Source: an uncultured Bacteroidota bacterium
GTDB taxonomy: Bacteria; Bacteroidota; Bacteroidia; Bacteroidales; UBA12077
Direction of reading: 5' to 3'
Length of the DNA: 64,000 nt
Assembly: GCA_913055635.1 (NCBI GenBank)
Contig: CAJXLK010000008.1
Span: 1-64,000, forward strand
A program made the position numbers and the translations under genes. Each line of letters starts with the position of its first letter. Positions within the stretch are counted from its first letter, which is position 1. The notes beneath the pieces are model-generated. The model was not told the origin of the DNA and did not search any database. It saw nothing but the letters and a program-made list of their open reading frames with translations. Of the stretch, positions 1-64,000 are shown piece by piece.

Positions 1-1
1 C

Positions 2-820
2 TATGTGGGGATTGGGTTGATCCCCCTCCTGCTTGCAATAGCCCTTCTGTTTTTATGGACCAGGACCCTGAGAAGGCATGTCGCAAAGCAAACCCGGCTT
101 CTGAAGGAACGGACACAAAGGCTGGAAGATCTCAATGCCACCAAAGACAAACTGTTCTCTGTCATTGCCCACGATCTCAAATCACCCTTTAATACAATCC
201 TGGGCCTGTCGGGACTTATGTTGAAAAACAAAAGCCATTATGACACCACCCAGTCAAAAAAACTGATCGGACACATTCACGATTCAGCCCAAAACACCCT
301 TACCTTAACTGAAAATTTGCTGAGCTGGGCCCAGTCTCAAACCGGGCAGATAAAATTTGAACCGAAGACCATAAGACTGAAGGAAGCTGTTGAGCAGGCA
401 GTTGGAGTGGCGGAAGGTTCAGCCAGGGTAAAATCAATTGCCCTCGATTACACTCAGTTGCCTGACATAGACGTTCATGCGGATAAAAACATGCTTCAAT
501 CCATCCTGTACAACCTTATCTCAAATGCCATCAAATTCACCCATACAACCGGGACAGTAGAGATAAGTGGGGAAACAAAGGGAGATCATGCCAGGGTTGT
601 TGTTTCCGATGACGGTGTGGGTATGGACGCAGCAACAAAAAGGAGACTTTTTCACACAGATTCCGTCACCTCCAAGGGAACGGCCAATGAGAAGGGCTCC
701 GGTCTGGGATTGTTGCTTTGTAAAGATTTTGTGGAGAAGCACGGCGGCAATATTTGGGTGGAAAGTGAGCCGGGAAATGGCAGCCACTTTCATTTTACAA
801 TCCCTTTGCGGAAGAGATAA
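2..820 (+). CDS. Sensor histidine kinase, C-terminal part (cut by left window edge)
   Basis: The reading frame is open at the left edge, so only the end of a membrane sensor kinase is visible. It begins with one hydrophobic transmembrane segment and a short charged coiled coil. A HisKA dimerisation helix follows, with its phospho-acceptor His in AHDLKSPFN (His codon at 170-172). The HATPase_c domain shows the N box NLISNAIKFT, the G1 box DDGVGMD and the G2 box GSGLGLLLCKDF. The protein ends right after the ATPase domain, so it is not a hybrid kinase. The N-terminal sensor lies outside the window, so the signal is unknown. No response regulator directly follows; the next one is about 950 bp away. 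Confidence 0.93.
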   Translation, partial: YVGIGLIPLLLAIALLFLWTRTLRRHVAKQTRLLKERTQRLEDLNATKDKLFSVIAHDLKSPFNTILGLSGLMLKNKSHYDTTQSKKLIGHIHDSAQNTLTLTENLLSWAQSQTGQIKFEPKTIRLKEAVEQAVGVAEGSARVKSIALDYTQLPDIDVHADKNMLQSILYNLISNAIKFTHTTGTVEISGETKGDHARVVVSDDGVGMDAATKRRLFHTDSVTSKGTANEKGSGLGLLLCKDFVEKHGGNIWVESEPGNGSHFHFTIPLRKR

Positions 821-1265
821 ATATTTTCAGTAAAATGCGAAATAATGCAAAAATTCGCTTCCATGCTTAGGGAAATAAAAAAATAGCCTTCCCCGCCTTT
901 AAAAGTAGCGGGGAGCAGTGAAATACCTGTCTTCGAGCAGGTAAAATCTGTTGATGAACCGCATGAATTGGCTTGCAACCTGTTGGAATGATTAATATAG
1001 AAATCCAAACAACCACAAGGGGATGCTTTTTAAAACACCTGTCTCAATATCATCTTTAACAATATAAGCATTGTGGTAACCCTGAATTTGGGTAACGGTC
1101 TTATTTTTTCCAAACTGGTGAAAACCGATTGCGAAAAATTGGTGGTTCAAAGTTACTGTTTACCAGTGTGATTTTCATGATCAAGGAAACATTCGATGAA
1201 ACCAGGAAAGGCATCTTAAAAGCAGGTATATATAAAGTGTAAGGCTTTCAAGAGGTCCTCCTTCA
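821..1265. other. Non-coding stretch with a partial copy of tRNA-fMet 3' flank
   Basis: No convincing gene is present. At 891-913 a hairpin (CCCCGC arm at 891-896, GCGGGG arm at 908-913) lies beside a minus-strand T-run at 875-883. Read on the minus strand it looks like a terminator. The 17 bases at 897-913 are identical to 1302-1318, which is the end of the initiator tRNA plus its downstream flank. The nearby ggaaataaaaaa at 871-882 also recurs at 1267-1278. This looks like a decayed copy of the tRNA tail and its terminator. The rest shows nothing recognisable. Confidence 0.5.
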
Positions 1266-1275
1266 TGGAAATAAA

Positions 1276-1305
1276 AAAGCCTGGCGCGAATCCGCGTCAG
1301 GCTTT
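1276..1305 (-). terminator. Rho-independent terminator of tRNA-fMet
   Basis: Thirteen-base arms (1276-1288 and 1293-1305) pair with one G-T wobble around a 4-base loop. On the minus strand a T-rich run (1278-1271) follows. It begins six bases after the tRNA 3' end, as expected for a single-gene tRNA transcript. Confidence 0.9.
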
Positions 1306-1310
1306 AAAAG

Positions 1311-1383
<73 letters not shown>

Positions 1384-1772
1384 ATATATTGTCAATTATT
1401 TTTTCGGTTCGTCTGTTAAAGCGATTGCAAATATAATATTATTGTATGAATACTCCAAATTTTTCTTAGATCATTTGCTAAAATTTTACGAGCGGGCTTG
1501 AATTTTTGGCTGAATGACAGTTTTTTCCATTTGCTTTTTCAAAGTGGAGCTGGTTTTCATACTGCTATAAAATTATACCCTCCTACCTGTTCTTTACATT
1601 TTCATAAATGCTTTTGGTCAAAAAAATTTGGAATTGCTAATCTTGTTGCTCCGAAAAAATACCCAGAATTATTATTATTGCACAAAGGTGAGATACGATT
1701 TGAGCATCTGTTTTCATTTATAAATCTGCCGAACCTGCTTTTCATTCATTATTTGAAAAGCTTGGTAATGAT
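1384..1772. other. AT-rich intergenic region upstream of the response regulator
   Basis: The region lies between the tRNA (leftward) and the response regulator (rightward), so it should hold promoters for both. I found no exact TAnnTTTG box placed for the regulator. One frame is open across part of it but starts at TTG, has an implausible composition and overlaps the next start; I do not regard it as a gene. Confidence 0.4.
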
Positions 1773-2612
1773 ATGACAGGAGACTACAAAATACTTATCA
1801 CCGACGATGATCCCAAAATTCCGTCAGCTATTGTCGAAAATTTTGAGCGTCAGGGTTATCATTATTGCTTTTATCAGTCGCTTGATGGAGAAACGGCCTT
1901 GCGTCTTGCCCGGGAAAAGCAGCCTGATTTGATCCTTATTGACTGGGAATTACCTGGTATATCCGGTTTGGAAGTCGTGCGGAGTTTGAAAAATGATAAG
2001 CAAACCCGCGATATACTTGTTATTATGATTACCGGTGTGATGACTTCCGTAGATCATTTACAGACAGCATTTGATGCTGGTGTGGTGGATTTCATCAGAA
2101 AACCCCTGGAGCCCGCCGAAGTCATTGCCCGGGTCCGATCTATGCTGATGCTGTCCAAAGCCTACAGCAAGAATCTTGAGCTTAAAAATCAGGAGCTGAT
2201 GAATACCACCATGCGCCTGACCAAGAATAATGAGTTTCATATTAAATTGGTGGAGAAACTTAAGGATCTGGATCAGCAGATTTCGGAAGAAAATGCTTCC
2301 GGTAAGCAAATCATTTCTTCGATGATCCATGAAATTAATCTTAATACAAAAGATGAGAGTTGGGAACAATTTGAACTCTATTTTAAGCAAACCCATCCCG
2401 ATTTCATCGACCACCTTTTGGATAAATATCCCGATCTAACCCCGGCCGAGATTAAACTGAGTACCTTTTTGAAATTGAACCTGAGAACGAAGGATATAGC
2501 GGCCATAACATTTCAGGAGCCACACAGCATAAGGATTGCCCGATCCCGTTTACGCAAAAAGATGGGCCTGACGCGCAACGATAACCTGGTTACCCATTTG
2601 ATGTCGCTTTAG
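1773..2612 (+). CDS. Response regulator with GerE/LuxR-like HTH output
   Basis: A two-component response regulator of 279 residues. The receiver domain covers about 1-125. It has the acidic cluster DDD at 11-13, the phospho-acceptor Asp57 in LILIDWELPG, the switch Thr87 and the conserved Lys110 (RKPLEP). A coiled linker runs from about 130 to 190. The C-terminus (about 220-279) carries LTPAEIKLSTFLKLNLRTKDIAAI and ARSRLRKKMGL separately in order, resembling the LuxR/GerE-type helix-turn-helix that Bacteroidota place after TPR or receiver modules. The kinase gene starts 84 bp downstream on the same strand and is probably its partner. The target genes are unknown. Confidence 0.92.
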   Translation: MTGDYKILITDDDPKIPSAIVENFERQGYHYCFYQSLDGETALRLAREKQPDLILIDWELPGISGLEVVRSLKNDKQTRDILVIMITGVMTSVDHLQTAFDAGVVDFIRKPLEPAEVIARVRSMLMLSKAYSKNLELKNQELMNTTMRLTKNNEFHIKLVEKLKDLDQQISEENASGKQIISSMIHEINLNTKDESWEQFELYFKQTHPDFIDHLLDKYPDLTPAEIKLSTFLKLNLRTKDIAAITFQEPHSIRIARSRLRKKMGLTRNDNLVTHLMSL

Positions 2613-2696
2613 TGCATTAGGAACCAGGGTATTTCTCTACAGGAACAAGGGGGAAATGCTTTGAATGGGTACACGCGAGTTCATAAAGTTTAAGAT

Positions 2697-5009
2697 ATGA
2701 AACGATACGGAATTATTTTTTTGATTTTATTGGGTATTGTTTGGGAAACGGGTGCGGTTAATTCTGACAGCCTGGTCTATGAGTTGGGTCAGACCAAACA
2801 GGATACGGTAAAGATAGATTTGCTAGACCGTTTGGGTCAGCATTTCATGTATACCGATCCGGATACGGCCCGTCATTTTGCCACCCGTGGGCTGGAATTG
2901 GCCAAAAAACAGGAGAAGACCACTGAGAAAGCCCATTTTCTCAAAATGTTGGGCGATATCAGTGACATCCAGGGGGATTACCAACAGGCGGAAGCCCATT
3001 ATCGCAAAGCCATTCCGTTGTTCAGGCAATCAGATCAATTACATTCTCTTGCCCATGCTTTTTTAGCCCGTGGTTTGACCCATATCCATCTTGGGGCTTA
3101 TCCCAAAGCCCTGGAGTACAATCAAAAGGCTTTAACCCTTGCGCGTGAGGCAGATTATGATGCACTGGTCCCTTCCTGCCATACCAACATTGGCATCATT
3201 CACCGCCATCAGCAAAACTTTCAACAAGCCCTTTCCTATTTTCAGCAGGCCCTGAAAGGCTTCAAAGCCAAAGGCGCCCAACGCAACGTGGCCAAAAGCT
3301 ATGGCAATATCGGAATAGTCTTTAAGAGTCAGGGGCAATATCGAAAGGCGTTGGAAAACCAGCGAAAAGTACGCGATATCTACCAAAAAATGGATTATAC
3401 CTATGGATTGGCCCAGGCTTATGGAAATATAGGCAGCGTTCTCAATGATATGAATAAATTTACCCATGCGATACAGGCATTTAAAAAAAGTAAGGCTTTA
3501 TTCGAGGAATTGGGTGTCCGGAATGGTGTAGCTCTGGCTCTGGGTAACCTGGCTTCGGTCCATATCGAGGTGGCCTCTGAGTTCAATAACCCCGGCCATG
3601 TGAGACATCGCTATCAAGAGGCCATTGAATATTCGCGTAAAGAACTTAGTCTGGCCAGGGAGATGTCTTCCCTGGAGCGCAAAGAACAGGCCTATAAGAA
3701 CCTTTATATGGCTCATGAAAGGTTGAACCATCATCAAAAGGCCCTGGATTATCATCAGGCCTTCAAAAAGGTTCAGGATAGCCTTTTTAATAAAGCAAAG
3801 AGCGAACAAATCAGCCGGTTGGAAACCCAACATCAGGTTCGCCAAAAGGAGCGCAAAAATGAACTTTTGAGCAGGGAAAATCAGTTGCAGAAAGCCCGTA
3901 TTAAAAATAACCAGCGTTTGATGGCCGCCATCGGAGTGGGGTTTGCCGGAGCTCTGGCTGTAACTTTTTTGCTGCTTAGAAGCCGCCAGCGTGAACGTCA
4001 ATATAATCGCCGGCTGGAGGAAAAAAATACACAGATTACGGACCAAAAAGAGGAATTGCAAAGTTTTAACGAAAAACTCGAGGAAGCTTCCCGCTTTAAA
4101 GAAGCCATGACCCGAATGATGGTCCATGATTTAAAAAATCCCCTGAATTATATCATTCACCATGCCGATGCTCAGGATGAGCGGTATCAAAATCTGGTGC
4201 GAAGATATAGCCGTTATATGCTGCATATCGTGATGAATGCGCTCGATGTATATCGGACCGGAAATGATCAAATTCAGCTCAATACAACCAACTTCAACAT
4301 TTATCAGATGGTTCGCGAGGCCATTAGCGAGGTAGAGGTCTTTAGCCGTGAAAAACAGTTGAGTTTATACAACAAAACCCACAACAATATTTGGATTCAG
4401 GCTGATTATCAGATCTTAAAGCGGGTCCTGGTCAATTTGATGGGCAATGCCATTAAATATACTCCTTCAGGCGGGAGTATCACCGTTGTAAGTCAGTGGG
4501 ATGAACGAAAACTTAAAATGAGCATCACTGATACCGGTATAGGCATGTCCAAAGAGGATCAGCAGCACCTATTTGATCAGCCTGGTTTTGCTAGTGATCC
4601 AAACAATTCATATTTTTCGACCGGGCTGGGATTATATTTTTGCAAGATGGCCCTTGAAGCGCATCAAACAAAGATTCACATTAATTCTATCAAAGAGGGG
4701 GGTACCACCATCTGGTTTATTTTACCTGGAGTTCAATCTGGTGAAGTGAAAAGGGATGGTGAGCGATCTGAAACTTCTTCTCCTGTTATGGACTTTAAGT
4801 TTACCCAGGAAGAGTGGCAAAAGCTTAAGGCTTTTAGCGACAAGCTGAAAGCCTATGAAGTCTATGAAGTCACTAGCATAAGAAGACTCCTTCAGGCATT
4901 GGATGATGAAGGAAGTGAATCGATTACAGCCTGGAAAGAAGCCCTCCTTCAAACGGTTAAGGCTAGTAATGACCCGCATTACCGTCAGCTGCTTACCCTT
5001 TTTGATTGA
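2697..5009 (+). CDS. TPR-containing sensor histidine kinase
   Basis: A membrane histidine kinase of 770 residues. A signal peptide (about 1-21) leads to a periplasmic array of tetratricopeptide repeats (about 40-370) and a coiled coil. One transmembrane helix follows at about 405-427, then a second coiled coil. The H box is MMVHDLKNPLNYI with the phospho-acceptor His477. The HATPase_c domain has NLMGNAIKYTPSGG, DTGIGMS and the GLGLYFCKM box. A helical tail of about 85 residues follows the ATPase domain; similar tails occur in Bacteroidota hybrid kinases. It has no receiver domain, so it probably signals to the regulator encoded just upstream. Confidence 0.92.
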   Translation: MKRYGIIFLILLGIVWETGAVNSDSLVYELGQTKQDTVKIDLLDRLGQHFMYTDPDTARHFATRGLELAKKQEKTTEKAHFLKMLGDISDIQGDYQQAEAHYRKAIPLFRQSDQLHSLAHAFLARGLTHIHLGAYPKALEYNQKALTLAREADYDALVPSCHTNIGIIHRHQQNFQQALSYFQQALKGFKAKGAQRNVAKSYGNIGIVFKSQGQYRKALENQRKVRDIYQKMDYTYGLAQAYGNIGSVLNDMNKFTHAIQAFKKSKALFEELGVRNGVALALGNLASVHIEVASEFNNPGHVRHRYQEAIEYSRKELSLAREMSSLERKEQAYKNLYMAHERLNHHQKALDYHQAFKKVQDSLFNKAKSEQISRLETQHQVRQKERKNELLSRENQLQKARIKNNQRLMAAIGVGFAGALAVTFLLLRSRQRERQYNRRLEEKNTQITDQKEELQSFNEKLEEASRFKEAMTRMMVHDLKNPLNYIIHHADAQDERYQNLVRRYSRYMLHIVMNALDVYRTGNDQIQLNTTNFNIYQMVREAISEVEVFSREKQLSLYNKTHNNIWIQADYQILKRVLVNLMGNAIKYTPSGGSITVVSQWDERKLKMSITDTGIGMSKEDQQHLFDQPGFASDPNNSYFSTGLGLYFCKMALEAHQTKIHINSIKEGGTTIWFILPGVQSGEVKRDGERSETSSPVMDFKFTQEEWQKLKAFSDKLKAYEVYEVTSIRRLLQALDDEGSESITAWKEALLQTVKASNDPHYRQLLTLFD

Positions 5010-5332
5010 ATTGACGCAACTTCTTGAAAATTAGCTCGTTATTTTTATGGAAATGGCTGGAACGCTGCGTTTAGAATTGCCGGCAAATTCCCTTGAGATT
5101 AAATGAGCTTACTACCCGTTTGATTTTCGAATCCTATCCTTTTCCTTATAATCCTTGAATATTCCTCTATACAAGGAGGCTCTTTTTTGGAAGGTGTCCT
5201 TAAGCTGATCTGTCTGTGTATATAAATTGTATAAGGGAATGCGCCAAAGTGTATATATTTTGTTAACTCCTTGTCTTTTAATTTTATATAATATCGCCCC
5301 ATCTTTGTCTTAAATTATTAAATACCGTAGAA
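5010..5332. other. AT-rich intergenic region with first GTATAT-type repeat
   Basis: No supported gene. It contains the first of three near-identical 16-base motifs (gtatatattttgttaa at 5251-5266) that recur at 5566 and 5599. A minus-strand frame at 5099-5302 is open but resembles no protein I know and is probably chance. Confidence 0.4.
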
Positions 5333-5614
5333 ATGGTCGATATAGATGAATTATTGAATAAGCTTAAAGCCCAGCGGGAGGCATTGAAAGGTGCCATTGA
5401 TCATGCCCTGAATCAACAAAAGCAGGATGGCAAAGGTTCGCCATCTCAAAGCGATTCAGGCTCGAGTTTCCCTCGGGAACCCAGGGACGATGAAAACAAA
5501 GGAGATGGCAAAAACGCATAAATCATCATTTATATGCGGGCATTGCTGATAAATGTTTGCAGGCTGTATACATTTTGTTAATGGATGATTGCTTGAGTGT
5601 ATACATTTTACTAA
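5251..5614 (+). repeat. Three dispersed copies of a 16-bp GTATAC-type motif
   Basis: The copies are gtatatattttgttaa (5251-5266), gtatacattttgttaa (5566-5581) and gtatacattttactaa (5599-5614). The last two are 33 bp apart and 66-114 bp upstream of the preferred start of the exported protein at 5680. The first precedes the small ORF at 5333. Placement suggests a regulator or sigma-factor site; they do not fit the usual TAnnTTTG spacing. Function is inference. Confidence 0.5.
5333..5521 (+). CDS. Small hydrophilic protein, unknown function
   Basis: A 62-residue ORF with ATG start. The N-terminal half (MVDIDELLNKLKAQREALKG and onward to about 30) looks like an amphipathic helix. The second half is low-complexity, rich in Gly, Ser, Lys and Asp. 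There is no signal peptide, membrane segment or Cys. I do not recognise a family. Its reality rests on protein-like composition and its position between two copies of the same 16-bp upstream motif. It could also be chance. Confidence 0.45.
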   Translation: MVDIDELLNKLKAQREALKGAIDHALNQQKQDGKGSPSQSDSGSSFPREPRDDENKGDGKNA

Positions 5615-5679
5615 TGCCTTAAAATTGAATTCATAATATGGAATCTTCATTTTTGTACAAAACAAAAAACATAAAAATT

Positions 5680-7431
5680 ATGAGACGAGTGAAATTGTTA
5701 TTTCTGTTAATGGTTATGGTCGCAGCAAGTTCTGCTGTGGCGCAGGAGAAGCTGGATCATGAAAAAAGCAAGTATGTGGGCCCGGATGGTAAATTGTTTG
5801 TTAACCTGGAGCTTCCTGTTTACTTGTATATGTCAACCGAAAAAGGCGGGGGCGGAAACCATCAGCTGTTAGAGAGTAAAAAAACCAAGGATTATGCCAA
5901 TCCCATGTATTTTGATGAAGAGGGCTACAATACGATCCGCTCTCCCTGGTGCGCTGATACTGCCGGTAGAATGGCAAAGCCTAAAAAAGATGTGGTCTTT
6001 GAGGTTTATGCCGACGGAACTCCGCCCGAAACCCGCTCCAAATTTGATGTTGCCCCTGAATATCTGGCGAACCAGAAGGTTTATTACGGCAAAAACCTTC
6101 AGGTCGAGCTGAAGGCCTCTGATGAACTGGCCGATGTGAAAAAGGTTTACTATTCCGTCAACGGCAGTTCCTATGAAGCCTATAAACAGCGGTTGAAGTT
6201 TAGCAACGATCCCAACAATAAATACAACCTTAAGTATTATGCAGTGGATCATGTAGGAAATGTTGAAAAGGCAGGCCAGAGGACATTTTGGGTCGATGAA
6301 ACCCCTCCTGAGCCTACAGCCGATATAAAGGGACTGGTGGTTGGCGATAACAAGACCAATGAAAATGGGCAGCTGGTTCTCGATGCAACCGACAATCTCT
6401 CTGGTGTGGATCAGGTGCAGTATTACATTGATGATAATCCCTATCATCCATACAATAAGCCCCTTACAGTCGATCATCTGAGCAATGGCATGCATACCCT
6501 CCATTATGTTTGCTCAGACAATGTAGAAAATAAACGCTCTAAGCAGACCATGACCTTTGAGATTGACAAGCTTCCCCCGGAATTGGATATTGAAATTCAG
6601 GGAGATCAGTTCAAGGGCGATCATCATTATATTTCGCCCAGTACCCAAATTGCCATACAGGCAGATGATAAGCAAAGTAAGATCAAAGCCACCCGCTACA
6701 GCATCAACCATACAAAACTTGATCAGACTTATCAAAGTCCTTTCACCATTGGCTCCCGGCAGGGTTTGAAAAAAGTGCGGTATCATTCCGAGGATGTGCT
6801 CAAGAATGTTTCGGAAAATCAACTGAAAACCGTCTTTCTTGACAAGCAGGCCCCCACTACTGAGATCTCCTATGAGAGGCCCAAGCATACCATTGATCAA
6901 CTTTTCATCAATAAGGATACCAGGATCAAGCTTCACTCGAGCGATCAGGAATCGGGTGTGTCGAACATTGAATACAAGGTGGATGATGGAAGCTGGGCAA
7001 ACTATTCTTCCCGGGGCATTTCGGTGAAAGAGGCGGGTTCCCATCAGATCAGCTTCCGATCCTATGACAAAGTCAACAACAAGGAAAAGACCAAATCCAG
7101 CTCCTTTTTTGTAGACAACAAAGCCCCGAAAATATTTGCCAAATTCAGCATTGATGCCACCGGCTCCAAAAAAAAGGATGGTAAGTCATATGACGTTTAT
7201 CCGCCCCGAACCAGGTTGTTCTTTGGAGCTACCGATGCAAACTGTGGCACTGACCAAATCTTTTATTCGATCAATGAGGGTTCACTTGAACAGTATGCCA
7301 CCGGCCAGAACATCGATATTGCCGAACGCGATGGGCTGCAAAAAGGCGGATTTTACCGGGTTAAAGTCATAGCTAAAGACAAACTGGGCAATGCCCGGGA
7401 GAAAACCCTGAAATTCTTTATCCGACAATAA
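5680..7431 (+). CDS. Exported OmpL47-type/Ig-like repeat protein
   Basis: A secreted or outer-membrane-associated protein of about 583 residues. I prefer the ATG at 5680, since MRRVKLLFLLMVMVAASS begins a good signal peptide with probable cleavage in AVA|QE; an in-frame ATG lies at 5638. The body holds about five repeats of roughly 95-100 residues, each closing with a related strand: FWVDETPPEP, FEIDKLPPEL, VFLDKQAPTT, FFVDNKAPKI. Repeats contain YYSVNGSSYEAY- or YYIDDNPYHPY-like segments. This pattern matches OmpL47-type beta domains of Bacteroidota. The molecular role is unknown. Two 16-bp motif copies lie upstream and a terminator follows. Confidence 0.85.
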   Translation: MRRVKLLFLLMVMVAASSAVAQEKLDHEKSKYVGPDGKLFVNLELPVYLYMSTEKGGGGNHQLLESKKTKDYANPMYFDEEGYNTIRSPWCADTAGRMAKPKKDVVFEVYADGTPPETRSKFDVAPEYLANQKVYYGKNLQVELKASDELADVKKVYYSVNGSSYEAYKQRLKFSNDPNNKYNLKYYAVDHVGNVEKAGQRTFWVDETPPEPTADIKGLVVGDNKTNENGQLVLDATDNLSGVDQVQYYIDDNPYHPYNKPLTVDHLSNGMHTLHYVCSDNVENKRSKQTMTFEIDKLPPELDIEIQGDQFKGDHHYISPSTQIAIQADDKQSKIKATRYSINHTKLDQTYQSPFTIGSRQGLKKVRYHSEDVLKNVSENQLKTVFLDKQAPTTEISYERPKHTIDQLFINKDTRIKLHSSDQESGVSNIEYKVDDGSWANYSSRGISVKEAGSHQISFRSYDKVNNKEKTKSSSFFVDNKAPKIFAKFSIDATGSKKKDGKSYDVYPPRTRLFFGATDANCGTDQIFYSINEGSLEQYATGQNIDIAERDGLQKGGFYRVKVIAKDKLGNAREKTLKFFIRQ

Positions 7432-7457
7432 ATCCTTTTTCGTTAGCCGGGTCAGTC

Positions 7458-7499
7458 AAGAGGTTGTTGAACATGTTTCAGCAGCCTCTTTTTCTTTCC
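7458..7499 (+). terminator. Rho-independent terminator after the OmpL47-like gene
   Basis: AAGAGG (7458-7463) pairs with CCTCTT (7485-7490), with inner pairs around a short loop (GAAC near 7469 with TTTC near 7476). TTTCTTT follows directly. It lies 27 bp after the stop codon. Confidence 0.75.
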
Positions 7500-7699
7500 T
7501 TTTAGCCGGCATAGAGATTGGGCTCAGATCGAGACCAAAAAATCACCATCAAGCATCATCAGCTGGGGGTTGAGTGGGGGCCACCATCCGGAGCCCATCC
7601 CGACAGCCACAGCCTATGAAATGGTTTTAACTACCGATGAAGTGAAAGACAAATAATGGCTTTTTGTTTTTTTAGCCACCATAAATTGATGAAAACTAT

Positions 7700-7707
7700 T
7701 ATCTTTG
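7700..7707 (+). promoter_or_regulatory. -7 box TATCTTTG upstream of M23 peptidase
   Basis: Exact match to the Bacteroidota -7 consensus TAnnTTTG, 21 bp before the ATG at 7729. No TTTG at the usual -33 distance is visible, so the assignment rests on the -7 box and position. Confidence 0.55.
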
Positions 7708-7728
7708 CAAATTGGTAAAGGTGAAGTG

Positions 7729-8601
7729 ATGGCAGAAGATTCCAACAACAATAAGAAGCCCCTGCTGCGGAGGCTTAAGGACAAATACCGACTGATCATA
7801 TACAACGACGACACTTTCGAGGAGATCTGGTATATGCGCCTGAGCCGCCTCAACGTGCTGGCTGTATTCGGCACGGGCGCCATCCTGCTGATTGCCCTGG
7901 TCAGCCTTTTGATCGCTTATACCCCCATCCGCGAATTCATCCCCGGTTACCCCGAAGGCGATATGCGCCGTCAACTGGCCGAAAATTACGCCAAGCTCGA
8001 TTCGCTGGAAAAGGAACTGCAACTGCGCGGACAGTACATCGATAACATCGCCACGATCATGGCCGGAGGTGTGCCCAAAGAAAAAACCTATTCCAAAGAT
8101 ACCACCGTCGAAGAGCAAAAGGTACAGTTCGAAAAATCCAAATCCGATTCCATCCTGCGCAAACAGATTGAAAAGGAAGAGAAATACACCCTTTCCCTGA
8201 ACTATAATGAACCATCCGGGCGCGATCTTTCGCAGATTCACTTCTTCAGCCCGGTTAACGGGATGGTGACCAATTCCTACAATGCCAAAGAAAACCATTT
8301 TGGCACCGACATCGTGGCCGGCGACAACAATGTGGTGGTTTCCACCCTGGAAGGGACAGTTACCATGGCCAACTGGACCCTTAAAACCGGGTGGGTCATT
8401 CAGATTCAACACGAAAACAACCTTCTTACCGTTTATAAGCACAATGCAGAATTGTTGAAAGAGGTGGGTGATCATGTCAAGGCCGGGGAGGCCGTTGCCA
8501 TCATTGGCAACAGCGGTGAACTCACCAGCGGGCCGCACCTGCATTTTGAACTCTGGCACAATGGCTCCCCCCTGGATCCGGAGAAATACATCGTTTTTTA
8601 G
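7729..8601 (+). CDS. M23-family (LytM-type) peptidase, membrane anchored
   Basis: Peptidoglycan-associated peptidase-like protein of 290 residues. I choose ATG 7729 (MAEDSNNNKKPLLRRLKDKY); an upstream in-frame TTG at 7705 falls on the -7 box. The layout is a cytoplasmic basic N-terminus, one transmembrane helix (about 45-67), a coiled coil (about 85-105) and a C-terminal lysostaphin-like domain. That domain has NHFGTDIVAG (zinc ligand His and Asp) and GPHLHFELWHNG (HxH). An N-terminal metal ligand and the HLHFE motif are present, so it may be active, although many homologues are scaffolds. dxr starts 11 bp downstream, so the two are probably co-transcribed. Confidence 0.9.
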   Translation: MAEDSNNNKKPLLRRLKDKYRLIIYNDDTFEEIWYMRLSRLNVLAVFGTGAILLIALVSLLIAYTPIREFIPGYPEGDMRRQLAENYAKLDSLEKELQLRGQYIDNIATIMAGGVPKEKTYSKDTTVEEQKVQFEKSKSDSILRKQIEKEEKYTLSLNYNEPSGRDLSQIHFFSPVNGMVTNSYNAKENHFGTDIVAGDNNVVVSTLEGTVTMANWTLKTGWVIQIQHENNLLTVYKHNAELLKEVGDHVKAGEAVAIIGNSGELTSGPHLHFELWHNGSPLDPEKYIVF

Positions 8602-8612
8602 ACGTCAAGCCT

Positions 8613-9785
8613 ATGTGGGATAAGAAAAGCATTGCCATTTTAGGGGCCACCGGCTCGATTGGAACCCAGACCCTGGAAGTGATTCAGTCTTTCCCGGGCC
8701 ATTATGATGTGAAGGTGCTCACCACTCATCGCAACGTCGACTTGCTTGCCCGGCAGGTTCAGCGGTTTGATCCGCAAAAGGTGGTCGTGGCCGATGCCAG
8801 CCGGGAAGACCGCCTGAAAAGCCTGCTGGCAAATCATCCCGTAGAAATCTACTCGGGCGAGCAGGCCCTTTCCCAGGTGATTGACTCGACCCCCCTTGAC
8901 CTGGTGATGGTTGCACTGGTGGGTTATTCCGGTTTAATGCCCACCATCACCGCCCTGCGCCAGGGTTTGCCCATTGCCCTGGCCAACAAGGAAACCCTGG
9001 TGGTGGCCGGCGACCTGATTAAAGATCTGGCGGCTCAGCATCAGGTGGAAATTTTACCCGTCGATTCTGAACATTCTGCCATATACCAGTGTTTGACTGG
9101 TGAATCATTGCAGTCGGTAGAGAAGATTTATCTGACCGCCTCCGGAGGCCCTTTCCGCAATACCAGCAAGGAAGAGCTCAGAAACGTCACCCCGGCCCAG
9201 GCCCTGAACCATCCCAACTGGAACATGGGCAACAAAATTACCATCGATTCGGCAACCATGATGAACAAAGGATTTGAAGCCATAGAAGCCCACTGGCTCT
9301 TTGACCTGGAACCGGACCGCATTGATGTGGTGATCCACCCCCAATCGGTGATCCATTCCATTGTGCAGTTTACCGATGGCTCGATGAAGGCCCAGATGGG
9401 CCTGCCCGATATGCGCGTGCCCATTGCTTACGCTTTGGCTGCCCCGCACAGATTAAAAACCCATTTTGAACGTTTATCCTTTGACCAGATTACACAATTG
9501 ACTTTTGAAAAACCCGATCCTGAAAAATTTGTTAACCTCTCCCTGGCTTATCGGGCCATGGAACAGCAGGGCAATATGCCCTGTGTGCTGAATGCCGCCA
9601 ATGAGATTGCCGTCCAGGCTTTCCTGGAAGAAAAGATTGGATTTTTGCAAATGCCAGAAATCGTTGAACAGGCCATGAAGCATATCCACCATATCACCCA
9701 ACCCGGTTTGGACGATTATATTCAGACCGATCAGGAAACACGGGCATATGCGAGAAGTTTAATCACAAAAAAAACCAGTGCCTAA
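8613..9785 (+). CDS. dxr: 1-deoxy-D-xylulose 5-phosphate reductoisomerase
   Basis: DXR catalyses the NADPH-dependent rearrangement and reduction of DXP to MEP, the first committed step of the MEP isoprenoid pathway. The 390-residue protein has the N-terminal nucleotide loop GATGSIGTQ (11-19), the ALANKETLVVAG segment, and the metal site VDSEHSA with Asp151 and Glu153. GNKITIDSATMMNKGFE and HPQSVIHS in the catalytic domain are also conserved. Length equals the family norm. Its stop codon directly abuts the rseP start with no spacer, so the pair is translationally linked. This neighbourhood is common in bacteria. Confidence 0.98.
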   Translation: MWDKKSIAILGATGSIGTQTLEVIQSFPGHYDVKVLTTHRNVDLLARQVQRFDPQKVVVADASREDRLKSLLANHPVEIYSGEQALSQVIDSTPLDLVMVALVGYSGLMPTITALRQGLPIALANKETLVVAGDLIKDLAAQHQVEILPVDSEHSAIYQCLTGESLQSVEKIYLTASGGPFRNTSKEELRNVTPAQALNHPNWNMGNKITIDSATMMNKGFEAIEAHWLFDLEPDRIDVVIHPQSVIHSIVQFTDGSMKAQMGLPDMRVPIAYALAAPHRLKTHFERLSFDQITQLTFEKPDPEKFVNLSLAYRAMEQQGNMPCVLNAANEIAVQAFLEEKIGFLQMPEIVEQAMKHIHHITQPGLDDYIQTDQETRAYARSLITKKTSA

Positions 9786-11108
9786 ATGGAAATATTAGTT
9801 AAGGTAGCGCAGTTGATATTGAGTTTGTCCATCCTGGTGATTCTGCACGAATTTGGACATTTTATTCTGGCCAAGATATTTAAAACCCGGGTGGAAAAAT
9901 TTTATTTGTTCTTTAACCCCGGTTTTTCCCTTTTCAAGGTCCGCAAAGGAGAGACTGAATACGGTATGGGATGGCTTCCGCTGGGGGGCTATGTGAAAAT
10001 CTCCGGGATGATTGATGAGTCCATGGACAAGGAACAAATGCAGAAGCCTCCCCAGCCGTGGGAGTTCCGTGCCAAGCCTGCTTGGCAGCGCCTACTGATC
10101 ATGCTTGGAGGAGTGACCATGAATTTTATCCTGGCCATCCTCATCTATGCCTCGGTCCTCTACGCCTGGGGCGAACAATATTTGCCCAATGACAATGTAA
10201 AATACGGCATTGCAGCCAATGAGCTGGCTGAAGAGATCGGCTTTCAGGACGGCGACCATATTGTGTCAGTGGCTGGCAAGGATGTGAAACGCTTCAGCGA
10301 GATACCTAAAACCATCCTCCTGGAAAAGGCCAGTGAAGTGACCGTTAAGCGGAACGGCGAGCTGACCACTGTGCATATAGCCGACAGTCTGTTTCCCAAA
10401 CTCTTGAATAATCCACAGTTCATCAACCTTCGGATGCCTCCTGTTATTGGAGGATTCAGCAAGGAGTCTCCGGCCAAAGAGGCGGGTTTGCAACAGGGCG
10501 ACCGGATTGTAGCCATTAATGGGGAGGAGGTCCGGTTCTTTGATCAGTTGCAGGAAAAACTGGCCGGAAAGGCCAACTCCCCGCTTACCGTTACCGTCGA
10601 AAGGAATGGCGAGCGGAAGGAATATAAGCTGACCACCACTTCCCAAGGCCACATTGGCTTTTATGTGGGCAACATGAACCGCTATTTTGAGCTGGAGGAA
10701 GAGAGATATACCTTTGTAGCGGCCATCCCGGCTGGCATCAGCAAAGGGGTGACCACCTTCAAGGAATACCTCAAACAGCTTGGCCTGATTTTTACCCCCG
10801 ATACCCAGGCCTATAAAGAAGTGGGGGGATTTATTACCATCGGAAAAATATTCCCGGGCGTTTGGAACTGGCATGCCTTCTGGAATCTAACTGCATTCCT
10901 GTCGATTATCCTGGCCATCATTAATGTGCTGCCCATACCTGCACTCGACGGAGGCCATGTGATGTTTTTGGTTTACGAGATCCTCAGTGGCCAGCGACCC
11001 AGCGATAAGTTCCTCGAATATGCACAAATCGCAGGGATGCTGATCCTGCTGGCCATTTTGATCTATGCCAATGGCAATGACATCGTGAAACTCTTCACCA
11101 ATCAGTAA
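9786..11108 (+). CDS. rseP: RIP metalloprotease RseP (M50 site-2 protease)
   Basis: Intramembrane zinc protease that cleaves membrane-bound substrates such as anti-sigma factors and leftover signal peptides. The 440-residue protein shows HEFGH at 21-25 (HExxH) in the first helix. Two PDZ-like regions lie at about 140-215 and 220-300 (GLQQGDRIVAINGEEV is in the second). The second zinc-ligand motif near the C-terminus is LPIPALDGGHV, inside the LDG-type helix. It is encoded immediately after dxr. The substrates here are not identifiable from sequence. Confidence 0.96.
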   Translation: MEILVKVAQLILSLSILVILHEFGHFILAKIFKTRVEKFYLFFNPGFSLFKVRKGETEYGMGWLPLGGYVKISGMIDESMDKEQMQKPPQPWEFRAKPAWQRLLIMLGGVTMNFILAILIYASVLYAWGEQYLPNDNVKYGIAANELAEEIGFQDGDHIVSVAGKDVKRFSEIPKTILLEKASEVTVKRNGELTTVHIADSLFPKLLNNPQFINLRMPPVIGGFSKESPAKEAGLQQGDRIVAINGEEVRFFDQLQEKLAGKANSPLTVTVERNGERKEYKLTTTSQGHIGFYVGNMNRYFELEEERYTFVAAIPAGISKGVTTFKEYLKQLGLIFTPDTQAYKEVGGFITIGKIFPGVWNWHAFWNLTAFLSIILAIINVLPIPALDGGHVMFLVYEILSGQRPSDKFLEYAQIAGMLILLAILIYANGNDIVKLFTNQ

Positions 11109-11121
11109 CCATTGTTGCTTT

Positions 11122-11129
11122 TATATTTG
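11122..11129 (+). promoter_or_regulatory. -7 box TATATTTG upstream of tatA
   Basis: Exact TAnnTTTG match in the rseP-tatA gap, about 50 bp before the tatA start. No good -33 element at the standard distance. Confidence 0.45.
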
Positions 11130-11177
11130 AGTGAAAAAGATTAATTTCGTTGGATACAGATAAAAAAGGTATTACTT

Positions 11178-11393
11178 ATGATGAATGTTGTAGTATTTGG
11201 ATATCCCGGGGTTTGGGAGATACTTCTGATTGTGCTTGCTCTGTTGCTGGTTTTCGGCGGCCGCAAAATACCTGAGATCATGAAAGGTTTCGGCAAAGGA
11301 ATCAAGGAATTCAAGGATGCCACAGGCAGTGGAAAATCGCAGGAGGAGAGCAACAACAAGGACAGCATCCATGACAAGAATAAAAGTGAGTAA
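11178..11393 (+). CDS. tatA: Twin-arginine translocase subunit TatA/TatE family
   Basis: Small membrane protein of 71 residues (70 if the second ATG, 11181, is used). It has one N-terminal transmembrane helix ([18 protein letters not shown]), the FGG hinge, an amphipathic helix ([20 protein letters not shown]) and a polar tail. This is the TatA layout. TatA oligomers form the pore through which folded Tat substrates cross the inner membrane. No tatC is in the window. The tail is rich in Ser, Asn, Asp and Lys, as is usual. Confidence 0.94.
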
Positions 11394-11781
11394 CTTTGGC
11401 CCGCCGTGGGATGATCAATGCTGTGAAACTGCGGGCCTTTGTTGGCTTGTATTGTTCCCTGTCATGTTGCCCCCTTTTACGCACCCTTCCTATGAGCTGT
11501 CATGAATCAAAAAGGTGCATGAGGTGAATGGTCTTTATCGTAATGCAAGGCTTCCTTTATTAATCGGAAGCAAATGTAAATAGCAAGCAATAAGGCCCTG
11601 TTTGGATGATGGGGCCTTTTATTTTGGTTTTTCCTGAGCTGCCTGATTATTGTAATCTTCTCGTGCTATCTTTTGATCTTTGGGGATTTTTGAGTTATAT
11701 TTAAACCCGTATTGACCATGATGAGCCCCATCGTGATAACTTAACGCCAGATTCATTACTGAACAGCCAAACCCCTGGAAC
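11394..11781. other. Intergenic region between tatA and mltD-like gene
   Basis: No supported gene. It contains one terminator-like hairpin (separate entry) but no clear promoter box for the downstream transglycosylase. Confidence 0.4.
11592..11626 (+). terminator. Rho-independent terminator, probably of tatA transcript
   Basis: AAGGCCC (11592-11598) pairs with GGGCCTT (11612-11618), followed by TTATTTT. It is 200 bp after the tatA stop, with no gene in between. Confidence 0.75.
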
Positions 11782-13158
11782 ATGGCAAGCAGATACAAAT
11801 GGTTTGTGGGATTGATGGTGCTGCAGGGATTCCTGCTGACTTTCCTTCCCCGTTGTCTTCATGCACGACCCACAAGTGATTCCATCCCGATTTTTCCCGA
11901 TTTGGTTTATGAATACCGCATCACAGAACTGAATCGACAAACCCCCATCGAATTGGACTACAACAAGTATGTGCGGCGCTACATCGATGTTTATACCATT
12001 GAGCAGCGCCAGCATATGGCTGATATAGCAGGCAGGGCCCAAAAATACTTCCCCCTGATTGAACAGAAGCTTGATGAGCACCAGTTGCCCCTGGAGCTTA
12101 AGTATCTGGCCATTGTTGAATCGGCACTGGATCCTTTTGCCGTTTCTTCCTCGGGGGCTGTCGGATTGTGGCAGTTCAAGCTCAATACCAGCCGCATGTT
12201 TGATCTGGAGGTTAATTCTTATATCGATGAGCGCCGCGACCCCTATAAATCAACTGAGGCGGCCTGCGATTACCTTCAGTACCTTTACCGCACCTATAAC
12301 GACTGGCAACTGGCCCTGGCTGCTTATAACGGCGGGCCCGGGGTGGTGCGCAAGGCCATCAAAAGGGCAGGGGGAAACAGAAATTTCTGGGAACTCTTCC
12401 CCTATCTGCCTGAACAAACAAAAGGATATGTGCCGGCTTTCATCGCCGTGAATTATGCCATGAATTACCTGAAAGATCATGAAATCAAACCTGAGGAAAC
12501 CGCATTTCCCTTTCATCAAACCGATACGGTGAAGATTCAGTATGCAGCCGATTTTCAGAGTATTGCTTCCCAGATCAATTTGCCTGTAAAAACCCTAGAA
12601 CAATTGAATCCCATCTACCGGCGCCATTTTATTCCTAACCTGAAACAGCCAACGGCACTGGTACTGCCCCAGGATAAAATCGGGACTTTTATTACCAAGG
12701 AAAGCCTGATCCTTCAGGCAAATCCTTCTCCCACCCGTCAAAAAAAGCCCGAAAAACATCCGGAGGAACAAGGCAAGGAAAAGCTGGTTCATGTCGTTGA
12801 AAAAGGAGAATATTTTCATAAAATCGCGATGAAATATAATTGCACCATTGAGCAGATTCGTCGGTGGAACGATTTGCCCAATAACAACCTGCAGGTAGGG
12901 CAGAAACTGGATATCTGGGTTGAACCCGGGTATCATCAAAAGATGAAGGACGAACCTCTGCAGGCTGAACAAAGGCACAACCAGGCCGATACCAATAAGC
13001 GCGTGGTTTATTATACGGTGCAAGAGGGAGATACCATCTGGAAAATTGCCAATAAATTCAATTGTGAATCAATTGCCGATTTGATTAAAACCAATGATAT
13101 AGACAATGAAAAGGATCTCAAGCCCGGCAAAAGGCTGAAGATTTATCTGGATCATTAA
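11782..13158 (+). CDS. Lytic transglycosylase with LysM repeats (MltD-like)
   Basis: Peptidoglycan-cleaving enzyme of 458 residues, exported by an N-terminal signal (about 1-28). The SLT domain (about 90-240) has the catalytic Glu113 in IVESALDPFA, then GAVGLWQFKLNT and the LALAAYNGGPG motif. This is the family 1 (MltD-type) arrangement. Two clear LysM modules close the protein: about 334-378 (VEKGEYFHKIAMKYN) and 408-455 (VQEGDTIWKIANKFN). A degenerate third may lie at about 248-295. The LysM modules should bind the glycan. The next gene starts 18 bp later and is probably co-transcribed. Confidence 0.94.
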   Translation: MASRYKWFVGLMVLQGFLLTFLPRCLHARPTSDSIPIFPDLVYEYRITELNRQTPIELDYNKYVRRYIDVYTIEQRQHMADIAGRAQKYFPLIEQKLDEHQLPLELKYLAIVESALDPFAVSSSGAVGLWQFKLNTSRMFDLEVNSYIDERRDPYKSTEAACDYLQYLYRTYNDWQLALAAYNGGPGVVRKAIKRAGGNRNFWELFPYLPEQTKGYVPAFIAVNYAMNYLKDHEIKPEETAFPFHQTDTVKIQYAADFQSIASQINLPVKTLEQLNPIYRRHFIPNLKQPTALVLPQDKIGTFITKESLILQANPSPTRQKKPEKHPEEQGKEKLVHVVEKGEYFHKIAMKYNCTIEQIRRWNDLPNNNLQVGQKLDIWVEPGYHQKMKDEPLQAEQRHNQADTNKRVVYYTVQEGDTIWKIANKFNCESIADLIKTNDIDNEKDLKPGKRLKIYLDH

Positions 13159-13176
13159 CCAAATACCTGATATCTT

Positions 13177-14181
13177 ATGAATAAGTTTGTTGCCACATTT
13201 ACCATCGCTGCCCTGGGGTTGGTGTTCCTGTTGGGATGCAACCCTGAAAAAGCCAGGCAGCAGCAAGGGACCCTACCCAGTGTAACGGGTAAAACCGGTG
13301 AGCTGGTGGTCGTTATGGATACAGCCAAATTTAGAGGCCAGACCGGGCTGCCCATCCGCAAGCAGCTGAGCAGTGTTTTCAAAGGACTGCCCCAGCCTGA
13401 ACCTATTTTTGATCTGGTCAACATACCGGAAAAAGCCTTCGACCGCGGTTTTAAAACCCACCGGAATGTGTTGAGGGTTCAGATGGGCCAACAATATAGC
13501 AAAACCCAATTTCTAATAAAAAAGGGGGTATACGCAAAATCCCAGATCCTTATTGAAGCCCAGGCACCCAATGATTCCTCGCTGAAAAAACTTTTCCGCC
13601 AGCAGGGCGATAAAGCTGCCCAGCGTTTTATCGAATCGGAATGGAACCGCTATCTGAAAGCATACCGGAGCATGCGGAACCGTGGAGCAATGCAGCACCT
13701 ACGCGAAAAATTCGGCATCGAGATGGTTATCCCCAAGGGCTACTCCCTGGATAAGGATACCACCAATTTTTCCTGGCTCGCCAAGGAGGATCCCGAATAT
13801 TCGCAGGGATTCCTGATCTATAAATATCCCTATAAGGGCGAAGAAACTTTCACCCTTCAATATCAGATTGATATGAGGGACCGGTTCACCAAAAAGTTTG
13901 TTCCCGGACCTTCCCCCAACTCCTGGATGATCACCGAGACGATGGTGACGCCTTTCTTCGAGAAGAAAAGGCTGAACAACCATACCGTTTATGAGATGCG
14001 GGGGTTGTGGAAGGTGAAAAATGATTTTATGGGCGGTCCCTTTGTCACATACAGCATTTTTAATGAAAATACCGGGCAGGTAATTACCGTGGATGGCTTT
14101 GTGTATGCTCCCCGCTTTGATAAGCGCAACTATGTAAGACAGATCGAAGCGATTCTCCAGAGCCTGAAGCTGACCCGCTGA
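13177..14181 (+). CDS. DUF4837 family lipoprotein
   Basis: A lipoprotein of 334 residues with an N-terminal signal ending in a lipobox (FLLGC, Cys21). The remainder matches my memory of DUF4837, a family largely confined to Bacteroidota. Typical segments are GKTGELVVVMD near the N-terminus and GKQ-free WKVKNDFMGGPFVTYSI near the end. It has no catalytic motif I can name and the function is unknown. It follows the transglycosylase by 18 bp and precedes the aminopeptidase by 20 bp, so a role in envelope upkeep is possible but only inferred. Confidence 0.85.
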   Translation: MNKFVATFTIAALGLVFLLGCNPEKARQQQGTLPSVTGKTGELVVVMDTAKFRGQTGLPIRKQLSSVFKGLPQPEPIFDLVNIPEKAFDRGFKTHRNVLRVQMGQQYSKTQFLIKKGVYAKSQILIEAQAPNDSSLKKLFRQQGDKAAQRFIESEWNRYLKAYRSMRNRGAMQHLREKFGIEMVIPKGYSLDKDTTNFSWLAKEDPEYSQGFLIYKYPYKGEETFTLQYQIDMRDRFTKKFVPGPSPNSWMITETMVTPFFEKKRLNNHTVYEMRGLWKVKNDFMGGPFVTYSIFNENTGQVITVDGFVYAPRFDKRNYVRQIEAILQSLKLTR

Positions 14182-14201
14182 ATTGAGCGATAATCGATCA
14201 A

Positions 14202-15653
14202 ATGTGTGGCCATATGGAACCTGTTCTGACCAAAACCGAAGAGAGGCCCCTGGATGTTTCGGTGGTCTACATCACCGACCGCGACACCGATCTGTCTGAC
14301 TATTCATTTACCACCACTGAATATGAATACATACGCAGGCAGATAAGCGCCGGGAAACAGACGATTGCGATCAATTCCTATTTTAAATGGTCGTACCTGG
14401 TCCTGCCTGAACAGGAGCTTTCTGAAGACCAGCAGCGGGAGTCGTTCAGGCAGAGTGCTGCCCGTTTGTTTGCCTCGATACGGGAAAATGAACATGAAGA
14501 GCTGCTGGTGGTGGATGCTGCCAGCAAGCCCCAATGGGTGGAGGCCTTTCTCGAAGGCCTGGCGTTAAGTTGCTACCAGTTTTTGAAGTATAAGAAGGAT
14601 AGACAGGATCATCAGCATAAGCTGCAGCAGGTGCTTGTCTACAGCAGTAGCATCGCCCAGGACAGGCTTGAGCATTTGAAGAACATTACCCGGGCTGTCT
14701 GTTATGCCCGAGACCTGGTTAATGAACCCCTTTCACACCTGGATGCCGGAGAGCTAAGCCGTGCATTTGAAAATATGGGCAAAGAAGCCGGCTTTTCTAC
14801 CGAGATATTCAACAAAAAGAAGATTGAGGCCCTTAAGCTAAGGGGATTGCTGGCGGTTAACCAGGGCAGTGTGGATCCGCCTTCTTTTTCGGTGATGGAG
14901 TGGAAACCGGAAGACCGGAAGAATGAACGCCCGGTGGTTTTAATCGGAAAGGGCATTGTGTATGATACTGGAGGTATCAGCTTAAAACCAACTTCTTCGA
15001 TGTTGGATATGAAATCGGATATGGCCGGGGCTGCCACGGTGGCGGGCATCATGTATGCCGCTGCCATGAATCGCCTGCCGCTGCATCTGATTGGCCTGGT
15101 GCCGGCCACCGATAACCGCCCGGGCAACAATGCCTATACCCCCGGCGACGTGATCACCATGCACGACGATACAACCGTGGAGGTGATCAATACCGATGCC
15201 GAGGGTAGAATGGTGCTGGCCGATGCTTTAAGCTTCGCCCGCCAGTATGATCCAGAGCTGGTTTTTGATTTTGCTACCCTTACCGGCTCAGCTTCCGTGG
15301 TGGTTGGACCCCAGGGAATTCTGACTATGGGCAACGCCCAACCAGAAATTTTTGAAAGGCTGCTGCAAAGCGGCCAAAATACCTATGAACGCCTGGTACA
15401 GCTTCCCCTTTGGAAAGAATACCAACAAATGATCCGCTCTGATGTGGCCGATATTAAAAATGCAGCCGGTAAACAGGCCGGTGCCATCACTGCCGGCAAA
15501 TTTCTGGAGTATTTTACGGATTATCCCTGGGTCCATTTCGATATTGCCCCCATGGCCTTTCTGGAGAAGAAAGATGCTTACCGCTGCAAAGGCGGAACCG
15601 GTATTGGGATCCGGCTGATGGTTGATTTTCTCAGTCGGTATAACTCCACATAA
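14202..15653 (+). CDS. Leucyl aminopeptidase, M17 family
   Basis: Cytosolic dizinc aminopeptidase that removes N-terminal residues from peptides. It is 483 residues from the first ATG; a second ATG at 14214 is equally possible. The C-terminal catalytic domain has the signature IGKGIVYDTGGISLKP, with the active-site Lys near 250. MKSDMAGAA and the family signature NTDAEGRMVLADAL (330-343) with Arg336 supply metal and bicarbonate contacts. The N-terminal domain (1-165) is divergent, as is typical. It precedes pdxA by 36 bp. Confidence 0.94.
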   Translation: MCGHMEPVLTKTEERPLDVSVVYITDRDTDLSDYSFTTTEYEYIRRQISAGKQTIAINSYFKWSYLVLPEQELSEDQQRESFRQSAARLFASIRENEHEELLVVDAASKPQWVEAFLEGLALSCYQFLKYKKDRQDHQHKLQQVLVYSSSIAQDRLEHLKNITRAVCYARDLVNEPLSHLDAGELSRAFENMGKEAGFSTEIFNKKKIEALKLRGLLAVNQGSVDPPSFSVMEWKPEDRKNERPVVLIGKGIVYDTGGISLKPTSSMLDMKSDMAGAATVAGIMYAAAMNRLPLHLIGLVPATDNRPGNNAYTPGDVITMHDDTTVEVINTDAEGRMVLADALSFARQYDPELVFDFATLTGSASVVVGPQGILTMGNAQPEIFERLLQSGQNTYERLVQLPLWKEYQQMIRSDVADIKNAAGKQAGAITAGKFLEYFTDYPWVHFDIAPMAFLEKKDAYRCKGGTGIGIRLMVDFLSRYNST

Positions 15654-15660
15654 ATATCAT

Positions 15661-15668
15661 TATATTTG
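15661..15668 (+). promoter_or_regulatory. -7 box TATATTTG upstream of pdxA
   Basis: Exact TAnnTTTG match, 21 bp before the pdxA ATG and just after the aminopeptidase stop. No TTTG at the standard -33 distance. Suggests that pdxA can be transcribed separately. Confidence 0.5.
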
Positions 15669-15689
15669 AGCAATTAAAGTCAAGCGATT

Positions 15690-16739
15690 ATGGAGCAAAT
15701 TAAGGTTGGAATTACCCAGGGCGATATAAACGGAATAAGCTATGAAGTGATCATAAAAACCTTGCTTGATCAGCGGATCAATGAATTCTGCACTCCGGTG
15801 GTATATGGATCCGCCAAGGTAGCGGCTTACCACCGAAAAGCTCTGAATATACAGAATTTTAGCCTCAACATCATCCGCGATGCAGGGAAAGCCCATCATA
15901 AAAAAGCCAATGTGATCAATTGCCTGGATGATAACATTCGGGTTGAACTGGGACGGCCTACCCCTGAATCGGGCCGGGCCGCGCTTACAGCATTGGAGCA
16001 GGCCGTGCAGGATTTGAAAGAAGAAAAGATCGATGTACTGGTTACGGGCCCCATCAATAAGGACAACATTCAAAGTGAACATTTTGACTTTCCCGGGCAT
16101 ACCGAATACCTGGCGCATCATTTCGGGAGCGGGAAAGATACTTTGATGTTGATGGTCAGCGATTTAATGAAAGTGGGGGTGGTTACCGGTCATATTCCAC
16201 TTAGGGATGTACCCGATGCGCTTTCCCAGGATTTGATCCTTCGCAAGTTACGGATTTTGGATCAGACGTTGCTGCAGGATTTTAAGGTACACAAACCCCG
16301 CATTGCGGTTTTTGGGCTGAACCCCCATGCCAGCGACGGCGGAGTAATTGGCGAAGAGGAAAACAATACCATCATTCCGGCCATTCAGCGAGCCAAAGAG
16401 GAAGACATTATGGCTTTCGGGCCTTACCCGGCCGACGGCTTTTTTGGTTCGGCCAATATCAAAAAGTTTGATGCCATTCTGGCCATGTATCATGACCAGG
16501 GTTTGGCTCCTTTTAAAGCCATTTCTTTTGATGAGGGGGTGAATTTTACCGCCGGTTTGAATATTGTGCGGACCTCGCCCGGTCATGGTACTGCTTATGA
16601 GCTGGCCGGCAAGAATGAAGCTTCTCCCAAGTCATTCCGCAATGCCCTGTTTCTGGCACTGGATATTTACCGCAACCGGAAAGAATACCAGGGTTTGGCC
16701 TCCAATCCACTCGAATCACAGGATAAGTCGGATATTTAA
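15690..16739 (+). CDS. pdxA: 4-hydroxythreonine-4-phosphate dehydrogenase
   Basis: PdxA oxidises 4-phosphohydroxy-L-threonine; the product decarboxylates and enters pyridoxine 5'-phosphate synthesis by the DXP-dependent route. The 349-residue protein starts with KVGITQGDINGISYE, the usual GDPxGIGPE-like loop in Bacteroidota form. The metal-binding His residues lie in FPGHTEYLAHHF and AMYHDQGLAPFK, and the NPHASDGGVIGEEE segment is present. The C-terminal GTAYELAGKNEASPKSF is also characteristic. The gene is immediately followed by a cluster of GC-rich palindromes separating it from convergent queG. Confidence 0.96.
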   Translation: MEQIKVGITQGDINGISYEVIIKTLLDQRINEFCTPVVYGSAKVAAYHRKALNIQNFSLNIIRDAGKAHHKKANVINCLDDNIRVELGRPTPESGRAALTALEQAVQDLKEEKIDVLVTGPINKDNIQSEHFDFPGHTEYLAHHFGSGKDTLMLMVSDLMKVGVVTGHIPLRDVPDALSQDLILRKLRILDQTLLQDFKVHKPRIAVFGLNPHASDGGVIGEEENNTIIPAIQRAKEEDIMAFGPYPADGFFGSANIKKFDAILAMYHDQGLAPFKAISFDEGVNFTAGLNIVRTSPGHGTAYELAGKNEASPKSFRNALFLALDIYRNRKEYQGLASNPLESQDKSDI

Positions 16740-16833
16740 CCCCGCTTAGCGGGGGTAGCTTACAAGGAGACCCCGCTTAGCGGGGTCCGCTAAGCGGGGT
16801 CCGCTTCATTTTTTGACCCCGCTAAGCGGGGTC
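16740..16833. repeat. Cluster of four REP-like GC-rich palindromes
   Basis: Palindromes of the form CCCCGCTTAGCGGGG occur at 16740-16754 and 16771-16785. The opposite orientation (TAA centre) occurs at 16787-16799 (short by two C) and 16817-16831. Two 19-bp extended copies, at 16769-16787 and 16815-16833, are exact reverse complements of each other. The element sits between convergent pdxA and queG. It could form a strong bidirectional terminator hairpin. The last copy contains the queG stop codon. Confidence 0.9.
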
Positions 16834-17769
16834 CTCTTCGGGGTCTGAGCTTCCTGCAGCATGGATGTTGCGCATGAGCCCTTCGTATTTGGTGCGTTTG
16901 ACGGCCGATTTTTTGAACAGCTCCCGGAAATGCGCTCGACTAAGCCGTTCCCAGTCAGGGCGCGTTAGATTCAGCAGATCGGGATGCGGCTCGAACGCTT
17001 CAACAGAGGTAGGCCTCGATTTGCGGTTCCACGGGCAAACATCCTGGCAAACATCACACCCAAAGATCCAGTCCTGGTATTGACCGGCCAAATCTTCCGG
17101 GATGTCGCCTTTATTCTCGATGGTGAGGTAGGAGATGCAACGGGTGGCATCGATGCGCCAGGCATCGGTCAGGGCACCGGTGGGACAGGCATCAAGGCAC
17201 TTGCGACAGTTTCCGCAATAATCGCGCATGGGGGTGTCAGGGGGCAGTTCCAGGTCAACAATCAATTCCCCGATAAAAATGAACGAGCCATGGCGTGGTG
17301 AGATCAGATTGGTGTTCTTGCCAATCCACCCCAGCCCGGCTTTTTGAGCCCATACTTTATCCATTACCGGGGCCGTATCCACAAAAGCCCTTCCATTAAC
17401 AGGAGCCACTTCCTGGTTAATATACGCCAGCAATTGTCCCAGCATTTTTTTCATTACCAGGTGATAATCGCGCCCATAAGCATATTTGGAGATTTGGTAG
17501 GTGTCGCCTCTTTGCCGGCGCCTCGGGTAATAGTTGAGGATCACCGATATCACCGACCGCGCCCGATCAACCAACCGGGTGGGATCACTCCTTTTGTCGA
17601 AATGCCCCTCCATGTAATGCATGTCGCCGTGGCGCTCCTCGGCCAGGTATTGCTCCAACCCCCGGGCTTCTTCCTTTAAAAAACCCGCCTCGGCAATGCC
17701 ACAATCCAAAAAACCAAGCTCCCGCGCCTTGGCCTTAATCAGAGCCCTATGTCGAGCGGCATCGCCCAT
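16822..17769 (-). CDS. queG: Epoxyqueuosine reductase
   Basis: QueG reduces epoxyqueuosine to queuosine in tRNA wobble positions, using cobalamin and two [4Fe-4S] clusters. The 315-residue protein has the cobalamin-dependent N-terminal domain (VDTAPVMDKVWAQKAGLGW, with the catalytic Asp in it). Two ferredoxin-like Cys sets follow: CGNCRKCLDACPTGAL and CDVCQDVCPWN. The last residues, DPEEDPA and the TAG stop (16822-16824), are encoded by a copy of the GC-rich palindrome, so the tail is repeat-derived. The start abuts the sufT stop, which places queG at the end of the Fe-S assembly run. Confidence 0.95.
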   Translation of the reverse strand: MGDAARHRALIKAKARELGFLDCGIAEAGFLKEEARGLEQYLAEERHGDMHYMEGHFDKRSDPTRLVDRARSVISVILNYYPRRRQRGDTYQISKYAYGRDYHLVMKKMLGQLLAYINQEVAPVNGRAFVDTAPVMDKVWAQKAGLGWIGKNTNLISPRHGSFIFIGELIVDLELPPDTPMRDYCGNCRKCLDACPTGALTDAWRIDATRCISYLTIENKGDIPEDLAGQYQDWIFGCDVCQDVCPWNRKSRPTSVEAFEPHPDLLNLTRPDWERLSRAHFRELFKKSAVKRTKYEGLMRNIHAAGSSDPEEDPA

Positions 17770-18108
17770 CTACATCAACCCCAGCTCCAGCTTGGCCTCG
17801 TCCGACATCATGTCCTGATGCCACGGCGGGTCAAACACCAACTCTACCTCGGCATCGCTGACCCCGTCAATGTTTTTGATCTGATCCTCTACCTTCATAA
17901 CAATCTGATCGGCGATGGGACAATTCGGAGCGGTAAGGGTCATCCGGATGTGGACCTTCTTCTGATCATCCACCTCAATGTTGTAAATCAAACCAAGATC
18001 GTAAATGTTCACGGGGATTTCCGGGTCATAGATATACTTGAGCACACTGACGATCTCTCCTTCCAGTTCCAAATAGTGCTGGTCCTTGTTATTTTGTTCA
18101 TTGTTCAT
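17770..18108 (-). CDS. sufT: Fe-S assembly factor SufT / MIP18 (DUF59) family
   Basis: A 112-residue DUF59/MIP18-family protein. Conserved parts are the YDPEIPVNIYDLGLIY motif near 28-43, LTAPNCPIADQIV (with the single conserved Cys) and the closing VFDPPWHQDMMSDEAK. Members act in Fe-S cluster maturation. Immediate adjacency to queG and the upstream suf genes supports this role. The charged N-terminus (MNNEQNNKDQ) is an extension common in Bacteroidota. About 270 bp separate it from sufE, so it may have its own promoter. Confidence 0.92.
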   Translation of the reverse strand: MNNEQNNKDQHYLELEGEIVSVLKYIYDPEIPVNIYDLGLIYNIEVDDQKKVHIRMTLTAPNCPIADQIVMKVEDQIKNIDGVSDAEVELVFDPPWHQDMMSDEAKLELGLM

Positions 18109-18132
18109 GGCTCTGACTTTTACTGGTTCTGT

Positions 18133-18246
18133 GCTTACTTCGAAGCTGTATCAGCTGTTATCAAACCTGATGAAATTCTCATGCTGATTGATTATCCGAC
18201 TCTTTTGCTTACTCCGGAGCTGTATAGGCCGTTTTCATCAAACCTG
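18133..18246. repeat. Two diverged direct repeats between sufT and sufE
   Basis: About 40 bases at 18133-18171 and 18207-18246 align imperfectly (both begin GCTTACT and share GAGCTGTA-like and TCAAACCTG blocks). They are 74 bp apart. Nothing is coded here; the repeat may be an old duplication. Confidence 0.5.
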
Positions 18247-18377
18247 TCATTATGCCCTCTATCTATTTGTTAATCTGCTCGTTAAGGAGTTCTTTTGTTT
18301 GTGGATTATGGCCTTTCGGGCATTGACTGTGCATTTTCTTCATAGATAGTACACCCTATAGTAAAAATTGTTCGATC

Positions 18378-18803
18378 TCAATGGTTTCCCTGCTGCTCAT
18401 AGGCCACCGCGTAGGCCTTGATTTTGTTGATCATCGCCACCAACCCGTTCGATCGGGTGGGCGAGAGGTTTTCCTTTAAACCAATCTCATCAATGAAATA
18501 GAGGTTCGCCTCTTTGATTTCACTGGGTTTCCTTCCCGAGAGAACCTGTATCAAAAGGGCGATGATCCCTTTGGTGATGATTGCATCGCTGTCGGCATTA
18601 AAAACCAGCTTATCCCCTTGCATTTCAGCATGTAACCATACTTTTGACTGGCAACCTTCAATCAGGTTGTCCTGGGTCTTGTTTTGAGGATCCATCTCAG
18701 GCAGATCATGACTAAGCTCGATCAGGTAGTTGTATTTGTCCATCCAGTCATCGAACATGGAAAATTCCTCAATGATCTCCTGTTGTTTTTCGTCTAGGGT
18801 CAT
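18378..18803 (-). CDS. sufE: Cysteine desulfuration protein SufE
   Basis: SufE takes the persulfide sulfur from SufS and passes it to the SufBCD scaffold. The 141-residue protein has the acceptor Cys51 in LIEGCQSKVWL, at the same position as in the E. coli protein. The N-terminal EEFSMFDDWMDKYNYLIELS and the C-terminal LSPTRSNGLVAMI are also family features. It is encoded 127 bp downstream of sufS on the same strand. Its presence with SufS, and the absence of SufU, indicates the SufS/SufE type of sulfur transfer. Confidence 0.96.
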   Translation of the reverse strand: MTLDEKQQEIIEEFSMFDDWMDKYNYLIELSHDLPEMDPQNKTQDNLIEGCQSKVWLHAEMQGDKLVFNADSDAIITKGIIALLIQVLSGRKPSEIKEANLYFIDEIGLKENLSPTRSNGLVAMINKIKAYAVAYEQQGNH

Positions 18804-18930
18804 AGCAAATCGGTTTATCCAGGTAAGCTTTTATTTTTTTAGCCCGGTTATAATATAACACAGAGGCTTATTTTTTTATTGGTTTTTCTGTCAAGAATGA
18901 TTTTTTCCGGGGAAGCAAGGCCATGGCTGA

Positions 18931-20160
18931 TCAACTGAACATTTGTTTTACTTTGAGCAATGCCTGTTGAAGTTGATCTATTTCTTCGCGGGTGTTATAG
19001 ATGGCCAGGGAAGCGCGCACGGTTCCTTCTATCCCGAAGTGATCCATTAGCGGTTCGGTGCAATGGTGGCCGGTACGCACGGCAATGCCCATCTTGTCCA
19101 AAACCATTCCGGTATCGTAATGGTGGATGCCTTCCATCAGGAAGGACAAAACACTGATTTTGCGGTCTGCGGTGCCATAAATCTTCATCCCCGGTATTTC
19201 CATGAGTTTTGAAGTGGCATATTGCAGCAGGTCGTTTTCATGGGCTTCGATGGCTTCCAGACCCAGGCTTTCGATGTAGCTCAGGGCTTCGGCCGTGCCT
19301 ATGGCGCCCACGTAATTGGGCGTGCCTGCTTCAAACTTGAAGGGCAGCTCGTTGTAAGTGGTTTTTTCAAAGGTTACTTTTTGGATCATCTCGCCCCCGG
19401 TCTGGTAAGGGGGCAGCTCTTCCAGCCATTTCTCCTTCCCGTAAAGCACCCCCGATCCATTGGGCCCGTAAACCTTATGCCCGGAAAAAACATAAAAGTC
19501 GCAATCCAGTTGCTGGACATCGATCTTTTGATGCTGGATGCTTTGGGCGCCGTCGACCAGCACCGGTACGTCGTTCCGGTGGGCTATGTCGGTTATTTGT
19601 TTGACATCGTTGATGGTGCCCAGCGAATTGGATATGTGGTTGACCGCAATCAGCCTGGTGCGGTTATTGATATGTTTTTCGAATTCCTCCATGATCAGTT
19701 CGCCCCGGTCGTTGAAGGGAATTACCCTAAGGCGGGCACCTTTGCCCTGGCAAAGGACCTGCCAGGGGACAATGTTGGCATGGTGTTCCAGCTCCGTGAT
19801 GATGATTTCGTCATCGGGGCCGATGTATTTTTCCCCGAACGCATAAGCAATGGCATTGATTGAATGGGTGGTGCCATTGGTGAAGATCACCTCATGCTGG
19901 TGGCGGGCATTGATGAAACGCTGAACCCGCTGGCGGGCCTGTTCATATTTTTCGGTCAACTGGTTGCTCAAATAATGCACCCCCCGGTGGATGTTGCTGT
20001 TTTCCCGGGTGTAGATCCGGTTGATCCGGTCGATCACCACCTGCGGTTTCTGGGTGGTGGCGGCGTTGTCCAGGTAAATCAGCGGTTTGTCGTGTACATA
20101 CTGATCCAGTATGGGGAAGTCTTTGCGGAGTGCTGGAACATCTATGGATTGCTCGCTCAT
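18931..20160 (-). CDS. sufS: Cysteine desulfurase SufS
   Basis: PLP enzyme that releases sulfur from cysteine as an enzyme-bound persulfide. The 409-residue protein begins with the typical DFPILDQ and YLDNAATTQKP. The PLP Lys229 lies in VFSGHKVYGPNG. LVDGAQSIQH carries the PLP-contacting Asp203 and Gln206 region. The catalytic Cys367 is in VRTGHHCTEPLM, the group II (SufS) signature. Length fits the family. It sits between sufD and sufE in the same orientation. Confidence 0.97.
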   Translation of the reverse strand: MSEQSIDVPALRKDFPILDQYVHDKPLIYLDNAATTQKPQVVIDRINRIYTRENSNIHRGVHYLSNQLTEKYEQARQRVQRFINARHQHEVIFTNGTTHSINAIAYAFGEKYIGPDDEIIITELEHHANIVPWQVLCQGKGARLRVIPFNDRGELIMEEFEKHINNRTRLIAVNHISNSLGTINDVKQITDIAHRNDVPVLVDGAQSIQHQKIDVQQLDCDFYVFSGHKVYGPNGSGVLYGKEKWLEELPPYQTGGEMIQKVTFEKTTYNELPFKFEAGTPNYVGAIGTAEALSYIESLGLEAIEAHENDLLQYATSKLMEIPGMKIYGTADRKISVLSFLMEGIHHYDTGMVLDKMGIAVRTGHHCTEPLMDHFGIEGTVRASLAIYNTREEIDQLQQALLKVKQMFS

Positions 20161-20232
20161 AACGGGGTGCCGTTTCAGGGATATATCACGAAATTAAACA
20201 AAATCCCCCGATAAAAAAACCGGGGGGTATGA

Positions 20233-21615
20233 TTAGTTTTTGCCGCTATCCCCGCAGTGCATCTGACAGTAGTTGCACCGGGTGAGCTCTCCGCGGAGGC
20301 GTTTTTCGGTGAGTTCGTGGATGCGGTCCTGCAGGGGCTGAATATGAATTTCGCCGATGATTTCATGGGCAAAGGCATACATCAGCAGCAGTTGAGCCTC
20401 TTTGAGGGGGATACCGCGGCTTCTGAGATAGAACAGGGCATCTCCGTTGAGTTGGCCGGAAGTCCCCCCATGGCTGCATTTAACATCATCGGCGTAGATC
20501 TCAAGCTGGGGCTTTGAATTCATTTTGGCGTCATCGGTCAAAAGGATGTTGTTGTTGGCCTGGTAAGCCTCCGTCTTCTGGGCATCCTGCCGCACAAGGA
20601 TCCGACCGTTGAAGGCCCCGGTGGCATAGTCATCGAGTACCCCCTTAAAAAGTTGATTGCTCCGGCTGTGGGGATGGGCATGGTCCATGTGCACGTAACT
20701 GTCAATGTGCTGGCCCCGGTCGGTCAGATACAGGCCAAGGGTCTTATTTTCACAGTTTTCTCCGTTTAACCGCAAATAATAATTGTTGCGGATCAAACCC
20801 CCATGCAGGGAAATGGTGTTGGACGTGACATTGCTGTCGCGCTCCTGGTTCAGGTATAAATTGGAGATCTGGGTGGAATCGTTGTGCTCGTTCTGGATCC
20901 GCACAAAATCCATATGGGCATTCTGGCCGGCATAAATCTCTGTTACTGAATTGGTCAGAAAAGTGGATTGCGAGAGGGTATGGTCACAGACGATGACCTT
21001 GGCTTGACTGCCTTCTTCCATCACCATCAGATTCCGGTGCTGCGACATGCCGGGCTCTTCATCCATTAAAAGGTTGATGATCTGAACCGGCTTGTCCATG
21101 GCCTTGCCCCGGGGAACATAAATAAATACCCCGTCCTGGGCAAACGCCGTGTTCAGAGCCGTAAGCCCTTGATTCTTCGAATCCGCATATTGATTGTAGT
21201 GCTTTTGAATGACCTCAGGGTATTCGTTGGCCGCTTCCCGCAAACTGGTGATGATCACCCCGTTGGGCAGCTTCTTCTGAGGGGTCTTCTTCTCATAAAA
21301 CCATCCGTTCAGCAAAAGCACCACATGGGTGTCCAGTGCCGGAACATCACAATGGAAGATGTCATTCAGGTTGAAATCGATTTGCTTGGGCCGGATGTAT
21401 GTTCTATAATCCTTTTCAAAGGCCGGGTTTAGATCGGTGTATTTGTAGTCTTCCACATTGCGGTCGGGAATACCATTTTGCTGAAACGCTTCAATGGCCA
21501 CCTGACGGTGCTGATTGATCCCCTCAGGCAGCCCCTCGCGAATGGTGGATTGATGCTTATAGAAAAACGCGGCGAAACGGTCTTTCAGATCTATCGATTG
21601 GGCATGTATACTCAT
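20233..21615 (-). CDS. sufD: Fe-S assembly scaffold subunit SufD
   Basis: SufD pairs with SufB and SufC in the SufBC2D scaffold that builds [4Fe-4S] clusters. This 460-residue protein has an N-terminal helical region (KDRFAAFFYKHQSTIREGLPEG), a central beta-helix and the C-terminal signature DDAKMNSKPQLEIYADDVKCSHGGTSGQ (read as two parts, DDAKMNSKPQLEIYADDVKC and SHGGTSGQ). LRSRGIPLKEAQLLLMYAF is also diagnostic. It ends CNYCQMHCGDSGKN, a Cys-rich tail that I do not know in all homologues. It lies 45 bp after sufC. Confidence 0.96.
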   Translation of the reverse strand: MSIHAQSIDLKDRFAAFFYKHQSTIREGLPEGINQHRQVAIEAFQQNGIPDRNVEDYKYTDLNPAFEKDYRTYIRPKQIDFNLNDIFHCDVPALDTHVVLLLNGWFYEKKTPQKKLPNGVIITSLREAANEYPEVIQKHYNQYADSKNQGLTALNTAFAQDGVFIYVPRGKAMDKPVQIINLLMDEEPGMSQHRNLMVMEEGSQAKVIVCDHTLSQSTFLTNSVTEIYAGQNAHMDFVRIQNEHNDSTQISNLYLNQERDSNVTSNTISLHGGLIRNNYYLRLNGENCENKTLGLYLTDRGQHIDSYVHMDHAHPHSRSNQLFKGVLDDYATGAFNGRILVRQDAQKTEAYQANNNILLTDDAKMNSKPQLEIYADDVKCSHGGTSGQLNGDALFYLRSRGIPLKEAQLLLMYAFAHEIIGEIHIQPLQDRIHELTEKRLRGELTRCNYCQMHCGDSGKN

Positions 21616-21660
21616 ATAAGCTTTTTTACGTAAAAGGTATTAGACTTAGGCTTCCCCCAT

Positions 21661-22416
21661 TTATCCGGCTTGCGTTTCTTTTCGCAGCCAGTCATATCCT
21701 TTATCCTCCAGCTCAATGGCCAGGTCCTTGTTGCCGGATTTGACGATCTGCCCGTCATAAAGCACATGAACCCGGTCGGGGATGATATAGTTCAAAAGGC
21801 GCTGATAATGGGTGATCACAATGGTTGCATTTTCGCTGGATTTGAGCTTGTTCACCCCATGGGCTACAATCTTCAGGGCATCAATGTCCAACCCCGAATC
21901 GGTCTCATCCAAAATGGAGAGTCGCGGATCCAGCATGGCCATCTGGAAAATCTCGTTGCGCTTCTTTTCACCGCCTGAAAAACCCTCATTCACCGAACGG
22001 TTGGTCAGGTTGGAGTCGATCTCCACCAGGTCCTTCTTCTCGCGCATCATCTTCAAAAAATCTGATGATTTCATGGGCTCCAGCCCCCGGTGCTTCCTTT
22101 GTTCGTTTACGGCCGTTTTGAGAAAATTCATCATGCTTACCCCGGGTATTTCAACCGGGTACTGAAAACCCAGGAAAATGCCCTCGCGCGCCCGCTCTTC
22201 CGGGGCCATTTCCAATAGGTTTTTCCCCTCATAAATGATTTCTCCTTCGGTGATGTTGAACAAATTCCTGCCGGCCAACACTGAAGCCAGGGTGCTCTTG
22301 CCCGAACCGTTCGGCCCCATGATGGCGTGGATCTCTCCCTTCTGCACTTCCAGATTGATGCCTTTTAATATCTGTTTGTCCTCTATGGAAACGTGTAAGT
22401 TTTTAATTGTGAGCAT
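21661..22416 (-). CDS. sufC: Fe-S assembly ATPase SufC
   Basis: ABC-type ATPase of the SufBCD scaffold, 251 residues. Walker A is GPNGSGKST (34-42). The Q-loop segment is FLGFQYPVEIPGVSMMNFL, the form specific to SufC. The signature is NEGFSGGEKKRNEI and the Walker B segment LSILDETDSGLDIDAL. The H-loop is VITHYQRLL. ATP hydrolysis reshapes the SufB-SufD dimer during cluster assembly. The 113-bp gap to sufB upstream holds an 8-bp microsatellite. Confidence 0.98.
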   Translation of the reverse strand: MLTIKNLHVSIEDKQILKGINLEVQKGEIHAIMGPNGSGKSTLASVLAGRNLFNITEGEIIYEGKNLLEMAPEERAREGIFLGFQYPVEIPGVSMMNFLKTAVNEQRKHRGLEPMKSSDFLKMMREKKDLVEIDSNLTNRSVNEGFSGGEKKRNEIFQMAMLDPRLSILDETDSGLDIDALKIVAHGVNKLKSSENATIVITHYQRLLNYIIPDRVHVLYDGQIVKSGNKDLAIELEDKGYDWLRKETQAG

Positions 22417-22429
22417 TTTGAATGTGGTT

Positions 22430-22493
22430 AATGATTAAATGATTCAATGATTAAATGATTGAATGGTTGAATGATTGAATGGTTGAATGATTA
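22430..22493. repeat. Microsatellite, 8 copies of an 8-bp unit between sufB and sufC
   Basis: Eight successive 8-mers of the form AATGRTTN run from 22430 to 22493: five AATGATT(A/C/G), with two AATGGTTG and one more AATGATTA. The array lies in the transcribed gap between sufB and sufC. Copy-number change could alter spacing or mRNA structure; that effect is inference. Confidence 0.9.
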
Positions 22494-22529
22494 AATGCCA
22501 TAATGTCTATATGTTTAGATGCTTGAATG

Positions 22530-23978
22530 TTAGCCTACGCTGCCTTCGAGGCTGATTTGAAGCAGGGTTTGGGCTTCCACGGCAAATTCCATAGGCAGCT
22601 TATTGATCACTTCCTTGGCATATCCGTTGACGATCAGGCCGATGGCATCCTCTTCATTGATTCCTCGCTGATTGCAATAAAAGATCTGATCATCGCCGAT
22701 TTTGGAGGTGGTGGCCTCATGTTCGACAATGGCACTTCTGTTTTCCGTCTCTATATAGGGAAAGGTATGGGCACCGCACCTGTCGCCCATCAGCATGGAA
22801 TCGCACTGTGAGAAATTTCTGGCGTTCTCGGCGTTTTTGGTGATCTTGACCAGTCCGCGGTAGCTGTTGTTGCTGTACCCGGCCGATATGCCCTTGGAGA
22901 CGATCGTGCTTTTGGTGTTTTTACCGATGTGGATCATCTTGGTGCCGGTATCTGCCTGCTGATGGTTGTTGGTTACAGCCACCGAGTAAAATTCACCCAC
23001 CGAATTGTCGCCCATCAAAATGACACTGGGGTATTTCCAGGTGATCGATGAACCGGTCTCTACCTGTGTCCAGGAAATCTTCGAATGGTTGCCCTGGGCC
23101 TTTCCCCGTTTGGTGACAAAATTGTATATTCCGCCCTTGCCTTCCTTGTCGCCGGGATACCAGTTTTGAACCGTGGAATATTTAACATGGGCATTGTTTT
23201 TGGCCACGATCTCCACGATGGCCGCATGCAATTGATTTTCGTCGCGAATGGGGGCCGTACAGCCTTCCAGGTAGCTCACATAGCTGTCATCCTCTGCAAC
23301 GATAAGGGTTCGCTCGAACTGACCCGTATTGGCGGCATTGATCCGAAAGTAGGTGGATAGCTCCATGGGTGTGCGCACGCCTTTGGGAATGTAGACGAAT
23401 GAACCATCGCTGAATACGGCTGAATTCAAGGCAGCAAAATAATTATCGGTGTAGGGCACCACGCTTCCCATGTATTCCCTGACCAGGTCGGGATGGTTTT
23501 GCACCGCTTCACTGAATGAACAAAAGATGATGCCCAGTTCAGCCAACTTTTCTTTAAATGTGGTCTTCACCGAGCTGCTGTCCATGACAGCGTCTACGGC
23601 TACACCGGCAAGGCGCTTCTGTTCATCGATGGGGATGCCCAGGCGGTCAAAGGTCTTCTTCAATTCCGGATCCACATCATCTATGCTTTTGGGCCCTGCC
23701 TTTTGTTTGGGCGCTGAATAGTACACCATGTCCTGGTAATCGATCTCAGGAATTTTCAGATGCGCCCACTCCGGCATTTTCATCTCTTTCCAGTGCCGGT
23801 AGGCCTTGAGTCGGAAATCCAGGAGAAATTCAGGCTCATTTTTTTTCTTTGAGATCGCCCGGATGATGTCTTCATTCAGTCCTTTTGGCAGGGTATCGCT
23901 CTCTACATCAGTTACCCAACCGTATTTGTATTCGTTTCCGGTATATTTCTGGAGGATTTTGTCCTGTTCTTTTGCCAT
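22530..23978 (-). CDS. sufB: Fe-S assembly scaffold subunit SufB
   Basis: Core scaffold subunit of SufBC2D, 482 residues. Typical features are the N-terminal [18 protein letters not shown], the [20 protein letters not shown] block, and [16 protein letters not shown] with a conserved Cys. The C-terminal [16 protein letters not shown] carries the Cys linked to cluster binding, followed by [13 protein letters not shown] and [10 protein letters not shown]. It is the first gene of the suf run, with an exact TAnnTTTG box 84-91 bp upstream. No SufA or SufR is seen nearby. Confidence 0.98.
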
Positions 23979-24061
23979 AAATTTGCCTGTTCGTGTTGAT
24001 GTGCTGTGAAAATAAATTTGGTATTAAAACGTATGTTATGTAGATTAATTCTAAATTGATG

Positions 24062-24069
24062 CAAATATA
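24062..24069 (-). promoter_or_regulatory. -7 box TATATTTG upstream of the suf run
   Basis: Minus-strand TAnnTTTG match (CAAATATA on the plus strand), 84 bp upstream of the sufB ATG. No convincing -33 TTTG at 19-21 bp. The intergenic region is shared with divergent thiL, for which a plus-strand TAAATTTG lies at 24013-24020. Confidence 0.5.
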
Positions 24070-24137
24070 TATTTATTTAACAAGAAAATTCACATCATTG
24101 TTTGTTTAGTTCGCCGTACAAAAAAATATTCAACAAC

Positions 24138-25175
24138 ATGTCAGGACAAAGTGATCAAGAACGGACCATATCCGAGTTGGGAGAATTCGGATTGATCGAG
24201 CATTTAACCCGCGAAGTTAAGTTGAACAATTCCAGCAGCATCCGTGGAATTGGCGATGATGCTGCTGTTTTGGATTATTCCGGCCGCCGGGTGCTTGTCT
24301 CCGGCGATGTGCTATTGGAGGGCATCCATTTCAACCTGATGTATACCCCACTGAAGCATTTGGGATATAAAGCTGTGGTGGTCAATATTTCCGACATTCT
24401 GGCCATGAATGGCGACCCCTCCCAGGTGATTGTTTCCCTTGGGATTTCGGGGAAGTTTGGCCTCAGCCAGCTCGAAGCCTTGTATGAGGGGATTCGCCTG
24501 GCATGTGATACATATCATATTGACTTTGTCGGTGGGGATACCACTTCTTCGGTTACCGGGCTCACCCTTTCTGTGACAGCCATTGGTTCGGTGGAGCCCA
24601 ATCAGGTGGTTTACCGGGACGGGGCCGATGTCAACGAGATCATCTGTACTACCGGAGACCTGGGCGGTGCCTACATGGGCCTGCAATTGCTTGAGCGCGA
24701 AAAGGAGGTTTTTAAATCCAATCCCGGTGTACAGCCCGATTTAAGCGGCTACGATCACATCCTCGAACGCCAGCTCAAACCAGAAGCCCGATACGATATC
24801 ATTCGTTTTTTGAGCAAGCTAGAAATTAAACCGACTTCCATGATCGATATATCAGACGGTTTGTCATCCGATATGCTGCACATCTGCCATCAGTCGGAGC
24901 TGGGTTGCAAAATCTTTCAGGACAAACTGCCCATCCATGAACAAACCGAAAAGATGGGACAGGAGCTTGATATTGACCCCACCACTGCCGCCCTTAACGG
25001 AGGCGATGATTATGAACTGCTCTTTACCATACCGACCAGCCAGTATGAAAAAATTGAACAGGAAAAAGAGATCATTCCCATTGGCCACATGACCAGCAAG
25101 GATTTTGGCTGTTATATGGTCTCCTCCAGCGACCATCAGATTGCTCTAAAAGCGCAAGGCTGGAAGAATCGGTAA
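24138..25175 (+). CDS. thiL: Thiamine-monophosphate kinase
   Basis: ThiL phosphorylates thiamine monophosphate to the active diphosphate. I choose the ATG at 24138 (MSGQSDQERTISELGEFG), since the family begins near ELGEFGLIEHL; an earlier ATG at 24102 adds 12 residues. The protein (345 residues) has GIGDDAAVL, with metal-binding Asp residues, and VSGDVLLEGIHFN. NISDILAMNGDPSQVIVSLG and the FVGGDTTSS motif are also present. The C-terminal NGGDDYELLFT is typical. It is divergent from sufB and apparently monocistronic. Confidence 0.96.
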   Translation: MSGQSDQERTISELGEFGLIEHLTREVKLNNSSSIRGIGDDAAVLDYSGRRVLVSGDVLLEGIHFNLMYTPLKHLGYKAVVVNISDILAMNGDPSQVIVSLGISGKFGLSQLEALYEGIRLACDTYHIDFVGGDTTSSVTGLTLSVTAIGSVEPNQVVYRDGADVNEIICTTGDLGGAYMGLQLLEREKEVFKSNPGVQPDLSGYDHILERQLKPEARYDIIRFLSKLEIKPTSMIDISDGLSSDMLHICHQSELGCKIFQDKLPIHEQTEKMGQELDIDPTTAALNGGDDYELLFTIPTSQYEKIEQEKEIIPIGHMTSKDFGCYMVSSSDHQIALKAQGWKNR

Positions 25176-25485
25176 GGTGCCTTTGCCGATAGGGTGAGTT
25201 GGCTTAATTGAATGAGAGGGAAGCTATGTTATTAGAATCCAGATGGATAGCTGCAATTTGTTGCTTCTGCCCGGTTTTGCCCGGTATCAAATGAGGATAT
25301 CCACTATTAAATAACAATATCCTGGGATCAAATGAGGATATACCCCATGGAAATTAAGTGGAGGGATGTCCGGGTATGATTGCAGGGGCTAAACCGAATG
25401 ATTTGTACATCAGTGAAATTAATGGGGGAAGCAGCCTTTGTGAGGTTCAAGCGACCTGAATCATTTCGGCCACTGACTGGAAAAC
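25176..25485. other. Intergenic region between convergent thiL and lpxA, with a short direct repeat
   Basis: No gene is supported. The 15-mer ATCAAATGAGGATAT occurs at 25286-25300 and again at 25327-25341. The reverse-complement block ATATCCT lies between them (25316-25322) and could pair with either copy. I see no clear terminator. Confidence 0.45.
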
Positions 25486-26268
25486 TCAGTTGGAAAAATA
25501 GCCCTTGATGATGCCGCGTTTGGAGTTTTTCAGGAAATTGATGATTTCCTGGCGTTCGCCGGAGGCTTTATGGTTGTTTTGGATGTTTTGAAGGGCCTGA
25601 CTGCTGTTGTTGCCTTTCAGATATATTTCCCGGTAAATTTCCTGTATTTCGTTGATGGCATCATTGGTGAAATTTCTTCTTCTCAACCCGACTGAATTGA
25701 TGCCCACATAGGAGAGGGGTTCGCGTGCGGCTTTGATGAAAGGGGGTACGTCTTTGCGCACCAGGGCTCCCCCCGAGATCATCACATGGGAGCCAATGTG
25801 TACGAATTGATGAACCGCTACCAGACCGCTGAGGATGGCATAATCGTCGACGATGATTTCCCCGGCCAGGGTGGAGACGTTGCCCAGGATGACGTTGTTA
25901 CCGATGAAGCAATCGTGGGCTACATGCACGTAAGCCATCAGCAGGCAATTGTTGCCGATGGCGGTTTTGTCCTTGGATTTGGTTCCGCGGTTGATCGTCA
26001 CACATTCGCGTATGGTGGTGTTATCGCCTATTTCGGCGGTTGTTTTTTCCCCTTCGAACTTCAGATCCTGGGGGATGGCAGAGATGACTGCTCCGGGGAA
26101 GATCTGGCAATTTTTACCAATCCGGGCCCCGTCCATGATGGTCACATTGGGACCGATCCAGGTACCTGAGCCAATTTCCACATCTGCGGCAATGGTAACA
26201 AAAGGTTCAATCACAGCATCCTCGGCAACTTTGGCATCGGGATGTATTGAGGCTAGTGGCTGGTTCAT
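25486..26268 (-). CDS. lpxA: UDP-N-acetylglucosamine acyltransferase
   Basis: LpxA adds the first hydroxyacyl chain to UDP-GlcNAc, starting lipid A synthesis. The 260-residue protein is a left-handed beta helix of hexapeptide repeats (AEDAVIEPFVTIAADVEIGS and on), followed by a helical C-terminus (about 190-260). The catalytic His is His118 in VHVAHDCFIGNN; GALVRKDVPPF and GLRRRNF are family marks. The ATG overlaps the lpxC-fabZ stop by 4 bases, so translation is probably coupled. Confidence 0.97.
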   Translation of the reverse strand: MNQPLASIHPDAKVAEDAVIEPFVTIAADVEIGSGTWIGPNVTIMDGARIGKNCQIFPGAVISAIPQDLKFEGEKTTAEIGDNTTIRECVTINRGTKSKDKTAIGNNCLLMAYVHVAHDCFIGNNVILGNVSTLAGEIIVDDYAILSGLVAVHQFVHIGSHVMISGGALVRKDVPPFIKAAREPLSYVGINSVGLRRRNFTNDAINEIQEIYREIYLKGNNSSQALQNIQNNHKASGERQEIINFLKNSKRGIIKGYFSN

Positions 26269-27665
26269 GCTTGTGTGTTTTTGGTGATTTGAGCAGTCAA
26301 TTCTCCTTCCATCACTTCCTGTTCGCCTACGAAGGCCTGCCCGCTCATGGTAACGATGCCCCGGCGGATGGGGTTTTTCAGGATGAGCCGGAAAATCAGG
26401 GTGTCTCCGGGAACCACCTTACGTTTAAAGCGTACTTTATCGATCTTCAAAAAATAGGTCAGGTAGTTTTCCGGGTCGGGCACGGTGTTTAGGGCCAGGA
26501 TCCCCCCGACCTGGGCCATGGCTTCTATCTGGAGCACCCCGGGCATAAGGGGTTCTTCCGGAAAATGGCCCACGAAGAAGCCTTCATTCATGGTCACATT
26601 TTTCAGTCCGATAATTGAGGATTGATCCATCTCCAGGATGTTATCGACCAGCAAAAAAGGCGGGCGGTGGGGCAGGTAATGCTTGATTTGATTGACGTTA
26701 AGCAGGGGTGGCTGGTTGTGGTCCACCCTGGGGATATAATCTTCGGAAGCTTCCTTTTTGATTTGATGGGCCACTTTCTTGGCCAGTTGGGTATTGGCAT
26801 GGTGGCCCGGTTTTTTGGCAATAACCCGTCCTTTGATCGGCCGGCCGATCAAACCGATATCACCCAGTATATCGAGCAGCTTATGGCGGGCTGGCTCATT
26901 GGTGTAATACAGGTCTACATTGTTGAGGACCCCTTCCGGTTTGACCTTTACCCTTGGCTTGTTGAACAAATCAGCGATCCGGTCCAGCTCTTCCTGGGCA
27001 ACCGGGTTTTCCATGATTACAATGGCGTTTTCCAGGTCCCCTCCTTTGATCAGGTTGTTTTTCAAAAGAAATTCCAGTTCATGGAAGAAAACAAAGGTTC
27101 TGGAAGGAGCCAGCTCCTGAATGAAGTCGGTGTTTTCCTCGAAATTGGCATACTGGTGGCCCAGCACTTTGGAGTGGTAGTCGATCAGCACCTGAATGGA
27201 GAGTTGGTCGTCGGGATAGATTGCCAGTTCAATCTGATTTTCATCGTCGCGGTATTCAATTTTTTCTTTGATGTAGTAGTACGCGCGTTCTTCATCCTGT
27301 TCTTCGATGGTTGCCTCTCTCAGGGTCTCGGCGTATTTTCTGGAACTGCCGTCGAGAATAGGCGCTTCCGGGCCGTTGAGTTCGATCAGGATGTTGTCGA
27401 TCCCCAGACCGCGTAAAGCAGCCATGACGTGTTCAATGGTATGGACCCTTACCCCGTTTTCCTCCAGGGTGGTGCCCCGGGAGGTATCGGCCACATTATC
27501 AACATGGGCTTTGATGATGGGGCGTTCCTTCAGATCGGTGCGTTGAAATTTGTATCCGTGATTGGCCGGGGCTGGCTTAAAATGTATTTCAACCTCATAT
27601 CCTGTATGCAATCCTCTGCCTGTTAATTTTACAGGATGGACGATGGTTCTTTGTTTATCGGACAT
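26265..27665 (-). CDS. lpxC-fabZ: LpxC-FabZ fusion: deacetylase and hydroxyacyl-ACP dehydratase
   Basis: A 466-residue bifunctional protein typical of Bacteroidota. LpxC (about 1-290) deacetylates UDP-3-O-acyl-GlcNAc. Its zinc ligands are His79 in VHTIEHVMAALRGLG, and the His and Asp of ARHKLLDILGDIGLIG. FabZ (about 325-466) dehydrates 3-hydroxyacyl-ACP. It has LPHRPPFLLVD and the catalytic GHFPEEPLMPGVLQIEAMAQ. The fusion joins lipid A synthesis with fatty acid elongation, both of which draw on hydroxyacyl-ACP. lpxA overlaps its end by 4 bases, and lpxD lies 19 bp upstream. Confidence 0.97.
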   Translation of the reverse strand: MSDKQRTIVHPVKLTGRGLHTGYEVEIHFKPAPANHGYKFQRTDLKERPIIKAHVDNVADTSRGTTLEENGVRVHTIEHVMAALRGLGIDNILIELNGPEAPILDGSSRKYAETLREATIEEQDEERAYYYIKEKIEYRDDENQIELAIYPDDQLSIQVLIDYHSKVLGHQYANFEENTDFIQELAPSRTFVFFHELEFLLKNNLIKGGDLENAIVIMENPVAQEELDRIADLFNKPRVKVKPEGVLNNVDLYYTNEPARHKLLDILGDIGLIGRPIKGRVIAKKPGHHANTQLAKKVAHQIKKEASEDYIPRVDHNQPPLLNVNQIKHYLPHRPPFLLVDNILEMDQSSIIGLKNVTMNEGFFVGHFPEEPLMPGVLQIEAMAQVGGILALNTVPDPENYLTYFLKIDKVRFKRKVVPGDTLIFRLILKNPIRRGIVTMSGQAFVGEQEVMEGELTAQITKNTQA

Positions 27666-27684
27666 AGAAAATGCAATTGGATGA

Positions 27685-28734
27685 TTACTCTTTTTTCTGG
27701 GTCAGCTGTTTGACTTGTTCTTCGAGTTGGTTGATGCGCTGACACACATCGGGCAGTTGTCTGAAGCAGACGTAGGATTTTTGATATTTGCCAAATTCAA
27801 AAGCAGGGGATCCCTGCACGACCTGCCCGGTTTTCTTAATGTTGGAAGTGATGCCGGATTGGGCAGCTATTTTCACCTGATCGGCAATGGTAAGATGCCC
27901 GACAAAACCTACCTGACCGCCAATCATACAATCACGGCCTATCTTGGTCGATCCGGCAATGCCTACCTGTGCTGCAATAACGGTGTTTTCGCCGATTTCA
28001 CAATTGTGGGCTACCTGGATCAGGTTGTCCAGCTTCACCCCGCGGTGAATGACCGTTGATCCAATGGTGGCGCGGTCGATCGAGGTATTCGAGCCGATCT
28101 CCACATGGTCCTCAATGATGACATTGCCTACCTGTGGGATCTTTTGGTAATGGTTGTTGCTTTGAGGGGCAAAACCAAAACCATCGCTGCCGATCACTAC
28201 CCCGGCATGAATACGGCAATTCGCGCCAACTCTGCAATGGTTGTAAATCTTCACCCCCGGGTAAATGACCGTGCCTTTGCCAACGACCACCCCTTCGCCA
28301 ATGAAGGTGTGGGGCAACAGCTTGACTTCATCTTCGATGACCGCATTTTCACCAATGTAGACAAAGTCATCGATCAGTACATTTTCCCCGACCGTGGCCC
28401 CCTCTTTAATGGAGGCTTTATCGCTGATGCCATTTCGCTTGAGTTTGCCGTCGTCCTGAAGGGTCAGTAACCGGGCAAATGCCTGGTAGGCATCGTCCAC
28501 CCGGATGAGCGCATGCGCCCCTGCATTGCTGGCTTCCTCCTTGAAATCTTTGTTTATCAGCACAACAGAAGCCTTCGTGGTATGTAGGTATTTGGAGTAT
28601 TTGGGGTTAGCGATGAAGGAAATTGTCCCCGCTTTGCCTTCTTCAATCTTCGAAAATCCACTGACTTTGATCTGCGGGTCACCCTCTATTTCACCGTTCA
28701 GGATCTCGGCAATTTCCTGTGCAGTATATTCCAT
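27685..28734 (-). CDS. lpxD: UDP-3-O-(hydroxyacyl)glucosamine N-acyltransferase
   Basis: LpxD adds the second hydroxyacyl chain in lipid A synthesis. I prefer the ATG at 28734 (MEYTAQEIAEILNGEIEGD), because upstream in-frame codons lack an ATG and overlap a -7 box. The protein has 349 residues. It consists of an N-terminal uridine-binding domain (about 1-100), a hexapeptide beta helix (about 100-300) with NHYQKIPQVGNVIIEDHVEIG split across the catalytic His region, and a short C-terminal coiled coil (NQLEEQVKQLTQK). It heads the lpxD, lpxC-fabZ, lpxA run. Confidence 0.95.
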   Translation of the reverse strand: MEYTAQEIAEILNGEIEGDPQIKVSGFSKIEEGKAGTISFIANPKYSKYLHTTKASVVLINKDFKEEASNAGAHALIRVDDAYQAFARLLTLQDDGKLKRNGISDKASIKEGATVGENVLIDDFVYIGENAVIEDEVKLLPHTFIGEGVVVGKGTVIYPGVKIYNHCRVGANCRIHAGVVIGSDGFGFAPQSNNHYQKIPQVGNVIIEDHVEIGSNTSIDRATIGSTVIHRGVKLDNLIQVAHNCEIGENTVIAAQVGIAGSTKIGRDCMIGGQVGFVGHLTIADQVKIAAQSGITSNIKKTGQVVQGSPAFEFGKYQKSYVCFRQLPDVCQRINQLEEQVKQLTQKKE

Positions 28735-28755
28735 AGGTGTTCTGTTAAGTTTGCG

Positions 28756-28763
28756 CAAAAATA
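28756..28763 (-). promoter_or_regulatory. -7 box TATTTTTG upstream of lpxD
   Basis: Minus-strand TAnnTTTG match (CAAAAATA on the plus strand), 22 bp before the lpxD ATG. It overlaps the end region of the HD gene. No clear -33 partner. Confidence 0.55.
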
Positions 28764-28771
28764 ATGATATT

Positions 28772-29998
28772 TTATAAAATCGGGTTAGTTTCTCTGGGAT
28801 AACATAGAAAATATTTTTTGACGTTTTTCGAGAGCATTGACAAGTTTAGCATGTCTGAGGCTTCAGCGATGTCCTTGATTTTTTTGTCTTTATATGCAAT
28901 CTGGATGTTATCATCCGATAAACTGTAGGCTTTGTTGGTGATGGCCCCGGTGAAGACGAAATAACCCACTTCGGCATCTGAGAGGTCCAGTTGTTTTTTG
29001 GTTTTTTGCCGGAGGCTTTCAAGGTTGGCCGGGTCGTAAGGTTCATTTTGGATTTCGATTTTCAATAAGTTGCGCTCGATCATATAGCGGCAGAGGGTTG
29101 AGAGGACCCGGTCATTGCATTCTGCCCAGGATTTAACTGCCACCGACAAATCGGAATCATCCATTTTAGAGAACATCCTGAGCATATTTGGGGTTTGGTC
29201 CTTTTGTGGGGTATCGGAAAGGAAGTATATCAAAGGAGCCGAAGCCGGCAGGTTGATTCCCTGGTGAACCAGTTCACGGGCCCGCAGAAAAATATTGATA
29301 ATCAGTTGTTCGGCCGAGAGCACCGTTTTATGGAAATAGACCTGCCAGTACATGATCCAACGGGCAATGAGAAATTTTTCAATCGAATGGATGCCTTTGG
29401 CTTCCACCACCAGTTGATCCTGGTGCACCCCCAGCATCTTGATGATCCGGTCTGAACCGATCACCCCTTCTGAAACCCCCGTATAAAAACTGTCGCGTCT
29501 GAGGTAATCCAGGCGGTCCATGTCCAGCTGACTTGAGACCAATTGGTGAAGGAATTTTTTGGGATATTGGTTGTGATAGATTTGCAGGGCCAGCTCAAGC
29601 TGGCCATTCCATTGGTCGTTCAGCTGGTTGATCAGCAACCAGGAAAAGTTCTCGTGGCTGTGCGATGGCACCCAGTGTGATTCGAGGGAATGAGAGAAAG
29701 GCCCGTGGCCCAAATCGTGCAGCAAGATGGCCACCTTGACCGCCTGGGCTTCTTCATCGGTGATTTCATGGCCTTTCGAACGGATGGTGCTGATGGCCGA
29801 TTGCATCAAATGAACCGAACCCAACGAATGCTGAAAACGCGTATGGGTCGCTCCCGGATATACCAGATGGGTCATTCCCAGCTGCTTGATCCGCCTTAGC
29901 CTCTGAAAATATGGATGCTCAATCAATTCATAGATCAACTCATCGTAAAGGTTGATGAAACCATAGATGGGGTCGTTAATGATCTTTTTTTTGTTCAA
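28772..29998 (-). CDS. HD-domain phosphohydrolase (dGTPase/SAMHD1-like)
   Basis: A 408-residue HD-superfamily protein that starts at TTG: an in-frame stop lies seven codons upstream and MNKKKIINDPIYGFI is the usual beginning of this family. Metal-site motifs are TRFQHSLGSVHLM (His), ILLHDLGHGPFSHSLE (the HD pair) and LDMDRLDYLRRDSFYTG (the closing Asp). Relatives hydrolyse phosphate esters, and some act on dNTPs, but the substrate of this group is not settled. A minus-strand TAATTTTG box at 30034-30041 lies 36 bp upstream. Confidence 0.9.
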   Translation of the reverse strand: MNKKKIINDPIYGFINLYDELIYELIEHPYFQRLRRIKQLGMTHLVYPGATHTRFQHSLGSVHLMQSAISTIRSKGHEITDEEAQAVKVAILLHDLGHGPFSHSLESHWVPSHSHENFSWLLINQLNDQWNGQLELALQIYHNQYPKKFLHQLVSSQLDMDRLDYLRRDSFYTGVSEGVIGSDRIIKMLGVHQDQLVVEAKGIHSIEKFLIARWIMYWQVYFHKTVLSAEQLIINIFLRARELVHQGINLPASAPLIYFLSDTPQKDQTPNMLRMFSKMDDSDLSVAVKSWAECNDRVLSTLCRYMIERNLLKIEIQNEPYDPANLESLRQKTKKQLDLSDAEVGYFVFTGAITNKAYSLSDDNIQIAYKDKKIKDIAEASDMLNLSMLSKNVKKYFLCYPRETNPIL

Positions 29999-30033
29999 CT
30001 TGCTGATTTCTTTTGCCTATTGCATCAAACCGG

Positions 30034-30041
30034 CAAAATTA
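30034..30041 (-). promoter_or_regulatory. -7 box TAATTTTG upstream of HD-domain gene
   Basis: Exact TAnnTTTG match on the minus strand, 36 bp before the TTG start. The upstream spacing shows no TTTG partner. Confidence 0.5.
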
Positions 30042-30143
30042 AGAAATATTTTAACGCTTTGAAAATACCTAACTTCCAGAATAAAGTATCTTTGCTCCTG
30101 ACATGTTTCCACCCGGATAAAATGCCATTAATTTTTATATTTA

Positions 30144-30175
30144 TTTGTCTGTTAAGAACATTATTTTTATTTTTG
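30144..30175 (+). promoter_or_regulatory. Promoter of rimP-nusA-infB
   Basis: TTTG (30144-30147), 20-bp spacer, TATTTTTG (30168-30175). This fits the Bacteroidota -33/-7 pattern in sequence and spacing. Transcription should start near 30181. A second -7-like box, TATCTTTG at 30087-30094, lies upstream. Confidence 0.75.
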
Positions 30176-30198
30176 TGCTGCAAAAATGGATGGAGCTG

Positions 30199-30224
30199 AA
30201 TGGGGACAAAGTCCCCATTTTTCG
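30199..30224 (+). terminator. Terminator-like hairpin in the rimP leader (possible attenuator)
   Basis: AATGGGGAC (30199-30207) and GTCCCCATT (30211-30219) form a perfect 9-bp stem with an AAA loop, followed by TTTCG. It lies downstream of the predicted promoter and 23 bp before the rimP ATG, so it is inside the leader. It may end some transcripts, or hold the ribosome site. Confidence 0.65.
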
Positions 30225-30246
30225 TATCACCAAGGGGAATTAACTT

Positions 30247-30705
30247 ATGATAGGGGATGAACAAATACAACAAGCGGTTGAAGAACTGGCCAGGCGGCGG
30301 GGGTTTTTTGTCGTGGCCATACAAAATAAAAAAGGGAAGATAACGGTTATTATTGATGATTATGAAGGGATTAAACTGGATGAATGTGTTGAGGTGAACC
30401 GGGAATTGAGACAAATGTTGGGTTCCCCCATCGATGCCTGTGATTTGGAAGTCACTTCGCCCGGGTTGACCGAGCCCTTTAAGGTCTATCAGCAATATGA
30501 GAAACATATTGGCCAAAAGGTGCAGGTCCTCTTAAATGATGGGCGCCAGATCAACGGTAAATTGCTTGAAGTTACCGGCCAACAGATCACCGTGGAGGAG
30601 AAGAAACGTGTTAAAAATCAGAATAAAAAGAAAAAAACTCTACAGCAGCAACATAGCCTCTCATTTGAGGATATTCACCATACCAAACTGCAAATAGCTT
30701 TTTAA
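30247..30705 (+). CDS. rimP: Ribosome maturation factor RimP
   Basis: RimP helps assemble the 30S subunit. The 152-residue protein has the N-terminal alpha/beta domain with CVEVNRELRQMLG and the junction motif YDLEVTSPGL-like segment (here CDLEVTSPGLTEPF), then a C-terminal SH3-like barrel (KVQVLLNDGRQINGKLLEV). It is the first gene of the conserved rimP-nusA-infB operon, with nusA starting 4 bp after its stop. A hairpin in its leader may regulate the operon. Confidence 0.96.
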   Translation: MIGDEQIQQAVEELARRRGFFVVAIQNKKGKITVIIDDYEGIKLDECVEVNRELRQMLGSPIDACDLEVTSPGLTEPFKVYQQYEKHIGQKVQVLLNDGRQINGKLLEVTGQQITVEEKKRVKNQNKKKKTLQQQHSLSFEDIHHTKLQIAF

Positions 30706-30709
30706 ACCT

Positions 30710-31954
30710 ATGAAAGAGATGGACACCGCGAACTTGTTTGATACATTTTCTGAGTTCAAGGAGCTCAAGAACATCGATCGGGCAACGATGATGAATGTTC
30801 TGGAAGAGGTTTTTCGCAAATCTCTCAGTAAGATATTTGGTACCGATGAAAATTTTGATGTCATCATCAATATAGATAAAGGGGATTTTGAAATCTGGCG
30901 AAACCGGGAAGTGGTTAAGGATGAAGATCTGGAGGACCGGAATCTGCAGATTGCTCTATCTGAAGCCAAAAAGATCGATGATGATTATGAGGAAGGCGAA
31001 GAAGTGACCGATGAGGTGAGATTGGAGGATTTTGGCCGGAGGGCCATTTTGTCCCTGCGTCAGCATTTAACTTCTAAGATTTTGGAGATTGAGCGCAACA
31101 ATGTATTTGCCAAATACAAAAAGCGCATTGGTCAGATCATAAGTGGTGAGGTTTATCAGGTTTGGAAGCGTGAAATTCTGGTCCTGGATGATGAGGGCAA
31201 TGAGTTGATTCTCCCCCGGGATGAGCAAATTCCTTCGGATCGTTTTCGCAAGGGCGATCTGTTAAGGGCGGTTGTGGTTCGCGTGGAAATGCGCAACAAT
31301 ACCCCGTTGATCATCATCTCCCGGACTTCACCCGTTTTCCTCGAGCGGCTCTTTGAATTTGAAGTCCCCGAGATCTACGACGGGCTGATTACCATTAAGA
31401 AAATTGTTCGGGCTCCGGGCGAAAAAGCCAAAGTAGCGGTTGAATCTTATGATGACCGCATTGATCCGGTGGGGTCCTGTGTGGGGATGAAAGGTTCGCG
31501 GATTCACGGTATTGTAAGGGAATTGAGAAACGAAAACATCGATGTGATTAATTATACAACCAATACCCAGCTCTTTATACAGCGGGCCCTCAGTCCGGCT
31601 AAGATCAACTCGATAAAATTTAATGAGGATGGAAAAAGTGCTGAAGTTTACCTGGATCCTGATGAAGTATCCCTGGCCATTGGAAAAGGCGGGCTTAATA
31701 TCAAACTGGCCAGCCAGCTTACCGGCTACGACATCGATGTTTACCGCGAAACCGAAGAAGATGAAGAAGACGTCAACATCGATGAGTTTTCCGATGAAAT
31801 CGATCAGTGGATCCTTGATATCCTTAAATCGGTCGGTTTGGATACGGCCAAAAGTGTATTGGAACTGGATAAGGAGGAATTGGAAAGAAGAACCGACCTG
31901 GAGAAGGAAACGATCGATGAGATTGTCGAAATTTTTAAATCAGAATTTGAATAA
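30710..31954 (+). CDS. nusA: Transcription termination/antitermination factor NusA
   Basis: NusA binds RNA polymerase and controls pausing, termination and antitermination. The 414-residue protein has the N-terminal polymerase-binding domain (about 1-125), an S1 domain (about 133-200, with GEVYQVWKREILVLDD), and two KH domains (about 200-345). KH marks include GSCVGMKGSRIHGIVREL and SLAIGKGGLNIKLASQLTGYDI. A short helix-hairpin-like tail follows (about 360-414, LKSVGLDTAKSVLELD). The acidic repeat domains of the E. coli protein are absent, as is normal outside Proteobacteria. Confidence 0.97.
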   Translation: MKEMDTANLFDTFSEFKELKNIDRATMMNVLEEVFRKSLSKIFGTDENFDVIINIDKGDFEIWRNREVVKDEDLEDRNLQIALSEAKKIDDDYEEGEEVTDEVRLEDFGRRAILSLRQHLTSKILEIERNNVFAKYKKRIGQIISGEVYQVWKREILVLDDEGNELILPRDEQIPSDRFRKGDLLRAVVVRVEMRNNTPLIIISRTSPVFLERLFEFEVPEIYDGLITIKKIVRAPGEKAKVAVESYDDRIDPVGSCVGMKGSRIHGIVRELRNENIDVINYTTNTQLFIQRALSPAKINSIKFNEDGKSAEVYLDPDEVSLAIGKGGLNIKLASQLTGYDIDVYRETEEDEEDVNIDEFSDEIDQWILDILKSVGLDTAKSVLELDKEELERRTDLEKETIDEIVEIFKSEFE

Positions 31955-32037
31955 ATTAGCAGATTAATTATATTTTAGCGCATTATTTTAAGCGGTAAAT
32001 TTTACTGAGCAGACCAATCAATTTGCGGGAGCATTCT

Positions 32038-35000
32038 ATGACGAAAGACAAAAAGGCAAAACGATTAAGTAAGTTAGCGAAGGAGTTCAATGTTGGGATA
32101 TCCACGATGGCGGATTTTCTCAACAAGAAGGGGTATGATATTGATCCGAACCCGAACGCCAAGGTGACGCCGGAACAATATGAGATATTGGAGAAGGAGT
32201 ATAGTTCGGATATTGATGTTAAGAAACAATCACAACAGATTAATTTACATTATGATGAGCGCAGTTCTGTATCAATCAATGATATAGAGCCCGAGGCAGA
32301 AGAGACGGGAAAAGAGGATAAAGATGAAGAGATACTGATCAAAGATGTCAGTGGTTCTTCCGAGGAAGAAGAAACAAGTCAGGAGACAGCACAAGAAACA
32401 GGAGAGAAGGAAAAGACAGAGGAGAAAGAAGCATCAGAAAAGAAAGGGGAGGCCGATCAACAGAAGAAAGAACCCTCCACACAGGAAACTTCGGATGAAT
32501 CTGCCACCGCGCAGGGCGAGCAGGAGGAACAGGAGAAAGCTGAGGAAGAAGATGGTGGCACAGCCCCGAAGGTAGTGGGTAAGATTGACCTTGAATCGGT
32601 TAAGAAGCAGAAAAAGAAAACCCAGCCTTCCGAAGGGGCCGGGAAGAAGGCGCCCCAAAAGGAAGAAGCCCCAAAAGCCGAACCGTCCGAAGCGGCTGAA
32701 ACAGGTACAACCCCTGGTGAGAAGCAACCTGAAGAGGAAACCCCTGAGCAACAGCAGCCGGCAGCTGAACAGCAGGAACCGGTTAAGGCGCAAGAGGAAG
32801 AAGAAGCCGAAGCCGAAACAGCTGAACAGGAAGCCGCTGAGCAACAACAGGAAGAAGAGGCCACCCCCAAAGAAGAGTCAGAGGAAGCCGCAGAAGAGAA
32901 AGAACAACAGGCTGAGGCACAGTCTGAACAGAAGCAGGAAGAAGAGGAATCGATCAAAGTGGTGGGTAAAATTGATCTGGAGTCACTGAATCAGAAGACC
33001 CGTCCTGAAAGGAAAACCCGCAAAGAACGTGAAGCCGAAAGGCAAAAGAAGGCGGGCGAAGGGCAAAAGAAGAAAGCTGCCGGCGGGGAAGGTCAGAAAT
33101 CCCAACAGGAAGGCGGTCAGAAAGAAACCGATGAAAAACCCCGGCGCAAAAGGCGCAAACGTATCCATAAGGATAAAGAACGGGTTCAGGTGGATGAGAA
33201 AAAGAAAGCCGGAGCAGGGGCGGATGCAAAAAAAACATCCCGCAAGAAGAAAAGGAAAAAACGTCCTGTACGCAATGAGATCAGCGAGGAGGATGTTCAA
33301 AAACAAATCAAGGATACCCTTTCCCGCCTGGAGAGCAAGGGCAAATCCAAGTCAGCCAAATACCGCCGCGAGAAGCGTCAGGCCATAAATCAGAAACAGA
33401 AGGAAGAAGAGGCTAAGCAGGAGGAAGAAAAGAATGTACTGAAAGTCACCGAGTTCGTTTCGGTCAATGAATTGGCCAGCATGATGGATGAGCCGGTCAA
33501 TGATGTCATTCAGACCTGCATGAACCTGGGGCTTCTGGTCTCGATCAATCAGCGCCTTGATGCTGAAACGATGGCCCTGGTGGCTGATGAATATGGCTAC
33601 AAGGTTGAATTTGTGAGTGTCGATGTTCAGGAGGCCATCGGAGATGAAGAAGACGACGAGGAAGATCTCGAACCCCGCGATCCCATTGTAACGGTTATGG
33701 GCCACGTTGACCATGGTAAGACCTCGTTGCTTGACCATATCCGCAAAACGAATGTGATTGGCGGAGAAGCAGGCGGTATTACCCAGCATATCGGAGCTTA
33801 CCGGGTGCAGGTAGCCGACGGGCGTCAGATTACCTTCCTGGATACCCCGGGCCACGAGGCCTTTACAGCTATGCGGGCCCGCGGAGCTCAGATTACCGAT
33901 GTGGCCATCATTGTGGTCTCGGCCGATGACAACATCATGCCCCAGACCGTGGAAGCCATCAACCACGCTTCGGCCGCAGGCGTACCCGTTATCTTTGCCA
34001 TTAATAAGATTGACAAACCCGGAGCCAGCCCTGAACGTCTTAAGGAAGAACTGGCCAATATGAACTATCTGGTGGAAGAATGGGGCGGTAAATATCAATC
34101 CCAGGATATATCTGCCAAACAAGGTGTTAATATCGAGGAACTCCTGGAGAAGGTATTGCTGGAAGCTGATATCCTCGAGTTAAAGGCCAATCCCGACAAA
34201 AAGGCCATGGGTACGGTCATTGAATCCTGGTTGGATCATGGCCGGGGATATATCTCGAACCTGCTGGTTCAGGCCGGCACACTGAAAATAGGGGATGTAA
34301 TCCTTGCCGGAAGCCATATGGGCCGGGTCAAGGCCATGTTCAACGAGCACGGTAAAAATGTTGATCATGTAGGTCCTTCTCAGCCCGTTCAGTTGCTGGG
34401 ACTCAACGGGGCACCCCAGGCTGGCGACAAGTTCAATGTGATGGACTCCGAAAAAGAGGCCAAGGAAATTGCCAACCGCCGTTCCCAGCTTGAAAGGGAA
34501 CAGTCCATGCGGACTCAGAAACACATTACCCTGGATGAGATTGGCCGGCGTATTGCCATTGGCAACTTCCAGGAGGTTAACCTGGTGGTCAAAGGCGATG
34601 TGGACGGCTCCATCGAAGCCCTTTCCGACGCCTTCTCCAAACTCAGTACCGAAGAACTGCAAGTCAATATCATTCATAAAGGGATCGGCCAAATTACCGA
34701 ATCGGATATCCTGCTGGCTGCCGCTTCCAATGCCATTATCATTGGATTCCAGGTTAGACCTTCCGCTACGGCACGACGCCTGGCCCAAAAAGAGCAGATC
34801 GATATCCGCCTCTATTCGGTTATCTACGATGCCACCAACGATATGAAAGATGCCCTCGAAGGCATGCTTTCCCCCGAAATTAAAGAAGAGATTACCGGAT
34901 CGGCCGAGGTCAAGGAAACCTATAAGATCAAAAAAGTGGGAACCGTTGCCGGTTGTATCGTTCGAGACGGCAAACTCGAACGCAACAATAAAGTACGCGT

Positions 35001-35187
35001 TATCCGCGATGGCATCGTGATATACTCCGGCGAACTGGAGTCGCTCAAACGTTATAAAGACGATGTTAAAGAAGTGCGGGAAGGTTACGAATGCGGCCTG
35101 AACGTGAAAAACTATAACGACATCAAAGTCGGCGACAACATCGAGGGCTTTAAAGAAGTCGAAGTCAAAAAGACCCTGGATAAATAA
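32038..35187 (+). CDS. infB: Translation initiation factor IF-2
   Basis: IF-2 brings initiator tRNA-fMet to the 30S subunit and promotes subunit joining. I choose the ATG at 32038 ([20 protein letters not shown]); a TTG lies 15 bases upstream. At 1049 residues it is long. An IF2_N-like start is followed by a highly charged Glu/Lys/Gln-rich linker (about 80-460) with an internal repeat: [13 protein letters not shown] near 180 and [13 protein letters not shown] near 310. The second N-domain then leads to the G domain: [11 protein letters not shown] near 552, DTPGHEAF and NKID. Domains II, III and C2 complete it. Confidence 0.97.
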
Positions 35188-35207
35188 AAGACCCTTGTCA
35201 ATAAATG

Positions 35208-35242
35208 AAAAAAGCGCCTTTCCCTCGGGAAGGCGCTTTTTT
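35208..35242. terminator. Bidirectional terminator between infB and gcvH
   Basis: AAAAAAGCGCCTT pairs with AAGGCGCTTTTTT around CCCTCGGG-type inner pairs. Poly-A precedes and poly-T follows, so it can end both infB (plus) and gcvH (minus) transcripts. Confidence 0.93.
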
Positions 35243-35262
35243 GGCTTTGTAAATGATTACTG

Positions 35263-35640
35263 CTATTCGGTCAATTCTTTGTATTTGGAAGCCTCCAGAA
35301 GATCATCCAATTCTGATTTGTCGGAAATCTTTACCTTGATCAGCCAGCCTTCCCCATAAGGATCCTTGTTGACAATTTCCGGGGTGTCTTCCAATTTGGG
35401 ATTGACTTCTTCTACTTCACCTGAAATAGGCATAAATATGTCGGAAACGGTCTTAACGGCTTCTACCGTTCCAAATACCTCTTCCTTGTCCAGCTTTTCC
35501 CCTTCTGTCTCGATTTCAACAAAGACAACGTCACCCAATTCGTTTTGTGCGTAATCGGTAATGCCTACATAGGCTTCATCACCATCTACTTTTATCCATT
35601 CGTGATCTTTGGTATACTTTAAATTTTCAGGGATGTTCAT
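35263..35640 (-). CDS. gcvH: Glycine cleavage system H protein
   Basis: The lipoyl carrier of the glycine cleavage system: it shuttles the aminomethyl group between the P, T and L proteins. The 125-residue protein has the lipoyl-acceptor Lys63 in [15 protein letters not shown]. The N-terminal KYTKDHEWI and C-terminal [13 protein letters not shown] are characteristic. GcvP, GcvT and GcvL are not in the window. It lies 60 bp downstream of sprA, and a TAATTTTG box between them suggests a separate promoter. The H protein has also been linked to building the hydrogenase H-cluster, relevant because hydF is 10 kb away. Confidence 0.97.
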
Positions 35641-35669
35641 GGCTTTTCAGTTTTTATTTGTTTTGACAC

Positions 35670-35677
35670 CAAAATTA
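35670..35677 (-). promoter_or_regulatory. -7 box TAATTTTG upstream of gcvH
   Basis: Exact minus-strand TAnnTTTG match, 30 bp before the gcvH ATG, in the sprA-gcvH gap. No clear -33 partner at the usual distance. Confidence 0.5.
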
Positions 35678-35699
35678 CAAATTTTTTTCAATATGGGAA

Positions 35700-38600
35700 T
35701 CATTCGGCCAGTGTAAATCGCAAACTAAAACCGAAGTTGGTGTTGGAGGTGGGATAGGATCGGGATATTTTGGGTTCGTTCACGTTTCGGTCGAAGAAAA
35801 GGCGTACGTTAAAGCGGTTACTCAGGGCATAATCGGCGGAAAAGCCAATGACCACATTGCGTTGCCCGGCTGTAGGCAGATTGTCGACCTCTTCATCCAG
35901 TTTTCGAAGGATGGTCAGGTTGTCGCGGATTTTCACATTGCCTTTTACGTTCAAGTCATTGGGGAGAGACTCCTGGCGATCTCCAAAATCGAGGATCAGG
36001 TGAAAATCCTCAAAACGGTAGCCCACGCTGAAGGAGTATTGTTTGCTGAGGGTTTCGGTAATCTGGTTGTTGGAGAAGCTCAGGGCTACCCGTCGCGAGC
36101 GGGATATCTGGAAGCGGGAGGTGAGGTTGTTTTTCCAGGTGACGTCAAAATTGATCAATGGGTTGAATTGTTCATTAATGGCCACGCTGTTGATTTGATT
36201 GCGAGGCAGGAAGTTGTTTTTCATATCGCGCACCCAACTGAGCTGGTCTTCGAGTTCCTGGTAATCGCGGTTCAGGCGGAATGAACCGATGGTATAGGTA
36301 CTGCGGTAGGCATGGCTGATGTTGACGTTTTTCACCACTTGATCGATGAAACCTATTTTGGTCAAATTGTTCAATGTTACCCGCCAGTTGGGGAAGGGGA
36401 TGGTGGGGAAGTCTTTGAGGGGCACGCTGCCGGTATTGTAGCTTCCATAGGCTGAGAGGAATGCAGGAATAAGCACCTGCTGGCTGGTGGGGCCATACCC
36501 GTCCCAGTATCCGTTGTCATTTGGAGCGGTTGGATTGTAGCCTTGACCGGATTGTTCTATGCGCTTATGGGCCAGCCTCCGGCTTATATCCCGGCGATTG
36601 GCAGTGAAACGGTTGAACGCTTTGGACTGGTAGTTGTTTTCCTGGCTGATCTCATCAAAGGCGGTGTTGACCGAGAGAAAACTCATCGAGAAGTTCCCCT
36701 GCCGCTGTAAGCCATAGCTGTTGATCACCCCGCTGCTGTCAGCAATGTAATATTCCTGGGTGTTACGGGCCATGGTGCGCGACCCGTTCACATCAATGCG
36801 CAGCCAGTTGAACGGCTCAATGGTGGCCCGCAGATTCAGATTTTCATTGTGGGTAAGGGTAAAGGGACTGCTGAGGTTTGGATCTTTGGTGATCCACTGG
36901 TTGTCAACGGCCATTTGGGCAAAATTTTCATTTTGCCAGCCCATGACAAAGGGAATGGTCGGGGCCAGCTCGCCATTTTTGCGGTTTAGCCCCATGACCT
37001 GACTCGATGGGAGAAAACCGGGCAATTCACTTCCTTCGGTCTGAGAAAAGGAGAGGGAAACATTTTTGACCCCCATCAGCACCCTGGCTACATTTTCTGC
37101 GAACAGGGTGAAAAAGCCATCCGTTTGTTCTATTTGGCCTTCGATTTTAATGGTGGCATCAGGATGATCCTCCTGCGCCGTGTAATTAATGGCCTTTTGG
37201 CTGGTAACTTCTGATGACCCCTCTATTTCACGACCTTGCTTGTCGAAAGCTTTAACCTGAACCTTTTTGGTATTTAAATTATGCCAGATTTTTTTGGGCT
37301 CGTTGGCTTGTAGGTTGACATTTTCCCGGTTGTAGCTGACGGTTTTATATTCCTTTTCCTCCTGCCCGATTGATTGTTGATTGATTCTCTTCAAAAAGCC
37401 GACCTTATTATAGAGGTTGTTGAAATTAAACTGGCTGTTGATCTGGACGGTGTTGGAGTTGCGGATGGTATTGCCCAGGTTGATGTTGCTGGTATCGGCC
37501 AGCATGGGACCGGCCTGCCAGTTGTAGGTGCCATTGTAACGGGCCGATACGTTGATCCAGTCCATCAGGGGCAGTTTGTTGATGGGCAGTCGGTAGCTGG
37601 CATCCCATTTATGGTGGTAATTGACGTTGCGCCCGAAATTTCTCAGGTTGGTCATCACCGAATCTTTCCACCTTTGGTAGGTTGCCGGGTCCCTTTTTTT
37701 ATCGACAATGCCGCGGGGTTCGTCGATGCGGGCCTTATTGGTGGCGGTGAAATTGAGCTTCAACGACCGGGTCAGGTCCCATTTAAGACTGTAGTGCCTG
37801 TTCCACAGGAAATTTTTGTCGAAAGTGGGTTCATACCTCAGATTCGGATTGGAAATGTTGCGGTTTTGCATGGCATTGTATGACCTGCGCATTTCGGTGC
37901 GGAAGGTGAAGGAAGAGGGGTAATAATAGAAGTTGAAATCGCGGATGATGCGCAAAAGATCGGAATTGAAGATGCCTCCCAGGCCCCGGAAAGGGGTGAC
38001 GGCTTTGGGTTGGGTGTTGAAGTTGTAGAGCAGGCTTCCCTGGAATTCTTTGGATAGGTTGTATTTGGTGTTGATGTCGCGGGTATAGTATTCATTGTAG
38101 GAATAATTCAGCGAGAAATTGGAGATGTCGTAAAAGTTTCTTTTACCCTGTTTTTGAGGGGTAACCCGCACATTGTTCAGGTTGAAGCTTTTACGCCGCA
38201 CATAATTTTGGGTGATCCGGCGGATTGAGTCGCGGGCCTTTTTGTCTTCAGCGGCGTTCAGGGCATCTTCCAGTTTGATGTCGGGATTCAGCGGGTTGTA
38301 TTCCGGGGTGATGAACCGTTCAGAGTAGCCCAGGTACATGGGGATTTTAACCCCTGCTTTTTCGGGGAAGAATTTGCCCAGGTCCAGGTTGGTCGACACG
38401 TCATACTGGGCTTCCTCCTGTTTGCTGCGCTCATTGACTTTTTTCTCGATGCTGCCGAAACCGGGGGTGGACATGTTTCCGGCAATGTTGATCATGCCCA
38501 GGTCGGCCAGCTGGGTGGAGATGCGCCCGCGGGCTGCCCACCCGCCTTTCTCTTTGAAATCGGTCAGGCGCAGCTCATTCATCCATATTTCACCCGATTT

Positions 38601-41600
38601 GGGCATGCCATCGTCACTGGACATGGCATTGCCCTGCTGGTCGGGATTTCTGATCCCCAGCATAATCGTCCGCAGATCACTCAGGTTGGGATTGCCCCGG
38701 ACACTGATCTTTGCATTGTTCTTCATGACACTGTAAATGGTGTTCATCTGGATGTTGGAGCCTCGGCGCATGGCGGTGTTGCGTCGGAGTTTCACCCGGG
38801 GAAGCTCCTCCAGGTCAATGACCATCTTATTTTTCCAAACCTGTTTGCGGTCATTGCTGCTGTTGTTGTTATAATGGCCCGGCGGGGTCACTTCCAGGGG
38901 GATCTCATACTGGTAATAGTTGTTGCGGTAGTCCGATCCCAGGCGGATGAAAGCCCTCAAATCGCCGTCTTCCAGGCGCTTGTTCTCTAATGCCTCGGTA
39001 TGCAGGAACATCCTTAGTTTCTTGTACTGGCGCACGTCAAGGCTTACGTTCTTGAACGCTGCCCGGGCGTCGCCGTCTTCCAGGCTGTTGACCTTTAAAG
39101 CGATCGCCTGCTCATTGAGCTGTCGCAGCTGGGGATTGGTCGGGTCGATTACCCGGTCAATCCCCGGGGGCAATACATAGTTGACCGGGGTCTTCTTGGC
39201 ATTCTCCTCAATGTTGACCGCCGAGATCCGCATATTGCCCATCGAATATTCCGGGGCTGACAAATTCTCGCTGGTTTCATTCAATGACTTGGTGTAGTTG
39301 CGCCATTCCCCCCTGACCAGGTTCAGCTTGGCAAAACGCAGAATGAGCGAGTCTTCAAATCCCCGCAGGAACATCCGCATGAACCGGATCGAACTGAAAT
39401 CGCGGATGGCCCCTACCCGCTTGTCGGGGTTCTTGATCGGAATCTTGAACTGATACCAGGTGATGTCCGACTTGCGGCCATTGGCCATCTTAATGTCCCT
39501 GCGCACGACCTTGTCGGTGATATAATTCTGGCCTACCTCCATTTGCGTGGGATCCAGTTTTACTTTATACTGGTAATAATTTTCGTTTTCATCCAGGGTG
39601 TTGTCCTGGTTGATGTCTTCTACATCTGGCAGGGTTTTACCGGAGGTAGGGTAAGGTTCGGGCGATTGTTCCGAGGTGGGGGAGTTGCCTTCCATACCGT
39701 TGTATTGCTTGTAGCGCTGTATGATGCCCTTCTTCTGCCGGTCGTAATCGCTGCCCCGGTAGTAATGGTAATTGTCGCCGGAGGGATCCTCCTGAAAGCG
39801 GTTGTAGGCCTGGTCATTGAGATGGCCTTCCAGTTCATCAAGGTATTGTTCAAAGAAACTGCGCTCGTTGTCATCGTCGAGCCCGTCCAGGCCAATGTCC
39901 TGGTATTTTCTGGCGGTGGGGTCGTTGTCAAAGGCGTTGACCAGCGACTGGCTCATGGGGATCCGGCCCCAGGAAGTGGTATCAACCATCTCGACCTGTT
40001 CGGAGGTGGGAAGTCCATTCTCGAAGCTTTTGCGCGAATCTTTGAGGATGTCTTCTGAGATGTTGCCCAGGTTGAAATAGAGTGTGCCGTCGTTGGTCAG
40101 GGTTGAATCATAAACGAAGGGATCCATCAGCCAGAATTCGATATACTCTACATTGGATTCCTCGAAATCGGTGGTGGATATTTCCCGCATGATGCCGGCC
40201 CACCTGGTTTCGGGGTCCTTCAGTGAACCGTCGGAGCTTATTCCGCGTGAGATACCCGGTGCCCCATTGGGCTCGTGTTCATAGTTGTACATGCCCCGTT
40301 CATTGGGGAAATAAGCCAGGTTCAGCACCTGCAGGCTGGCCGGTATTTCACTGGGATTGTCCCGCTTGGGGAAAAGCTCTTTTTCATAGATTTCCCTGAC
40401 GAAATGGCTGGAACGTTGGTCGGGATTGCTTTTTAAATGTTGGGGCATATTGGGGCTGTTTTCCCGCAAAAACAGGGGGTCGATGTGGTACCAGGCCAGC
40501 TCGGCACGGTTGTAGTTATAGGCCAGGGAGTCGATCAGTTCGCCTTCGGGAAACATCTGGGGCTGACCCTGGGGGGTCGATGATAAGACCCATGCCGCGG
40601 GGTTCTTCATATCGATCGACGTCTCACTGCCTTCAAAATCGTCGATGTAAGATACCCCCTTGTCCTTTATGGCCTGGGAGTGGCCGGGGATCAGATGCGC
40701 GAACTCCCCGTCAATCCGTATGCTCGACTCCTCCTTGGTATCGAGCAAGGGGAGGCGGTCAACCAAATCGGTTAAAAAGGGCGATTGGGTGCGATACGAA
40801 CCATTGATGCCCCAAATGGTATTGGAAATGGGTTCATTGCCAATGCTTACCTTCTGGGTGAGTGGTCGCTCGGTCAGATTCATTACCGTGGCCCCCACAT
40901 TGAAGTCTTCCGATACCGTATAGTTGAAATGGGATCCGATCAGGGTCTTCTTTTGCATGCTGTAAGTGGATTGGCTCTCGAGTGAGATTTGGATGGGCGT
41001 GCCCGATTCCAGCAACCCTTCATTGAGTATCTTCACCCGTCCCAGGTTATAGTCGACCGTATAATCTACATTCTCGGTCAGCTTACGCCCCCCGGCCGTG
41101 ACCACTACTGAGCCCTCCGGTATGTTCATGGCGTTCAGGGGAATCTCGGAGCTGGAGGAAGACTGATATTCGCCGCTGAGCTTGAATTTGTTCTTTTCAG
41201 CCGTTTGCCTGGCCACAGTGAGGGTTGAGTCGTAAAGTTCTTCAAAGACATAGTCTTCTGCAATGGAGTTATTGTCGAACTGTTGCTTCAGATAGTCTCC
41301 AAAAGGCTGCACCACCGGGAAGATGATCTTGCCGTTGGAAGGGTCGATGGTGACCCCCGGGATAAAATCGAACCGTCCGTCGGCTCCGGCATCGTTCTGG
41401 GAATTGACATTGTCCAGGTTCAATACCCGCAGCAAACGCTCGTCGCGTATTTTGCCGGCCGGTATGTAGTTCAGCTCATTGCCGGTCTGATCATCCTGAT
41501 AAAGGACGTTGAGTCTGAAACCCTCGCGGTTGACCTGATAGGCATCGATCGAATAGATGTTTTTCATCATCAGTTTCCAGGAGGGGAAACGGGGGGTGAA

Positions 41601-43139
41601 GGCGGTGCCTTTGAGCAGTTTGACCATCAGGGCATTGGGCGAGGTGATGCCCTGGTTGGAAAATTCACCCACCTGGAATTTTTTTCCGCCCCGGGTATAC
41701 TCAAAAGCCACAGCCAGCACCTCGTCGTTGCGCAGGGGCGATTTAAGGGAAATATAACCCAGTTTCTCGTGGACGGTGTATTCGTTGGATTCTAACTTGC
41801 GGGCATTTTCCAGCTTATCATAATCCTGGCCTGATCGAAAGCCATAGGTCTTCCATTGCTGGAGCACATTGTTGGTCTGGCTGATGTCGCGCACACCCTG
41901 CATGGCACCTGAATTGAGCTTCTGGTAAAGGTTGTTGGCGCTGTTGTCCGGCGGCTGGTTCCTGATGCTGGTGATCAGCTGATCCGAGGCCAGGATGTGA
42001 TCGGTTGAACCGTTGATCCGCCCTTCCCCAAGGTCCATGAAAGCAACAATGTTGCGCGAGCTTTCAAAATTGCTGGTTTTATTGGTGATCCAAACTTCCA
42101 CGCGGGTGATGTCGATCTGCGAACTGATGACCGGCAGCCGGCTTAAGGCCTTGTTGTATTTTTCCCTGAAATAATGGGAGAGAAAGAAGTGCCGGTTTTT
42201 GTCATATTCATCGGCTTTGATATCAAAATCCTTGGTCTGGGCTCCTCCTTCTACCTTGATCACCTTACTTTGTCCCTTCTGCTGGGAAAAAACACTGGTT
42301 ACATCCAGGTTGCCAAACCGGAGTTTGGTCTTAACCCCGAAAAGGCTCTGGCTCCCTGTAATAAGGGATCCCGGAAGGGGCAGGTTCACATTGCCGGCCT
42401 CAATATCCTGGATGATCTCATCTTCACCCCCGGAATATTCCAGTTTGGTCTTGTTCTCAAAATCAAAGGTGGCTTCCGTGTCATAGTTGATGCCCAGTTT
42501 GATTTTGTCCCCAATGCTGCCTGTAACATTCATCTGGATTTTTTCCTCAAAATCAAACGTGGTATTGCGCCTGAGTTTTTCGGAAAGTTTGGGATCTTCC
42601 ACCTTGTTGATGTTAACCCCGAAGATCAGCTCGGCCGATCCCTGCGGTACAATATTGATGGTATTGCTCCCGAAGATCCGGTTGAAGGTTTCACCCCCCA
42701 ACTTAAGCTTGGGGATCAAGCCCTGGTCTTCGGTGGCCTCCACACCACTGGCTTTTTGCTGCCAGAAATTGCGCAGCATTTGCTCAAACTGGTAATCCCA
42801 GTACTGTTGCCGGTTCAGGTGGGAGGGCATCCGGTAATCAAAATCCCCGATTTTCTTCTTCAGGATGTATTCATCCCGCTGGGCATCATACTCATAAAAA
42901 GATTTTATGTTTTTGGGATCTTTCAGAAAAAGCGGTGATTCTTGTTTGTCTTTCTGAAAGATGTATTGTGGCTCATCATCAAACTCGTAAGGCAGGTCGG
43001 TGGTGTCGGTGGGGCTGATCGTATCGGGTTGCTGAGGTTGTTGCATTGAAAAATGAATGTGAGCTTCTGCATTTGATGCAAAAGCCCACACTATAAGTAA
43101 AAGCACCAGTTTAACTATTTCTTGACGGTTGAGCTCCAA
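35700..43139 (-). CDS. sprA: T9SS outer-membrane translocon protein SprA (Sov)
   Basis: A giant outer-membrane protein of 2479 residues, the pore of the type IX secretion system. A signal peptide (about 1-26, ending SNAEA) leads to repeated SprA-type segments with many aromatic and Asn residues, such as GSANTINIVPQGS-like IFGSNTINIVPQGSAELIFG and SKVEGGAQTKDFDIKADEYD. YEFDDEPQYIFQKD and INGSYRTQSPFLTDLVDRLP lie in the N-terminal half, and the end is barrel-like (FGFSLRFTLAE, terminal aromatic-rich strand). Length matches SprA of Flavobacterium and Sov of Porphyromonas. It follows ruvA by 17 bp, an arrangement conserved across Bacteroidota. Confidence 0.95.
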   Translation of the reverse strand: MELNRQEIVKLVLLLIVWAFASNAEAHIHFSMQQPQQPDTISPTDTTDLPYEFDDEPQYIFQKDKQESPLFLKDPKNIKSFYEYDAQRDEYILKKKIGDFDYRMPSHLNRQQYWDYQFEQMLRNFWQQKASGVEATEDQGLIPKLKLGGETFNRIFGSNTINIVPQGSAELIFGVNINKVEDPKLSEKLRRNTTFDFEEKIQMNVTGSIGDKIKLGINYDTEATFDFENKTKLEYSGGEDEIIQDIEAGNVNLPLPGSLITGSQSLFGVKTKLRFGNLDVTSVFSQQKGQSKVIKVEGGAQTKDFDIKADEYDKNRHFFLSHYFREKYNKALSRLPVISSQIDITRVEVWITNKTSNFESSRNIVAFMDLGEGRINGSTDHILASDQLITSIRNQPPDNSANNLYQKLNSGAMQGVRDISQTNNVLQQWKTYGFRSGQDYDKLENARKLESNEYTVHEKLGYISLKSPLRNDEVLAVAFEYTRGGKKFQVGEFSNQGITSPNALMVKLLKGTAFTPRFPSWKLMMKNIYSIDAYQVNREGFRLNVLYQDDQTGNELNYIPAGKIRDERLLRVLNLDNVNSQNDAGADGRFDFIPGVTIDPSNGKIIFPVVQPFGDYLKQQFDNNSIAEDYVFEELYDSTLTVARQTAEKNKFKLSGEYQSSSSSEIPLNAMNIPEGSVVVTAGGRKLTENVDYTVDYNLGRVKILNEGLLESGTPIQISLESQSTYSMQKKTLIGSHFNYTVSEDFNVGATVMNLTERPLTQKVSIGNEPISNTIWGINGSYRTQSPFLTDLVDRLPLLDTKEESSIRIDGEFAHLIPGHSQAIKDKGVSYIDDFEGSETSIDMKNPAAWVLSSTPQGQPQMFPEGELIDSLAYNYNRAELAWYHIDPLFLRENSPNMPQHLKSNPDQRSSHFVREIYEKELFPKRDNPSEIPASLQVLNLAYFPNERGMYNYEHEPNGAPGISRGISSDGSLKDPETRWAGIMREISTTDFEESNVEYIEFWLMDPFVYDSTLTNDGTLYFNLGNISEDILKDSRKSFENGLPTSEQVEMVDTTSWGRIPMSQSLVNAFDNDPTARKYQDIGLDGLDDDNERSFFEQYLDELEGHLNDQAYNRFQEDPSGDNYHYYRGSDYDRQKKGIIQRYKQYNGMEGNSPTSEQSPEPYPTSGKTLPDVEDINQDNTLDENENYYQYKVKLDPTQMEVGQNYITDKVVRRDIKMANGRKSDITWYQFKIPIKNPDKRVGAIRDFSSIRFMRMFLRGFEDSLILRFAKLNLVRGEWRNYTKSLNETSENLSAPEYSMGNMRISAVNIEENAKKTPVNYVLPPGIDRVIDPTNPQLRQLNEQAIALKVNSLEDGDARAAFKNVSLDVRQYKKLRMFLHTEALENKRLEDGDLRAFIRLGSDYRNNYYQYEIPLEVTPPGHYNNNSSNDRKQVWKNKMVIDLEELPRVKLRRNTAMRRGSNIQMNTIYSVMKNNAKISVRGNPNLSDLRTIMLGIRNPDQQGNAMSSDDGMPKSGEIWMNELRLTDFKEKGGWAARGRISTQLADLGMINIAGNMSTPGFGSIEKKVNERSKQEEAQYDVSTNLDLGKFFPEKAGVKIPMYLGYSERFITPEYNPLNPDIKLEDALNAAEDKKARDSIRRITQNYVRRKSFNLNNVRVTPQKQGKRNFYDISNFSLNYSYNEYYTRDINTKYNLSKEFQGSLLYNFNTQPKAVTPFRGLGGIFNSDLLRIIRDFNFYYYPSSFTFRTEMRRSYNAMQNRNISNPNLRYEPTFDKNFLWNRHYSLKWDLTRSLKLNFTATNKARIDEPRGIVDKKRDPATYQRWKDSVMTNLRNFGRNVNYHHKWDASYRLPINKLPLMDWINVSARYNGTYNWQAGPMLADTSNINLGNTIRNSNTVQINSQFNFNNLYNKVGFLKRINQQSIGQEEKEYKTVSYNRENVNLQANEPKKIWHNLNTKKVQVKAFDKQGREIEGSSEVTSQKAINYTAQEDHPDATIKIEGQIEQTDGFFTLFAENVARVLMGVKNVSLSFSQTEGSELPGFLPSSQVMGLNRKNGELAPTIPFVMGWQNENFAQMAVDNQWITKDPNLSSPFTLTHNENLNLRATIEPFNWLRIDVNGSRTMARNTQEYYIADSSGVINSYGLQRQGNFSMSFLSVNTAFDEISQENNYQSKAFNRFTANRRDISRRLAHKRIEQSGQGYNPTAPNDNGYWDGYGPTSQQVLIPAFLSAYGSYNTGSVPLKDFPTIPFPNWRVTLNNLTKIGFIDQVVKNVNISHAYRSTYTIGSFRLNRDYQELEDQLSWVRDMKNNFLPRNQINSVAINEQFNPLINFDVTWKNNLTSRFQISRSRRVALSFSNNQITETLSKQYSFSVGYRFEDFHLILDFGDRQESLPNDLNVKGNVKIRDNLTILRKLDEEVDNLPTAGQRNVVIGFSADYALSNRFNVRLFFDRNVNEPKISRSYPTSNTNFGFSLRFTLAE

Positions 43140-43156
43140 GGATTAGGTTTGAATTA

Positions 43157-43738
43157 TCAGAGTTTTTTCAATGCTTTTTTCACCAGGGATTCCACGTTTA
43201 GGTCAGGCTGTTCGTTGGTTAGCTGCTCGAGCACTTTTTCGACTTGCTTTTTGGAGAAACCTAAAGTCACTAGAGCAGATAACGCTTCTTCCTGGTTTGT
43301 ATTGTCTGTGGGGGCTATAATTTCTCCTGCCGCATCTTCTTTGGCCAGTTTGTCTTTCAGGTCCACAATGATACGCTGGGCCGATTTGGCCCCAATGCCT
43401 TTAATGGCTTTTAGGGTGTTGACCTGCTCCTGGGTGATGGCGGTTTTGATTTCTTCCGGCGAGAGGGAAGACAACATCATGGCAGCCGTATTGGCCCCAA
43501 CCCCGTTGACTGAAATCAGGTTCCGGAATGTCTCGCGTTCCTGCTTGTCGGCAAATCCATAGAGCATATAAGCATCTTCACGCACTATTTCATGGATGTA
43601 TACCAGCCCCTGATCCCTGCCGGAGAGGCTGGAATAGGTGTTTAGCGAAATGTTGACGAAATAGCCCAATCCCTGGTTCTGCATCACCACATAAGCCGGA
43701 TTGACTTCCAGTATGTCACCGTGAATGAATTCCAGCAT
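43157..43738 (-). CDS. ruvA: Holliday junction branch migration protein RuvA
   Basis: RuvA binds Holliday junctions and loads the RuvB motor. The 193-residue protein has an N-terminal OB fold (GDILEVNPAYVVMQNQGLGYFVNIS), a helix-hairpin-helix domain (LISVNGVGANTAAMML and LKAIKGIGAKSAQRIIVDLKDKL) and the C-terminal RuvB-binding helices (EEALSALVTLGFSKKQVEKVL). It precedes sprA by 17 bp and probably drives its transcription. No ruvB or ruvC is in the window. Confidence 0.97.
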   Translation of the reverse strand: MLEFIHGDILEVNPAYVVMQNQGLGYFVNISLNTYSSLSGRDQGLVYIHEIVREDAYMLYGFADKQERETFRNLISVNGVGANTAAMMLSSLSPEEIKTAITQEQVNTLKAIKGIGAKSAQRIIVDLKDKLAKEDAAGEIIAPTDNTNQEEALSALVTLGFSKKQVEKVLEQLTNEQPDLNVESLVKKALKKL

Positions 43739-43878
43739 ATTGATAATTTTCCGGCTAAATTAATAATAAAATTCATATCGGAAGGCAAAGATCCGGGCAA
43801 ATCCTTTTTGTCCCCTGTTATGTCCCTGCATTAGCTTATTTTGTTTTGTCACAGGCACTTTCACGATGAACGGCATCA

Positions 43879-43913
43879 TTTTGCCCGATTTGTTATATTA
43901 AATGTTATTTTTG
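43879..43913 (+). promoter_or_regulatory. Candidate promoter of aspA
   Basis: TTTG (43880-43883), 22-bp spacer, TATTTTTG (43906-43913), then 27 bp to the aspA ATG. The spacer is slightly longer than the usual 19-21 bp. Confidence 0.55.
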
Positions 43914-43940
43914 GACCGGTAGATTTTAACCAACTCGATT

Positions 43941-45395
43941 ATGAGAGAGGAAGAAGATGCTTTAGGCAAGAGAAATATTGCCGATGATGCTCTATATGGC
44001 ATCCATGCGGTTCGGGCAAAGGAGAACTTTCCTGATGGCAATCCTTTCCACCCCGAGTGGTATAAGGGGCTGGCCACGGTGAAGCTTGCCTGTTATCAGA
44101 CCTATCGGCGTTTTAAAGATGCGGTAGGCAGGAAGTATGGACATTTGGAGGTTCCCCTGAGGATGATGGATGATCGGGTTTTGGAGGCCCTTATCCGGAG
44201 TGCCGAGGAGCTGACCACCGGAGATTATGCCGGCCATTTCATTGTGCCGGCGGTTCAGGGAGGTGCCGGCACGAGCATCAACATGAACATCAATGAGATC
44301 ATCACCAATGTGGCCCTCAAGCGCATGGGGCGGTCTGCTGGCGATTACCGTATGATTGATCCCATTGAGCACGCCAATATCTATCAATCGACCAACGATG
44401 TGGTCCCGACCGCCTTAAAGGTGACAGCTATGAGGCTGCTTGAGCAGCTGGAAGAAGGGATCAACAAAACCCGCGGGCAGTTGGAGGCACTCGAGCAAAA
44501 ACACCGGGATGATTTGCGCATTGGTTATACTCAGATGCAGGAAGCCGTCCCCTCTTCCTTTGGCAAACTTTTCAGTTCTTACAATGAAGCCTTTTCTCGC
44601 GATTGGTGGCGTGTGTCCAAGTGCATGGAGCGCCTAAAGGTGGTAAATCTGGGTGGCAGTGCCATCGGGACAGGCCTTACCGTTCCTACCTATTTTATCA
44701 TGGAAGTGGTGCCCGTCTTGCGCCGTTTAACCGATCTGCCCCTGGCCCGGGCCGAAAATATGCCCGATGCCACCAGCAACCTCGACCCCTTTGTTGAGGT
44801 CCACGCTACCCTCAAGGCTCATGCGGTGAACCTGGAGAAGATGGCCGATGACCTGCGCCTGCTCTCCTCGGACCGCACCGGTCAAAATGAATTGAGCCTG
44901 CCCGAACGCCAGGTGGGCAGTTCGATTATGCCCGGTAAAGTCAATCCCGTTATCCCCGAATTCGTGATCGGGGCCGTTCATCGTATCTATTCCAACGATG
45001 CGATGATTGGCAACCTGGCCGGACAGGGCTCCCTTGAACTTAATCCTTACCTGCCCATGGTGGGCCATGCCCTGATCGACAGCCTTAAATTGCTGATCGG
45101 CATTAACCAAACCCTCCATGATAATATGATACAGGATATGCGCGTGCATACCGGAGTGGCCCTTGAACGCCTCCACTACAGCCCCGCCATTACCACCGCC
45201 CTGAGCCCTTATATCGGCTACCATAAGGCCAGCCACCTGGCCCATGCCATGAAGGAAAAACACATCGACATCTTTGAAGCCAACCATCAATTGGGCTACC
45301 TCAGCCAAAACAGACTGAACGAACTGCTGAAACCAGCAAACCTCCTGAAAATGGGGTTTCGAATCGATGAACTCCCGAAAGACCAAAATCAATGA
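43941..45395 (+). CDS. aspA: Aspartate ammonia-lyase
   Basis: A fumarase/aspartase-superfamily lyase of 484 residues that should convert aspartate to fumarate and ammonia. The superfamily signature GSSIMPGKVNP is at about 325-335. Aspartase rather than fumarase is suggested by GAGTSINMNINE (fumarases usually have GTQ) and by STNDVVPTALK. Other marks are GRSAGDYRMIDP-like helices and QGSLELNPYLPMVG. hydF starts 236 bp downstream on the same strand. An aspartase-like gene near hydrogenase maturases is a recurring arrangement as I remember it, so a supply role in H-cluster assembly is possible. Confidence 0.9.
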   Translation: MREEEDALGKRNIADDALYGIHAVRAKENFPDGNPFHPEWYKGLATVKLACYQTYRRFKDAVGRKYGHLEVPLRMMDDRVLEALIRSAEELTTGDYAGHFIVPAVQGGAGTSINMNINEIITNVALKRMGRSAGDYRMIDPIEHANIYQSTNDVVPTALKVTAMRLLEQLEEGINKTRGQLEALEQKHRDDLRIGYTQMQEAVPSSFGKLFSSYNEAFSRDWWRVSKCMERLKVVNLGGSAIGTGLTVPTYFIMEVVPVLRRLTDLPLARAENMPDATSNLDPFVEVHATLKAHAVNLEKMADDLRLLSSDRTGQNELSLPERQVGSSIMPGKVNPVIPEFVIGAVHRIYSNDAMIGNLAGQGSLELNPYLPMVGHALIDSLKLLIGINQTLHDNMIQDMRVHTGVALERLHYSPAITTALSPYIGYHKASHLAHAMKEKHIDIFEANHQLGYLSQNRLNELLKPANLLKMGFRIDELPKDQNQ

Positions 45396-45631
45396 GGCCA
45401 CTAACGGGGGTAAAATTTTTTGTGGGTCAATGGATTAAAAGGACATCAGGCCACTATCCTGCCCGAAAAACCATTTCCTTTATGGCGAAACGCTTAAACA
45501 AGACATATAGAGAAAGCGGGCCATGACCTGAAGTGGGGCTATTTAACCCGCCTGCTTCAAAACAGCTAAATAAATCCCCGGGCAGCACGTTATCACATAT
45601 AAATTGCAAAACATTAAAGATCAAAACATCT

Positions 45632-46861
45632 ATGGCCAAAGGCAAAGAGTCAAAACCGCACATTGGAATATATGGCCGGAGGAACTATGGGAAAAGTTCG
45701 CTGATCAATCAGCTGGCCGGTCAGGAAATAGCCATTGTTTCAGAGCATGCAGGGACAACCACCGATCCGGTAAAAAAATCGTTTGAGATTACTGGTTTTG
45801 GGCCGGTGATATTGGTTGATACGGCTGGAATAGATGACGAGGGTGAGCTGGGTGAGAAACGCATACGCAAAACCCGCTCTTCCATTAAGACGATCGATCT
45901 GGGTATTCTGGTGATTTCCGGTAACCTTTTTGGAGCATTTGAACAGGAAGTGATCCGGGAGTTTGAAAAAACGGCCACCCCTTTTATCATTGTTCACAAT
46001 AAATCGGATGAGCAGGCCATGAGTGCGAAATTGCGCCATCGCCTTGAATCGGACTACGAGAGCAAGATTCTGGATTATAACACTTTTTCCGCGCGCGATA
46101 AGAGGGCTTTGATTGATGCGATTAAACAATCCATTCCGGAGTCGGCTTATAAGGCACCCTCACTGGTGGGTGATCTGATTCAGTATGGAGATGTCGTGCT
46201 CCTGATCACTCCGATTGATATTGAAGCCCCTACGGGAAGGCTTATATTGCCTCAGGTTCAGGCTATAAGGGATGTGCTCGACAATGATGCCGTCAGCGTG
46301 GTCCTTAAAGAACGGGAAGTGGATGCCTTCCTTCGCAAGACAGGCATCCAGCCAAGCCTGGCCATCACCGACAGCCAGGTCTTTACCAAGGCCGATTCTT
46401 CGGTACCCGACCATATACCCCTTACCAGCTTCAGCATCATGCTGGCCCGTTTTAAGGGCGATTTTGATAACTACCTGAAGGGTACTCCCGCCATCTCCGA
46501 GTTGAACGATGGCGATCGGGTGCTGCTGCTGGAATCATGTACCCACCACGTATCCTGTGATGACATCGGCCGGGTTAAAATACCCCGCTGGATTTCCAAT
46601 TTTACCGGAAAGCATCTGGAATATGAAGTGGTTGCCGGCCTGAACGATTTGCCATGCGATATTCATGAGTATTCACTGGTTATCCAGTGCGGAGGGTGTA
46701 TGATCACCCGCAAACAGCTGATCAATCGCATTAAGCCTGCCGTGGATGCAGGAATTCCAGTGACCAATTATGGCATGGCCATTGCCTACGTCCAGGGAAT
46801 TTATCACAGGGCCATCTCCCCCTTTGTACACCAGCAATCAGATGCCCTCGATTATTTATGA
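45632..46861 (+). CDS. hydF: [FeFe]-hydrogenase H-cluster maturation GTPase HydF
   Basis: HydF is the scaffold on which the two-iron subcluster of [FeFe]-hydrogenase is completed. I choose the ATG at 45632 (MAKGKESKPHIGIYGRRNYG); an earlier in-frame ATG at 45533 adds an unlikely 33 residues. The 409-residue protein has the GTPase P-loop GRRNYGKSS (15-23), the DTAGIDDEGE switch and NKSD. The C-terminal [4Fe-4S] motif is Cys303-x-His305 and Cys353-GG-Cys356. The usual His before the CxxC is Gln352 here. No hydE, hydG or hydrogenase gene is in the window. Confidence 0.95.
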   Translation: MAKGKESKPHIGIYGRRNYGKSSLINQLAGQEIAIVSEHAGTTTDPVKKSFEITGFGPVILVDTAGIDDEGELGEKRIRKTRSSIKTIDLGILVISGNLFGAFEQEVIREFEKTATPFIIVHNKSDEQAMSAKLRHRLESDYESKILDYNTFSARDKRALIDAIKQSIPESAYKAPSLVGDLIQYGDVVLLITPIDIEAPTGRLILPQVQAIRDVLDNDAVSVVLKEREVDAFLRKTGIQPSLAITDSQVFTKADSSVPDHIPLTSFSIMLARFKGDFDNYLKGTPAISELNDGDRVLLLESCTHHVSCDDIGRVKIPRWISNFTGKHLEYEVVAGLNDLPCDIHEYSLVIQCGGCMITRKQLINRIKPAVDAGIPVTNYGMAIAYVQGIYHRAISPFVHQQSDALDYL

Positions 46862-47153
46862 CAGGCCCCTGCCAAACAACTTGGTTTAAACCCCATTCAG
46901 GGTTTCTCTTATATCAGCCAAAAGATTTTATACCAAAGGGTTGCTTAACCCGGAATTTTGATCAGGGAATCAAATAACCTTCTCTGAAACCCTGGCCGAC
47001 CAGACTGGTTTGACGGCCCCCTGGCACTGTTAAATTTTTTTAGGCGGGAAAAGTAAATTTAAGGGTCAATTTTTTTGATTTTATTCAAAAAAATTATAAT
47101 ATAAACCCTGATCCGAATGGTGAAAAGTTTGGGCCACTTTCGCGACAAACCCT

Positions 47154-47756
47154 ATGAATATGCAGGAATTTTGGGATCAAAGATTCGATGTCAAGGAATT
47201 TGTTTATGGTCGACATCCCAACGCCTTTTTCAAGGATTTTATTGATCACCATAAAACCGGTTCCTTGTTGTTGCCAGCCGAGGGCGAGGGTAGAAATGCC
47301 GTTTATGCTGCCCTGAAAGGCTGGCAGGTATCGGCTTTTGATTTCAGTCCAAAAGCCCGGGCAAAAGCTTTGACCTTATGCAAAGAATATGGGGTGGAGA
47401 TTGATTACCAGCTCTCTTCCATTGAAGATTATCACACGGAGGCCCGGTTTCATGCCATTGCCTTGATATTCCTGCATTTGTTGCCGGAAACCCGCCATCA
47501 GGTCCACCGAAAGCTCATCGATTTATTAGAGCCCGGCGGCTACTTCGTCCTGGAAGCATTCTCCAAAAAGCAAATTCATTACAACACGGGTGGACCGCAA
47601 AACCAGGACCTGCTCTATCAAGGCCGCGATTTGATAGATGACCTGCATAATCTGGAACTCGTGTATTTTAAGGAAAAACTACGAACCCTTGAAAACGGGC
47701 TTCACCATCAGGGAAAAGCTGAGGTTATACAGCTTATCGCCAGAAAATTGAATTGA
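47154..47756 (+). CDS. Class I SAM-dependent methyltransferase
   Basis: A 200-residue methyltransferase of the thiopurine/tellurite-resistance (TehB-like) group. It starts with FWDQRFDVKEFVYGRHPNAFF, typical of this group. The SAM-binding motif I is LLLPAEGEGRNAVYAALKGW (consensus usually LDxGCGxGR; here PAEGEGRN). The acidic residue after strand 2 is in VSAFDFSPKARAKA, and motif II is AIALIFLHLLPETR. The substrate cannot be read from the sequence. It stands alone on the plus strand, with 290 bp of empty sequence between it and hydF and with no clear promoter. Confidence 0.88.
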   Translation: MNMQEFWDQRFDVKEFVYGRHPNAFFKDFIDHHKTGSLLLPAEGEGRNAVYAALKGWQVSAFDFSPKARAKALTLCKEYGVEIDYQLSSIEDYHTEARFHAIALIFLHLLPETRHQVHRKLIDLLEPGGYFVLEAFSKKQIHYNTGGPQNQDLLYQGRDLIDDLHNLELVYFKEKLRTLENGLHHQGKAEVIQLIARKLN

Positions 47757-47824
47757 TCCCTTCCCTGTATATTTTCCCCGGGTTGCCTTTTGTTGACCTA
47801 AATGTACCGATCGCCTCTTTTTGA

Positions 47825-48961
47825 CTATTTTTTTACCACTTTCACCTTGTAGATCTTGCCCCATCTTTTACCGGTCAGCAGCAGCCTGTCCTCCTCCGGG
47901 ATATAAGCAATGCCATTTAAAACATTTTCCCGGCTGTTTTGATATCTATCGGGAACCAACATGGAACAGTCGATTCTTTCCAGTACCTTGCCGGTAGCCG
48001 GATCAAATGAGATGATGTAGTTCTGTTGATAAACATTGGCATATACTTTCCCGTGGATGTATTCCAGCTCATTGAGGTTGTTCACGGCTCCCTGGTCGTT
48101 ATATATATGAATGCGTTTAATTTCGTTAAAGTTGGCATTGAGGAAGTAAATGGTGGCCGTACCGTCGCTCATGATCAACTCTGAACTGTCGCTGGTCAAA
48201 CCCCAACCCTGGGTGGGATAACGCACTTTATTAATCAGGCTGAAGGTTTCTTTGTCATAAATAAATCCGGTTTTGGAGGTCCATGTAAGCTGGATAATCC
48301 TGTCTTTAAAAGCCGTTATGCCTTCCCCGAAATATTGGTTGGGAAGGGCCAGGCTGCTGATCAACTCCCCGTTCTCCAGGTTGATTTTTCGAAGGGACGA
48401 TGCCCCCCTCTTACCGGTTCCCTCGTAGAGGAATCCATTTTCATAAAACAGCCCCTGGGTGAAGGCATCCGGGTCGTGGGGATAGGTCTTTTCTATTTTG
48501 CATTTCAGCTGCTCCGGCTCAATGTCTGACTTAAAACGCAATGACTGGTAATGTCGCTCTTTGTGCCCGTTATTCAGGAAAAGGGTGATCTTGAAGGTGT
48601 TGTTTCCCACCGGCAGGTCACCCGTCGCCACCTCAATGATTTTTTGGGGGGCCATAAAGGTGTTTTTCAATTGCCGATTGGCATAACTGTGAATGGAATC
48701 CACTGCGATGGTATCGGGCCAGTTTAGACGGAAAGAAACCACATCTCCCACTGTATAGATATCGCGGGATTCTGTGATCTGCATCGAGGTTACTTTTTGA
48801 TAGGATGGTTCTTCTTTTTTCGGAGCTTTTGCCTGCTGGCGGGAAGAGCTTTCCTTTGCTTTGTCGGAACAGGAAGTAAAAAACATCACCCCTGCAATCA
48901 TGAACAGGGCGGCTCGGAAGAGCGGTTTAGGGGGAAATTGTTTTTTTTTGAAATGCATCAT
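47825..48961 (-). CDS. Glutaminyl-peptide cyclotransferase, plant-type beta-propeller, lipoprotein
   Basis: A 378-residue lipoprotein with a signal ending in a lipobox-like ...MFFTSC (Cys at about 31). Residues about 55-140 look like an Ig-type beta domain (DIYTVGDVVSFRLNWP). Residues 145-378 match the plant-type Glu_cyclase_2 five-bladed propeller: PHDPDAFTQGLFYENGFLYEGTG, FGEGITAFKDRIIQLTW, GWGLTSDSSELIMSDGT and LNELEYIHGKVYANVY. It converts N-terminal Gln to pyroglutamate in exported proteins. This suits Bacteroidota, whose mature exported proteins often begin with Gln. The HAD-like gene lies 3 bp upstream. Confidence 0.92.
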   Translation of the reverse strand: MMHFKKKQFPPKPLFRAALFMIAGVMFFTSCSDKAKESSSRQQAKAPKKEEPSYQKVTSMQITESRDIYTVGDVVSFRLNWPDTIAVDSIHSYANRQLKNTFMAPQKIIEVATGDLPVGNNTFKITLFLNNGHKERHYQSLRFKSDIEPEQLKCKIEKTYPHDPDAFTQGLFYENGFLYEGTGKRGASSLRKINLENGELISSLALPNQYFGEGITAFKDRIIQLTWTSKTGFIYDKETFSLINKVRYPTQGWGLTSDSSELIMSDGTATIYFLNANFNEIKRIHIYNDQGAVNNLNELEYIHGKVYANVYQQNYIISFDPATGKVLERIDCSMLVPDRYQNSRENVLNGIAYIPEEDRLLLTGKRWGKIYKVKVVKK

Positions 48962-48964
48962 GGT

Positions 48965-49375
48965 TTATCGGAAGATTTTTTTGAACAGCCCTTTTCGTTT
49001 TTGGGATTTTTGGATGTTTGGCGCCTCATCCTGGTAAAGCCGGGGGTTCATCATTTTCCATACCTGGCTCCATCCCGGAAAGCCGGCCAGGTTTCGGTCG
49101 TCAATATAGACGTCGGCTGCTATCTTTCTGCTCATAGGCCTGTCATCGGGTTCTTCCGGATAATTTTTATTGACTGCATAAAACTCCAGCCCGTGGTCTC
49201 GGCAAAAAGCTACGGCTTCATCCAGTTTTTCGCCGCTGCGGTAAGTCCACAGGATCAGGTCATGGCCCTTCTTCTGCAGCTCAATAAGGGTCTCAAAGGC
49301 AAAGAGTTTGGGTTTGCCAATCTTTGGATACCGGTTCTCAACAATGGTTCCGTCAAAATCAACCGCAATCTTCAT
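48965..49375 (-). CDS. Small HAD-like hydrolase (BT0820-like)
   Basis: A 136-residue HAD-superfamily phosphatase-like protein. Motif I is VDFDGTIVENRYP near the N-terminus, with nucleophile Asp6 and acid Asp8. Motif II is ILWTYRSGE (Thr). The DVYIDDRNLAG near 93 holds the closing acidic residues. It lacks a large cap domain and resembles the Bacteroides protein BT0820. The substrate is unknown. It overlaps no gene but ends 3 bp before the cyclotransferase start, so the two are probably co-transcribed from the -7 box at 49427-49434. Confidence 0.88.
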   Translation of the reverse strand: MKIAVDFDGTIVENRYPKIGKPKLFAFETLIELQKKGHDLILWTYRSGEKLDEAVAFCRDHGLEFYAVNKNYPEEPDDRPMSRKIAADVYIDDRNLAGFPGWSQVWKMMNPRLYQDEAPNIQKSQKRKGLFKKIFR

Positions 49376-49426
49376 GATGAGTTGTTATGGTTTTTATTGA
49401 ATGCATCGGGCGCAGAATGATGCTTA

Positions 49427-49434
49427 CAAATATA
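49427..49434 (-). promoter_or_regulatory. -7 box TATATTTG upstream of HAD-like/cyclotransferase pair
   Basis: Exact minus-strand TAnnTTTG match, 52 bp before the HAD-like gene start and just after the PorV-like gene stop. No -33 partner at the standard distance. Confidence 0.5.
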
Positions 49435-49462
49435 AGATTTATTTATTGGGATGAGCCAAGAA

Positions 49463-50560
49463 TCATTGGGTTTTCCCGGATTGATCACTGCCATCAAACG
49501 CATAACGCAATGTGAATATATTTGAATACAGGGCCATCGACTGGTCGCCGATATCGGTCAGGGCATAATCGATGGCAAAACCTTTATAACGAATGCCAAT
49601 ACCGAGGTTGGGCTGATAGGAGAGCTGGCGGTTTTGGTGGATGTTGCGGGTAAATTGAAAGTGGCCCACGCCCATTCGAAGGAAGATGAGGTCATGGTAT
49701 TGAATTTGGGCACCGATGTGTGGGGCTATGCTGAAAGGATCGGAACTGATCAGGGTATGGCGCCTGCCATCGGTGGTAATTTCCAGGTCTGCTTCCACCA
49801 TGGCTTCGAACTGACGGGTGATTTGCATTTGATATGCCGCCCCGAGGATGATCCGGGGCAGGGTCAGCTCCAGGTTGTTTTCGGGGGCCCGGTTAAAGGT
49901 GCTGTCGCCGGCATGGGTGATTAACGCTTCTTCATTGAATTGCCAGGCATTAAAAGTGGTGGTGATATCCCTGATGATCCCGCCCAGGTGCCAGGGGCCC
50001 CGGTGGTACTGGGCCCCCAGGTCAAAGCCAAAACCCCATGAACTGGCAAACTGCCCAATGCTTCGGTGAATGATTTTAATATTCGCCCCGGCCTGAAGCT
50101 GGGGGATGCCCGTTTTCCTGGAGTAAGACAAAAGCAGGGCATAATCGGCCGCCGAAAAATAGGAGATGCGGTCATAGTCGATGTTGCCTTGCTGATCGAT
50201 CAATTCGGTGGTATTGGGGATGTTATCCACCCCAAAGCGGATCAGCGACAGGCCCAGATGCTCAATGGAATCGACTGCCATGGCCCCGGCCAGGTAATCA
50301 TACTTGGCAATCCCGGTAAAATATTCAGCATGCATGGCCCCTAATTCGTATTGTTTTTTCATCCCCGATAAGCCGGCCGGATTCCAGTATCCTGCCGTTA
50401 CATCACTGATATGTGCCACCGTGGAGTTGGCCATGCCAAAGGATTTGGCACCTATGCCGATCGACAGAAAATCATTGCTGTATTTGGCTGTTTGGCCCTT
50501 CGAGAAAATGGACAACATCATCAGCAGGGCAATGGCAAGCAGATACCTGGCTGTACCCAT
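49463..50560 (-). CDS. PorV-family (PorV2-like) outer-membrane beta-barrel
   Basis: A 365-residue outer-membrane protein. The signal peptide (MGTARYLLAIALLMMLSIFSKG) is cut before Gln. The mature N-terminus FLSIGIGAKSFGMANSTVAHISD and SVYWNPAGL-like TAGYWNPAGLSGM are the hallmark of the PorV/PorQ group of the FadL-like family. Alternating barrel strands follow (LEITTDGRRH, IGIRYKGFAIDYALTDIG) to a terminal aromatic-rich strand (FTLRYAFDG). Canonical PorV shuttles type IX cargo from the SprA pore to the PorU sortase. Whether this copy does so is not shown. It is convergent with none and divergent from pssA. Confidence 0.82.
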   Translation of the reverse strand: MGTARYLLAIALLMMLSIFSKGQTAKYSNDFLSIGIGAKSFGMANSTVAHISDVTAGYWNPAGLSGMKKQYELGAMHAEYFTGIAKYDYLAGAMAVDSIEHLGLSLIRFGVDNIPNTTELIDQQGNIDYDRISYFSAADYALLLSYSRKTGIPQLQAGANIKIIHRSIGQFASSWGFGFDLGAQYHRGPWHLGGIIRDITTTFNAWQFNEEALITHAGDSTFNRAPENNLELTLPRIILGAAYQMQITRQFEAMVEADLEITTDGRRHTLISSDPFSIAPHIGAQIQYHDLIFLRMGVGHFQFTRNIHQNRQLSYQPNLGIGIRYKGFAIDYALTDIGDQSMALYSNIFTLRYAFDGSDQSGKTQ

Positions 50561-50600
50561 GATTCTTTTGATTGGTGTTACGAAACTAACTAAATTAACT

Positions 50601-50608
50601 TATTTTTG
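50601..50608 (+). promoter_or_regulatory. -7 box TATTTTTG of pssA-purS
   Basis: Exact TAnnTTTG match between the divergent PorV-like gene and pssA. It overlaps a possible TTG codon at 50606, so the true start must lie downstream (see pssA). A TTG at 50572 is 26 bp upstream, longer than usual. Confidence 0.6.
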
Positions 50609-50635
50609 CATCAATTATTGCTAAATGTTTTATCC

Positions 50636-51391
50636 TTGAAGCATTTGACCGCCCATATACCCAATGCCATTACTGTGTTCAACCTGCTTGCCGGTGCAAT
50701 GGCGGTGGTACTGGGTGCGGGAAACCACCTGGCAGCCGCCTGCCTTTTTGTGTTCCTGGCCGGGGTGTTTGATTTTTTGGATGGCCTGGCTGCCCGGCTT
50801 TTGAACGTGCATTCGCCCATCGGTGCCCAGTTGGATTCGCTCGCCGATATGGTGAGTTTTGGCCTGGCTCCGGCTTTTATCGTTTGGGTCCACCTGTCCG
50901 GTTTGTTCCCCCGTCCTGCACATTCCCTTGACCTGTCTGGGCTAGCTGTAACGAAACAATTTTTCCTTTTATTTCCTTTCGTCCTCACCGCTTTTGCTGC
51001 CCTGCGCCTGGCCAAATTTAACATCGACACCCGCCAGAAAAAATCGTTCGTTGGGCTGCCTGTCCCCGCCATGGCCCTGTTTTTTGCCTCCGGCGTGCTG
51101 GTTTTTCATTTGCGCGGAAGCCTCTATGGCGTCAATATGTTGAATGAACCCTGGTTATGGGATTTGATGTGCCTGGTTTTCGCAATCCTGATGGTCTCGC
51201 CCCTGCGGATGTTTTCTCTTAAAATACAACACCTTAAATGGAGAGGCAATGAATTTCGATACCTCTTTGCTGGAATTTCTCTGTTTTTATTGATATCTAT
51301 GCATATTGGGGCCTTACCCCTTATCATGCTCACTTATGTGGTTTTATCGATTCTTTATCATATATTTGATCCAAAAATCAGCCGACTATGA
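50636..51391 (+). CDS. pssA: CDP-diacylglycerol-serine O-phosphatidyltransferase
   Basis: PssA makes phosphatidylserine, the precursor of phosphatidylethanolamine. The integral membrane protein has the CDP-alcohol motif DFLDGLAARLL with S-PIGAQLDSLADMVSFG following (DG-x2-AR-x8-G-x3-D-x3-D). Six to eight hydrophobic helices are visible. No in-frame ATG lies near the start. I choose TTG at 50636 (LKHLTAHIPNAITVFN), because a -7 box ends at 50608 and homologues begin just before the HIPN segment. TTG at 50618 is an alternative. It overlaps purS by 4 bases. Confidence 0.93.
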   Translation: MKHLTAHIPNAITVFNLLAGAMAVVLGAGNHLAAACLFVFLAGVFDFLDGLAARLLNVHSPIGAQLDSLADMVSFGLAPAFIVWVHLSGLFPRPAHSLDLSGLAVTKQFFLLFPFVLTAFAALRLAKFNIDTRQKKSFVGLPVPAMALFFASGVLVFHLRGSLYGVNMLNEPWLWDLMCLVFAILMVSPLRMFSLKIQHLKWRGNEFRYLFAGISLFLLISMHIGALPLIMLTYVVLSILYHIFDPKISRL

Positions 51392-51651
51392 AAAAATATA
51401 TTGCCGAGATCAACGTGATGCCCTTAAAGACTTTGTTGGATCCCCAGGGCAAAGCGGTTCATCATAGCATGCAGAACATTGGTTTTTCTGAAGTCTCCAG
51501 TGTCCGCATAGGCAAACACATCACCCTTGAACTGGAAGCTGAAAGCAAAGAGAAAGCCATGGAAAGGGTCAATGAAGCCTGCAACAAGATACTGGCCAAT
51601 CCGGTGATGGAGGGATATGCCTACGAGGTGAGGGAAGCCGGTGAAGGTTGA
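51388..51651 (+). CDS. purS: Phosphoribosylformylglycinamidine synthase subunit PurS
   Basis: An 87-residue PurS-type protein: MPLKTLLDPQGKAVHHSMQNIGF and the closing VNEACNKILANPVMEGYAYEV match the family well. PurS bridges PurL and PurQ in the three-part FGAR amidotransferase of purine synthesis. Its presence implies that this organism uses the split enzyme rather than the single large PurL. purL and purQ are not in the window. The ATG overlaps the pssA stop by 4 bases, so it is translated as part of that transcript. Confidence 0.93.
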   Translation: MKKYIAEINVMPLKTLLDPQGKAVHHSMQNIGFSEVSSVRIGKHITLELEAESKEKAMERVNEACNKILANPVMEGYAYEVREAGEG

Positions 51652-51953
51652 ACATGACCCAAGGTCTGGGGGTTGCCTTTAGAACAAACCGATGCCCCAG
51701 TGGCAGCACTGATGGGTATGACTTTTTACAGGTTGAGCTCGCCAGCTTGTTGATAACTGTTTTCATGCGAACCAATAAGGAGAGCCTTCGCCGTATGGGA
51801 TCTCATTTGGGTTCATTAGCGGGCTTTGCTGATGGGTAAATTGTCTATGAATGAGTTCATCCTGATTGATCACCAGCCTTTGCTGATGGATGGATTCCCT
51901 ATGAATCAGTTTTATCCTGATTGATCACCAGCCTTTGCTGATGGATGGATTCC
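51652..51953. other. Intergenic region downstream of purS, partly made of 55-bp repeats
   Basis: No gene is supported. From 51806 the region consists of tandem 55-bp units that run on into the end of the DAHP synthase gene (separate entry). The first 150 bp shows nothing recognisable. Confidence 0.45.
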
Positions 51954-52025
51954 CTATGAATCAGTTTTATCCTGATTGATCAACTGCCTTTGCTGATGGA
52001 TGGATTCCTTATGAATGAGTTCCAG
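51806..52025. repeat. Four tandem copies of a 55-bp unit at the 3' end of the DAHP synthase gene
   Basis: Units begin at 51806, 51861, 51916 and 51971. Units two and three are nearly identical; unit four differs at a few bases; unit one is degenerate but keeps the TTTGCTGATGG and TATGAAT blocks in phase. Unit four (51971-52025) encodes the normal C-terminus of the chorismate mutase (LELIHKESIHQQ region on the minus strand). The others look like downstream duplications of it. The stop codon lies in unit three. Confidence 0.92.
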
Positions 52026-53060
52026 CAGTTTCTTTAAGAATTCCTGGTCTAATCCCAGTTTTTGGCCCCTTGCAAGCCTGTTGGTCAGGATATCCTGCCA
52101 GCGGTTCATCTGGAGGATGGAGACTTGGTTCTGTTTTTTGTAGCGGCCAATTTGTCTGACCGTTTTCATGCGCCGGGCCAGGATGTCGAGCATACGGTGA
52201 TCGATGGCGTCGATTTGTTCCCTGAGGTTTTCCAGGTTACTGTTGAAGTGAGGATTAGCGGAAGAGGGATCTCTTTTTTTCAGGGCATCCAGCAACTGGC
52301 CGAGTTGAGCCGGGGTGAGTTGTTGGCGGGGATCGCTCAGTGCTTCGGGGGGATTGGGATGGGCTTCAATCATTAGCCCGTCGGCATTGAGGTCGAGGCT
52401 TTGCTGAGCTATTTCTCCCACATAGCTGCTTTCTCCCGCGATGTGACTTGGATCGCAGATGATGGGTAACTCGGGCCATTGCCGTTTCAGCTCGATCAAC
52501 ATTTCCCATTGGGGAAGGTTCCGGTAACTGGTGGGTTCGTAAGGGTAGAAGCCCCGGTGCACTGCCGCCAGTTTTCGAAGCCCTGCCTGGTAGAGCCTTT
52601 CGAGGGCTCCTATCCAGAGCTGTATGTCCGGATTCACCGGGTTCTTTATCAGTACCGGCACCTGACTGGCCCTAAGGGAAGCGGTTAGTTGCTGGAGCGA
52701 AAACGGGTTGGAGGTGGTGCGGGCCCCCAACCATACCATATCCATTTCATATTTTAAAGCCATTTCCACATGGGCCGGAGTGGCTACTTCTACAGCCATC
52801 CTTAGTCCGGTCTCGGCCCGGGCTTCCTGTAACCATGCCAGTGCCTTTTCTCCTACCCCCTGAAAACTATCCGGCCGGGTTCGCGGCTTCCAGATGCCTG
52901 CCCGCAGCGCCTTGACCTGGCGAAAAACTGAAATTTCCCTCGCGGCCTGAAGCACCTGTTGCCTCGTCTCGGCCGAACATGGACCGGCAATCACCATCAG
53001 CCCCTGACCGAAACCTTCATACCATTGGTCCAACCGATATAGATCCTTTGGTGCCTTCAT
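51954..53060 (-). CDS. Bifunctional DAHP synthase / chorismate mutase
   Basis: A 368-residue fusion that makes 3-deoxy-D-arabino-heptulosonate 7-phosphate and converts chorismate to prephenate. The DAHP synthase part (about 1-262) has GPCSAETRQQV, RAGIWKPRTRPDSFQG, ICDPSHIAGE and GLMIEAHPNP of the KDO8P-synthase-like type. The chorismate mutase part (about 275-360) is the AroQ helical type: NLREQIDAIDHRMLDILARRMKTVRQIGRYK, read as two adjacent segments, with its conserved Arg and Lys. The last residues (RQLINQDKTDS) come from a tandem repeat. A minus-strand TAATTTTG box lies at 53183-53190. Confidence 0.95.
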   Translation of the reverse strand: MKAPKDLYRLDQWYEGFGQGLMVIAGPCSAETRQQVLQAAREISVFRQVKALRAGIWKPRTRPDSFQGVGEKALAWLQEARAETGLRMAVEVATPAHVEMALKYEMDMVWLGARTTSNPFSLQQLTASLRASQVPVLIKNPVNPDIQLWIGALERLYQAGLRKLAAVHRGFYPYEPTSYRNLPQWEMLIELKRQWPELPIICDPSHIAGESSYVGEIAQQSLDLNADGLMIEAHPNPPEALSDPRQQLTPAQLGQLLDALKKRDPSSANPHFNSNLENLREQIDAIDHRMLDILARRMKTVRQIGRYKKQNQVSILQMNRWQDILTNRLARGQKLGLDQEFLKKLLELIHKESIHQQRQLINQDKTDS

Positions 53061-53397
53061 AATACCTCACTGGTTATGCTCATTCCCCAATGAAAGGGAT
53101 AGCCCCACCCATCGCCGGAAAGGTTGCCCTTTCTGGGTTTAAATTCTTTAAAAATAAGGGATTTAATTTGAATTTGTTGTTCCAAAATTATGATTTTATC
53201 TAAAAAGGTTATATTTTTGCGGCATTTTCTGTAAAACTGTAGCCTTAAGAAGGTTACAGTCGAGGGCCTTCCATTTTTCAATGGAGCAAAGCCACAGATT
53301 TGTTTTGAAATTAATTGGAAAATGATTGGGTATTTGTAAAAAAAAAAATACCTTTGCGAACCGATTTTGGAAACAGTGATTAAAATCAACCGAACAT
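53061..53397. other. Shared promoter region of DAHP synthase (minus) and rpsL operon (plus)
   Basis: No gene is supported. -7 boxes are visible in both directions: TAATTTTG on the minus strand at 53183-53190, TATTTTTG on the plus strand at 53212-53219, and TACCTTTG on the plus strand at 53349-53356. The leader between 53360 and the rpsL ATG is short. Confidence 0.5.
53326..53356 (+). promoter_or_regulatory. Promoter of the str-S10-spc operon
   Basis: TTG (53326-53328), 20-bp spacer, TACCTTTG (53349-53356). Sequence and spacing fit the Bacteroidota -33/-7 pattern. The predicted start is about 35 bp before the rpsL ATG. A second plus-strand -7 box (53212-53219) may be a weaker upstream promoter. 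Confidence 0.7.
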
Positions 53398-53772
53398 ATG
53401 CCAACAATACAACAATTAATTAGGAAAGGGCGGAAGCAAGTCGAGAAAAAGAAAAAGGCTCCGGCTCTGGATTCATGTCCCCAAAAACGGGGTGTTTGTA
53501 CAAGGGTATATACTACAACGCCCAAAAAGCCTAATTCGGCTATGCGTAAGATTGCCCGGGTTCGACTGACCAACGGCAAGGAGGTCAACGCTTATATACC
53601 CGGTGAAGGCCACAATCTTCAGGAGCACTCGGTTGTGTTGATCCGTGGCGGCAGGGTTAAGGACCTGCCGGGGGTAAGGTACCATCTTGTGCGTGGCACC
53701 CTCGACACTTCAGGAGTAGAAGGAAGGCTTCAAGGCAGGTCTAAATATGGAACCAAAAAACCTAAAAAGTAA
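53398..53772 (+). CDS. rpsL: Small ribosomal subunit protein uS12
   Basis: uS12 lies at the decoding centre of the 30S subunit and affects accuracy. The 124-residue protein begins [12 protein letters not shown] and has [12 protein letters not shown] (Lys43, Lys44) and [14 protein letters not shown], the loops where streptomycin-resistance changes occur elsewhere; both appear unaltered. The C-terminal [10 protein letters not shown] is typical. It is the first gene of a 20-gene plus-strand ribosomal run and has the only good promoter there. Confidence 0.98.
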
Positions 53773-53790
53773 TAAAACCGCAATTGTGTC

Positions 53791-54267
53791 ATGAGGAAAT
53801 ATAAATCCAACAAACAACCACGGCTGCCCGATCCCAAACACTATGATACCCTGGTAACCAGGTTCATCAATGATTTGATGTATGACGGGAAGAAATCGTT
53901 GGCCCTGAAAATTTTTTACAATACCCTCGACATTGTGGGCGAGCGATTGAGCAAGGAAGAATTGAGTCCGCTGGAGATCTGGAGAAAAGCCCTTGAAAAT
54001 GTGGCACCAGTCGTGGAGGTGAAAAGCCGGCGCATCGGCGGGGCTACGTTTCAGGTGCCCCAGGAGGTGAACCAGGAACGTAAAACTTCCATCAGCATTA
54101 AGAATATGATTAAATATGCCCGGCAACGCAGTGGTAAGAGCATGGAAGAGAAACTTGCCGCTGAGATTGTGGCCGCCTATAACGGCGAAGGTGGTGCCTA
54201 TAAGAGAAAAGAAGAAATCCACCGGATGGCCGAAGCCAATAAAGCTTTTGCCCATTTTAGATTCTAA
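53791..54267 (+). CDS. rpsG: Small ribosomal subunit protein uS7
   Basis: uS7 nucleates assembly of the 30S head by binding the 3' domain of 16S rRNA. The 158-residue protein has [20 protein letters not shown] and [22 protein letters not shown], both strongly conserved, and it ends [15 protein letters not shown]. In E. coli S7 is the feedback regulator of the str operon. No clear S7-binding leader can be judged here. It follows rpsL by 18 bp. Confidence 0.98.
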
Positions 54268-54325
54268 TTTTGATTGATTAACCAATAAACACTGTAGGAC
54301 CAAGAAAAGGGAGACTATAAGGAGA

Positions 54326-56434
54326 ATGAGTAAGGGATTGCAATATACAAGGAATATAGGGATAATGGCCCATATTGATGCCGGTAAGACGACGGCTACT
54401 GAGCGGATGCTTTATTATACCGGCATCACCCATAAGATCGGAGAGGTGCATGACGGAGATGCGCAAATGGACTGGATGGTTCAGGAACAGGAGCGTGGGA
54501 TTACCATCACTTCGGCCGCTACTACTTGTTTTTGGAAATATAAGGATGCCGATTATAAAATCAATATTATTGATACCCCTGGCCACGTCGATTTTACTGT
54601 AGAAGTCGAACGTTCCCTTCGGGTACTCGATGGAGCCATTGCCGTATTCTGTGGTGTGGGCGGTGTTGAGCCTCAGAGTGAAACGGTTTGGCACCAGGCA
54701 GATAAATATGGCGTACCCAAGGTGGCCTTTGTCAATAAAATGGACCGCCAGGGTGCGGATTATTACAATGTGGTTAGCCAGATCAAAGATAAATTGAAGG
54801 CCAATCCGGTTCCTTTGCAGATCCCCATCGGTTCGGGCGATGATTTTGTCGGGGTGGTCGATTTGATCGATAACAAGGCCATTGTTTGGATTGACGATGA
54901 AACCCTGGGTACCAATTATCAATTCCAGGAAATTCCGGAAGAACTGAAGGAGGAAGCTGCAAAATATCGCAGCCAGTTGATTGAATCGGTGGCCGAGTAT
55001 GACGACGCCTTGCTGGAGAAATTCTTTGACGATCCCGAATCCATTACCCGGGAAGAGCTGTTGGATGCCGTCAGAAGGGCTACCATTGATATGACAATCG
55101 TACCGGTGTTGGCCGGATCTGCTTTTAAGAACAAAGGGGTCCAACGTTTGCTGGACAGTGTCATTGCATTTTTGCCCAGCCCCATGGATATCAGTGCAGT
55201 AGAAGGAATGGATCCCAAAACCGAAGAAAAGCTTTACCGCAAGCCCGACACCCAGGAACCGACTTCGGCATTGGTCTTTAAAATAGCCACCGATCCCTAC
55301 GTTGGCCGTTTAGCCTATATGCGGGTGTATTCAGGTAAAGTCACCGCCAAATCTACCCTGTTCAATCCCCGCACTGGCAAAAAAGAACGGGTTAACCGCC
55401 TGTATCAGATGCATGCCAACAAACAGAAACCCAAGGAAGAGATTGAGGCCGGCGATATATGTGCCGCAGTTGGATTTAAGGATTTACGTACCGGCGATAC
55501 CCTGTGCGATGCCAATAAGCAGATATTGCTCGAATCCATTGAGTTTCCCGAACCGGTCATTGGTGTGGCCATTGAACCCAAAACCCAGAAAGAATACGAT
55601 AAACTGACCGTTGCCCTTGCCAAACTGGCCGAGGAGGATCCGACTTTTACCGTGCGTACCGATGAGAATAGCGGCCAAACGGTGATTAACGGCATGGGTG
55701 AATTGCACCTGGAAGTGATTATGGACCGCCTTAATCGGGAATTTAAGGTGGATGCCAATCAGGGTGCACCCCAGGTCAACTATAAAGAAACCATTACCGA
55801 GGAAGTCGATCACCATGAGGTCTTTAAGAAACAGACCGGGGGCCGCGGTAAATTTGCCGAGATCAATGTTAAAATCGGCCCGGCCGATGAAGAGGTTAAA
55901 GGCCTGCAGTTCATCGACAAGATCAAGGGAGGCAACATTCCCAAAGAATTTATTCCATCGGTGGAAAAAGGCTTCAAGGATGCCATGTACAATGGGGTTT
56001 TGGCCGGATATTCGCTCGACAGCCTGAAGGTTGAACTTTATGATGGTTCCTATCACGAAGTCGACAGTGATCAGCTTGCTTTTGAGACCGTGGCCCGGAT
56101 GGCATTCAAAAATGCCTGTGTCAAGGCCAAACCCATCCTGCTCGAGCCCATTATGGAGGCCGAAGTCGTTACCCCGGAGGAGTACATGGGCGATGTGATC
56201 GCCGACTTCAACAAACGCCGTGGCCATGTTGAAGGCATGGAGAACAAGGGCAGCGCCAAAGTCATTCGTGCCAAAGTGCCCCTCGCCGAGAAATTTGGCT
56301 ATGTTACCGTATTGCGCACCATCACTTCCGGGAGGGCTACCTCTACCATGGAATTCTCCCATTATGAGCAAGTTCCCAAGGAAATTGCCCGGGAGATTAT
56401 TGAAAAAGCCAAGGGTAAAATTGAGTTAGTTTAA
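54326..56434 (+). CDS. fusA: Elongation factor G
   Basis: EF-G is the GTPase that drives translocation of tRNA and mRNA. The 702-residue protein has the P-loop [19 protein letters not shown], the switch II region [15 protein letters not shown] and [10 protein letters not shown]. Domains II to V follow, with [14 protein letters not shown] and [18 protein letters not shown] in the C-terminal half. Length is normal. It sits between rpsG and rpsJ; tuf, which usually follows fusA in Proteobacteria, is absent. Confidence 0.98.
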
Positions 56435-56446
56435 ATATTATTGATA

Positions 56447-56752
56447 ATGAGCCAGAAAATCAGAATTAAGTTAAAGTCTTACGATCACAATTTGGTGGAC
56501 AAAAGCGCAGAAAAGATTGTCAAGACTGTGAAATCAACCGGCGCAGTGGTAAGCGGACCCATCCCACTGCCCACCAAAAAGCGCATCTTCACAGTCAATC
56601 GTTCACCATTTGTTAATAAGAAAGCTAGGGAACAATTTCAGCTCTGCTCATTTAAGCGGTTAATGGATATATACAGTACCACGCCCAAGACGATTGATTC
56701 GTTGATGAAGCTTGAGTTACCTAGCGGAGTAGAGGTTGAAATCAAAGTTTAA
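56447..56752 (+). CDS. rpsJ: Small ribosomal subunit protein uS10
   Basis: uS10 is part of the 30S head and, in E. coli, also the NusG-linking antitermination factor NusE. The 101-residue protein starts at ATG 56447 ([18 protein letters not shown]); a TTG two codons upstream is an unlikely start. [20 protein letters not shown] is conserved. It follows fusA by only 12 bp, so the str and S10 operons are fused here. Confidence 0.97.
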
Positions 56753-56770
56753 TCTTAAAGTCAGGAACGA

Positions 56771-57388
56771 ATGGCTGGAATTATAGGAAAGAAAATCGGA
56801 ATGACTTCCGTATTCGGTGCCGATGGAAAAAATATTCCATGCACTGTAATTGAGGCGGGACCATGTGTTGTAACTCAGGTAAAGACTGAGGAAAAAGATG
56901 GATATTCTGCCTTACAACTCGCCTTTGATGATCGCCAGGAGAAGCGCACCCCCAAACCCCTGCTCGGTCATTTTAAAAAGGCTAAAACCGCCCCCAAGGT
57001 ACAGATGGTTGAGTTTTCCGGCTATGACCAGGAGTACCAGCTGGGCGATACCATAACCGTTGAACTGTTCAATGATGACACCTGGGTGGATGTAGCCGGC
57101 ATTACCAAGGGCAAAGGATTTCAGGGTGTTGTCAAACGCCATGGTTTTGGTGGGGTTGGAGGACAAACACACGGTCAGGCCGATCAGGAGCGCGCGCCCG
57201 GTTCGGTTGGCGGTTCATCTGACCCGTCCAGGGTTTTTAAAGGCATGCGGATGGCCGGCCGTGCCGGAGGCAATCGGGTGAAGGTTATTAACCTGCAGAT
57301 CATCAAAATCATGCCCGACAAAAATTTATTGTTGCTAAAAGGATCCGTACCAGGACATAAAGGTTCATATTTAACTATTGAGAAGTGA
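56771..57388 (+). CDS. rplC: Large ribosomal subunit protein uL3
   Basis: uL3 is an early assembly protein near the peptidyl transferase centre. The 205-residue protein starts [20 protein letters not shown] and has the loop [20 protein letters not shown] and [19 protein letters not shown], where the conserved Gln/His loop reaches the catalytic site. It overlaps rplD by one base (TGATG). Confidence 0.98.
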
Positions 57389-58017
57389 TGGAGTTACCAG
57401 TTTATAAACAATCAGGCGAAGATACCGGAAAGAAAGCCCAACTGAATGATCAGATTTTTGGCATTCAGCCCAACGACCATGCCATTTATCTGGATGTAAA
57501 GCATTACCTGGCGGCTCAGCGTCAGGGGACCCATAAGAGCAAAGAACGGGGCGATATCACCGGTAGTACAAGAAAGATCAAGCGCCAAAAAGGTACCGGA
57601 ACCGCCAGGGCCGGCAGCATCAAAAATCCCATTTTCCGGGGCGGCGGCCGGGTCTTTGGACCCCGCCCGCGCGATTATTCCTTCAAGTTGAACCGGAAAG
57701 TCAAAAAACTGGCCCGTCGTTCAGCCTTGAGTTATAAAATGCAGGATCAGGGCGTAACCATCCTCGAGGGCATTGAAATGGAGGAGGCCAAAACCCGCCA
57801 TTTTGCCCGCATAAGAAAAGACCTGGGCCTGGATGGCCAAAAAACGCTGGTCGTTCTGGACGAACCCGATCAAAACGTGTATCGCGCTTCCCGGAATATT
57901 CCGGATGTGAAAGTCTTACCGGTCCAGCAACTCAATACCTACGAAATCATGGATGCTAAGGCGATTGTATTTGTCGAAGCATCGCTCGAGACATTGGAAA
58001 AACATTTAAGCGCATAA
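57388..58017 (+). CDS. rplD: Large ribosomal subunit protein uL4
   Basis: uL4 lines the peptide exit tunnel. The 209-residue protein has the tunnel loop TGSTRKIKRQKGTGTARAGS and IFRGGGRVFGPRPRDYSFKLN. I use the ATG at 57388, which overlaps the rplC stop by one base; a GTG just upstream is less likely. In E. coli uL4 represses its own operon, but no leader can be judged here. Confidence 0.97.
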   Translation: MELPVYKQSGEDTGKKAQLNDQIFGIQPNDHAIYLDVKHYLAAQRQGTHKSKERGDITGSTRKIKRQKGTGTARAGSIKNPIFRGGGRVFGPRPRDYSFKLNRKVKKLARRSALSYKMQDQGVTILEGIEMEEAKTRHFARIRKDLGLDGQKTLVVLDEPDQNVYRASRNIPDVKVLPVQQLNTYEIMDAKAIVFVEASLETLEKHLSA

Positions 58018-58021
58018 GGTT

Positions 58022-58324
58022 ATGGCAGGAGCAAACGACATACTGATCAAACCCATCATCACCGAAAAGATGACCCAAGCCGGCGATGACTTCAATCAAT
58101 ACGGGTTTATCGTCAGCCAACAAGCAAATAAGATTCAGATCCGCAAAGCCGTGGAAGAGATGTATGGTGTCACCGTTGAGGCGGTTAATACCATGAGGTA
58201 TCGCGGCAAATCGAGAAGCCGTTATACACGGGCCGGTATTATACAGGGCAAGGAGCCCAGTTATAAGAAGGCCGTTGTAACGCTGATGGAAGGTGATACC
58301 ATTGATTTTTACAGCAATATTTAG
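58022..58324 (+). CDS. rplW: Large ribosomal subunit protein uL23
   Basis: uL23 sits at the exit tunnel mouth and docks trigger factor and SRP. The 100-residue protein starts MAGANDILIKPIITEKMTQ, has the core YGFIVSQQANKIQIRKAVEEMYGV and the basic loop KSRSRYTRAGIIQGKEPSYKKA. It starts 4 bp after rplD. Confidence 0.97.
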   Translation: MAGANDILIKPIITEKMTQAGDDFNQYGFIVSQQANKIQIRKAVEEMYGVTVEAVNTMRYRGKSRSRYTRAGIIQGKEPSYKKAVVTLMEGDTIDFYSNI

Positions 58325-58337
58325 GAAAAATTGAGCT

Positions 58338-59168
58338 ATGGCAGTAAGAAAACTTAAACCAGTCACCCCAGGACAAAGACATAGAATGGTCAGTGCTTTT
58401 GAGAACCTGACCAAGAATGCACCGGAAAAGTCGTTGTTAACTTCCAGCAAGCGCAGCGGTGGCCGGAACAGTCAAGGCCATATGACCATCCGTTATCGTG
58501 GCGGGGGCCATAAGAAGCGTTACCGCATGATTGATTTTCGCCGCGACAAGGAAGGTATCAAGGGTCGGGTCAAGGGCATTGAATATGATCCGAACCGCAC
58601 GGCCCGTATTGCTTTGGTGGTCTATGAGGATGGGGAGAAACGATACATTTTGGCCCCCAACGGCCTGCAGGTTGGACAAACCATTGAATCGGGCAAGGAT
58701 GCCACCCCTGAGGTCGGCAACAGCCTGTACCTGTCGGATATACCCCTGGGTACGATTATCCATAACATTGAACTGGCACCGGGGCGCGGAGGCGTGATGG
58801 CACGCAGCGCCGGCACCTATGCCCAGCTGACATCCCGGGAAGGGCGCTATGCCAATATTAAGCTGCCCTCAGGCGAAACCCGGATGGTTTTGACCACTTG
58901 CAAAGCCACCATTGGAACCGTTTCCAATTCTGACCACATCATTGTCGCCTCCGGAAAAGCCGGGCGTAGCCGCTGGAAAGGACACCGGCCCCGCGTCAGA
59001 GGCGTCGCCATGAACCCCATCGACCACCCCATGGGCGGTGGAGAAGGCAGAGCCTCCGGTGGTATCCCCAGATCAAGAAACGGAATGCCCGCTAAAGGAT
59101 ACAAAACCCGCCGGGCCAAGAAGAAATCGAACCGGTATATTGTTGAAAGCAGAAAGAAACGCAAATAA
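58338..59168 (+). CDS. rplB: Large ribosomal subunit protein uL2
   Basis: uL2 is required for subunit joining and peptidyl transferase activity. The 276-residue protein starts [19 protein letters not shown]. It has the motif [18 protein letters not shown] with the conserved His near the catalytic centre, and [20 protein letters not shown]. The length is normal. Confidence 0.98.
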
Positions 59169-59189
59169 AACGCCTAACCTGATTATTCT

Positions 59190-59459
59190 ATGAGTCGTTC
59201 ACTAAAAAAAGGTCCCTTTGTAGAATATAAGCTCGAGAAGCGGATCATGGAGATGAATGAATCCGGCAAGAAGAAAGTCGTCAAGACCTGGTCGAGAAGA
59301 TCCATGATCACCCCCGACTTTGTCGGCCATACCATTGCCGTTCACAATGGCAATAAGTTTATACCGGTATATGTCACCGAGAACATGGTCGGCCATAAGC
59401 TGGGAGAATTCGCTCCTACCCGGCAATACAAAGGCCATCCCGGCAAGAAAGGAAAATAG
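59190..59459 (+). CDS. rpsS: Small ribosomal subunit protein uS19
   Basis: uS19 contacts the 50S subunit through intersubunit bridges and works with uS13 in the 30S head. The 89-residue protein starts [18 protein letters not shown] and has [20 protein letters not shown] and [16 protein letters not shown], all typical. Confidence 0.98.
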
Positions 59460-59482
59460 TAATTTGATAAATACAATTTATA

Positions 59483-59950
59483 ATGGGTGCACGAAAACGC
59501 AATAAAGCGGAACAACGCAAGGAAGCCAACAAGCAACTATATTATGCTGTATTGAAGGGTTGTCCTACTTCAACCAGAAAGATGCGTCTGGTCGCCGATC
59601 AGATCAGGGGCCAGGAAGTGAATCAGGCCCTGGACATCCTGCGGTTCAGCCCCAAGGCCGCTTCCAACGATATGGAAAAGCTGGTGCTTTCCGCCATCTC
59701 CAACTGGCAGAATAAGAATGAAGGGGTACGCATTGAAGACAGCCATCTGGTAGTCAGCCAGGTTTATGTGGATAAAGGCCGGACCCTCAAACGCATTCGC
59801 CCTGAAGCCATGGGCCGGGCCCACCTGATCCGCAAGCGCTCCAGCCATGTCACCCTCTATCTGGAAGATATGAATGCCGCCCGGCACCAGAAGGCAGAGG
59901 CTGCGGAAACCGGCCAGCAGGAAGAATCAACGAATGATACACAAAAATAA
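59483..59950 (+). CDS. rplV: Large ribosomal subunit protein uL22
   Basis: uL22 lines the exit tunnel. The 155-residue protein starts MGARKRNKAEQRKEANKQLY, a basic N-terminal extension usual in Bacteroidota. The core is CPTSTRKMRLVADQIRGQEV and the tunnel hairpin segment RTLKRIRPEAMGRAHLIRKR. An acidic, low-complexity tail (EAAETGQQEESTNDTQK) follows the core. Confidence 0.96.
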   Translation: MGARKRNKAEQRKEANKQLYYAVLKGCPTSTRKMRLVADQIRGQEVNQALDILRFSPKAASNDMEKLVLSAISNWQNKNEGVRIEDSHLVVSQVYVDKGRTLKRIRPEAMGRAHLIRKRSSHVTLYLEDMNAARHQKAEAAETGQQEESTNDTQK

Positions 59951-59960
59951 GCGATAATAG

Positions 59961-60662
59961 ATGGGACAAAAAGTTAATCCAATAAGCAACAGGCTTGGCA
60001 TCATCAAAGGTTGGGAATCCAATTGGTATGGAGGAAAGGATTATACCGACAAGCTCATTGAAGACGATAAGATCCGTAAATACCTCCACGCCCGTCTGGC
60101 AAAGGCCAGTATTGCTAAAGTGATCATTGAGCGAACCCTTAAATTGATCACCATTACCATCCATACCGCCCGCCCGGGTATTATCATTGGAAAAGGCGGA
60201 AAAGAAGTCGACAAGCTGAAGGAAGAGTTGAAGAAGCTGACCAAGAAAGAAGTTCAAATCAATATTTTTGAGGTTAAACGACCTGAGCTCGATGCCACTT
60301 TAGTAGCCAACGGCATTGCCCGGCAGATTGAAGGGATGATTTCCTACCGGCGGGCCATCAAAATGGCCATTGCCTCGGCTATGCGCCTGGGCGCTGAAGG
60401 GGTTAAGGTCCAGATCTCAGGGCGATTGGGTGGGGCTGAAATGGCCCGCACCGAGGTTTATAAAGAAGGCCGCACACCCTTGCATACCTTGCGGGCCGAT
60501 ATCGATTATGCCCTGGGCGAAGCCCTGACCAAAGTCGGGTTGATTGGCATCAAGGTATGGATCTTTAAAGGCGAAATCTTTGGGGATGTTGACCTGACCC
60601 CCACCGTCGGAAGCAGTACCGGTAAAGGCGGTAAATCCAAAGGCAGAAGAAAACGTAAATGA
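59961..60662 (+). CDS. rpsC: Small ribosomal subunit protein uS3
   Basis: uS3 forms part of the mRNA entry tunnel and helps unwinding. The 233-residue protein starts [20 protein letters not shown]. It has a KH domain with [20 protein letters not shown], and the C-terminal domain [20 protein letters not shown] and [20 protein letters not shown]. The basic end SKGRRKRK is typical. Confidence 0.98.
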
Positions 60663-60679
60663 TATAAATTATAGAAGCC

Positions 60680-61099
60680 ATGTTACAGCCCAAAAAGACC
60701 AAATTCAGAAAACAACAGAAGGGCCGGATGAAAGGCAATGCCACCAAAGGTACCCAGTTGGCGTTTGGGTCGTTTGGCATTAAGGCCTTGGAGGAAACCT
60801 GGATCACCCAGAAGCAGATTGAAGCAGCCCGCCAAGCCATGACCCGTTATATGAAGCGTGAGGGACAAATATGGATCCGCATTTTTCCGGATAAACCAAC
60901 GACCAATAAACCGGCTGAAGTGAGAATGGGTAAAGGAAAGGGCGATCCCGAAGGCTTTGTCGCCCCGGTTAAACCCGGACGCATCCTGATTGAAGCCGAA
61001 GGCATCTCTAAAGCTGTGGCAGAAGAAGCCCTGCGCCTGGCCGCCCAAAAACTGCCCATTAAAACCAAGTTCGTCGTGCGACGCGATTATGTGGAATAA
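60680..61099 (+). CDS. rplP: Large ribosomal subunit protein uL16
   Basis: uL16 lies beside the A site and helps place tRNA. The 139-residue protein starts [20 protein letters not shown]. It has the conserved [20 protein letters not shown] and the basic loop segment [40 protein letters not shown] follows. The gene precedes rpmC by 15 bp. Confidence 0.98.
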
Positions 61100-61114
61100 A
61101 CAACTGCTATTGCA

Positions 61115-61330
61115 ATGAAACCTTCAGAAATCAGAGAATTTACCAATAAGGAGATTGAAGAACGCCTGGAGACAGAAGAAAACCATCTGGCTCAGTTGAG
61201 ATTGAACCATGCCGTCTCTCCCCTGGATAATCCCATGAAGATTAAAGCGGCCCGTAAGAACGTCGCCCGGTTGAAGACTGAACTCAATATGCGGCTTAAA
61301 CAACAAGCTAAGGATAATCCAAATCAATAA
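61115..61330 (+). CDS. rpmC: Large ribosomal subunit protein uL29
   Basis: A small two-helix protein at the exit tunnel mouth next to uL23. It has 71 residues, MKPSEIREFTNKEIEERLET and LAQLRLNHAVSPLDNPMKIK being typical. The end is a short polar tail (KQQAKDNPNQ). Confidence 0.96.
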   Translation: MKPSEIREFTNKEIEERLETEENHLAQLRLNHAVSPLDNPMKIKAARKNVARLKTELNMRLKQQAKDNPNQ

Positions 61331-61342
61331 GACCCCAATACA

Positions 61343-61600
61343 ATGGAAACAAGAAACTTACGGAAAGAGAAAGTTGGTGTCGTGGTAAGCAACAAGATGG
61401 ATAAAGCCATCACCGTGATGGTCAATCGCAGAGTCAAGCACCCTAAATATGCCAAATTCATTAACCGGCGCTCCAAGTTCATCGCCCATGATGAGACCAA
61501 TAATTGCAATGAGGGGGATACGGTGCGCATCATGGAGACCCGCCCGTTGAGCAAGCGGAAGCGTTGGAGATTAGTTGAAATTATTGAAAGAGTTAAATAA
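61343..61600 (+). CDS. rpsQ: Small ribosomal subunit protein uS17
   Basis: uS17 binds 16S rRNA early in 30S assembly. The 85-residue OB-fold protein starts [20 protein letters not shown], with [20 protein letters not shown] and [20 protein letters not shown]. The order rpmC-rpsQ-rplN is as in most bacteria. Confidence 0.97.
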
Positions 61601-61606
61601 AGTCAA

Positions 61607-61972
61607 ATGGTACAACAAGAGAGTAAACTGAATGTTGCTGATAATAGCGGCGCTAAAGTTGTGAAAGTCATCCGGGTACTCGGTGGCAGCGGCCGTCGGT
61701 ACGCCTCTGTGGGCGATACCGTAGTGGTTAGCGTACGCAATGCCTTACCTTCCTCTGAGATGAAAAAAGGCACCGTCAGCCGGGCGGTTGTGGTTCGAAC
61801 CAAGAAGGAGGTGCGGCGCGCCGACGGTTCGTATATCCGTTTCGACAACAATGCGTGCGTATTGGTTAATAATCTGGGAGAAATCCGGGGCACCCGTATT
61901 TTTGGTCCCATACCCCGTGAGTTGCGGGCCAATTATATGAAGATCATTTCTTTAGCACCTGAAGTACTCTAA
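61607..61972 (+). CDS. rplN: Large ribosomal subunit protein uL14
   Basis: uL14 is at the subunit interface and is the binding target of the silencing factor RsfS. The 121-residue protein starts [20 protein letters not shown] and has [19 protein letters not shown] and [14 protein letters not shown]. It starts 6 bp after rpsQ and is the first gene of the spc part of the fused operon. Confidence 0.98.
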
Positions 61973-61985
61973 AAACTAGTGATCC

Positions 61986-62315
61986 ATGCAGAAAAAGCGT
62001 AAAGTACATATCAAAAAAGGCGATACGGTGTACGTCAATACGGGCGAAAACCGAGGCCAGAAAGGGCGGGTACTGGAGGTCTATCCGCGTCAGTATCGGG
62101 CCCTGGTGGAGGGGATCAACATGGTGTCCAAACACACCAAACCCAACTCCGACAACCCTAAAGGCGGCATCCTCCAAAAGGAAGCCCCCGTGGATATCTC
62201 CAACCTGATGGTTGTAGACCCCGGAACCGGTGAACCCACCCGTATTGGCAGGAAGTTGGATAAAAATGGTAAACTGGTGCGTTACTCAAAAAAATCAGGG
62301 GAGGAGATTAAATAA
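61986..62315 (+). CDS. rplX: Large ribosomal subunit protein uL24
   Basis: uL24 starts 50S assembly and contains a KOW motif. The 109-residue protein has [20 protein letters not shown] and [20 protein letters not shown], typical of the family. The stop overlaps the rplE ATG by one base. Confidence 0.97.
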
Positions 62316-62872
62316 TGGACTATAAACCACAATTACTGACCAAATACAAGAACGAGATCATTCCTGCCCTCATGAAGGAGTTCAACTATAAATCCATCAT
62401 GCAGGTTCCCAGGCTCAATAAGATTGTCCTGAACCGGGGGGTAGGAGAAGCGGTAATGGATAAAAAACTTATTGAAACCGCACAGGAAGAGCTAACGGCT
62501 ATTGCCGGCCAACAGGCAATGAAGACCTATTCCAAAAAGGCCATTTCGAATTTCAAACTCCGTGAAAACACCCCCATTGGCGTCAAAGTGACCCTGCGCC
62601 ATGAACGCATGTACGAGTTTTTGGAGCGCCTGATCAGTGTGGCACTGCCCCGGGTCAAGGATTTTAACGGAGTGAACAGCAATTTCGACGGCCGCGGCAA
62701 TTATTCGCTGGGACTCGATGAACAGATCATCTTTCCTGAAGTCAATATGGATAAAGTTCAGAAGGTCATCGGCCTGGAAGCAGTCTTTGTCACTTCCGCT
62801 CCCACCGACGAAGAAGGTTATGCCTTGCTGCGCGAATTCGGAATGCCGTTTAAAAATCTAAAAAAGCAATAG
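62315..62872 (+). CDS. rplE: Large ribosomal subunit protein uL5
   Basis: uL5 binds 5S rRNA and contacts the P-site tRNA. The 185-residue protein has [39 protein letters not shown] and [19 protein letters not shown]. The length is normal. The ATG overlaps the rplX stop by one base. Confidence 0.98.
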
Positions 62873-62876
62873 GATT

Positions 62877-63146
62877 ATGTCAAAAGAGTCAATGAAGGCC
62901 AGAGAGAAGAAAAGAAGAAAGATGGTCCGAAAATATGCCAATAAACGGGCAAAGCTGAAGGCCGAAGGTGATTATATCGGATTAAGCCGTCTGCCCAGAA
63001 ATTCAAGTCCTGTACGACTGCATAACCGGTGTCAGATTACCGGCCGCCCCCGGGGCTATATGCGCCAGTTTGGTGTAAGCCGCATCACATTCCGGGAAAT
63101 GGCATCCAAAGGGCTCATCCCCGGTGTGAAAAAAGCAAGTTGGTAA
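62877..63146 (+). CDS. rpsN: Small ribosomal subunit protein uS14 (zinc-free type)
   Basis: uS14 completes the 30S head. The 89-residue protein starts [20 protein letters not shown] and has [20 protein letters not shown], then [20 protein letters not shown]. At 89 residues and without paired CxxC motifs it is the longer, zinc-independent form. It starts 4 bp after rplE. Confidence 0.97.
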
Positions 63147-63169
63147 AATATAAAAGGAGATATAGCATC

Positions 63170-63568
63170 ATGGTTACAGATTCCATCGCAGATTACCTGA
63201 CAAGAATACGCAACGCTCAGATGGCCGGCCACAAAGTGGTCGAAATCCCGGCTTCCAACCTGAAGAAAGACATGACCAAGATCTTGCATGACCAGGGATA
63301 CATCCTGAGCTATAAATTTGAGCAGGGTCAGGTGCAGGATGTCATAAAGATTGCTTTGAAATATCATCCCAAGACCAAGGAACCAGCCATTCATGATATG
63401 CAGCGGGTTAGCCGTCCGGGGCTGAGGAAATATGTTGATACCCGCCATATACCGAGGGTTTTGAATGGTTTGGGAATAGCCATTTTGTCTACTTCCAGCG
63501 GGGTTATCACCGATAAGGATGCCCGCAAGAATAATGTAGGCGGCGAAGTCTTGTGTTATATACATTAA
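63170..63568 (+). CDS. rpsH: Small ribosomal subunit protein uS8
   Basis: uS8 binds the central domain of 16S rRNA; in E. coli it also represses the spc operon. I choose the ATG at 63170 (MVTDSIADYLTRIRNAQMAG), giving 132 residues, the usual length; an in-frame extension to 63029 overlaps rpsN and is not real. An AGGAGAT sequence 10-16 bases upstream resembles a Shine-Dalgarno site. LSTSSGVITDKDARKNNVGG and GEVLCYIH at the end are typical. Confidence 0.97.
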   Translation: MVTDSIADYLTRIRNAQMAGHKVVEIPASNLKKDMTKILHDQGYILSYKFEQGQVQDVIKIALKYHPKTKEPAIHDMQRVSRPGLRKYVDTRHIPRVLNGLGIAILSTSSGVITDKDARKNNVGGEVLCYIH

Positions 63569-63584
63569 AAAAAGAGGAAGATCC

Positions 63585-64000
63585 ATGTCACGTATAGGTG
63601 TACAACCAATTCAACTGCCATCGGGGGTCCATGTTTCGGTGGACGAGAACAACGAGGTCCATGTAAAAGGCCCCAAAGGCGAATCATCCAGGGTCATCGA
63701 CCCGGCCATTACCGTGGAAGTCGATGACCAGCAGGTGGTGCTCTCGCGCAAGAGCAACCAGAAGAAGATAAAAGCCCTGCACGGTTTATCCAGGGCTCTG
63801 ATCAACAATATGGTGGAAGGCGTCTCGCAAGGATACAGCATTCAGCTGGAATTCAATGGGGTAGGTTATCGTGCTGAAGCCAAAGGCCAGGTCCTGGAGA
63901 TGAGCGTGGGTTATTCGCACGATATCCATTTTGAGATTCCCGAAGAGATACAACTCGAAGCCAAAACCGAGCGCAGAAGCAATCCCAAGGTGACACTGAC
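63585..64000 (+). CDS. rplF: Large ribosomal subunit protein uL6 (cut by right window edge)
   Basis: The first 138 codons of uL6 are present and the frame is open to the window end. It starts MSRIGVQPIQLPSGVHVSVD. The segments VHVKGPKGESS, NQKKIKALHGLSRALINNMV and EFNGVGYRAEAKGQVLEM match the family. uL6 lies near the sarcin-ricin loop and is needed for late 50S assembly. The operon probably continues beyond the window (rplR, rpsE and others). Confidence 0.96.
   Translation, partial: MSRIGVQPIQLPSGVHVSVDENNEVHVKGPKGESSRVIDPAITVEVDDQQVVLSRKSNQKKIKALHGLSRALINNMVEGVSQGYSIQLEFNGVGYRAEAKGQVLEMSVGYSHDIHFEIPEEIQLEAKTERRSNPKVTL

Follow-up and report, generated by a model that had tools for sequence, protein, structure and literature searches.

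A hydF-linked clade of aspartase-type lyases and its possible part in H-cluster maturation

Published evidence on aspA and hydF

The system closest to the locus analysed here is that of Pagnier et al. (2024), whose main text describes the same gene pair with the same proposed role (PMC11736057). According to that text, 15N of aspartate enters the bridge of the H-cluster in vitro with E. coli AspA, as observed by ENDOR, and the GTPase of HydF is stimulated by ammonia; in the accompanying survey, 701 hydF nodes (79% of 887) had a Pfam domain of aspA, ilvA or sdaA in their vicinity, with aspA usually adjoining hydF (PMC11736057). The supply of ammonia for the bridging ligand from a hydF-linked aspA, which the sequence-only reading of our locus had put forward as a hypothesis, was therefore already proposed in 2024; the idea has published in vitro support, obtained with the E. 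coli enzyme, yet it is not new, and the lyase is missing in many HydF genomes.

Pagnier et al. relied on neighbourhood Pfam domains and E. coli AspA, whereas the clade, the non-adjacent co-occurrence and the sub-lineage described below come from the present analysis. The main text of PMC11736057 holds no mention of phylogeny, clades, monophyly, paralogs or Bacteroid- names, and a search of titles and abstracts, with subscription papers and preprints outside its scope, found no statement of a separate clade of linked lyases. What is added here, by sequence comparison, is an apparently dedicated clade, co-occurrence beyond adjacency, and a diverged variant of the lyase in the window. The matter bears on the nitrogen source of the H-cluster bridge in living cells.

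The lyase, hydF and the host genome

The window, that is, the whole stretch of 64,000 nucleotides that was analysed, corresponds to positions 1 to 64000 of contig C8 in a host genome of 4.08 Mb (77 contigs, 99.31% complete). Domain matches and TIGR03918 confirmed that an aspartase-type lyase and hydF lie on one strand (Table 1), and hydE and hydG were found elsewhere, on contig C32 (355 bits, cut-off 254.6) and contig C19 (498.6 bits, cut-off 312.15), respectively, as had been read from the sequence. In addition to its TIGR03918 score, the HydF protein carries the dimerisation and tetramerisation domains (PF18128 HydF_dimer, PF18133 HydF_tetramer) and the cluster cysteines C303, C353 and C356, which are invariant in a 14-row alignment.

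Table 1. Features of the lyase-hydF locus and its context in the window
Feature	Position	Strand	Evidence and remarks
Promoter-like site TTTG-n22-TATTTTTG	43880..43913	+	27 bp 5' of the aspA start; consensus match only
Aspartase-type lyase, hydF-associated clade (hydF-type AspA)	43941..45395	+	484 aa; PF00206 201.1 bits, PF10415 48.3 bits
Gap from aspA to the proposed ATG of hydF	45396..45631	+	236 bp, without a promoter-pattern match
hydF, [FeFe]-hydrogenase H-cluster maturation GTPase	45632..46861	+	TIGR03918 492.7 bits, cut-off 325.55
gcvH, glycine cleavage H-protein	35263..35640	-	TIGR00527 163.8 bits, cut-off 115.85; context only

The open reading frame of hydF was listed with a GTG start at 45533, and TIGR03918 matches this longer frame from residue 39 onwards, so that the ATG at 45632 is most likely the true start, which sets the length of the gap given in Table 1. 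The motif upstream of aspA is of a kind that we take to be the Bacteroidota-type promoter pattern; the window has three matches to it in all on its + strand. With one of these 5' of aspA and none in the gap, a two-gene operon fits, although the site is a consensus match only. Terminator-like sites, including those at 46888-46905 and 46951-46938 downstream of hydF, were not relied on, because their number equals the shuffle level (4 found, 4.0 expected); sigma-70 sites numbered 11 against 4.4 expected from shuffles and are of doubtful meaning in Bacteroidota. The 2479-aa frame between gcvH and ruvA (35700-43139, - strand) presumably encodes the gliding-motility/type 9 secretion protein SprA.

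The [FeFe]-hydrogenase maturation system is complete in the host genome, with HydA, HydE, HydG and HydF all found and the HydA genes on contigs C54, C2 and C43, away from hydF. Six proteins match PF02906. Two of them (L001, 891.1 bits; L002, 879.5 bits) exceed the cut-off of 765 of the A6 hydrogenase NCBIfam model and are group-A HydA; a third (L003) falls below the A6 model (663.7) and below the group A model (391.0 of 405.95), and the others (L004 to L006) are HydA-like proteins of other kinds by NCBIfam. Among the latter, L004 (positions 409-2409, - strand, on C43) is a putative hydrogen- or redox-sensing kinase, in which histidine kinase domains (HisKA, HATPase_c) are fused to ferredoxin-like and [FeFe]-hydrogenase C-terminal ones. 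Both glycine cleavage proteins of the supply route of PMC11736057 are encoded, GcvH in the window and GcvT on contig C36. For organisms with aspA, the main text of the same paper also brings in a further ammonia-lyase, SdaA or IlvA (PMC11736057); the SdaA family PF03313 had no match in the host genome, and SdaA was dropped as a second ammonia source.

The window lyase contains the Lyase_1 and FumaraseC_C domains together with an SS loop of the aspartase form GSSxMPxKxNP (here SSIMPGKVNP), QSTND and TQ. It scores below all three NCBIfam aspartase cut-offs (NF008909, 447.5 of 510; TIGR00839, 361.6 of 681.2; NF011092, 305.7 of 876) and was therefore filed as aspartase-type rather than as an AspA equivalog. 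In its AlphaFold model (pLDDT 91.6, pTM 0.90), confidence is lowest, with blocks at 66-71, over residues 311-340, which comprise the diverged region and the catalytic loop; the model is closest in fold to aspartases (Z 51.6, rmsd 1.7, 458 residues) and then to fumarases (49.3). AspB of Bacillus sp. YM55-1 (PDB 1j3u, 3r6v) superposes on the model with Z 51.2-51.5 and rmsd 1.7-1.8 over 457-459 residues at 35-36% identity, and the catalytic residues named for it in the source (PMC11744663) are common to both proteins. Two differences from AspB were seen: the window lyase has other residues, with a one-residue deletion, in place of the SGPxxGxxE stretch ahead of the catalytic loop, and Gln in place of His188. 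An altered catalytic site by way of the latter was rejected, since Gln is ordinary at this position, being found in E. coli AspA and in all 19 unlinked rows of the tree described below.

A search with the lyase sequence, independent of any profile, found two paralogues in the host genome, a 625-aa aspartase on contig C29 and a fumarase-like protein on contig C7. The C29 aspartase (L009:1489-3363, - strand) shares the superfamily with the window lyase at 37-39% identity. Unlike the latter, it passes TIGR00839 (705, cut-off 681.2) and NF008909 (748.6, cut-off 510), although it misses NF011092 (600.6 of 876), it has a cyclic-nucleotide-binding domain (PF00027, 65 bits) at its N-terminus, and it is placed among the unlinked rather than the linked aspartases. 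Open frames of the same length, about 615-655 aa, occur in several relatives within the phylum.

Neighbourhood, co-occurrence and phylogeny of the linked lyases

In a phylum sample of 296 genomes, HydF scored above its cut-off in 19, and 13 of these, the window counted, have an aspartase-type gene directly upstream of hydF; the other six HydF genomes (G230, G287, G196, G132, G294, G160) have no linked lyase. In genomes of family f17 the two genes overlap by a few bases (8 bp in L042, for example). A single-sequence search with the window lyase at 1e-100 matched 2 of the 296 genomes and was too strict, so a profile search was used instead. With profile A1, built from the 13 hydF-adjacent lyases, these scored 693-920 bits, against 466 for the best of all further matches in the 296 genomes; the scores of the 13 builders are circular, unlike the absence of a similar lyase away from hydF.

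Named loci were taken as the best 80 of 583 HydF relatives, a sample that leans towards the kin of the window. A linked lyase was found within the flank in 22 of these 80, lying at most 0.5 kb upstream on the same strand in 17, at 1.3-1.6 kb in L116 and L167, at 6.3 kb in L096, and about 5 kb downstream on the opposite strand in L115 and L149; the remaining 58 showed no lyase in the flank, 8 of them having less than 1 kb of upstream sequence. When 18 other loci were added, a gene of the AspA family was the commonest neighbour of hydF, within five ORFs in 33 of 98 loci and directly upstream on the same strand in 28. The other neighbours in the window, RuvA, SprA, a methyltransferase and GcvH, recur in none of 99 hydF loci within a reach of about 8-10 kb from hydF. 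The adjacency of aspA and hydF is thus more than chance, whereas the nearness of GcvH, about 8 kb away and flagged beforehand as perhaps fortuitous, is probably chance, and GcvH was rejected as a part of the locus. With HydE and HydG of the host as queries, the gene orders aspA-hydF-hydE (L104, L114, L164) and hydE-hydG-aspA-hydF (L162, L169) were seen, as well as hydG-hydF-hydE without aspA (L125, L126, L128, L133, L135 and L146, for example).

Co-occurrence was analysed in 149 genomes of the order of the host, where a linked lyase was defined by a score of at least 673 bits with profile A3 (next match 499.5). It was present in 41 genomes, HydF above cut-off in 84, and group-A HydA at 1e-60 in 95. 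By Fisher tests that treat related genomes as independent, HydF accompanies the lyase in 38 of 41 carriers against 46 of 108 non-carriers (OR 17, p ~8e-9) and HydA in 40 of 41 against 55 of 108 (OR 39, p ~8e-9). No carrier among the 41 has neither HydF nor HydA, and the three without HydF are genomes 70, 79 and 88% complete. For other aspartases (≤1e-120, 45 genomes), the same tests gave 33 of 45 against 51 of 104 for HydF (OR 2.9, p 0.007) and 32 of 45 against 63 of 104 for HydA (OR 1.6, p 0.27). Where lyase and HydF occur together, the pairs are adjacent in 22 genomes, apart on one contig in 2 and on different contigs in 14, some of the last being possibly contig breaks. The linked lyase therefore follows HydF and HydA beyond mere adjacency.

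Two results named beforehand as contrary to a hydrogenase connection, the lack of HydA, HydE or HydG in the organism and the lack of lyase enrichment in hydrogenase-bearing genomes, did not appear, since HydA, HydE, HydG and HydF are all present and the enrichment is found for both HydA and HydF. The linked lyase is nevertheless not essential, because it is missing in 46 of the 84 HydF genomes of the order, including the only genome of the same family (G391), which has HydF and HydA. Among the 79 genomes with both HydF and HydA, 37 have the linked lyase, 30 another aspartase, and 29 neither at the 1e-120 limit.

For the phylogeny, 33 of the 35 linked lyases were used (G082 and G047 were left out) with 19 unlinked aspartases, among them E. 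coli AspA and the C29 paralogue, and with fumarases as outgroup; the 17 unlinked Bacteroidota rows had ranked next below the linked lyases in the phylum profile search. G148, whose HydF-like match is partial (134 bits), does not count among the HydF genomes of the surveys. In the resulting 54-row tree, the 33 linked lyases form one side of a branch with support 100/99. This clade stayed intact when nine more aspartases from Pseudomonadota, Actinomycetota, Bacillota and Bacteroidota plasmids were added (28 unlinked rows; SH-aLRT 99 by a quick method without bootstrap). By record names, most of them metagenome bins, its members come from five phyla: Bacteroidota, Planctomycetota, Sumerlaeota, Hydrogenedentota and Bacillota. 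Profile A3 separates linked rows, at 654.5 bits or more, from the 28 unlinked rows at 430.9-521.8, and the best solved PDB chain reaches 519.3 bits, below the linked range; the window lyase belongs to the linked clade as defined in this analysis. E. coli AspA, the enzyme used in vitro, was placed outside it, so that aspartase activity of the linked clade itself is something we infer.

Within the clade, a stem of 1.16 changes per site leads to a subclade made up of the window lyase and 16 named rows (Labilibaculum, Carboxylicivirga, Anaerophaga and others). All 17 rows keep the SS-loop serines (the second Ser being rarely Thr), the substrate-pocket Lys and Asn, QSTND and the Thr of TQ. In E. 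coli numbering, D96 is replaced by P (17/17), R189 by Y or F (16/17) and T233 by S or G (17/17), and P305 (17/17), G304 (14/17) and G308 are also replaced; the 16 other linked and the 19 unlinked aspartases show no variation at these six positions. The same substitution pattern was found in 29 further sequences of the order, with the catalytic residues kept in 29 of 29. The five subclade members tested all fall below NF008909 (412-445 bits) and TIGR00839, whereas the five other linked lyases tested all pass NF008909 (572-664) and none passes TIGR00839 (456-550); 0 of the 11 linked proteins tested reach the aspA equivalog cut-off. The sub-lineage of the window is thus a diverged variant with its catalytic residues kept. 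HydF of the same subclade has a similarly long stem of 1.25, so the divergence is not peculiar to the lyase, and fast evolution specific to AspA is not claimed. Pairwise distances of lyase and HydF, uncorrected for the species tree, correlate: r is 0.957 for all 33 pairs, 0.712 inside the subclade and 0.969 for the remaining ones.

Proposed role, alternatives and other genes around hydF

Taken together, we consider it reasonably probable that the window carries a small operon in which HydF is combined with its own aspartase-type lyase, giving aspartate ammonia for the H-cluster bridge via the T-protein and H-protein. The lyase would cleave L-aspartate to fumarate and ammonia, and the latter, passing through the T-protein and the H-protein (aminomethyl-lipoyl GcvH), would provide the nitrogen atom in the dithiomethylamine bridge that is installed on HydF. 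This proposal builds on the full hydrogenase and GcvH/GcvT gene set of the host, the linked clade and its co-occurrence with HydF and HydA; aspartase activity of the clade, ammonia as the useful product, and action near HydF are presumed. It counts against the proposal that the host has a second, more standard aspartase on C29, from which the ammonia for the bridge could come, and so does the absence of the linked lyase from 46 of 84 HydF genomes in the order, from 6 of 19 in the phylum sample, from 58 of 80 named flanks and from the four plasmid-collection loci. A bolder version, tentative and on present evidence unlikely, sees in the linked lyases not a borrowed metabolic aspartase but a factor dedicated to H-cluster maturation, which would hand over ammonia from aspartate, or act on a related substrate, directly at HydF and the H-protein; the enzyme of the window lineage would have been retuned along with its diverged HydF. 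If the clade is indeed dedicated, the enzyme to test is the linked one and not E. coli AspA, and the clade would give a sequence marker for automated annotation, in which the window protein drops below the aspA cut-offs. In genomes that, like that of the host, encode an ordinary aspartase as well as a linked one, the two roles would then be separated by nature.

The lyase might instead be an ordinary aspartase whose fumarate serves as an electron sink in hydrogen-making anaerobes, with co-location reflecting shared regulation under anoxia and not ligand synthesis. The main text of Pagnier et al. mentions fumarate as an electron acceptor (PMC11736057), and other aspartases also lean towards HydF genomes; the bias is, however, far stronger for the linked clade, and in the compared loci the lyase adjoins hydF, most commonly directly upstream, and not fumarate reductase, which makes this metabolic explanation unlikely. 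A changed substrate, or a non-catalytic partnership with HydF, of the linked clade or at least of the sub-lineage of the window would agree with the failure of the window lyase against three aspartase models, with the low equivalog scores of all linked proteins tested, and with the loss of the otherwise invariant D96, R189, T233 and P305 in the subclade and the 29 further sequences. The catalytic and pocket residues are kept throughout these same sequences, however, and the HydF stem is equally long, so that we regard such a change as quite improbable. Chance or hitch-hiking adjacency without functional meaning, which the many hydF genomes without the lyase might suggest, is disfavoured and seems very improbable indeed: one clade recurs in five phyla, 16 of the 38 lyase-HydF pairs are not adjacent and yet co-occur (14 on different contigs, some possibly by contig breaks), and the other neighbours in the window are not conserved in the compared loci.

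Other genes were also observed around hydF. In L105, L107, L113, L118, L119, L120 and L121, a short-chain-dehydrogenase-like gene and then Rnf-like genes, named by eye, follow hydF, and these recur 3' of hydF whether aspA is present or absent. Among HydF loci from a plasmid collection, 4 of 4 (from six hits, H42 and H43 being left out) have no such lyase within 7 kb. In one plasmid locus, L234 on the Cetobacterium somerae plasmid NZ_CP092520.1, asnA (aspartate-ammonia ligase) precedes hydE-hydG-hydF and hutH (histidine ammonia-lyase) follows, with a Na+/H+ antiporter gene between, so that other ammonia-handling genes adjoin the hyd genes there.
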